From: Sipunculus nudus
Lineage: Eukaryota > Annelida > Sipuncula > Golfingiida > Sipunculidae
Direction: 5' to 3'
DNA length: 64,000 nucleotides
Assembly: GCA_026874595.1 (NCBI GenBank)
Contig: CM049307.1
Span: 37,242,862-37,306,861, forward strand
Positions 1-64,000 of the stretch are shown piece by piece (the stretch's first letter is position 1; each line of letters begins with the position of its first letter). The notes under the pieces were generated by a model. The model was not told the origin of the DNA, ran no database searches, and saw nothing but the letters and a program-made list of their open reading frames with translations. Position numbers and translations under genes: made by a program.

Positions 1-80
1 GTATGATGCTTAAGAAGAACCACTGGAGATTTTTTATTGGGAGGACTGCGATAGGAGCCCATGACATAGAGCTGGATTAA
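1..80 (+). CDS. C-terminal exon of an upstream gene (partial)
   Basis: The window opens in an open frame (codons from base 3) that reads MMLKKNHWRFFIGR and ends DIELD before a TAA at 78-80. A polyadenylation signal (AATAAA, about 200-206) follows, with a T-rich stretch after it. A short open tail, a stop and a nearby polyA signal are what the last exon of a gene entering from the left would show. The peptide is too short to assign to a family. Chance is the main alternative, because only about 26 codons are visible. Confidence 0.4.
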   Translation, partial: MMLKKNHWRFFIGRTAIGAHDIELD

Positions 81-760
81 GACATAAAATGCACTGAAAT
101 GGCAAAATAAGAAAAGACTGCTTCAGAAATAAAAGGATTTACAACAAAGCTGTGATTTATTATTCATGACCTGCTTTCTGAGGTTTATTTCCATTTTTGA
201 ATAAACTTTATTGTAACAACAAGTCTTAGTTTTGCTTTACTTTATTAATACCTACATGTATGCTGTATGTTTGATTCCTCCAGCAGCTTCAAACATAAAG
301 GGAGAGGGTTACTGTTTTCACATTTTGCAATGCTGATATACTGATAGTTCCCAGAATTTTTATATGGTTGCATAATGGTTTACTCCCTGGGCAGTTAAAA
401 AAAGTTCTACTCGACGGAAGATAAACCTGTTTCATCCAGGTGTCAAATAAAAGAACTACCTGGTACCTGGACAGTATTTGCAGAGAGTAAAAGGTAAAAA
501 TTCCGGCTTAACAGGTCTTCAGTCAATGCAACCCTCATCAACAGGAAATGCGATACTCTTGAGATTAGCTATGACCAGAAGCAACACAGAGAAAAGCTCT
601 TCAGTAAGCCAAGAACTTCTGTCTTCATGGAACCTCCTAAAGTATTCAGATTAACTCTGACTGGGTGAACTTTATGAGGGCAAGAATAAAACGTTGTTTC
701 CCAGCTAGAGTATAATCGCTCAGTTTATAACTCCCTCGTGTGCCTCATCAATAATTTTGC
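81..760. other. 3' UTR and intergenic spacer
   Basis: No convincing coding potential. The first about 150 bases are probably the 3' UTR of the gene ending at 80, with AATAAA near 200. The rest is moderately AT-rich spacer with no recognised repeat. Confidence 0.35.
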
Positions 761-765
761 AGTCA

Positions 766-1074
766 GGTGACTGACACGGTGACAGGTGGTCAGATTACTA
801 CAGCGATCCTTATTCACACGAGCACACTGCCATGGGATATGCCATCCCCAGCATCCAGGACCGCCAACGAGGAAGTAGAGGGGCAGAATTGCCAACCGGG
901 GATGAGCTAAACACTCTCCGCATCCAGAGGCAGTTTTGGTCCAGTGCGGATAGCCAATTCCGTTTCCACCGCTTCTACCAAAGCATTGGGGAGAGCAATA
1001 CCTGTTATTTTGGTATTGGGGAAGGATTTATCCCAAAAGAAGCTCAACACAGGCCGGGTGTTCGGACCGTTTGA
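766..1074 (+). CDS. Possible exon of an unknown small protein
   Basis: A frame open from a possible acceptor (gtgacag, ending at 766) runs to a TGA at 1072-1074. An ATG lies at 832 in a favourable context (GCCATGG). The 80 residues after that ATG have a balanced, protein-like composition, with FRFHRFYQSIGES, then YFGIGEGFIP near the C-terminus, and no low-complexity stretch. Residues before the ATG (WSDYYSDPYSHEHTA) also look protein-like, so this may be a last exon rather than a whole gene. No family is recognised. The composition recalls small soluble structural proteins, but that is only an impression. Codon use is less AT-rich than the surroundings. Confidence 0.4.
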
Positions 1075-2060
1075 ACGCCCAAACATTCCTTAAAACGACT
1101 TACAGAGGTACTTGAGGCGCACATTTTCTCCAGACCTCAAAACGTATACTTGGAGAGGCCGCATATGTCCAGAACAGAGTCGTTTTGCATCAGGGCTTAT
1201 GAAAAAAGGGATATAGATTGGGTGAGCGTTGGACTAAAGATTGATAGCTTCTAAATCAAAGCCAACAAATGCAGCAAATTTGCAAAGCATATAACCCGTT
1301 GATTTGACATTGTAATACCTGGCTGCTCTTCAAAGACCTAAACGTAGTCCCATATAATTAAAAAGCTTACGAAGACGTCACCATGGTGCTACTTTTAGTT
1401 GATAGTATAAATGAACAAAATCTCTGGGAATTGTAATTTTGTGAAGGGAAACATACAGCTGTACCTAACTTTCTAAGAGTGAATGAATATTATAAGAGAA
1501 GTTATAAATTAAACAATGAGGAGCTATTATTTCCCCATCGACATAAACTTAGTGTAAGAGAGATATTAACCCCATTGACACTAACTTGCTATTTTCAAGC
1601 TTTATTCAAACGTATGTATATCTTATATATATATATATATTCGAACCATAATTTGATTTCTTGTGGATGCAGGAAAGTCCTCAATACAGTTTGATGGAGC
1701 ATTTTAACTGAGTATCAAATATGTTGAAGCATCGTGTTTCACGCCGTTACTGAGGTTGGTGATTGCATTACGCGTACGGCGCTCATCGGGTAACTCTGCT
1801 CAGGACTGGGACCTTCTGACATGGTTGGATGGGTTATGGGAATGGCGACATTGGTGCTTCTCATACATCCATGTATTACACTGCTCGACTTGGATTGCTG
1901 GATCATTTCCCAAGTAATCGTGTAACTTGTGTTATTTCAATGCAGTCTCGAAAAGTTCCGTTTCCCTTTCATGGCGTAACATTTTTACCGAACCTGTCAG
2001 CTTATGTGATGGTGTGGCTTCGTCCGTCGTCCGTACGTGAACCCATATACTATCTAAAAA
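1075..2060. other. Non-coding spacer
   Basis: AT-rich sequence with no supported exon. A short TA run lies at about 1624-1640. From about 1730 it enters a GC-richer stretch with CGTC-rich text (2020-2036) of the kind that recurs near 20500, probably the edge of a dispersed repeat. Confidence 0.3.
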
Positions 2061-2061
2061 A

Positions 2062-2820
2062 AGGCAGGAGCTAGCTTCACCAAATTATATGCCAAAAAAA
2101 AAAAAAAAAAATCAGTCATCTAAAAAACTGTACTGGAATTTGCTTACGTTTTTACTATCTGCATATACTTAGAGTTTATAGGGAAAAAAGCTAAAAAAAA
2201 ACTTTAAAAATCTTCTTCTTCGTAACTGTCCAGCCAAATCTCTCAATTTTTTTTCGAATGGTTTTGGTCCGGTCAATTTTGGTCGAGTTACAGGAAGCTA
2301 AACTGAGTCATTTGGTCAAAAAAAAAAAAATCAGTCATCTAAAAAACTGTACTGGAATTTGCTTACGTTTTTACTATCTGCATATACTTACAGTTTATAG
2401 GGAAAAAAAGCTAAAAAAAAACTTTAAAAATCTTCTTCTTCGTAACTGTCCAGCCAAATCTCTCAATTTTTTTTCGAATGGTTTTGGTCCGGTCAATTTT
2501 GGTCGAGTTACAGGAAGCTGAACTTAGTCATTTGGTCAAAAAAAGGTTACTAATATTACAATATCAGGAACAGCTGGAGCTATCATCACCAAATTTTATG
2601 CAAATGTTGGTCACATAACTCTTATATGAAATTGTGGATTTGATGGCGCCACCTGCATCTATCTTTTTATACAGGGTTCATTGGTCATCAATGCATTAAC
2701 CTATAATTTCTCATGAATAGCAGGAGCTAGCATCTCCAACTTTTATGCAATAAACCGTCACATATCAAATGTTTGGGGATTGAGCTTTATGTGGCGCCAC
2801 TGGCATCGACTTGCATTTTA
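2062..2820 (+). repeat. Dispersed repeat cluster with a 219-bp tandem duplication
   Basis: Two nearly identical blocks (about 2112-2316 and 2331-2536) repeat with a period of 219 bp; each runs from a poly-A tract to a GTCGAGTTACAGG segment. Around them are diverged copies of another unit with the pattern 'caggagctagcatcaccaa', a Phe/Tyr-like T-rich tract, then TGGCGCCACC (about 2568-2663 and 2714-2810). The same unit recurs at 3260-3350. This looks like old non-autonomous repeat DNA, and no protein is encoded. Confidence 0.7.
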
Positions 2821-2823
2821 CTC

Positions 2824-2840
2824 GGGGGGGGGGGGGGGGT
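2824..2840 (+). repeat. Poly-G tract
   Basis: An uninterrupted run of about 15 G follows CTC. Similar G runs occur at about 9094-9113, 25040-25052, 39151-39167 and 58790-58809, and C runs near 37318, 55650 and 57980. Their lengths are prone to assembly error. Confidence 0.8.
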
Positions 2841-3229
2841 TGAAAACCTTTGAAAATCTCTTCCAAAATCATTCAGCCAAATTGTTCAATATTTCATAGA
2901 AATAATCCCAGTTTGTTCAAATGATTTGTTGAATTTTGGTAGACTGGCCCAGTCCATGAAATAGTTCTGACTTAATTGTTGCTTCTGACAGAGAAATCAA
3001 ACGTTCTTGCGTTGTGTCGCATACCGCCATCTTGCGGCAACTCATATAACTAATTTACCACTAGCTGACCCTCTGATTGATAAGAGCTGGCACTGAGTTA
3101 AGTCTATCGGTACATGGAATCACGTTTTATTGTAAGCATTTTATAAGTAAACGTAAACACTAAAGCCCTGGCAGGGCTAGAATTTTGGCCGAGTAAAAGG
3201 AATTTGAACTCAGTCATATGGTCATGTAA

Positions 3230-3360
3230 GCACATACTAACATATCAATCTCAGAAACAACAGGAGTTAGCATCACCAAGGTTTTTGCAATTGTAAGTCA
3301 CATGACTCATATTTGAAATTGAGGTTTTTGTGGCGCCACCTACATCGACCAGTATTTTAT
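3230..3360 (+). repeat. Dispersed repeat copy with TGGCGCCACC
   Basis: Diverged copy of the unit seen at 2568-2663 and 2714-2810. 'acaggagttagcatcaccaa' is followed by a sentence-like T-rich tract and TGGCGCCACCTACATCGACC. The palindromic TGGCGCCA core is the best-conserved part across copies. Confidence 0.6.
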
Positions 3361-3676
3361 GGGCAAAAACCTCGTTATATTAGACTCCCTCAGGTTAAAA
3401 ATGTGCTATGATGAAACTGTCAAGCTTAACGGTTTAATTTTACACAAGAGTTATCCTAGGGTAGGGGTTTTTCAATTGTAAAAATAAAGATTGGGTTCAT
3501 TGATTTTTTTATAGAGTCCTCAAAACCTGAATTTGGTTTTGTGGCCATTAGTAAGCCTATTTCAAACTGAGAGCTGCAAAAGTCTTCTTCTGCAAAACTA
3601 ATTCTTAGGTGGGGTTTGTTCAAGTTTACTTAAATGATTGTTGGCAGAATTATTGGACCTTTAACAATGAAAGGAC

Positions 3677-3958
3677 TGTGAGATACTTCGGTAAACGAAG
3701 ATAGTAGATTTATTATGTTAACAAAATGGGCTCTTTGGGTATATAAGCAGAGCTGTACAGGCAACAGAAAATATATGGTTCCATTTCCAGCTTATGTGTA
3801 AGAAAAATCCATGAATAAACATATATGTATTCTGATTTTATTTTTCAATAGGCATCGGTTATTATTCCAAGCATTTTGATAAAACAATCTTATGAATTTG
3901 GCCGCTCAAAAAATGCATAGTAGCCAAAGCCTTTCAGTTTGTGTAAACAGATTTAACA
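3677..3958 (+). mobile_element. Candidate solo LTR with 6-bp target duplication
   Basis: The 282-bp segment begins TGTGAG and ends TTAACA (TG...CA ends, TGT/ACA inverted). It is flanked on both sides by AAGGAC (3671-3676 and 3959-3964). Inside is a TATA box (TATATAAGCAGAGC, about 3739) followed about 75 bp later by AATAAA (about 3814), in the order expected for U3-R-U5. No internal retroelement sequence adjoins it, so it would be a solo LTR. Less certain than the LTR at 21145 because no uninterrupted copy of the flanking site is visible and the duplication could be a chance match. Confidence 0.45.
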
Positions 3959-4139
3959 AAGGACAAGATTGTGTCTGTATCTAAAAATAGCTTGGCTGAC
4001 TGCTAAATATTTCAGATTTGGCAACAGGCCAAGAGTTTAGACAGTATAGCCAAGTGCAGGTCAAATGTTCACTCAGTGCAGTAGCTGCAGCTGGCAAATT
4101 GTTCCGATTCACTCGGGGCAACTGCCTGCCTCAGCTGGG

Positions 4140-4545
4140 CTTGGTCAGCCCAGTTCACCTGAATCAAGAGAATTTTGATATATTGGCCTAAAATTTTGAC
4201 ATATCCAAGCATCTTTGATGGCTTTCTCGTACACAAGACTAGTGTCGCCACCTACAATAATTTTTGCATAGTGTATGTCCCTGCTTATTTTTCAGGAGGG
4301 ATTTGATAAATAATCATGAAATTGGGCATATTTATACATCTCGGATAGCTGTTTCATATACAAGACTTGTGGCGCAACCTACTATTGTTTTTGGTTTTTA
4401 CGTCTGTGCACATAGCTCAAAAGTGGTGTAAAGCATCTGCCTGAAATTGTATATGTCCATACATCTTTGATGGCTTTCTCGTACATAAGACTAGTGGTGC
4501 CACCTACAATCATTTTGTGTTGTGTACATCCATGCCAGTATTTCA
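4140..4545. repeat. Three diverged copies of a ~130-bp dispersed repeat
   Basis: The phrase 'catctttgatggctttctcg' followed by 'tacacaagactagtg' and a CGCCACCTAC or GCCACCTAC core occurs at about 4208-4255 and 4457-4510, with a weaker copy at 4338-4385. Each copy leads into 'ttttg..tagtgtatgtcc'. This is tandem or clustered old repeat DNA without coding capacity. Confidence 0.6.
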
Positions 4546-4559
4546 GAAGTGTTATTTTT

Positions 4560-5441
4560 GTGTATTTTGTGCTTGTGCTTCAGTTAAAAATGTTTAGTAA
4601 TGGCATTGTACATATGCATGTCACACATATTCTTGAAAATTAATCAAATACATTTTTAAATAATGGTCAAGCATGTTATCATGCAGGCATTTTACCTTAG
4701 GTATATCCCATTGCACAGGTTTGCATAAGTCCTGTCGGCCTTGTTTTTCAAACACTTGCTATATAGTTGGTTTCACAATATTATTTTTCTTGATCTTTTT
4801 TCTTTTGTTTGTCGCCCGTTGGCTCTTCTCCTAAACATATTTGTAATCTAGTAGCAGTAGATACCTTTCTTGGCTTCTTATTAATAAACTAAAATGCTTT
4901 CATGGTGTTCAATTTTGGTGAAATTCTATCTAAATATCAATAAAGTATTGAGGAGTAACAAATATAGTGGGCAAGCATGGGATTTTTCAGTCTTCATGTT
5001 GAAATATCTGTGTTCACATAAACTCGTTTCAGTCAAAATGGCAAAATTGTCAGAGAAATCAGGCCGAGTTCAACTCGAGCCTAATAGAAAAAAATATGCA
5101 CTCATTATAAAGATTTATGTGAATGTGTGAACTACAAACAGAATATTACAAAACAATAGCACAATATATACCAAGTTTTCCTCAGTGTCTATTAATGTAA
5201 TAAACCATTATAGTAAAAGCATGTGCGATATTAACTAACTTTAAAATGTACATGATAATCTGAAATTTTCATTTAAATTGCTTTAAAAGGATATTTATCG
5301 GAATCGGACTCGAACTCGGGTTCTAAATGCTCAAGGTCGAGCCTAAAGGACTTGGACTTGGCTTTTAGTGGCCTCGACTCGGACTTGTAGCCTGACTCGG
5401 ATAGTGTGGACTCCATCTTCATTACAGTCCCTTCTAGTGAA

Positions 5442-5499
<58 letters not shown>

Positions 5500-6100
5500 T
5501 ATCTGCTTTTTAGCCGCCCTCAAAGATTTGAATAAAGCTGCCTGTACACGTGTGCTTAACCAAAAGAAACCGGGAATAAGTGATATAAGATCGAAAATTT
5601 ACTAGAAGGATATTCTTAATTCTGAAACTCAAGGAAACCATGAAAATGTTTATGTGTCGAGTAAAAAAAATCTCCTTAATTGACCAGTCCATGAGATTTA
5701 TCAGCAACGTACTTTGCGAAATGGTCAACATCAGATCAAGCTCACTCTTGTTGTCAAGTTCATAATCTCATATTTAAAAGGTCCCCATGTCAAGACAATC
5801 CATCCGACCATTCCTGATTAATCAAATGTTTTATATAATTAAGTTTCCCAGATATGGACCGATGGAAATTGAAAAAAAAACTTAATTAAAGGGGCGCAAT
5901 CATCTATAGAGCATGTGGAATCAACACGAAAAATAGCGTGCTCTCTTTGAAATAAATTGGTACCTGCCAAAATACTGCCCTGAAACCATATATATATGTG
6001 GACCAGGCGCGATCACAGGCTTCAATTTAACACAGCGAGTGGGACTATGTGTATGGTCTGGGCTAAACACCAGCCCCAAAACCTGTCAATCAGATGTCCT
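4560..6100. other. Non-coding AT-rich region
   Basis: No supported exon. It contains an oscillating GACTCGGACTCGA-type sequence (about 5295-5405), a long (TA)n array (about 5444-5497) and AT-rich spacer. Confidence 0.35.
5444..5497. repeat. (TA)n microsatellite
   Basis: About 27 uninterrupted TA dinucleotides. Allele length is likely to be polymorphic. Confidence 0.95.
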
Positions 6101-6304
6101 GACTGACTTGGCCAATAAAAATGTAATACATGTTTTCGCTGGCTGACATCGCGACTAACGGTTTCTCTGGCATCGGATACATGGGCTTTACTCTTTTCGT
6201 GTCGATTCGGCTGAGGCCCCTAGCTGGACCTATCGTACAGATCTGTTGCGACAGGTTCTACAATGAATTTTTAACATTTGGCCCATTGACCGCGCGTAAT
6301 GTCC

Positions 6305-6390
6305 ATCCAGCAGCGGTATATAAGAGGACATGAAGGTCGATGCATATGTATGGACTAGTTTGTGATCTGTCGCGCATGCGCAAAATCGGA
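6305..6390 (+). promoter_or_regulatory. TATA-like box plus NRF-1-type palindrome
   Basis: TATATAAGAGG (about 6317) lies some 55 bp upstream of GTCGCGCATGCGCAAAA (about 6368-6384), which contains the GCGCATGCGC core bound by NRF-1 in animals. The region is locally GC-richer than its surroundings. It could be a core promoter for a + transcript, perhaps an untranslated first exon of the transporter starting at 11062, but no transcript evidence is available. It could also be part of an old repeat. Confidence 0.2.
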
Positions 6391-9300
6391 CCTCCGGTCA
6401 TGCGACCTTGTTATGGTAAATAGAGACACGTGGACTGTGTTTACTTACAACGCTGGACCATAACGCGAGTGAGTTCTGTGTCAGCCGATGATTTCAAGGG
6501 CCTGTTGTGCTGGGATGGTTTTGCTGGGAAACTTTTATATAAAGCCTAACTGAACTCATAGTGTGAAAGAATAATCATAATATCGTTTCTTATTATGTCC
6601 CTTTAAGGTCATGGTCACTCCAGCATACGAAATTATGATCTCTATTATAGTAGCTAGGGTTTGTTTTCCAACCAATGTCTATGCTTTTATGCAAACCTCC
6701 ATCAAAATTTGCCAGTTTTCGATACGAAAAGCTGAAGAATGTTAAAATAAAACGATTTTTTTATGTTATATTGGCGACAGAAAAAAATAAATGTAGGTCT
6801 TAAACACAGAATCGAGGGGACACCTGTAAGAGGCGAATATTTTTGTTATTAGGAAATTTTCCCAGCCATGGCTGAGAAAAGCTGCCAAATATTGATAGAA
6901 CTATAAAAATATAGTTCCATGGTTGATATACAAACTGATATAAATGTGAGCATGAGTTTCTGGAAATTTGCACAACCCTTTCTTAGAAAAGAAAAGAGAT
7001 GCCCAAGCATCTAGAAAAGTGGTTTCTTAGTGGTCACCCTAAAACGATCGGGCATCAGTTACGTGTGACGTAATAGTGAAAACCTATATTAAACTTAACA
7101 CAACACAAAAAAAAAAAAAAAAAAACAAACGGACACTTTTCTACAACGGCTGAAAACATGGTATCCGCATAACTCCGGATATAATTGCACTTACACTTTT
7201 GTCTACATTTCTTTTTGCATATATGTGATTTACATATACATTAATTTACCTGCAAATAGTTCGTAGGCAGATGACTATGATATATGCAATTATGCATGCA
7301 TTTAGCAATAAGTTAACTAAATATGTAAGAACCAGTAGTTAACGACTTCGACACTGAAGAGGTATCGAACTTGAACAAGTTTAACACAACAAAGATTTAC
7401 TGCATACACGACATATATTGAATTTCCCATAATAACATTTTGGCCTTGGCCTATATATTGAAGCTCAACAGTACAATTGGAAAATTAACCCCAGCCTTAA
7501 CTCTTATGACCAAGCGGTTTTATTTGATTTAGGAGCTACATATAGGATATCCTTGATTAAAATGCAGGTTTATCAAAATAACACTCAAATGTTGCATTTA
7601 ATACCCCGAAACCATCTGTTGATGAAGTTGTCGTGATGAGGGGGCAGGAAGTACAAGGTAGGACCGAACTACACGGCCTGTCATCGATCTCAGGAACACA
7701 TGTTCCAATATATGCAGCGGGGGAGGCTCGGGTATCGATCTCCATCAATCTCAACACAGGCATGGTTACCGGAGGCTGAGGACAAACGCATACATACAAA
7801 ACGTAAGTACATTAGTAGATACATACATGTTCATGTCTTCCATATCATATACTTTGTAGTAAGACTAGTGTGTAGTGAAATGTAAGATAACAGTTGTTCG
7901 GCGAGTACATAGCAATTGATATGAACATATTGAATATGTAACTGTTTATAAGTTTCTGGGATACGAACATGTTATCTTTTTATTATTTGCAGATCTGTAA
8001 ATGATATTACTCCTTCATTTTATTGTTAATGAAGCGCTGTAGTCCCTAATTTATTTTGTATACGTTTGATCGTGAAGCCCATGCGATATAATTCTGCCAA
8101 TATGTGTTGTGTAATGGCAATATATAAAGATAATATATCAGGGAAGAATTGTATATATTGTTATCATATTTGAAAGTACCTTCATGGATAGCTACATGAT
8201 GTATTTTTAAAATAATATATATTGTTCCTATAGTAAGTTGTCTTTATTTGATCATGGTCTTTATTTGATTAATTATAAATATGGAAAATAGGCAAGTTAT
8301 TTTCGTTCCATGTTTAGATGATACGTTGAGAATGTAGAGATCAGTCTTGGTCCAGGCTCTTCTGCATCCGTTGTTTGATCTGTTTTGAGCTATTTATAGG
8401 CGCCAGTACGTATTTGCTTTCCGTCAGATTAAGACGAGTAAGCAAGTTAATTTCATAGCAACAACAGCCGTCAGCAGACCAAAGACTGGCAGCTAGGGCT
8501 TAGTTTTCCGTAAAACTCCTCATATATTCATTCGGTGTTTGAAAGGCAGCGTATTCTACCGGGTGATAGGTTGAGAATGATGTCTCAGCATGCACGTATG
8601 GAGATATGGTAATAAGGGGGAATTTACACCTGGAGCAAGGAACGTTTAGATAAAGTTAATCACTGCTTCAGTGCAGAAAAGCCGAATGATGTTTTGTCTT
8701 GGTTTGTGGCGTTTGTAATGTTAGCCTGTCCCTGAAGTTCAGCTCCAGGTTATGGACAGCAAGTCAGGATTGGTTTTGAGTAAACTTGTGCGATGGATAA
8801 ATCGACAACTGAGGATATGTTGTTTTCCCATAGACTGAGACTCCTGCGAATATAAACAATCTTAGGATTCTTCACAAGGAGAAAACGGTCACCTTTACCG
8901 TAAATTAGAAGAGAGAGAGACTGTTTACAAGGAATGACAGGAATTAGGAAAATGAGAGGTCAACTCAGGAGGATTAATGACCAAACCTAAAATAGGTACC
9001 CATGCCCAGAAAAAGGGGGATCCAGACCGCACATATTAGTCTTAGACCCTTAATAAAAGGTTGCGGCGACTGAGACAGGTATAAAAAAAAAAAGGGGGGG
9101 GGGGGGGGGGGGGTCCGCTCCTGGTTTACAGAAAAACAATACATTTTGTGCTAAATGCTATTTGTTTGACTCCTGTTCTTCTCCTGTGTCGAGTGTAAAA
9201 CACAGATATGTTCCAGGGATAACGTCTTGCTTCTTTGGATAGAAGATTTTAGGCCCGCTTGCTTATTGTCCTGTTATCGCGTGACTGCATCGGATTCAGG

Positions 9301-11061
9301 GACGATAAGAATAAAACTGTTTCGTGTCGTGTCAAAATAAAAATGTGTCGTGCTTGGAAGATTTCCAGTGTAAATTAAGAAGGAGCTGTTCTGGAACGGA
9401 CATACACCTGTGGGAATATCAGGGACTCCGTTCATTTATTCGACCTTGTGGACAACAAGAGTTAATGGCGCATTTCCTATGGAATGTATGGCTGTCATAC
9501 AACTAATTCATAGAATTGGAAAGACCAAGAGCTAAAGGTTAGTATCGTTTTATATTCTTTAATACATTTTTGTTCAAACTCAGTCTCGTTGATTTCTGTG
9601 TGTTTGCATGAGTAGATAATGTCTGAGTGCATCTCAGAAAGTTAAAAACAAATAGAGGATCACGCAAAAAAGGCTGTAACGTGTTATATAATATAATATT
9701 ACATAACATGATTATAATGTGATACAATGTGCATACATATATATGTTTTTGAGCATCCGACAAGGACAAAGAGTGAAACTTGTACATTTAAGTACATTTT
9801 TTCTTCATAATATTACAAAATATAGCAATATAGAGGTAGTTAAGATGCATATTATGATTCATGGATTGGTGCTTTGTGTACGGTTAGTGACTGTTATAAG
9901 CACTGGTAAAACCACGAGGTGCATGGAAGAAACTTATGTAGAAGCTTCAGATATTTCAGTTATATGGCACCTTCCCTGCATGTACGGCCTGCGTTAGTCA
10001 TCGAGTATATATGCGTGGTGTATATAATATATGTATGGAGTGAATGAATCACTGCAGTTTCCAAGTATTGATTCTTATCCAACTGGTACGCTGGATGCTG
10101 GACAGTGAGCACGCACTTGTAGCAAGCACCTGCATCAATACGGCCCAGATAGTGTGACAAAGAAAAAGGTACCACGACAGACGCCCGTGTTTAACTCGCC
10201 CTGTATATATCTACATTAAAATTATTGGATAAGTACACCGAACAGAGACTTGGCGTTATGGCAGCTGGCAAGGATGTTGAAGTTTATGTTTTGTCAGCAA
10301 TAAAGAAACATCGATTGTTTATTGGTAGCCTGCGTCGGAGTGGCAACCGAGTATGAAGCATCAGCCCGTTAGATCTACAGATCGCCATGAGTTGATTATA
10401 TATACAATATATAGGTGATGAATGAGACCGGTGACTGATTGTGCCTGTACAATCTCAACTTAGGACCAGCATGGACCTTCAGTTCACTCAGTTATAATAC
10501 CCGAAATATACAAAGTATATCAGTGCTGGGCAACATATTCCCAAGAATCTATTGCGAGGTGTAGCTTGGACATTATTATGAACATTAACATGTGTAATGG
10601 TGTGGACGTATATCTGTCTCAAACATATAACCCTACTTTTATCTCAAGGTAAACTTTAAGGTCAAGAATATATCTATTAAATGTATGATATTAGTACTTT
10701 GAACTCAGATTGAAAGTTTTGATTTCTTTGAATTCTTTGAATATCTAATAATTCCGTGCAACTTTAAGTAGATAAACAAACATAATTTTAACACCATCTT
10801 CGATGACAAAATTGAATTTATTTATGTTGTCCAAACAGAATTTTCAAGAAAAAAAATTCTCATATCTACGAATTCTATTAGTAATCTAATTAAAATAATT
10901 TATTTATTTGTTTCATCGGCTCTCTGACTTGAAATCCCGGTGTTGTATTCATATCAAAACAACAAGTCACTGTGATACTTTTTTTCATCACGTCACATTT
11001 TCAAATCGTCAGGTTGCAGAGATAAATACTCGTCACATCTGACTAAGGACACGTGTAAAAA
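6391..11061. other. Non-coding region upstream of the transporter
   Basis: AT-rich DNA with no exon I can support. It contains poly-A near 7110-7128, an A10G19 tract near 9082-9113 and short TA runs. An untranslated first exon and promoter for the transporter should lie here or close to 11062, but I cannot place them. Confidence 0.3.
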
Positions 11062-11270
11062 ATGAGTGGATTAATAAAAACGAAAGGCCAGCTCTACACG
11101 GAGGAGCGAACGTGAGTCAGTACCACTATGTATTAAATATGAGAAATTATTTGTAAGATATATATTATACAAGTATGAATGCATGTGTATCATATGATGT
11201 ATTATATATAAACCTGTATCTAAAACAAGTTTAAATCTTGCCTCAAAAGCCAACGTAAATGTTTAAATTG

Positions 11271-11329
<59 letters not shown>

Positions 11330-11412
11330 ATTCTAACAACATTCACCTGATGATCGGGTCGCATCCCGTGAAACAGTCTGTAGTGAATTTACAGTGTTGT
11401 TTTTCTTCAGCG

Positions 11413-11475
<63 letters not shown>

Positions 11476-11606
11476 GCAGCATGTTCCACGAAACAGTGTA
11501 GTAGGAAAATGTATGACAAAAGTTGATTCCTCAATTCTTGTATAATTTTAAAGCTCTGGTCCTATACCAAATAACACTCTAGCAGTTGCTTATTGCAGAA
11601 AAAAGG

Positions 11607-11652
<46 letters not shown>

Positions 11653-14600
11653 TATATGTATATACATATATATATATATATATATAAAACACATTTGTAA
11701 ATATTATTATCAATATTATTATTAATATTATTAATCACACGTGAATGACAGATATACATTTTCCAGGCCAACCGATGGGGAAGTGTTTGAAATAGCGGAA
11801 AAGAGGGCGCCACTAACTAAGATCCAGATCGTACTGCTCAACTTGACCTATTTAGGTCTTAACGTCATGTTTCTGGTCCTCACGGTAGAAGGTTAGTTCT
11901 TTCATATACGTTTCAGTATAGCAACATCTCCAAACTGAGTGGCGAGCGTGCATGTGCTCTGTTTTGTCTATGGTGTTGTATGAATCACAGATTTCAAGTT
12001 TCAAATCTTCTATTCCTCCGGGTGTTTTCGATTTTACAAAGTTATTGATTTTACAAAAATATTTGATAACTGCAGGAATACCTAAATTGAGTAAATTATA
12101 GAACCATATCACTGGAATTAGTGTACGAAACAGCATGTATTACTTCCGGAGATGAACAGCTGCTTAATTGCTCTGAAATATTCCTGCAAAGCTGGACTTT
12201 CACAACATATGTTTGTGTGTGGTCTTAAAACTCTTTTTAGAAAAATAAAACAATATAAAGTTTGCTCGTTTCATCGTGTGACATCGGGTCTCACTAAAAA
12301 TTACATGTCCTCCATATATAGTATACAGCCACTATCAAGATTTTTTTTAGCACAAAACGTATTTATGTGAAATACTTTGACAATATCACCGTTTATAATA
12401 TTTGTCGTCCTTAGTAATTGAAAAAATCCTTAAAAATCAAAATATATAGACCTAAGTAAATATTTAACGACTTTACGACCCATTGGTCCAACAAAATATT
12501 AAAAAAATATCTCAGACTTTGGAATATGCGCGCAAAAAAGCTTTACAGGCGGAAAAAAAATATTACACTGTTCTAGGGAAACTAAAGGTCTTTAAACCGG
12601 CAGCACATTGACCCGTGTCTGTTGATCCAATGAGCTGTTAACCTGGCTGTTGGACAAATGGACAACCTCCTTAATATATTGCGAGAGTAAATTACCATAC
12701 ATTTCTCCATTAATTTTTCTCCATTATTACCGTTCCTTGTGAATAGGTATCCATTTAATTAACCTTCACAGCCTCAGCTTGTTTTTGCACGTTTCAGTTG
12801 TACCAACACAACTACAGAGTATGGTGGGTTCAGGTGCCAAAGGACGCTGGCTTGGAGGGATGGTGGCGGCTGGATCAGGTGAGAATATAATCCATTGCCC
12901 GTGAGCATTTGTATCACTTACTGTGCGATATTGGGTAAAAGGTATTCGCTTATAAAGTTCGGTCAATCAGATTAGACATTATAAATTAAATACTTAAGTC
13001 CACCTTTTGAAACACAAAATCCGCTTTATAATAAGATTATACGATTATCACAATAAGCAAGGAGTTAACCTGATAAAGGCTTCTAGTCCGAGATATTTTT
13101 ACAACATAATGAACACCAGATGACGCTAATTACCAAGCACGGAAAGTTTCTCCCGAAAATACAGATTATTAGGCCCCCTAAAAAGGTATGGTTCTCAGGC
13201 ACTGCCCGCGTCAATTTTAACCCCGCATCAAACCTTTTTATTTTGATTTTCATCTTTCAAGAAGATAAAATAATACAATTTTGATAAGACATTCTTTGTT
13301 TTGTAGTGCTTTTACCTGTTTGGCAAAAAAAAAATTGTTATTTTCATGCTCTTCTCTGATCATATGACATTTTTATCGAAACATACAAAGAAAGGTAAAA
13401 AAAAAAAAAAAAAAATAAAATATCGCCCGCCCGCACTGATTTCTGAATAAAGTGCCTGAGAACCATTCTTTTTTTAGCGCTATATATTTTCACTTTTTAT
13501 TCAAAGTGTTAACGTTTCTGACGGGCCCCCTGGTGGGAATGTGGAGCGACAGACTTGTGTCGAGGTTCGGTCAGCGGAGGCCTATCATGGTGGTCGCTAC
13601 CGGGATACTCTGGTCTGTAATTCATTCATGCCTGTTAAACAATTAAATGTAAACATGTAGAAATAAACCATTATTTTCCTACAACTATACATTAAATAAA
13701 AATATATAAATTTTAAAATATTTAAAAACATTTTTAAATTCTGAAAAAAAATGTGGATACTATTAACATTAACTTGATGCTCTTGAATATTGTATAAATC
13801 CTTTGGCGTAATGACGATGGTTCACTTGATCATCATATCCTATCAACAGATACTGTCACACGACTTTTCACATTTGCATCGTAGAAAAATAAATATTTTT
13901 TATTATTTATTTTGGACAGTGCGGGATTATTTGGGATGGCGTTCAGTGCCCCGAGAGTTGCCGTGTAGGTATTCTCTTTTATAACTTTCAAAAATAGACG
14001 CGACGGTGTGTATTAATTAGTGGATCAATACGCTATGCCTATACAAATCAGTAATTTATTTATACAAAATTAATGTTGCTTTTATATATACCTCCTTAGT
14101 AATACATAAGATGTCCGTTTAAAGCATAAGAAGCTGTGATGAATTAAAACAACTCTAGTTCCTTGGCCACGAGACCCTTGACTATGACACCTGGAGAGGC
14201 ACCAGATAGGAGACCCTGGGAGGCCCTAGCAAAGAGATAAAGGAGGCCCTAGCTAGGAGGAGATCTTAAACAGGGCCTATCTAGGAGACTTTAGAAGAGC
14301 CAGATTTCATAAGTTTTGCACCTATTAAACTAAAATGGAACGTGAAACATATTTAGCATTGATAATAAGAAATTAATGATCATAAGTATATTTACACGTT
14401 TTATTACGTTATCACAAAATAATATCAGTTTCACCTGCATTTATTAGAATTTTACATATTTCAAAAACATTGGTAGTTATATGCAGTTGTTTTGCTGTTT
14501 TAGATTCTTTATTTTTAATAGATTTCATTTTCGTAAATGATATCCTCTTTTTAATGCATCAGTAAAACGATATATACCATTGCAGTCAAAGGCCCGAGAA

Positions 14601-16743
14601 CATTACTGACGTGAGTAATATTGGTGAAGGGCAGAGCTCATATATTATTTTAGTCGTATCATTTATAGATATAGAAATGGGCGGTGGGGGAGAAAAAACT
14701 CAAGACCCTAACAATACATATCAATCAGTCCTAAAGTTTTCTTCTATGATCCGGTTTATATTTTTTCTGTTATATTCCATAATTCTTTATCGCACTATTC
14801 TCTGTATTGTGACAATAACAGGTTAGATAAAGTTGGACAAACTTGCAATTATAATAGTGTCTGTTTCGGTATTAACTATCGCATGTTGCTGCAATAAAAA
14901 ATGTTTTTAATTTTTTTTTGCCTACAAACATGGTTTTACTTTTTCCATCTTTATAAAGATGTAATAGGCTGTATACATAAATCTGGACTTTGACCTAATG
15001 AGTTAATTAGAAATTACGTCATGCAGACGTACGATTACTTGATTGCACACGTAATGCTGGATGCACCTTGCTGGGGTAAACCGTTCAATGTATGATCATC
15101 TTAGTTAAAAGAATAGTGTTTAATTACAAAAAAAATATACATTTAGAAGAAATTATGCCAATATATCTAAACGAAAAAGTGACTGAGACCCAATTAAAAA
15201 TTATTAAAAAAAGAATATAACTGTTTGTTTCATAGACCGTATATGAAGTGATCCTATTTCGTTCACAAAAGAAAAGTGTATGAATTCCTCTATAGTGTAA
15301 CGTGGACCTGGAAGCGAGGCGCTGCAGTCCCTACAGGAATCACTCCAGCCTCCCAATCATGCTACATAACGAGAAGTCACAGCTGTCACATCCAGGGGTA
15401 CTGTCACCAGAGAGAAGCAGAACGAGCTGGGACGTCCAGGATACCTTCAACGGAAATATAGGTACACGAAGAAATATGGTGTACGAAGAATTACAAATAT
15501 ATTTAGATATATAGGTATACGAATAAATAAAGGAATACGAGAAAATATATGTATATACGAGAAAACATATTAATTGTTCGAGGGAATAAGGGCATACAAG
15601 GAAATATATGTGCACGAGGAAACCCAGGTGTACGAAAAATTATGAGTAATTCGATGTTCAAGGAAATATAAGGGTACCATAAACTATAGGTAAACAGGGG
15701 CATATAGGTATATGACGAAAAATAAGGGCTCTAGGAAACATAGACATGCTTGAAAATATAGATGTACGAAGAAATGTAGATTTATTTTCATGTATTATAT
15801 GGTTATCTACATGAAATACATTGTTTAATATATTTTATTTACATTTTGATTATGATTGTTCTTATGCGGATAATAAGTATTTAAAATTTACAATTTATTG
15901 ACTTAGAATTAGTGCCGTTTTAAGGACACAACAGATAGAACTTTAAATAATACTGAATAAATTCAATAAACACATAGGCAAACTTTATTTCAGGCACTAT
16001 TTAAGATCACCAGTTTCTCAATGGTGACTGTAATTTTTCCTCACCAAACATGTATGTAAATAGCTATGTGCCTCTGACGTTCTTGTTTACCATGACGTTC
16101 TTTTTAATTATTTTACGTCTCATTCAGGTTTATTCATCACGTTCTACCTTCTGGTGACGACGAGTTTTGTTTGTGTTGCCGTGCCCTATAACGCCCTCAT
16201 CGCTGACAAGTCTCACCCGGACCAAAGAGGTAGGAGAACCGGCACTTTCTAAATTGTATCCATTTCCATGTTTTGTATTATTCCAGTGAATGAATGTTAA
16301 CAAATCCTGCATATTTAATATCTAAAAATAAATTCATTGGTGTTTACAATGTGGTCATTTATAACATCATGCAAAAGGTTCCATACAACATTTATAAGCT
16401 AACCCTTTATTGTTTTGTGAAAACACCATTCAGAATTTGCAGACGTTTAGTCTTGATCTAAGTATGCACGTGACACATTTACTTAATATCAATATTAAGT
16501 TAATTCCTAACTTTGTAATGATAGCAAGAACCTAGATTTATTTAAACATTAAGCATGGATTTCTTATTGTAGGGTTGAACTCCGGGATGATGGGGTTCAT
16601 GATTTTGTTTGGTAACATCACTGGGGCAGCCGTGGGGTTGTTCTTTCTTGTGAGTTATGAAACATTTGTCTTGCATGAGAGTCTTTTATTCTGAAACTAA
16701 AACCACTGGTTCCTACTGATATATATATATATATATATATATA

Positions 16744-16777
<34 letters not shown>

Positions 16778-16910
16778 CTCTGAAGAAAAACAACACTGTA
16801 AATTCACTACAGTCTGTTTCACGGGATGCGACCCGATCATTAGGTGAATGTTGTTAGAATGAAGCTAACGGCGTGGTTTGAAAAGCAAATGACAAATGCA
16901 AGAAGCATTT

Positions 16911-16953
<43 letters not shown>

Positions 16954-19828
16954 AATATATGGTTAAAAGTAAGGGTGGAAATGCTTCTTGCATTTGTTTT
17001 TTTTACTTTTCGCTGTGGATCTGTTCTCTCAGTTAACGATGGTAGAAGCATATAATAATTGCATTAATAATTATCTTTTTATGCGTCTGATGTGATAAAT
17101 GTAATCGGCATACAGGTCTGTCATATTTTTCAATCGGATTTTTCCAAAAAATAACCTTTGCTTATTTATAGGACTAGCTTTGTACCTTTTAGAAATTACC
17201 ATTGAAACGTTGATGCACTGTTCGACTGTTACCATTAGGTAAAGGGAAAGGTAATAATCGTATGACAGAGGACTTTTTATCTGTTTGAATCCTTCAGGAT
17301 TTATGTGATGGGAAAGAGAACTGCAGGCACACAGTGATTATATTTACCTATTTGAATGACAAAGTCTGAATTTACATAAATTGTACATCTTCCTTTTCAG
17401 TTAAGGGTTCAAATAACATAAATCTTTGGATAATGTGAAGGTCATGGATGATGTATAGGCCTAGGTCATTTTCAGAACATTTCACATTGTTAAAACTGAA
17501 AAGATGATCAGAAACAGTTTATATTAACAGGATATGGGTGTTCTCGGCGCCTACAGCTGTGTGGTTGTACTCCTGCTCGCCTGCGTCCTCATCACTGTCT
17601 TCTCAACACCAGAATCCCCCAGCAAACCGGTGTTCGAACCTGTCGGTAGGTTTATAATCTTGGGCTTGACCCCGGCAGCAGTTCCATTAGCTACAGGCCT
17701 GTAACGCAAACCATTCCTTATTTAATTGTTCTTTCTTGTAAGCATTACAGACCCTGAGGTGGAGAGTTTACCCTCTAAAGCTTGGTCAGATCTGACCAAA
17801 GTGGTTCAGACCATGATATTCAGCGTTCGGCGTGAGGACATCCAACAATCCCTACATATTATGCATAATACAGTTGTGCTGACTCAGTTGGGATATAAAT
17901 TGTAACGTAATCTTCACTATATATGTATGAAAATATTGGCACCTACCCTCAAGAAAACTAGATAATTGTTGCCGCCATCGGCTCTTGTTAACAGACTGGC
18001 AAGGCACGCTCGGAAAGCTAAGGAGGGTCTTTTCTCGTGCGACGTCATGGGGATCTATGAGGGAACCACCATCTATCGGGTATTATAAGGTAGTTTACAT
18101 AGACCCCCCTTTTAATTTGCATGAGATTCCCGTTTGGGGTTGCGTCGAATCAAAGGGAAAACTCTCCCCCACAGGTGTTCGGATTCCATTCCTGAAAGGA
18201 GTCTGAATGTTCGGGCTACAGTTCATTCTTATGATCTTGTATTATGTAAATTGAATAGGTCGCTCAGGATATGCAACACATTGCCGCTTGAGCGTGCAAT
18301 AAAAATGACTGACTGGTGAATGACTGTTTTATACAAATTGACATAAACATAAACATAAAATCAATGAACCGCTCGTGTTCGCTAATTTTCAGGTTGGAAA
18401 ACAATATTTCTAGGATTCTGGGAACCTCTCAAAGGTAAGAAATCAATGTTCTTGTCTGAAATTGGTGAATGAGTACATACATAAGACTGGTGTAAGGAAT
18501 GATAATGCCTTTACACTTTCTGTTGTGGAAGGTTTCTGCAAGGGACAGTCATCAGAGTTTATCAAGAGTATAAGTATAATGAACATTGCGATAACAATGC
18601 CTGTAAGGTAATGAGTACACTGTAGGATATATGTTGCTGACAACTCTGAAAGAATTCACAAAACAATATTACAAACCCCTAAAAAATAAGGTTAAAGGGT
18701 AAATATAAGAAAAAATCTGATTCCAAAGCCATATTCCTAGAAGTAATTACTTTAACTATGAGTGTATGTAGCTTGATTTAGATGTTTCGGTACAGAAATA
18801 TATTTTCTTCCACATAAGGGCAGAAAGTAATTACTTTTATGAACATTTTTACCCTCAGAACATAACTTCCGGTGGGTGTTCTTCACGAGGTTCCTGATGC
18901 AGCAAGGAGTGTCAACAGTCGTGGGGTAGGTCAGCATAATATAAGATCTGTTATCTCCACCAGAGGTCGCTGTGGTGCTCTCGTTTTATCACTATCGGAC
19001 AGTTTCTAATTTACGTAGAATGTACTTCAAGATGACATACCATCTTAAATGTTCAGCCAGATTGTCTAATATTCAGCCAAGGATGTATTATCGAGTATAT
19101 ATTCCTTGTAATATTAGGTAATTTTCAAACGGGGAAATGTACGTAATTTCACACACCGAACGTGCATGTTGGCCATCGGGAACACTATCAGGTGCATTGT
19201 GAAAGAAAAGATAATTGTCAGGCTATAGATTGAGAATACAACTATAGAAGTCTGCTGTGAAATAAACAACATGATGAAGAAAAAAACATGTATCCATGCA
19301 CTATGTTGCCATAAACAGGTTTAAAACGACTAATATTTTTTTAGAAAGCGAAAGTGCTATTTATTCCAGTAAGCTAAACTGATAACAATTGTGGACAAAA
19401 GATTGATTGAGAGATTGGAAGTCGAGAAATGCTAATAAACGCACCCTTGACCGGGGCCTGGCATTTTTTTAGTGTCTCAAACTGCAAAGCTTATAGTCAA
19501 CTCTCTGTACGTGTGCCGAAAACATCCATTTAAAATAAATGACTTAACTTAACGCATTATACTTCATTTCACACTTTGTACAATCATGTTTATCTGAAAA
19601 GGTCGCAAAAACATATTAATAGTATATAAATTACCGATGATTCCTTCCGTTTTCTTCAGCTTCCTGGAGTACTGGCTGTCAGACATGGTGACCCTCCCGC
19701 TCTGCTGGTCCCCTCAGAGGTCTGTCGCCATGATGCTCCTGCCGCTGCTTGGTACTGCCGCTATCAGGCAAGTATAACCTGTACACAAAATTAAAGCTGG
19801 ACAACATGTTTATAAATATATAAATATA

Positions 19829-19878
<50 letters not shown>

Positions 19879-22800
19879 TGTACAATCTATACAATTAGAT
19901 AGGCGGATACAAACTGTACAACTATGACAACCTGATTTCCAGAAGATAAAAATCCAGAATTAAAAGTATATTTATGTCTTACCCCACCCCCCGACTCCAG
20001 GGGAGACGTTGTTTTCAGTGCCGTCTTTACGCTCCCGAGGCAGCCGAAATCTTGCGCTTCTAAAGAAGCTACTGATTTTCCCGCTTCCTGCTTTGACCGT
20101 TTATGATGCACTTAAACAACAGGTGGTGCACATGGGCCTGTCTGCTGACAAAAACTGCTGATGTGACCTGCAGCCAACCAAATGCAAGTCAACAAACACT
20201 CGACAGGCATCAGGCTCCGCACAGAAACCACGTGTAGGGCAATTCTCTCTGAGCCTGTGCCCTGTTCAAACGGTCGCTGGGGCGATGAGCTGTCACTCAA
20301 AACGAAATGAACAACATTGGCTTCGTGTATTCCTCGCTTGGCTGGTAAACCGTTTTGTCTCTTCAGCACAGGGTCTCATCTGATTGGACCAAAATACAGT
20401 GCTCCCCTCTGGTGTACAGATTCAGGATACAAGGTCATAACAAACAGCGCTTACGATAAAGGTAGTTGGCCTATGGGTAGAACGCTGAGTAAAGAGCGTA
20501 TGCCTTCGTCGTCTGTCGTCGTCAGTTGTCGTCGTCGTCTGTAGGATATCTTGTGAACGTGATAACTGTTGAAGAGATGCATATTTTCCTACAAAATTTA
20601 AACACTCATTGTTCATCCAAAAATCTCGGACGAGTTTGAACTTCATAACTTTGAAGTATTTAACATTTTGTCCTCAAATTCGGTACACCTATTGTTCCTA
20701 CCAAGTTCTCGGACGAGTTCGAAACGGGGTGACCTTGACCAGGATCTTCAAGGTCAAATCGGCCGAATTATATTTTGCTTAAAAAATTTTAAACACTCAA
20801 TGTTCATCCCTGTATCGGAGAGGAGTTTGGAATCCGGTGACCTTAACCTTCAACTTCAAGGTCAAATCTGCCGAAATGTGAAATTCTTGTGAACCTCATA
20901 ACTCTAGAATTATTAACATTTTGTCCTCAAATTTGGTGCACCAATTGTTCCTAACAAGTTCTCGGAGAAATTCGAAACCCTGTGACCTTGACCTTCATAT
21001 TCAAGGTCAAATCTACCGAAATATCACATTTTTGTGAACCCGTTAACTCTTGAAGTATTTCATATTTTTTACTCAAATTTAGTACACCAAGTGCTCCTAC
21101 CAATTTCTCGGACGAGTTCGTAATCGGGTGACCTTGACCAAGATTGTGGTGATCTGAGTATACGTTGAGTATAAGGTGGTGTCGCCACCTAGTGGATATG
21201 GTTGTAAAAAGATTTCTTTGGAGTCTTTACGGTAAAAGGGAGGAAAAAGGAACAGCGGGATAATGGCGTTCTTTAGAGTGAACGCTGAAATGTTTTTGTG
21301 AAATCCAATAAAGGATATTGGACTATACCAGTGTTGTTATTACTTACAAATACCACAAAGATCTTCAAGGTCAAATCGGCCGTATTATTGTTATAGTCTT
21401 GTCAACGCTAAAACTTTTGAAGGGCTGCATATTTTCCTCCCAAAATTTTAAACACTCCTTGTTCCTACCAAAGTCTCGAAGAAGTTCTAAATCCAATGAC
21501 CTTTACCTTGATCTTCAAGGTCAAATTTATGCAATTCTAGAATAATTGTGACCTCCATAACTTTGGAAGTACTGAAGATGTTTTCTAGAAATTTGACACA
21601 CCAGTTCTTTCTGTCAAAATCTCATTGAAGGGGTCACCTTGACCTTGAACTCCACAGTCAAATCTGCTGAAATCTGGAATCAGTGTTTTGAGATAGTGCA
21701 TATATTACCCCTAATGTTTTTGGTTTGCCCATTGGGGAGAGACATATATCTGTTATCTTTTATCTCTTTTCTAAATGCATTACATTGGCTTCACATATTT
21801 GATTACAGTTCCGTGTTATGTGGTATCGTGTCGGACAGGCTGGCTCGAAGGAAACCACTCGTCATAATATCAGGTAAAATATGTAATTGAATATATCAAC
21901 AAAACACGATACATACTTCCCTTTTATCAGCTCTAGTCTACCATTTATATTTATTACCTGTGTATAAAACTCTAATTTTCCATCCCGATTATTTTTATAG
22001 TTTTAAGAGGAATCAAATGACCCCATCTGTTAAGGTTATTACTTTAGTCCTACCGAATCGCAGTTCCCATGTGTCAAACAACGTGCATTGTCTCATGTAA
22101 TAATCTGTCGGTTGTCATTTTGAAAAGAAATTTTAATGCTATAGCTTTTTTTGCCAAGTAATTATGTGACCTCAGATTCCCAGTTCGTTTCTGGAATATC
22201 GGCCACTAATCATATATTATAGCTTTGTCTGACTTTGACTGTGCGACGGGGATGATTTTTTGCTCCATATATACAGGAACTTAAATTTAGTTTTATCGGA
22301 AGCATTCAATTTTAACTTGTTTAATATTGGCAATGGCGTTTTGATATATAATTTCAGTAGTACTCGTCAAGTAGCCAGATTAAGTGTAAACTGTATGACA
22401 TTGATAATGTTATTGATTTGATATTTGTATAGCCATGATGATGTGTGTGGTGACGGCTGTTCTGGCGTTTATCAGAGGACAACATGCCTTCTACATCGCC
22501 GTGGCTCTGGCATTTGTGTTTGGTAAGTGACAGAATAAACATTTTATCTCATATTACCCATTAGTTATAAATTTGGTAAGTGGTTGAACAAACATTTTGT
22601 TTCAAAAAAAATTTTAAGAATCGATAAACTATTACCGTTACAGAGTCACTTTCTTTGAAATGTATTTTCTCCAGCGTTCTGAATTGTTTATCCTGAGACC
22701 CAAATTAAGCTTTCATATAGTGAATAATTTCATGTCAATTTTTTTTGTGAAGACGCGAGAAAAGATGAAAATATAAGAAAATATGGAACGCATTGACTGT

Positions 22801-23574
22801 CAGTAGCGAAACTGGCACAAATTTAACGTTTTAGTCTTTCCGGATGTGTTATAGACTTAAGTTTTATAAGAAGCCACACCAAGTCAAAACTATTTACTAC
22901 ATGTTTCACAAATCCACTTTTTTTCTTTCAAGGTGCCGGATTCGGTGCCTTTGTCGCTGTTGACTTTGCTTTGGTTATGGACGTGCTACCACAAGAAAAA
23001 GAAAAGGCAAAGGATATTGCAGTATGGCATCAGGTAGTCTGAACCTACTGTATCATGAACTATTATATCCCGTGAAAACTAATATTGGCCTTTCGCAAAC
23101 ATCATAAATATATTATTAGGTCGTCAAACTAATAGTCGAATGTATTCCTTTGCTTTATCGTTTCAATTTTTTTTCGTAAATTAGTAAAACAATAGGCCTT
23201 ACTCGAACGCAAAGGCTAAAAATGGTAATCACAACAGCACATACTCTGAAGCTGCAACCTATAACTAACTTCCGTTCAGCATTGAAGTTTTTTGTAACAT
23301 TTTACATGTTTAGGCTATGGTCAGAACCATGGTAACATTTATGACTTCATTGTGACCTCTGTGGTATTTTTTCCGTTCAGTTCATTTAAATTTTACTTTT
23401 TAGGCTATGGTTCTCCCACAAGCTCTTGCGACACCGATCGGTGGTGTTCTTTTGGATGTGTTTGAGAGTGTGAACTGTCACATCGGCCTGGGTTACATCA
23501 TCCTCTTCCTCATCACCACAATGTACTTTTTCTGTAGTGGACTGTTTGTGCTTAAAATCAGGGGAGTCAGGTAA
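11062..23574 (+). CDS. 12-TM major facilitator superfamily transporter, 18 exons
   Basis: Exons: 11062-11111, 11767-11891, 12798-12878, 13507-13612, 13920-13964, 14586-14610, 15296-15461, 16128-16229, 16573-16649, 17531-17645, 17751-17831, 18393-18434, 18859-18925, 19660-19767, 21809-21873, 22433-22522, 22933-23033 and 23404-23574. All phases agree and the total is 1617 nt, or 538 residues plus TAA. Seen in the product: MFS motif A after TM2 ([16 protein letters not shown], residues about 97-112), its second-half copy after TM8 ([12 protein letters not shown], about 402-413), [16 protein letters not shown] at the TM4-5 loop, and 12 hydrophobic segments. The Pro/Gly-rich TM1-2 region ([11 protein letters not shown]) and the C-terminal IRGVR resemble sugar or cation-symporter MFS proteins of the GPH/SLC45 and bacterial type. 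It is probably a plasma or organelle membrane symporter; the substrate cannot be read from sequence. One intron is GC-AG and exon 4 has a weak GTCTGT donor. Confidence 0.9.
11271..11327. repeat. (TA)n array on the 5' side of the hammerhead copy
   Basis: About 28 TA units in transporter intron 1, directly followed by the hammerhead repeat. Its partner array lies at 11414-11473. Confidence 0.95.
11335..11401 (+). ncRNA. Hammerhead ribozyme motif (type I), intact core
   Basis: All conserved elements are present in order. Stem I 5' strand is AACAAC-ATTCAC (11335-11346), then CTGATGA (11347-11353). Stem II is CGGG/CCCG (11355-11358 and 11365-11368) closed by a TCGCAT loop. Then come GAA (11370-11372), a 3-bp stem III ACA/TGT with a 3-nt loop (11373-11381), A at 17 (11382), and the stem I 3' strand GTGAAT (11383-11388). 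A 7-nt internal loop (11389-11395) follows, then GTTGTT (11396-11401). Predicted self-cleavage is after GUA, between 11382 and 11383. The A15.1-U16.1 and C15.2-G16.2 pairs are kept. The one oddity is T opposite T at 10.1/11.1, usually G-C. Such motifs with a short stem III are known from metazoan retrozymes and Penelope-like elements. It lies in transporter intron 1 in the sense orientation, between (TA)n arrays. Confidence 0.8.
11414..11473. repeat. (TA)n array on the 3' side of the hammerhead copy
   Basis: About 30 TA units directly downstream of the hammerhead repeat. The same order (hammerhead, CTTCAG, GTTATATA, TA array) is found in the inverted copy at 16789-16855, so the array belongs to the element. 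Confidence 0.95.
11484..11506 (+). other. Possible decayed 3' half of a second hammerhead
   Basis: CCACGAAACAGTGTAGTAGG, just after the TA array, matches the GAA-stem III-UA part of the upstream motif (GTGAAACAGTCTGTAGTG) with a 2-nt shortening. No CTGATGA precedes it because the TA array sits there. It could be the downstream hammerhead of a dimeric retrozyme, or coincidence. Confidence 0.25.
11609..11688. repeat. TA/TACA-rich microsatellite
   Basis: Imperfect (TA)n with interspersed TACATA and TATG units in transporter intron 1. Confidence 0.9.
14175..14310 (+). repeat. Short degenerate minisatellite
   Basis: The motif 'taggagaccctgggaggccctagc' and shorter variants of AGGAGGCCCTAGC and CTAGGAGA recur four to five times in the intron between exons 5 and 6 of the transporter. 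Unit length varies and no coding role is seen. Confidence 0.5.
14586..14610 (+). CDS. 25-nt micro-exon of the MFS transporter (exon 6)
   Basis: Bounded by an acceptor (ccattgcag) and a strong donor (gtgagta). It completes the split Val codon from exon 5 and adds QRPENITD, ending in phase 0. Exon 7 then reads on in phase 0 and ends in phase 1, which is what exon 8 requires. Without exons 6 and 7 the frame from exon 5 into exon 8 fails. NIT is a possible N-glycosylation site on the extracellular side. Confidence 0.7.
15296..15461 (+). CDS. Extracellular-loop exon of the MFS transporter (exon 7)
   Basis: 166 nt, acceptor ctctatag, donor ATAG|GTACAC. It encodes a polar segment between TM3 and TM4 that starts [18 protein letters not shown]. 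With exon 6 it makes a loop of about 65 residues, where most MFS proteins have only a few. The loop faces outside in the standard MFS topology, in line with two cysteines (about 145 and 154) and two NxS/T sites (about 141 and 159). The donor is the first unit of the minisatellite described next. Two other frames are also open over part of it, but only this frame joins both neighbours. Confidence 0.65.
15450..15785 (+). repeat. Minisatellite seeded on a splice donor
   Basis: About 17 degenerate units of 17-20 bp with consensus GAAATATAGGTGTACGA. The first unit, GGAAATATAGGTACACGA (15452-15469), is the end and donor site of transporter exon 7, so later units carry copies of a donor-like ATAG|GTATAC. 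Divergence between units is high, so the array is old. Confidence 0.7.
16719..16776. repeat. (TA)n array downstream of the inverted hammerhead
   Basis: TA array with one interruption (AGTATA). On the - strand it directly follows the hammerhead copy, as in the copy at 11335. Confidence 0.95.
16789..16855 (-). ncRNA. Hammerhead ribozyme motif, inverted copy with core mutation
   Basis: Read on the - strand, this 67-nt copy matches the one at 11335-11401 except at two positions within the motif and one in the flanking CTTCAG segment. One change turns CTGATGA into CTAATGA (16837-16843), which alters the invariant G5, so self-cleavage is probably lost. The other is in the stem III loop (GTC to GAC). 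Stem I (AACAACATTCAC/GTGAAT...GTTGTT), stem II (CGGG/CCCG), GAA and the GTA cleavage site are kept. It sits in the intron after transporter exon 9, antisense to the gene. Confidence 0.7.
16893..16996. repeat. Perfect 21-bp inverted repeat around a TA-rich loop
   Basis: CAAATGCAAGAAGCATTTCCA (16893-16913, first 20 bases plus A) is the exact reverse complement of 16976-16996. A (TA)n array and about 25 bp of AT-rich sequence lie between the arms. Transcribed, it would fold into a long hairpin. It abuts the inverted hammerhead copy and may belong to the same element. Confidence 0.85.
19825..19876. repeat. (TA)n microsatellite
   Basis: TA array in the intron that follows the GC donor of exon 14. 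Confidence 0.95.
20500..21144 (+). repeat. Tandem ~145-bp repeats carrying TGACCTTGA / TCAAGGTCA
   Basis: Begins with CGTCGTCGT-rich sequence. Diverged units follow, each with 'tcggacgagttcgaaa', TGACCTTGACC, a short spacer and TTCAAGGTCAAATC, then 'gaaat..cttgtgaac' and 'ttcctacca'. Exact TCAAGGTCA occurs at 20748-20756, 20856-20864 and 21001-21009. The array resumes at 21358 after an inserted LTR. This is dispersed repeat DNA of a kind that also appears at 26990 and 54640. Confidence 0.8.
21145..21357 (+). mobile_element. Solo LTR (213 bp) with 5-bp target duplication
   Basis: It begins TGTGGTGATC and ends ATACCACA, so the ends are TG...CA with a TGTGGT/ACCACA inverted repeat. It is flanked by AAGAT on both sides (21140-21144 and 21358-21362). 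Removing it and one AAGAT restores ACCTTGACCAAGATCTTCAA, the same text as the uninterrupted neighbouring unit at about 20731-20751 (one base different), so the empty site is visible in the window. AATAAAGG lies at about 21308, suited to an R-region polyA signal, and ATAAGG at about 21171 is TATA-like. No internal region remains, so two LTRs probably recombined. The retroelement class is not determined. Confidence 0.85.
21358..21690 (+). repeat. Continuation of the TCAAGGTCA repeat array
   Basis: The array resumes after the solo LTR, with exact TCAAGGTCA at 21365-21373 and 21515-21523 and weaker units to about 21690. It lies in the intron before transporter exon 15. Confidence 0.75.
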
Positions 23575-24400
23575 CCATGGTAACGCTCTTTAAAGTGGTT
23601 TATCTTAACGTGATCAAAGTGAGCACATCCAGACAACATGTCACCGGAAAGGTCATTTTGATGTGCTATATATTTGGTTATAAAAGGAATTGTATAACAG
23701 ATATACCTAGGCACAGGGGGCAAAGGAAAGTCAGGCATACCGATTGGCGTTCAAGATATTTCATATAATAACACAGGGTATCTTAGCTATTCGATGCTGC
23801 TTGCTTTTTATACATATATTCCTTCACTGTTATCTATGTATCTATGTTAACTTTCTTGCTGGTATCGTTTGAAGCGATGATTGACGGCTGAAATAGTTTA
23901 CATGCATGAACTTAAAAACTAGCCCTAACATTTATAGCTACTTCGGTAATGAGGGCGCTTCCTGATGCCCTTTTAAGGACAGTTGAGGCTGGTACACTTA
24001 TGATAATGAATAACATAATATATTAAATTTAAGTAAAGTTGTCAATTGGATTAAAAGCAAATTTATGAAGTATAGTTAGATTTACGTTTTACTGAATGCA
24101 TTGAGGAAAGGGTAATATTTGTTTAACATCTCATTTAAATCGACGATTGTCAGCAAACATGCGGTATACATGAAGGTTTTAGAAAATACCTGTCTGCTCA
24201 GGGACGTGTGTATTTTATGACAAAAATAGAAATATATATTTTTCTGAGATCCTCTTGATCTTGGCATGATGCATGAATGCAAAGTGGATGTAAAAAGAAG
24301 AATAATTGATCAGTACCACCTGAGACATATTTTAATGGTCAAACTTCACCGGGCACGTTTAATAAAATTTCAAATGGTATTAATTCCCTGAACCAATTAA
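23575..24400 (+). other. Probable 3' UTR and downstream spacer of the transporter
   Basis: No coding sequence follows the TAA at 23572-23574. The best polyadenylation signal I see is AATAAA at 24361-24366, which would give a 3' UTR of about 800 nt. Earlier weaker signals are possible. Confidence 0.35.
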
Positions 24401-25029
24401 CTTACCAGTCAAAACAAAATTATATGTGCTTTAAAACATTGTTGATTATGGTCCCATTTATTCCCATTTGATTGAGTGCATGTTCCCGCCTACATATTTG
24501 ATTCGAATCTTGTGTTCACCTTGGTTTGTATTAATGTCTTTGGCCTTTTAATCCTTTATCGCTGAATATATATATTTCTTAAAGGGGATATCTGAACTCC
24601 TTATTATAGCAGATATACACTTAAAGTTGTTACTCGGGCAAATTCAACCACGATGGATGCAACTTCGATCACGATCCTTGTCGACATGCCGCAAGCCCAG
24701 TTGAAGGCAGCCTAATGGAAAAGTAGAATAAGGAAAACTAAGGAAGAATATTCAAAACGACAACCAACAACTTGTGACGTCATCGCTTGCTTCCGTGACA
24801 GCATCCTTCCGCCATAGGTCGTTTCTACTCTTAGCGACACTCTCCCAGTTAGGATTGTGTGGACGGCCATGTTTTAATTGTCGAGCTTTGCAATCAAAAT
24901 TTGAAACATTTAAAGGAACACCTGTTTAAATTCAACATGCGCATGCTTACAAAATATTTATTATTCCGTGAGGGGCGTAGCCAGGACTGAGGGAGGGGAT
25001 GGGAGGCCATGATCAGTGACGGATCCAAA

Positions 25030-25131
25030 AATTCGAGAAGGGGGGGGGGGGGCGTCAATATGTATGGGTATTACGAAATCTAAGTGTTATATATATATGT
25101 GTGTGTGTGTATTTGTATTTATATGCATATA

Positions 25132-25176
<45 letters not shown>

Positions 25177-25260
25177 ATATATATACATACATATATATAT
25201 GAAAATATATATTTTTTTCTTTCATATTTTTATTGTTTTGAAACAATTTTCATAAAAAAA
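25030..25260. repeat. Poly-G, (GT)n and (TA)n low-complexity block
   Basis: A G tract (about 25040-25052), TGTGTGTG (25099-25111) and a TA/TATG array (25131-25200) lie close together in intergenic DNA. Confidence 0.9.
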
Positions 25261-25699
25261 TATATGTCATTAAGAAGCCCCGGTGCATTATGGGTATAGA
25301 ATTCCTATACCTTCATTTTTCCTGCCAAGCAGAGCCGTTCTCTTGCGAGTCCGAATTTGACCATACAGTGTACCGTGGCAGTGGTTGTCATCTGCTGGAT
25401 CATGACGATACCCTGCTGGATAAGTTTAATCGCGGTTGGTCACTTAACTTGAAGTCTTCAGCGTCGGAGAAAAACGATACGTCACAAGAGACTACTGTGA
25501 GGCTAAAGAAAATAAGATGTACCGGTACCATTAAGAAGCATGGTCAAGAAAGCAGATGGCAACTAGAATTTCTTGGCACCTCAGGTGCCATAGTATCCCC
25601 AGACGAGCAATCCCCACACCCTTTAAGAATAGACCCCCATGGAATGTTCCTGACATATGATATGACTCCAAATTTATGGCACCATTGATCCCAGTTAAA

Positions 25700-27500
25700 C
25701 TCCTCATGTTTGCGCAGTGAAAACAGAACAGCAGGTAGCGCCACCTAACAACGCTACCCAAGACGGATAAACATGCCAAAATTTCAACCTGATACATCCA
25801 ACCATTCCACAAATATAAGCGATTTTTACCCAAAGCAACTAGATGGATGGACGCCACCAAATGACAACTGCAGAAGGCGCCACCAGTCTTGAATTCAAGA
25901 TGGAGGTTCATGATGGCTTTTCTCATCGCAGAATCCTCTTTGAAGGTGCGACCACTATGACGCAATACCACCAGTACTCCCTTTTATGGTGTTACCATAA
26001 TAGCAAAAACTCACACTTGCTTAAACAACTCCTCTAAAATGAATGAGTGGCCCCATGTAAGCTTTTAAATGTATGACACAAACAGAGTTACAATGGGTGT
26101 CTTTATTGTACCGGTAAAATAGACATTTGTATGTATTAGGCTATTTTACCTGTACCGGCAAAATATCGTGCTGGGCTATTTGCTTGTACCGGCAAAATAG
26201 CCTGCTTGGCTATTTTGCCTGTACCGGCAAAAAAGCCACTATGTAATTTATACTATGAAAACGGGAAGGCAGGTGGCGCCACCTGTCTGGATTACGAAAA
26301 AAAACTCTCCAAGATGGATGTACATGCCAAATTTCAGACCAACACATTAAACGAATCCTGAGATATGAACAATTTTTACCTAAAGTATGGACGCCGCACA
26401 AAAACGATTGCAGATGGCGCCTCCAGTCTTGACTATGAGGTGGAGGTATCCAAGATCTATGGACAAGCACAATTCAGGCAAATACGGTAAATCATTCCTG
26501 AGAAAAGGGCATTAATTCATACTATGAAAACGGTAAGGTAGGTTGCACCACTTGTATGCTTTACGAGAAAACTCTCCAAGATGGATGAACATGCCAAATT
26601 TTAGACCAATACATTGAACCTCTCCTGAAATATGAGCAATTTTTACTTAAAACAAACATACGGATGGACGAAGCAAAAAAAAAAAAAAAGTTAGCAGATG
26701 GCACCACCAGTTTTAAATACAAGATGGAGGTATCCAAGATCAATGTACATGCAAAATTTCAGCCCAATCTGTCCATTAGTTTTTTTACTTAGAATGCTCA
26801 CTGTACAGTCAAGTGGCAATGATGGGGTATTAAATGGTGCGAAAACAAGAAAAGGATAGAAGGTGGCGCCGCCTGTCTTTCGCAGAAGACAAAGCTATCT
26901 AAGAACGTCGGTCAATATGATTTTTGGACCAATGCATACATCCCTTATTGAGATGTATATGATTTAGTGTGATTTTCACCATACATGGTAATATTCAAGG
27001 TCAAGGTCACTCTCATAGGAAAGGTCATGACCCCAATTTAAATATCTATGTATATGCATAATATGAAAGAAATTTGTCCATTAGTGTTTGACTTATAATG
27101 CTCACAGTACTGTTAAGTGGCAATAAGGGGGTATTAAATGGCACGAAAACAAAAAAAGGATAACAGGTGGCGCCACCAGTTTTCGGTACATGACAACACT
27201 ATCTAAGATCTTTGGTCAAGTTGATTTTTTAACCAATTGGTGCAAAATTTCTTGAGATATTAAAGAATTTGTGTGATTTTCCCCCAAATTGGATTTATTC
27301 AAGGTCAAGGTGACTCTCCTAGTTAAGGTCATGACCCCATTTTAAATAGGCTTCGTCCTCTCACCCATATCTATGCACGTGTCAAGTTTGGTAAAAATCC
27401 GTAAAATATTTTTTGAGTTATCGCATCCAAACGAAATCTCTGCGGCGGCGGCGGTGGCGGCGCAACCGTGCCTAAACCATAGTATCTCCAGACTTTGTCT
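25700..27500 (-). repeat. Field of diverged GGTGGCGCCACC repeats
   Basis: At least five diverged copies (about 25730, 26260, 26520, 26855 and 27160) share 'gaaaac..gg.aaggcaggtggcgccacctgtct', then 'ctccaagatggatgtacatgcc', 'aaatttcag.ccaat' and 'gagatatgaacaatttttac'. The best-kept part is the palindrome GGTGGCGCCACC. The last two copies end in AAGGTCAAGGTCA segments (26995-27009 and 27299-27313), and the cluster ends in a GGC-repeat (27441-27465) and CTTTGTCTGGCGATAC. It is probably a non-autonomous repeat family; no protein is supported. Confidence 0.7.
26107..26236. repeat. ~37-bp tandem hairpin units with TACCGGCAAAATAGC
   Basis: Three to four units of TGTACCGGCAAAATAG(CC) alternate with (GG)CTATTTTGC. 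The cleanest unit is a perfect 12-bp inverted repeat, GGCAAAATAGCC at 26191-26202 and GGCTATTTTGCC at 26208-26219, with a 5-nt loop. Confidence 0.75.
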
Positions 27501-30060
27501 GGCGATACGATTAAACCATATTCAGTAATCTTGACAATCAGAAATACCAGGTTTGTATGCGCAAACTATGGAGATTATGTGTTCATGAAATTCATCGTTA
27601 AACTGACGTCATTCAACCGTCCTTCCTGGAATCCCGAGGCTTTTCGTGTTCCTGCGTGAGAGTAACAAAATACAAGATTTCCTCAAACATGAGCGTGCAC
27701 GTTTAAGTTTTACACTTAAGTTTAAACATGATCGTTTATTTATTCGTAATACTACATTTATTTTTCAAAAGCATCTCTGCATCGTCGTTATTAATGACTG
27801 GGGCGATGGAGTCTTCCATACAATCTATTTGTTTTCTCCTTTTGACAGACACATTCGGATCCGCCTGTCCAAAGAATTCTCCAATGAGAACGACATTTCT
27901 TTTTGATCAATATCTTTTGAAAATTGAATTAAGCAACTGCCTGAGGATTGCATGTGACGATATTTAATAACAGATACTGAATAAAGGATAATCTTGTGAT
28001 TGTAACATAGGGATTTTCATGGGCCTTTTCATAATCTAAAAAATTGAAACTTTTATTGTTTATTTCCCAAATATCTTTATTTCAATGCAAACATTCAATA
28101 ACTGTGCACTGCAAAATGCCTGAACGCTGTGCTTCAGTTTCAGCCCTTATATTGACTGTGCTACACGTTTCATTCCAAAGATTTACAATATACACCAAAA
28201 TGAAATTGCTAGAAAGTACATATAAAAGACACATTATTCCCGGCATGTTACAATACAACAGTGTACTATGTATTTATAAATACTGTGATTGACGGACACG
28301 AGACCCTAAACCAAGGCACTTAAAGGCTGACATTAAATAATCAGGTACAAATATATTATAACACAACCACAATAAGTTACACAAAAATGCTGGCTCTTTG
28401 TGGTGGGAACCCATAAGTGCTCTGGAATTCAGAAAATTGTACAAAGCCCTGTTTATGTACATATCTACCTTTGAAATAAAGGGATATGACTTCCAATGCC
28501 AGCTACGATAACAATATATGGCATAGCACCTAAAACTTGAGCAGGCTGGTCAAATGAGTATATACTGAAATACAGTACACGATGCGTATTCTACTTTTTA
28601 CATATCGGTAAATAGTACTAAATTCCTCATTCGAATATTATATGTTTGAATCGCAATGTTATCTGACGCCATTGCAAAATACAAAGTTAAAAAATATCTT
28701 GCATGGAAAAATCCCTGTGTATGCTGTACCGTCGCCTTGATCGTTGAAGAAAACTCGATGACTTCAAGCACATGTCAAATTTTATGTAAAAACACGATAC
28801 TTTTCTACATAAACATTGTCTAATAGATTACACCCCCCCCCAAGAAATACTCAGATGACATTTGCTATGTTAAAAGTCAAAAGTGATGAAAGTGGTGGGG
28901 GGGGGGGAAATAACCACCGAATAAATTAAAAGGAGTGGTATTTAAATACTTCCTGGAACTGGGATTCCCTGCCTTGAAATGCTGACAAGTTTTGCTTTAC
29001 TTCATACATCACTAAATTCGGAGAGACCATCATATAGGTTTGAACTTACGTCGATTTGTGCATTTACTGTATTCGTTTGACAGCTGAATAACACTAAGAC
29101 ACTAAATGAAAGATAATGAATAGTATAATAAAACACAGTATTACGTAATATTCATGGTACTTGACAAATACCAAAATTGACAAAGTTTGTTGATGTAACT
29201 GTACGAGGTCACTTACATATTTATTAATAATATCAGGATGATAACAGGTATCAAAATATTAGAGAAACATTTACATTTTATGTATAACTTTACATGTTAC
29301 GCTTTGGGACTGAACTGTTAACAAGGTACGGTCGCACTTAATACGAAATTTGGCCCGATAAATATTAGCTCTTAGATGTCATGAATTCAAAATTTTGCCG
29401 AGTCATAAGTTAGAATAGTAAAACCCAGTTCCCCATTCTGGTGAAGCACAATAATATTAATCGCAATATCCACTAAAATCTTTGAGAGAGTAAACATTAC
29501 TGTATTAAGTAGTTACGTGTTAATAAAAGATATATTCCTATTAGAACTCTAAGAGCAGAAGTAGTGGTCAGTCTCAAATATATAACATCTGTCTCCATTT
29601 CTAGATATGGTAATCTGAATATTACATCTCGTTTATAATAAGAGCGTGTTCGGACTACCTGTATGTGTACACAACAAGAAAAGTAGCTCTAGATATTCAT
29701 TATAACGATACTTATGTAGGCGTCCTTAGAAAGCGAAACTTCATCACACAACGAGCACACCTTTTTTTACCCATGATACACAACTTCCACATTTTTGTAC
29801 TGAACCACATTATCTATACGTACAATATTCACCAATCATTGTGACATACTTTGTATATATTGTATTTTGCAAATTACATGTTTGAAACAAAACGCTCAAA
29901 AGACTACACTCTGATATCTACACCTTAAAATACACTATAAAAAATGCTAACATATTGTCAGTAGCATATCGTTACTGAATAATCAGAAAAAATAAATGTA
30001 TAAAAATACATAATATTTAAAAAATGTATGTGTGGTATTCTAATTTATACTGATCATCAT
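27500..30060. other. Intergenic AT-rich region
   Basis: No supported exon. It contains scattered C and G runs (about 28843 and 28898). Short ORFs are present, but none has protein-like composition or splice context. Confidence 0.3.
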
Positions 30061-30072
30061 AGATCATCATTT

Positions 30073-31475
30073 ACTGAGTGATACCCAGTGAACACTCACT
30101 GAGCATGTTGATACCCAGTTAACACTCACTGTGCTTGTTGATACTCAGGAAACACTAACTGTACTTGTTGATACCCAATGAACACCCTCTGAGCATGTGG
30201 ATACCCTGTGAACATTCACTGTACTTGTTGATACTCCGTGAATACTCACTGTACTCACTGATACCCAGTGAACACTCACTGTACTCAATGATACCCAGTT
30301 AACACTCACTGTACTTAATGATACCCAGTGAACACTCACTGTACATGTTGATACCGAGTGGACACTCACTGTACTCACTGATACTGAGTGAACAGTCACA
30401 ATACTCGCTGATACCCAGTGAACACTCACTGAGCATGTTGATCCTCAATGAACACTCACTGTACTCAATGATACCCACTGAACAGTCATTATACTCACTG
30501 ATACCAAGTGAACACTCACTGTACTCACTGATACCGAGCTAACACTCACTGAGCATGTTGATACTCAGTGAACTGTCACTGTACTTATTGATACTCAGTA
30601 AACTTTCATTGTACTTGTTAATAGTGAACACTCACTGTAGTTTTTGATACTCAGTGAATTCTCACTGTACTCACTGATACCCAGTGAACACTCACTGTAT
30701 TCACTAATACCCAGTGAACACTCACTTTACTCACTGATACCCAGTGAACACTAACTGAGCATGTTGATACCCAGTGAACACTTACTGAGCATGTTAATAC
30801 CAAGTGAACACTCTCTGAGCATGTTGATACCCAGTATACACTTACTGAGCATGTTTATACCCAATGAACACTCACTGAGCATGTTGATACCCAGTGAACA
30901 CTCACTGTACTTTTTGATACTCAATGAACACTCACTGAGCATGTTGATACCCAGTGAACACTCACTGTACTTTTTGATACTCAATGAACACTCACTGTAT
31001 TCACTGATACCTAGTGAACACTCACTGTACTCACTGATACCCAGTGAACACTCGCTTTACTCACTGATACCCAGTGAACAGTAACTATACTTGCTGATAC
31101 CCAGTGAACACTCGCTGGGCATCTTTATACCCCGTGAACACTGCCTGTACTTGTTGATACTCAATGAACACTCACTGTTCTCACTGATACCCAGTGAACA
31201 CTCACTGTACCTAATGATACCCAGTGAACACTCACTGTACTCACTGATACCCAGTGAATTCTCACTGAGCATGTTGATACCCAATGAACATTCATCAAGC
31301 ACACTGACGAACAGTGAACACTCACCAAACATTCTGAAACACAGCGATCACTCCCTGTGTTTGTTGATACCAAGTGGACACTCATACAGGCAGTACTTGT
31401 TTATACCCAATGATCCCTCACAGTACTTGTTGATACCCAGTGATCCCTCACAGTACTTTTGATACTAAGTGATCA
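30073..31475 (+). repeat. 30-bp minisatellite
   Basis: About 46 units with consensus TGATACCCAGTGAACACTCACTGTACTCAC (20 bases TGATACCCAGTGAACACTCA, then CTGTACTCAC). Two main variants differ in the last third (GTACTCAC versus GAGCATGT). Each unit holds the inverted pair CAGTGA/TCACTG. Since 30 is a multiple of three, open frames run along both strands as 10-residue repeats. Units adjoin without spacers. Confidence 0.95.
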
Positions 31476-32800
31476 CTTACTGTAAATTATGTAGCTAATT
31501 GATCAATCACTGTGCATATGTTGTTACAGAGTATTCATACACTGTGCATGTGATTACTCAGTGATCATTAAGCCTGTTACTTAGTCATCAATCACTCAAT
31601 GATTACTCACTATACAGGTTGAACTCAATGATCACTTAATGAACTCATTCCATACAGTGATCATTTACTATACTTATTGCTCAGTGATTGTTAACTGTAT
31701 ACGTTGATTCTCAGGGATCACTCGCTGTATAAGTTGATACTCAGTGATCACTCACTGTATATGATGTTACTCATTGATCAGTCACTGTGCATATGTTGTT
31801 ACAAAGTATTCATCCACTGTGTATGTCATTACTGAGTGATCATTTAGCATGTTACTTAGTCATCATTCACTTAATGATTACTCACTATACAGTTTGATAC
31901 TCAATGATCACTCAATGCACTCATTCTGTACAGAGTGATAATTTACTATACTTATTTCTCAATGAATACTACTTGTATACTTTGATTCTCACAGATCATC
32001 ACTGTATAACTTGATACTCGATGATGTTACTAGCGATCACCTACCTCACAATTCACCGAGTGATCATTCACTATACATTTTACCTGATGATTTTTTACTT
32101 TATGCATCCGTCACTCACCGTATATTTTAGAACTCGGTGACCATTCACTATGATGTTACTCAGTGATCACTTCCTTCATATGTTACTCAGTTATCATTCA
32201 CTGTACATGCTTTTGCTAAGTGATCAGTTACAGTGTGCTTTGTTACCCAGTTTTTATCCTTTATACATGTTACTCAACAGTCATTCAATGTACATGTTGC
32301 TACTTAGTAATCAGTCATTGAATATGCTACTTACTCATTATTAACTGTAGATATTAGGCATATTCAGTGATCACTCACATAACATGTTACTTAGTGATTA
32401 TTCACTGTGCATATTGTTACTCATTAATCACTCACTGTACATGCTAGAATCATGTACCAATAGCCATATTGGACCATTGCACAGAGACAGAGAACAAGAA
32501 AGGTTGGGGATCCCTGTTAGCTTAGTGGTAGAGCAGATGACCAGCAATCAGAGGGTCATGGGTTTGATTTCCATACAGGGATTCGCCCTTTTTCAGCGTC
32601 TTCATTTTTTTCTATATCACTGGACATGCTAATAAATGATATGCAGTTATCATTTTTATCAGTTATTCAGTGATTGTTCACTATGCATATTACTCAGTGA
32701 TCACTAAATCTACATGTTGTTACTCAATGACCAATAACTGAGCACATTTCTCAGTGATCACTCACTGTACTGTTTCTCAGTGGTCGACATTGTGACAGTT
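31476..32800 (+). repeat. Degenerate minisatellite with a 275-bp higher-order repeat
   Basis: The 30-bp array decays into looser units around TACTCAGTGATCACTCACTGTA. A block of about 245 bp starting at 31500 is repeated with a 275-bp period (the phrase TGTGCATATGTTGTTACA is at 31511 and 31786), so a multi-unit segment was duplicated. A tRNA-like insert interrupts the array at 32511. Confidence 0.8.
32511..32581 (+). ncRNA. tRNA-like sequence (SINE head or tRNA pseudogene)
   Basis: 71 nt that fold as a tRNA. A perfect 7-bp acceptor stem pairs TCCCTGT (32511-32517) with ACAGGGA (32575-32581). The D arm is GCTTAGTGGTAGAGC (polymerase III box A), and the T arm ATGGG-TTTGATT-TCCAT holds a box B-like GGTTTGATTTC. 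The anticodon stem keeps only three pairs and the loop is CCAGCAA, with C where position 33 is normally T. The anticodon would be AGC. The weak anticodon arm argues against a working tRNA. A SINE head or pseudogene is more likely, and TTTTT follows at about 32590. Confidence 0.6.
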
Positions 32801-34550
32801 TATATAGACACAGATTTGTGAATTTTCAAAGCTTTTCAAAGTATTATCTCTAGAGGAATAATGCACAGTCAAATACAGTAAGATCTCTTTAAAGTTGACA
32901 GACTTGAACAAACCTGGTAAACAAGAAACTTGTAGAAAATGAAATTAAAAAAAGAAGAAAACCATCAGAATTTTTAAATGTTTCATGAATTAGAACAACT
33001 TCATTCATTGTAGTCATCAATAATCTGACCCTGCATTAACAAAGTGAAAAAATATAGTTGATTATTTCAACAATGAAAACAAACAAAAAGTTCACAATTC
33101 AGACAGCTGCCACACTTAGCATTTTTTATTTTATGAGGATAGACAACATAGCATGATGGGTTCACAGAAAACTTTGCAAACCCTTCTATATCCTTAAGAA
33201 CTTTTGTTAAATGAATGCTATATGTTTGTCTTAACATGTATAACACATACCAGTATGTACTGTGGTTGCATTTTTGTTTGCATGGGATTTAATTCCTCAA
33301 TATTCAGGAATAGAAATAATTGCGAATATGAAATCCTCAGAAATAAGATATCCAATCAACTAAGATGAACAAGAGGGGAATTCGATGGTTGTGCACAAAG
33401 GGGTTATAACACTTCTGAAAACATGGTTCATTAACCAGCAAACCTTTTATGTTCTTGGTATCAAAGCCAGCAAATGCAAGCATGCATTAATTATTCTAAA
33501 ATCCCCGGTAATCACCGTGGATATATCAGCTGTGACACAGGTCATAGTATAATGACTGTAATAGATATGCGTGGGTACTACTGTATTTATATCATATATC
33601 ATATTCTCGTGCAACCACGATAATGAAACCCTCGCAAAACTTTCAAATTGAAGAAATCAGGAAAATAAGCCTTACAAATATAATGCAAACCACAGTATAT
33701 ATAAATTTTGTCTAATTATAAAATGGCAGATCCAGAGGCTGGGGAGCATATTCTCCTGGTAAGCATCCTTTGTTAGCTTCACTTGGTATATTTATAACAG
33801 AGCATATGCACTGAACTAGATCACATTTTAAATTTTGGTAAAAGTACTCCGATATGAATTTCTTAAGGGTGAGTGGACCATTCAGTATTAGCACTCAGCC
33901 CAACACCCCAGTATTTATTGTTGTGCAGGATCTGCCATTTATACACCTGTATACAACAGTATGGCTATATATGTACACACACACACACACACATATTAAT
34001 GTTGCAGTAAGGTGACTTAGTCCAGGGCTGTGTGTGTTACTCTGGTAACAATTATGACATCACAACAATATCGAGACCTTTCAGCTGACACCGAGTTGTT
34101 CCAATCATTATATTTTATTTTGTATGCCATCCACCACTGATTTTCTTGCTAACTGTACACAGTGCATTCTAAATGAATAATGAAGAACAATAACAATGTT
34201 TTTTTCAGCTTTTAGTTTTGATATATTTTTATGTTTAGTTTGTTATTACTTCTATAAAGTTAATTCCATTAGAATGACATTTTGTCTATTAATCTAAATA
34301 TTGGCTTTATTACCCAGCCATTGGTAAGCCAGCAACAACATTACGAAGCAAGCCTATATAATGGTCCTTATATTAACTGCTTCTGAGCTGGGTGGCAATT
34401 CATATTTTGTTCTTCCAGTCAGCAGATTTTCTGGCCAACTGCTGTCTCCCAGGTCTGGTGGTAACACTTGTATTAAGTCCTGCTGCTAGGCTTTAATCAT
34501 GAATAATGTTACTGCAACATCACAGATTATAAATCTGGGATAAACTGTAG

Positions 34551-34643
<93 letters not shown>

Positions 34644-35455
34644 CTTCTATACATAAGTGGCACATCCCCTATCACAGAACACCAAAGGGATGCAATTAGG
34701 GTGTTCCCATAATGGACAGGTATCTGTAGGTAACCAACTCTATATATATAATAAGGGTTATAGCCAGACAATTGAGTCCTGCTTAATTTGCTTACATTTA
34801 CGGATAAATTATGAAAATGTCAGGTATTTACACTATGGGCACACACTCAGTTTCAGAATATGTAATATTTATCTTTGCATTGTTCTATGTGCTGTAACTA
34901 TTTTTCTTATGATTATTTTGGCTCTAGATTGATTCATTTTTGTTACAAATGAGTTGCAAATTAAAAGCAGTTTGGGTAATAAATAACCAAAGTTTCATTG
35001 CTAGTAGCTGGTTCTTTGAGGATCTTTAAGATTTTTTGTGCCATTTGGTGGGTTGCAAATGTTAGAGCTCTTTGTGCCGGCTGGTAGAAGCCTGTCCTGG
35101 TTACCCCTGTCTGGCGCTGACTGGGTTGGCTATAACCCTGTTTATATGTTCATAGGACCATATATATATCTATATATATATTTCAATACACATGTATAAC
35201 AGTTAATACTATATATGTAAATTATGTAAAAGTATATAAAAAAGCACAGTATGCTGTATATATATTTAAGTTTTGCATGACACACAGTAAGTGTATGATC
35301 TATACAATTTATAGACCTTTTCAACATAGCTTGGACATGTATGAATCCATCACCCCCTACATCACGCCGGTCACCTGGGTCCAACATGAGGCAAGCAAAA
35401 CGTGCTGTGCCCTACTGATGCAGCACTGAGAAACCAACTTCTAACACCCACAGAA
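32800..35455. other. Intergenic region downstream of both genes
   Basis: AT-rich, with (CA)n at about 33976-33993 and a very long (TA)n array at 34553-34638. No exon is supported. The 3' UTR of the CARD gene (- strand) should lie in the right-hand part; I could not settle on a polyA site. Confidence 0.35.
34553..34638. repeat. (TA)n microsatellite
   Basis: About 43 TA units, uninterrupted. Confidence 0.95.
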
Positions 35456-53486
<18,031 letters not shown>

Positions 53487-53563
53487 GATTAGACAACTGC
53501 ACTGCTACTTCATTTACAGGTAAATATGTCTAAATAAGAATGAAAATAATCATATGTTACATG

Positions 53564-53567
<4 letters not shown>

Positions 53568-53625
<58 letters not shown>
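53568..53625. repeat. (TA)n microsatellite
   Basis: About 29 TA units just upstream (on the - strand) of CARD-gene exon 2. Confidence 0.95.
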
Positions 53626-53630
<5 letters not shown>

Positions 53631-54534
53631 TATATATTATACAGAAGTATGATATATATATATATATAATCTCAGGGCTTTCAATAGGAAGAAAAGTTGA
53701 AGAGTCCTGGATGATCAGACCAAAGTGTTGGAGAGTCCCCTCTGAGTTTGGAGCGCCCCAAGAGGATATGATCTGTGTCAAATCTTGAATGGTTTATATA
53801 ACTGATTCATTTTGTTTTGTTTTTAATGTCATTCTTATCATTATATGATTATTTTATTCCAGTGAAATGTAAGGCTCAGTTATCAGTGCAGTGTTAGATA
53901 ACTGACTAACTTGTTTGAGGCAGTAGCAAAGGGCAGGGACTGTAACCACTGGCACAATGTATGGTTAACACACTTATGACACTCTGATGCTAAAATACCT
54001 ACTGCCAAGTATATTTTGATGATCAGTATGGCAAAAAAAAGTATGGTTCTCAGGTTCTCTTTTTTCCCCCAAAAAGGCCGTGCAATTTGTTTTACCTTTT
54101 TTTGTATGTTTCCATAAAAATGTCATATGATCAGGGAATGCATGATACATATCAAAGGAAATCTTATCAAAATTTTACTATTTTATCTTCTTGAAAGATG
54201 AATATCAAATAAATTTAGATGCAGCGGTTAAAATTGATAATGAAAATGACTGAGAACCATACCTTTTTATTTTGGCCTTACATTTCAAAAGGGAAAATGT
54301 ATCACACAAACTGCTATTACAAATATTTCATTTAACAGGCCAAAAAAATGTATCTTTTGTTTCTGCTGTTATATGCTTTTTCACATCTTGACAGAGGCAC
54401 CCATTGTAACTACCTGTATATGATATAATACCTGATACTTTATGTACACTATTAACATTTACTGTAACAGTAAGCAACTGATTTTTTTCTATAAAATTAC
54501 TATAGATGTAAAACTTCTGTTAACTAGGGACCCA

Positions 54535-55060
54535 TGGGTCTCGACGCTCAGCTGCATTTGTCTAGAAGGATATATGTTTACGAGGTTTTCAAAAATATTG
54601 GTCCCGTGATCAGTTTGAAGCCAACCTGTCTACCCAAACTGGAGTTATCATCCAAAAACTAATTTGTGAATGGATGGGCTCTGTGACCTTAACCTTTGAC
54701 CTTATGACCCCAAAATCAAAAGAAAACTTCCCCTATTGGCAGGTGTACCACATGTTGATAATGGAAGGATTGAGATGAAAAGTTTGGTTTAAAATGCATC
54801 CACAATCTTTCTCAAGTAGTGGGTCCTGTGACCTTGACCTTTCATCGCATGACCCCAGGATCAACAGTTCTTACTTTAGTGGTGGGCCATATATAAGCCA
54901 AGTTTGAAACCAATATTTCAAACTAAACTGGTGTTATCATCTGGAAACTAATATGTGGATTGATGGCCCCCATGACCTTGACCTTGTGACCCCAGAATCC
55001 ATCAGTTACTTCCACTATTGGCAAGTGAGCAACATCTGGAAGATAGAATGTTTGGGACAG
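54535..55060 (+). repeat. Diverged repeats with GTGACCTTGACCTTTGACC
   Basis: Three diverged units of about 150-190 bp, each with 'aaactggtgttatcatc..aaactaat.tgtg', 'gatgg', TGTGACCTTGACCTT, then 'gaccccag.atca', 'cttc..ctattggcaggtg'. They carry several TGACCTTGA and TGACCTT nuclear-receptor-like half-sites. They lie in intron 1 of the CARD gene. Confidence 0.7.
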
Positions 55061-56218
55061 AAAGTTAATTACTTGAACATTTATGAAGCCACTGCTGCTT
55101 GTTAAAACAATTTTTCATTAAAGTTTCTGAAGTATTTATCATGGGTGTAGTTCAGAAATGGAGTTTTCAACAGAGTAGAGTGGGCTTTCAGAAGGGGTGC
55201 AGCTCATTTGATCAGAACACTTGCAACCACCCATTAGTCTAAGTGCAACACAAGTGAATAAATATTATGGAGATTGATAAAAAACAAACTAATGATAACC
55301 TTTTCAGACCTTGTAAAGATGGAGAAAATGCAAAATTTATACTAAATAATACGTTATTGGGAATAAATCCTGCTTTACTGCAGAAGAATGTTACTGATTA
55401 TTTATGGAGAAATTGACTCTTGAGAAAGTGAAAATAATAGAACACTTTTGGGAAAATCCAATGTCAGTATCAGCTGACCTCAGTTTGCTCAGTCTGATAT
55501 CAGCTAGGAACAACCAAACACACCTATTACAATTTACGATAAGGCCTATTGTCAGTGTTACATGGTCTTTTTATTTACAGCAGTGGTCTTCCAACGAGTC
55601 ATCACTGTATTCCAAAAATAGTAACATAGTTGAGTAAGGGCCCATATTCCCCCCCCCCCCCCATGTACTTTGCTTAGTATGGTTTAACTTGTTTTGCTTT
55701 TGTGTACACAACCTGCTGAAGTTCCATTTTGCTGTAGTCCTGTATTGTTGAAATTGAAAATCAGACAACATATGTACAATACTGGACAGTTTTTTAAACT
55801 TATAAAAAATAAAAGCCTTCAGTCCGAACTGGTGTAACTGGTAATGGTAAATTGAATGTTGACATTAACAGAATGGTTACTCAGTACACAAAACACAGTT
55901 TAAAACACACAAGTTGTTTTTCAAGTATATGCTGTGCACAAGTTTAAAATACGAAAAATCTCGAAGGTATACTTCTGTTCTGTCTTAACTTTACTATTGT
56001 TGCCCTACTTTCAATACTTAGCAAGGAGAGGGTAAAAGGTCATGGGACACGCGCAAGTTGTCAACTCAACAGACTCAACCGTTGAACAGTTGAACGGGGT
56101 CCATGACTGTGTTACGAGACCACGTTAACATTAACAGTCCAGTTTCACATTCAGTTGTGTAAATATTTTTTCGCTCTTATTTAGTGTTATTCAAACTTAT
56201 TGAAAAGCTAAAACTCAC

Positions 56219-56400
56219 CTATTTATAATTTTTCACATAAGCATTCTCTCGCTCAGCTGACCGAAAGCTGTACTTTCCAGTTCCAGAGTCGCCCAGATAG
56301 ATGACTGAAAATTTTGGAAAATCCCTATCGTCACGGAAATCCCCAGCACCAGCCATAGACCGGTACCAGTTCCACTTTCCTTAGTCTCTCGGACAGACAC
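56219..56400 (-). promoter_or_regulatory. Untranslated first exon of the CARD gene with a uORF
   Basis: The - strand donor AATAG|GTGAGT at 56219 ends a GC-richer stretch that would be the first exon. It contains a 45-codon upstream ORF from ATG at 56356, whose TAG stop is the last codon of the exon. Exon 2 (53529-53480) has a further ATGAAGTAG mini-ORF before the main start. These could dampen translation of the adaptor. The transcription start, somewhere above 56360, is not resolved. Confidence 0.5.
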
Positions 56401-56499
56401 TAGTCTCTTACACAGACACACGGTGGCGCTCGGAGCCTGTGGAAGAGGCTAGGACAGACACTCGATGGCGCTCCATCTACCCTTGATGGGCCACGAAAA

Positions 56500-58900
56500 A
56501 AGGCCAGCCTCACCCAGATGGCATAGGTAAGGTTTGGTCCCTTAAATAATAAAAATAAATGTTCATCAACAAGCTTGCAAAAGATTTAGTATTACAACTC
56601 TGCGTGTTATCTCGAGTAAACATAAGAATTACAATTAAATAACACAAATTCCTGAAAGAAAGATCGCCAAAATATCGAGCTGTGATACTTAATCTTTTTT
56701 TAAATAAAGTAGTTTATGTCTTATTTGCATGCCTGTTTTATAAAAAAATATGTTTCTGAGAAAAGTGCATATTTAAATTAAGAAAAAAAAATGAAAAAAT
56801 CAAATGACAAATAAAACCAAACCTGATCATGTGTAAAAAGAAAACCTTCAGCTTTGCTAACAAATTGCAAGCTTGTTAATAATTAATCACATGCATCTGA
56901 AATGTAAATACATATGCAGTAATTAACACTTACAGTACAAAAAATGTTTAAAAATACATGAAAAAGTAAATTACATATTTGTTTTTTTTTCTTTACAAAA
57001 ACTGAATAATTTCTAAGCAAATGTGCCAAACAGAACAACCTGATGAAGTGCACTATGTTGTATACATCAGCGTCCCTCTATGCATAATATGTATGAAGTA
57101 CTAAAAATATGTTTATTGGGAGATTGGAGTTTAATATTTTACAACGAATGAAGTTTTCTCTGCTTATTCAGGCTTTTTTATTCAAGAATTCTACTGTTGA
57201 ATAGTCGCTCAAACACCTTTAAACATTTTAAGTTTATTATGTTATGGCAATAGTGCACTGCAAAAGCAACACAGATTTTGTTATATTCCTAACATTAAAA
57301 TATTAAAAGCTAAATATTATAATTAAAACTGCTTTCTGAACAGTAAATTCATACCAAATTATTGACTTGACTACAAAAGCAATACTAAAACCCTAAATAG
57401 TGCATGCTTGTGTACTAGTATGATATTCTAACATTTTTTTTCTTAATATTTGTTTTGTTAAAATAAAAATGCACAAAAAATAAAAACATGCTTTATTTAG
57501 AGGCAAATTTAAAGGATAGTTATTTTTCAGTTATTTCCTCTTTATATATATATATATGTCTTTTGATGATATTTTTAAGTTTTTATTCTATTTTTTTAAT
57601 GTTTTAGACTTTAAAGTGAAATAAAAAAATTGCCCATAAGTGTCCTATTACAAGGGTTTGGGTCCATAGGGGTCTGTTTTAGGTCCGTTGGTGTCTGTTT
57701 AGGTCCGTTGGGGTCCATTGGGGTAATTAGTCAGACCCGATTTGCAGTGTTTGTTTGTGATACCATAACCATTTCTTTGCATAAAATGTTAATGTTGACT
57801 CGCACCATATTTACCTGTACAGTACCTATTTTAGTCCGTGTAGAGCTCCATCAATTTCTGACGTCCTGGCTGCCTCGCCCTAACCATGCAGACCTATATT
57901 AGGCTATAACTTAGGCCTATTATGGATTTCAAGACAAATGCAGGAGACCAATATTGGAAGCTCAGGCGCGGATCCAGCCCCCCCCCCCCAATCTCAACCA
58001 AAGACCTTTTTTTTAGACAAATCTTATGCATGACAGGGGATTTGGGGAGTCGAAAACCCTATGCTCTTAACCAACGACCTTTGTTTAGACATTTTTTTTG
58101 CATGACACCCGTTGACCCCTTTCTGCAAAAAAAAAAAAAATCCTCGATCCGCTGAATGCAATACAGACTTTAATATAGCCCAGAACTGGACTGTTATATT
58201 ATTTGTAATCTGACATTTATTGTTGTGAACGTAGATATCAGAATATAAACTTGTCTCGTGCCAAGACGCCTTATAACGACTCGCTCTGCTCCTCCCCATC
58301 ATCTTATCACAGTTGTGGATTCCACATCAAAATATAAACTAGCCCAACTGTAATGGTAACTGTTACAGCCCATCTCCAGTTCCGGTTTCGCCGAAACCGT
58401 CCACATGATTATTATACTGGCTTGATGGCGGCGATTGGCCAAAGACTTTTTAAGTAGTGCAATTTATTAATTATTTCATTAATTGATACTGCTGATACCT
58501 GTTAGAGTTAATTAAGCAATGATTAAGGTGTAAACATTCTTTTGGAAATGTTTTGAATTCGATGTTCCTTTCTTTATACCTGTAGAGCTAAAGATGAGAC
58601 GCACGTATCCTGTATGTCCATGTTGTTTGGCACGTGGAATAGTTAATTTCTTTAAAATGCTACATTACCACAACACTCCTTGAATTACCATTTCAAGAAA
58701 AGTTTTGTACATTGGGGACGGAACAGCTTTACAATTTATAAAATACAGTTTCAAACAATAACAATTATTGCAATAAACTTTCTGGAGGGGCGGGGGGGGG
58801 GGGGGGGGGAGTTGAGTTGCCATGAGAATGACTGTACACTTGTTACAGCAGCTGTTTGTTACTAAGTCTACTCATACAGTCAGCTGAGCTAAAACAGGTT
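56500..58900. other. Intergenic AT-rich region upstream of the CARD gene
   Basis: No supported exon. It contains GGTCC(G/A)TTGGGGT short repeats (57655-57725), C runs (57979-57988), poly-A (about 58126-58141) and a poly-G tract (58790-58809). A GC-richer patch near 58385-58445 holds a CGGTTTCG/CGAAACCG hairpin, GATGGCGGC and ATTGGCCA (an inverted CCAAT), which could be a promoter, but no gene is visible beside it. Confidence 0.3.
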
Positions 58901-58984
58901 CGATAAATGGGATTGTATGCATGATGGATCAGCTCTTTTCCACTATGCTGAGATATGTAGAGATATGTCTTTTTCTGTTGTCCT

Positions 58985-59016
58985 TCCAACCGGCTGGCCG
59001 GCTGGCCGGCTGGCCG
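58985..59016. repeat. GGCTGGCC short tandem repeat
   Basis: About four 8-bp units of CGGCTGGC, GC-rich in an AT-rich setting. Confidence 0.8.
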
Positions 59017-60029
59017 TTCGTTGCTTGGGTTGTTATCGTTATAGCTATACAACAGGACCTAGAAAGTCTTGCTTGAGATCACGTCAAGACCCATTGAAAG
59101 ATTCAATGACACACGATATTCACTGTGACTTACATTACTCGAGAGAAAATCGTTTGAGCACAGTGAACGTGGAAGTATTCTGATTGCCTGTGACCATTGA
59201 ACAAAGATTTTAAATGGGAACACAATTTAAATAATAATGAACCTCAAAGCAACAGAAATCCCAAACAACATGCAAAATTTGAACATTATGAATCAAAACA
59301 AGCACTTTGTGAAAATACCATATTTGATAATTTCACTGTAATCAGTCATATGTAAGAATTCATATAATACATCTAATTTTGTAATAACAGATGGATTAAT
59401 ACCTAAAAGATGAATTTTTGAAAAACTTACTATTCTTGTTTATTACCATTAGCTGTTTGTGAGACATTTCTAGACTGACGCATGGCGTTTATGTTCCTAA
59501 GACAATGAACTTTTTTACAACTCCAGAGACAGTCATTCATGATAGGAGAAAAATATGAAGACGATTTTCATAATAATTAATGACATTTCATTACCATTAA
59601 TTATGGTTCCGCTGCATGTCTAATGAAAAATAATGGTGTTCAGGTAATTTATCATCTAAAAATTTAAAAAGATACATAAACTTTTTTGCAATTTAATGAT
59701 GAAAACTTAGATACCTTACATATTAAACAATACCTTGATCTTTAGAAAAAAATAACAATACATGTTCTACGTAATCCGATATCTTGAGCTTCAATATATG
59801 TTGTCTTTTTACTTCAAGGAAATCATACCGCAGATAATGACCTATCAGTTCAGTGCATTAGCCTTTAATGACCACGGCCTTGCATTATGTTATGCACTAA
59901 GAAAAGTACTAATGTTAACAGCATATACCTCTTAAGAGCGTCGCATTGTCTATGGGTAAAAAAAGAAGAAATGATAAAAGCAATGACTATGACATTGTTT
60001 GTAGACTTTGAAACTGCAGGTAAAAAGAG

Positions 60030-60560
60030 CAACATGGTTTTATAGATTGATGTGGTTATAAGCTTTGAAATAATGCGTATTTTCCAGTTTTCTTTAAGAT
60101 AATCCAACAGAATGACAACTGACTCTAAAAAAAGCAATATTAAAACCCATGACCTTGACATCATTTTTTAAATCGTGGATCTGAAATGAAAAAAAATGAC
60201 AACGTGGTTCTTTATAATGATATGGTTATAAGCTTAACAAGTATTCATACTGCTAGCTTTCGACATGACCTAGACCTTTCTTGTTTACCTTATATTTGCA
60301 GGCAAAAGCTTATAACATGCATGGGTGTTAAGATTGATATGGTTTGTTAATCTTTAAAATAATGCATGTTTCATGTTTTTTCCCCATGAAGATGCCACAA
60401 AATGATGAATGACCCTGGAAGAAATGCGACATGGATTATTAGATTGATGAGGTCATAAGCTCTAAAATGATGTATGTTGTCAGATTTCTTCATGAAATTC
60501 CCACGGAATGACAACTGAGCCTGGACTAATATGTTATGCCAGGAGTAAAGGTTACCTCCC
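60030..60560 (+). repeat. ~135-bp diverged tandem repeat
   Basis: Three to four diverged units with 'ttagattgatgtggttataagc', 'tttgaaataatgcgtattttc', 'ttctttatgaaattcccac' and 'gaatgacaactgaccctgg'. Copies begin near 60040, 60205, 60330 and 60440. No coding role. Confidence 0.65.
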
Positions 60561-60599
60561 GGCTCAGGTCATCTGATTGAAACTGTTAAAATTATATTT

Positions 60600-63099
60600 C
60601 TGTCACGCTTACCTGATATATACCAGAGGAAATAGAGTGGATTCCTGCATGTAATTGCTATAAGATAACAGTTTTCATATTAATAATGGACACACTGTCT
60701 ACTGCAGGCATTTTATGATTACAGATAATTGAGGATAATGATAAAGAAAACGTAAAGAAAAAGTTTAAAAAGGCATGTATTGAATTTCAACATTAATTTG
60801 ATGTACCCGATGCAATTACTATTTTACACAAATAAAGATAAAAGACCAATGCATGTACAGTTCACGAAATCTTAATTTTCGAGCACTTAATCTGAGCTTC
60901 CCTTGGACTTCACGTGTGTATTTGTAGGGCTATTTTTACTATAAGAATATCCTAATTTTTACATTAATTGGTAAACACTGCTTCATTTTGGAACCTGACC
61001 TTTCTCCGTAGCATATATATATCGTTTATGTTGTACAAAATATATCCCATCCACTTTCAAGTAACAGAGAACTTTAAATAATCGAAAGCAGTTTTTTTAT
61101 TTATCAATTTGGTACCACCCGTACATGCTTCTATTGATACCTATTATAATAATAAAAATATGCTTTTTAAATTAAGGTAGCCGCTAGGTTCAATTAAGCA
61201 TTGAACATGTTGTTAAAATAAGTCAAATTCTCTATATAGCTTCTTTATTGACACCTATATATACCATAATTATTAGTAAAAGCCCCTGTTCCACTTACCT
61301 TGTCAACATGGTTAATCTTATGACCCTTAGGCACGCCAGAATGCTTGGTAATTTATTTTGAATTCTGCCCAGATATTATGTTTATTTATTGCATTATACA
61401 TTTGATAGCTCCTAAGGTCAAAGTAACATCTGTTATGTGAGTTTGGACAATTGTAAAATGAACAATTTTAAAATGGACAGAGTGGATTTCAGCATTATAT
61501 TTTCACACTTAAATCGTTGGCAGTTGCATATTCCCAATTTACTTTATTTTTTAGATTAACATGAGCTCTAAGCAGACTTTTTCACAATTAGTGAGATATT
61601 CTGTTGTCTACCGTCTTGTATAGTAGTATATGGAGACGACACATGTAATACACACGAAAGGGCGTATTTATTACCAGACGCACTATTATTATATAAACAA
61701 CAGGTTTACCATTAGGATCGAAAGCACATCTACATAGGAAAGACATATATATGTGAGATATATGAGATTAACATTTGTATATTTGTAGTAATGGACGATT
61801 CGATATCTTGGAGTGATTTCTAAAGCGGAAAGATTAACTTCATTTCTCAGAAGTGCACACATGATGGCAAGAAGAAAAGGTTATTTTTACGGCCTTAGAC
61901 ATAGCTGGCTTCGATATGATGGTTTAATCTGGAGGATTTCACGCACACGTGTGTAGATTTCTTTCATAAGTTGTTAATTTCACAGGACTTAGTGCACAAG
62001 GTTTCGAATATCTCAAGGTAGAAAGATCTATCAATCAAAGATATAGGCGATCGCTTTATTATGTTCTGTGTGTACTGTGCACCTGTTCAGAAGAATATGT
62101 CTTATGGAGCGGCAGACGATCAGTGATTTCATTTAATTATCGATATATCAGGTTCGTGACCTGTCCAGAGTGATCTGCAAACGCTTACCAACGTATGTTT
62201 GACTTATACATCCCAACCTCTGGGCCATGTAGTACCTGTAGGTATAAAATTGCGAGCAGAATGTTTTGCGTCTGATTCATGCGGGACTAGACATTTTCTT
62301 TCTCTAGAGCTGCCTCTGTGGTAGGCCATAACAAATGTTGGTCAGCTCCGTCCTTATGTCTGCTTTGCCTCAAAATGCGATTTCTCAAACGTCGTTTCTC
62401 GGTTCCACTTATAATTAAAATTGCAGGTTCATGATATGGGTGTTCTCGACTAGTCAGGGTTTTGTCACGTTGATCGATTGTCATTTTTTCCATTTTTTAT
62501 GTGACTTCAACATTTCATATGTAACGGTATTTATTAAGACACGTGACTCAGACACGTGTAAGTAACATTGCAGGTGTATCATATTGGTTTCCTTACCTGA
62601 TTAGCTGTACGCTTGGATTTCACAATGTATTTCGAATGCTTGATAATGCCTATAAAAAATGACTCGTAAACAATTGCACTTATGATTTCGTGTAATTAAA
62701 TGTATCTTGTGGACCTATTTTTCCGATTAGGTTTTTATTATGATTTAATTATATTCAAGTGTGCAAATAATTTTTTCGATTTTGATTTTAACAATTTATA
62801 TACGAGGCGACATCTCGAAATTACTACTCACATCCTCTCTAAATTAGCATTGAGTATTTTCTTTGTTTATGTCGTGGTCATGCTTTGCTTTGTTTCAGAT
62901 TTCTTTTAAAAATATTTCATTTGTTTTCTTATATTTCATGAGCGACATGATGGCTAAAAAACATAACTTAGTCCTACTCCTGTTTGAGAAAGCATTATCT
63001 TATGGACTGTTTAAGTGTAAGAGCAATCTCGGTTGATTTCATGTTTCTTTGCGACTTCTATATGATGTAATTTTGCCAAATTTCTAATGATATTTTCAG
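60600..63099. other. Non-coding sequence upstream of the right-edge exon
   Basis: AT-rich, with no exon I can defend. If 63100-63277 is an internal exon, part of this region is an intron of that gene, and earlier exons may be hidden here. Confidence 0.3.
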
Positions 63100-63277
63100 C
63101 CAAAGTACAGATTTCCTCACATTCCAACTGAGCGGGAAAACTGGTCCCCTAAACAACAAGACGATTTTTGTGGGAGAAACCAAGGGAAATTCCATGCATC
63201 AGACATGTTTGTTTTTACCGTTTGAAATTGAGACCTACCTGATTCAATCGTTTAAGGGACATAACGATGTTAAAGTG
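63100..63277 (+). CDS. Internal exon of an unknown gene running off the right edge
   Basis: Acceptor gatattttcag and donor GTG|GTATGT bound 178 nt that are open in one frame, starting with the last base of a split codon and ending in phase 0. The 59 residues begin QSTDFLTFQLSGKTGPLNNK and include IFVGETKGNSMHQTC and LPFEIETYLIQSFKGH, with protein-like composition and codon use richer in GC than the flanks. No family is recognised. A possible next exon begins at 63960 (acceptor ttatcaacag, phase 0, ILQIFVIQ...) and continues past the window, but it is too short to judge. Confidence 0.5.
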
Positions 63278-64000
63278 GTATGTTATATTATTATATGATA
63301 AAGATATGTTCGTATTCTGACACTTTTGTAGCCAGTTTTTAAACACCTTTACTCTCACAGCGGCGGGAAACGAAGCTTAGGGAGAGAGCACGGAAGCTAG
63401 GGTTAATTAGTATTATAGATGTATATGCTGCAAGTCGTGGGCCTGGCTGTATGAAACGGTTTCTTTCGAGTTCATTGGTTTATGATTTTCAGTGATATAT
63501 TTCATGGCATAAAAAATTTTCACACATAGATAAAAGCTTGAAAAAAAAGAAAAATTGGGAATAAAAGTTCTATCACGTATGCCCTCTAGGAGTTCCTAAG
63601 GCTTTGTATGAATGTTTTCATTTGGACCAATGTTTTCTTTTTAATTTTTGAGGATCGTCTAATAACATCAGGTTGTTAGAAATTAGAATACAGCAGAATC
63701 CACAATGTGCAATTTCGACAGTATGATTCCGTGAAGCTCGGTTTGATGAAATGTAATTTTTTTGTTAAGGGTCTCTGCAGTCCTGGTTGTTAAAGATATA
63801 TTATATTTGACGTTACTCTGCAGCACTGGCTGTATGTCCGGGCTGGTAAAATAATTGATTTGAAAAATTATTATTTTTAACTGTTTTTTATTTAAATTGA
63901 CATTTATTGATTTATATCAACCGAGAAAATTAAAATAATTTTCTCTCTTTTATCAACAGATTTTACAAATTTTTGTAATACAGATTATTAGGACAGTATT

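Follow-up and report, generated by a model that had tools for sequence, protein, structure and literature searches.

A motif with the conserved parts of a type I hammerhead ribozyme lies in an intron of a transporter gene of Sipunculus nudus, and the question that this locus raises is whether the motif serves the gene, belongs to a small circular-RNA-producing repeat or was left there by a mobile element. The motif occurs in a stretch of 64,000 nucleotides of contig CM049307.1, hereafter referred to as the window. An initial interpretation made from the letters of the window (hereafter the sequence-only reading) had proposed an intact hammerhead core and had associated the motif with metazoan retrozymes and Penelope-like elements (PLEs).

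All the hammerhead parts and the stem pairings named in the sequence-only reading are present on direct reading at 11335-11401 (Table 1). The motif consists of three pairable helices, an open stem I of 6+6 bp, a stem II of 4 bp and a stem III of 3 bp, and carries the type I core elements CUGANGA ... GAA, the A15.1-U16.1 pair and a UH cleavage site; the type I topology and the short stem III are likewise supported by the sequence reading. A descriptor specifying stem I of at least 5 bp, CUGANGA, stem II of at least 3 bp, GAA, stem III of at least 3 bp with A15.1-U16.1, and UH, gave one match in the 64-kb window (11335-11401) and none in 150 first-order Markov sequences of 64 kb, which bears out the earlier statement that a chance origin is unlikely. 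The proposed location within a transporter intron was also borne out, with the copy in sense orientation and the reading frame open across the intron; the peptide joined from the two exons of Table 1 and further candidate exons matched MFS_1 with an E-value of 4.1e-14. The insertion containing the motif runs from the A of ATTCTAAC, the presumed transcript start, to CAGCGT, the presumed ribozyme-end start of reverse transcription. A second copy in the window, 97.5% identical to the first over 80 nt by mismatch search and BLAST, probably sits antisense in a later intron of the same MFS gene, as judged from the candidate exons. The sequence-only reading mentions neither this copy nor the high copy number of the motif. 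Beside it, at 16887-17002, a 58-nt inverted repeat (76% complementary, with about 20 nt of the arms perfect) encloses a TA array, as if the insertion had copied host flank in reverse.

Table 1. Features of the two ribozyme copies and their surroundings in the window
Feature	Position	Strand	Remark
Coding exon 1, MFS transporter gene	11062..11111	+	candidate exon, MFS_1 match
Intron GT..AG with ribozyme copy in sense orientation	11112..11766	+	frame open across intron
(TA)27 array	11273..11327	.	upstream part of presumed target microsatellite
Extra G ahead of the element's first A	11329	+	C in the element at this position; perhaps an untemplated base derived from the cap
84-nt PLE-derived insertion	11330..11413	+	boundaries common to other copies; flanked on either side by (TA)n
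Type I hammerhead motif, intact core	11335..11401	+	direct reading, descriptor and chance test
AACAAC	11335-11340	+	stem I outer strand, pairs with GTTGTT 11396-11401
ATTCAC	11341-11346	+	stem I inner strand, pairs with GTGAAT 11383-11388
CTGATGA core	11347-11353	+	direct reading
T at 10.1	11354	+	apposed to T at 11.1, 11369
Stem II CGGG / CCCG	11355-11358 / 11365-11368	+	4 bp
TCGCAT	11359-11364	+	between CGGG and CCCG
GAA core	11370-11372	+	direct reading
Stem III ACA / TGT	11373-11375 / 11379-11381	+	3 bp
GTC	11376-11378	+	between ACA and TGT
A17	11382	+	putative cleavage site 11382/11383
TTACAGT	11389-11395	+	7-nt bulge of stem I
(TA)30 array	11414..11473	.	downstream part of presumed target microsatellite
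Coding exon 2, MFS transporter gene	11767..11891	+	candidate exon, MFS_1 match
(TA)n	16719..16776	.	adjoins 3' end of second copy
Second copy, 80-nt ribozyme block	16780..16859	-	core broken at G5 (CTAATGA)
27 nt of PLE region upstream of ribozyme block, retained	16860..16886	-	second copy

The covariance-model check put forward by the sequence-only reading failed: no Rfam hammerhead match was obtained, even at E 10. At the gathering threshold the sole Rfam match in the whole window was one tRNA, and no hammerhead was reported in the family loci L045, L028 and L017; at E-values up to 10, the hammerhead was absent among the 43 matches on 660 nt, mostly miRNA families on TA repeats, and an 83-nt piece matched no family at all. 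A covariance-model match is a detection test for hammerheads and not their definition. Among the predicted monomer folds of the window copy, the hammerhead (-10.6 kcal/mol) is worse by 5.6 kcal/mol than the MFE fold (-16.2 kcal/mol), in which the outer stem I and stem II are retained while the inner stem I and stem III are replaced. The Rfam results and the predicted thermodynamics together speak against easy monomeric hammerhead folding of this copy. Stem III (ACAG-W-CTGT) is nearly self-complementary and would suit cleavage as a dimer, though the predicted energies do not favour one: the hammerhead dimer (-33.7 kcal/mol) is not the best dimer (-41.4 kcal/mol), and is therefore not favoured by energy alone. 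Dimer cleavage of PLE hammerheads is said to have been described by Lunse in 2017. The window copy is referred to here as a putative ribozyme whose motif is intact in sequence.

The genome of 1.43 Gb in 153 contigs was searched for further copies. A 35-mer with up to 3 mismatches had 3,464 matches (1,772 + 1,692) and the exact 30-nt core 1,716 (890 + 826), with none for the reversed control in either case; the window motif is a member of a dispersed repeat family with 3,464 near-copies. In natural hammerheads stem II is usually closed by a G10.1-C11.1 pair, a feature that is common and not strictly defining. The family lacks this pair and carries U-U instead: T occupies both 10.1 and 11.1 in 89 of the 90 distinct copies fetched (a sample partly selected by the core), and the apposition is therefore a family trait and not decay. 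The T-T apposition, described earlier as unusual, is so in comparison with the usual G10.1-C11.1 pair, and not as an oddity of the window copy. The base at H17 and that in loop I are exchanged jointly between two subfamilies (T/A 46, A/T 31, T/T 8, other 5; n=90). The lower variability of the core was not counted as evidence, because most copies were fetched via the core sequence. An alternative hairpin, CUGU(A/U)-GUGAAUU-(U/A)ACAG, was considered and rejected, its covariation being partial.

Other hammerhead-like sequences were also encountered in the genome. A pattern in which 10.1 is not T gave 40 matches (control 3), some of them belonging to other families, and families with G10.1-C11.1 and different stem II sequences gave 52 (control 2). 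At least three further hammerhead-like families with G10.1-C11.1, stem II sequences of their own and a near-palindromic stem III (for example L159 and L160) were observed; none of the five other-family loci L158-L162 reached the Rfam gathering score. One of these loci (C17:18283277-18283841, L158) is a minisatellite of 48-bp units, most of which contain the hammerhead-like core CTGATGAGTGCCGTACAACGGTACGAAACTAATTAG.

The longer copies of the family extend about 1 kb or more upstream of the motif, with the 5' side cut at varying points. In L028, among the longest, the sequence upstream of the motif includes an ORF end that reads like the C-terminus of a Penelope endonuclease. A genome search with this ORF end, in which 150 of the 2,136 candidates were scored, yielded many matches with a 713-aa frame and two with longer ones, and the matches form tandem arrays with a spacing of about 2.93 kb. 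In the arrays L045 and L046, the ribozyme block and a tail of about 70 nt lie between successive ORFs; in L045 the block begins at position 2037, and the next ORF has its first ATG at 2268. The PLE mention of the sequence-only reading is supported, the motif lying between successive ORFs of tandem PLE units of about 2.93 kb. The family displays the features of PLEs, namely tandem units with pseudo-LTRs and a hammerhead in the pseudo-LTR, along with the frequent features of an optional tail, inverted pLTRs and AT-rich targets. Domain matches of the protein were weak: a 286-aa RT piece matched RVT_1 with E=0.0023, below the gathering score, and a PHROG polymerase with E=0.0013, no Pfam GIY-YIG match was found in the ORF, the NCBIfam search of the ORF gave chance matches alone and the PDB search no meaningful match, with one chance match at E=0.57. 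A YIG..R..H motif follows a Cys-rich linker by eye, and this motif, DFYPSI and YRDDG are ones that we take to be of PLE type. In view of the weak domain matches, the assignment rests on the architecture, the motifs recognised by eye and the end structures of the copies, and a PLE protein would be the best fit.

The arrays can be extensive. In a long one at C17:42719197-42813023, the 713-aa frame occurs in 22 of 30 among the matches listed, and at C12:49440263-49514052 the PLE matches spaced by about 2.93 kb form two arrays in opposite directions. A cluster on C9 with copies spaced by about 4.17 kb was rejected as tandem PLEs, since it proved to be host sequence that is duplicated and includes a glycosyltransferase-like exon; at L031:1-10000, a tandem duplication of about 4.17 kb contains a ribozyme copy and an exon reading like UDP-glycosyltransferase. 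One pattern scan of viral contigs found nothing.

These observations bear on what the window copy is. That it merely resembles a hammerhead by accident is hardly credible; the lack of an Rfam hammerhead match would agree with it, but none of the 150 simulated windows matched the descriptor, so that as a statement about sequence it is already contradicted, and other families of the same genome share the architecture with different stem II sequences. The retrozyme reading, by which the motif would belong to a non-autonomous tandem repeat of 150-450 bp whose hammerheads yield small circular RNAs, draws on the type I fold with short stem III in an animal-type genome and on the type I hammerhead retrozymes published (PMC7229834, available part). 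It is nevertheless very improbable, and the sequence-only reading did not hold in this respect: the tandem unit of the family is about 2.93 kb long and coding, its intact ORFs being 713 aa long, whereas the window copy is single, outside any tandem repeat and, at 84 nt, almost wholly ribozyme. The suggestion that circular RNAs could arise here fares no better, as there is one sense copy in the intron and the other window copy is antisense and broken in its core; a circle from a lone sense copy should not be expected. A ribozyme selected by the host for control of the splicing or the level of the transporter mRNA would be compatible with the sense orientation and the intact core within intron 1 of an MFS gene; against it, the boundaries and the sequence are common to thousands of dispersed copies, and the nearby second copy has neither the orientation nor the core, which makes such selection very unlikely. 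Most probably the motif is not a retrozyme, nor does it stand alone as a ribozyme of the intron; the intronic copy most likely represents mobile-element debris with an intact motif, ordinary for the transporter gene and without a host role.

The ends of the copies provide insights into how they were inserted. The first 30 exact-core matches on contig C1 (L048-L077, of 1,716), which were not chosen by their flanks, end on the 3' side at the ribozyme end (19), at the tail end (8) or run into the next unit (3). Copies of the first kind usually finish ...CTTCAGAGT and those of the second ...CTACCTTC, about 62 nt farther on. A (TA)n run of at least five units occurs within 45 nt of the 3' end in 26 of the 27 copies that end at one of these two points, the exception being L050, compared with a background of 2.5% of random 53-nt stretches of the window. 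On the 5' side, 12 of the 30 begin within -5..+3 of TTCTAAC, with other PLE sequence preceding in one of them (L048), 14 begin upstream and 4 inside the ribozyme. A second sample comprised the first 20 tail matches on C3 out of 493 exact tail matches. Twelve of these tail-bearing copies, as read by eye, have a head-to-head partner, and no partner carries a second tail. Of the 12 partners, 11 finish at the ribozyme end, and (TA)n of at least five units lies right there in 9. L079, L085, L090 and L096 were not counted as partnered, since what matched was a self-complementary stretch within the sense ribozyme. No evidence of an in-vivo cleavage footprint was obtained in this sample, where one copy of the 20 (L078) has its first base exactly at the cleavage site, with GTGAAT.

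Many copies start at the A of ATTCTAAC, often with a G before it although the element has C. Genome-wide, the base before ATTCTAACM... is G in 198 cases, T in 102 and A in 58, the element's own C being left out. In fetched loci, which were the first listed on a few contigs and not a random sample, the junction is with host DNA in 20/40 for G, 8/10 for T and 4/10 for A, and the other junctions consist of inverted PLE pieces, end in GTTAG or are native sequence that has mutated; three loci with G (L105, L107, L142) that hold inverted tail or ribozyme pieces were not counted as host. Scaled accordingly, host junctions number about 99 for G, 82 for T and 23 for A, so that G accounts for roughly half and not all. 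Four of the G host junctions (L111-L114) are seemingly one duplicated locus and a further one (L149) is by eye perhaps a decayed inverted piece; allowing for these, 16 of 37 remain, or about 86 G when scaled. Half of the G count is not evidence, and the remaining G still exceeds expectation for AT-rich target DNA. The recount lowers that number and not the overall odds, which depend chiefly on copy number, architecture and ends. An extra 5' G is usually read as the product of reverse transcription through the cap, and TTCATTCT fits an initiator-like consensus. The start at ATTCTAAC with the extra G suggests that the template was a capped RNA beginning at the ribozyme.

Two aspects of insertion admit other explanations. 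The (TA)n flanks might have been made by the element, through slippage of reverse transcription on its GTTATA end, instead of being its target, given that the element reads GTTATA at the ribozyme end and that (TA)n adjoins 26 of 27 3' ends. However, the window copy and other partnerless copies (L049, L059, L063, L071, L075) also have (TA)n on the 5' side, where 3'-end slippage does not account for it, 13 of the 20 host junctions with G have a TA run within 25 nt, and tail-end copies adjoin (TA)n although the tail finishes CTACCTTC; we regard element-made flanks as improbable. The head-to-head copies, in turn, might have arisen by self-priming on antisense templates and not by two-strand priming on sense RNA. 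Palindrome-like junctions ending GTTAG before ATTCTAAC are found in 10 of the 40 loci with G and are in keeping with such self-priming, for which a model is in print for the A. vaga Penelope (PMC3846280, in the part available). The partnered tail copies, however, end at the tail on one side and at the ribozyme end on the other (11/12), 9 of the 12 partners directly adjoin (TA)n of at least five units, several junctions are truncated or contain filler, and the extra G found 5' on the sense strand favours a capped RNA of sense orientation. Antisense self-priming is therefore rather unlikely.

The explanation that we consider highly probable as a whole is that a PLE inserted the window copy at (TA)n by an internal start of reverse transcription, with no role for the copy in the host. 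Transcription would start at the A of ATTCTAAC in the repeat, so that the ribozyme would take up roughly 70 nt at the beginning of a capped RNA whose order would be ribozyme, tail, leader, ORF and next repeat. The enzyme of the element would cut (TA)n DNA, and reverse transcription may then begin within the RNA, at either the ribozyme end or the tail end; one cut strand or both may prime it, and head-to-head copies would result where both do so. Where priming takes place at the 5'-proximal ribozyme and the copy extends as far as the cap, a naked 84-nt insert with a cap-derived extra G would be left, as in the window copy; other naked ribozyme inserts are L006, L007, L056, L059, L060, L064 and L071. 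The templates of copies with the whole ribozyme would have been uncleaved in it. The ribozyme probably serves the element, either in RNA processing or as a structure that sets the start of reverse transcription, and perhaps acts as a dimer through its ACAG-W-CTGT stem III. A more specific proposal, which is tentative, is that a hammerhead at the cap site and the same fold in the downstream repeat, where it would mark the start of reverse transcription, might form a switch between translation or decay and retrotransposition, the whole copies deriving from uncut capped RNA. With the hammerhead at the cap site, self-cleavage would remove the cap and about the first 53 nt of the mRNA. If this switch exists, a lone ribozyme of 84 nt would be the smallest mobile unit, spread through TA microsatellites.

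Several published systems share parts of this organisation. The hammerheads of pseudo-LTR PLEs, in the available parts of the reviews PMC6155905 and PMC7761336, resemble those of the family in being of type I with a short or missing stem III and in lying in the repeated region of tandem elements, with dimeric use proposed; the family differs from that account in its 3-bp stem III, 7-nt stem I bulge and U-U at 10.1/11.1, and in a motif that begins at the inferred transcript start. PAc, the Poseidon element of Anolis carolinensis (PMC11167929), shares with the family the tandem units, an AT-rich target, a hammerhead near the ORF start and an optional tail set by two internal start sites of reverse transcription. 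In vitro, its reverse transcription starts internally, both strands are cut and extended, and the HHR is protein-assisted; unprocessed RNA is the main PAc substrate in vitro, a likeness to the uncut template inferred for the family (PMC11167929). The ORF of PAc begins at stem II of the hammerhead, whereas in the family (L045) some 230 nt separate the start of the ribozyme block from the first ATG that follows it, and the presumed target of the family, unlike that of PAc, is a (TA)n microsatellite. The part of PMC3846280 available describes a PLE whose targets are AT-rich and in which one of the two inverted pLTRs may carry a tail; Pen2a_Av of Adineta vaga has, like the family, inverted head-to-head pLTRs, a one-sided tail and palindromic junctions, while the family differs from that description by thousands of copies, many of them 5'-shortened and part of them with an extra sense 5' G. 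Metazoan retrozymes also carry type I hammerheads in repeats of animal genomes, but the family is not a small non-coding tandem repeat as they are in the sections of PMC7229834 available. Terminons, as far as the accessible text of PMC6431247 describes them, have a ribozyme near the 3' end of the element, adjoining the sequence that meets the target, as in the family; they are associated with telomeric repeats and the family with (TA)n arrays, and the family ORF, unlike theirs, seems by eye to retain an endonuclease-like domain. Among titles and abstracts, no account of this family or of a (TA)n-targeting hammerhead PLE was found; Cervera and de la Pena 2014, Craig et al. 2021 and Lunse et al. 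2017 may bear on it.

The route by which PLEs insert and the purpose of their conserved hammerhead are unsettled. The choice between sense and antisense template is left open for PLEs in the part of PMC3846280 available, and the role of PLE ribozymes is called a mystery in that of PMC7761336. The ends of the thousands of copies constitute a statistical record: the starts of reverse transcription are fixed, the 5' start is fixed too and often preceded by an added G, two-sided structures occur, and there is a strong preference for (TA)n. With this record, the proposal of a sense, capped and uncut template can be put to the test, as can the function of the ribozyme, and the family thereby offers rich material for the study of PLE biology.

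Elsewhere in the window, a 220-bp sequence is present twice with 98% identity at 2099-2544, a tandem array of about 47 copies of a 30-bp unit, TGATACCCAGTGAACACTCACTGTACTTGT, occupies 30079-31484, and a tRNA gene was predicted by Rfam at 32511-32582 with 43.3 bits.
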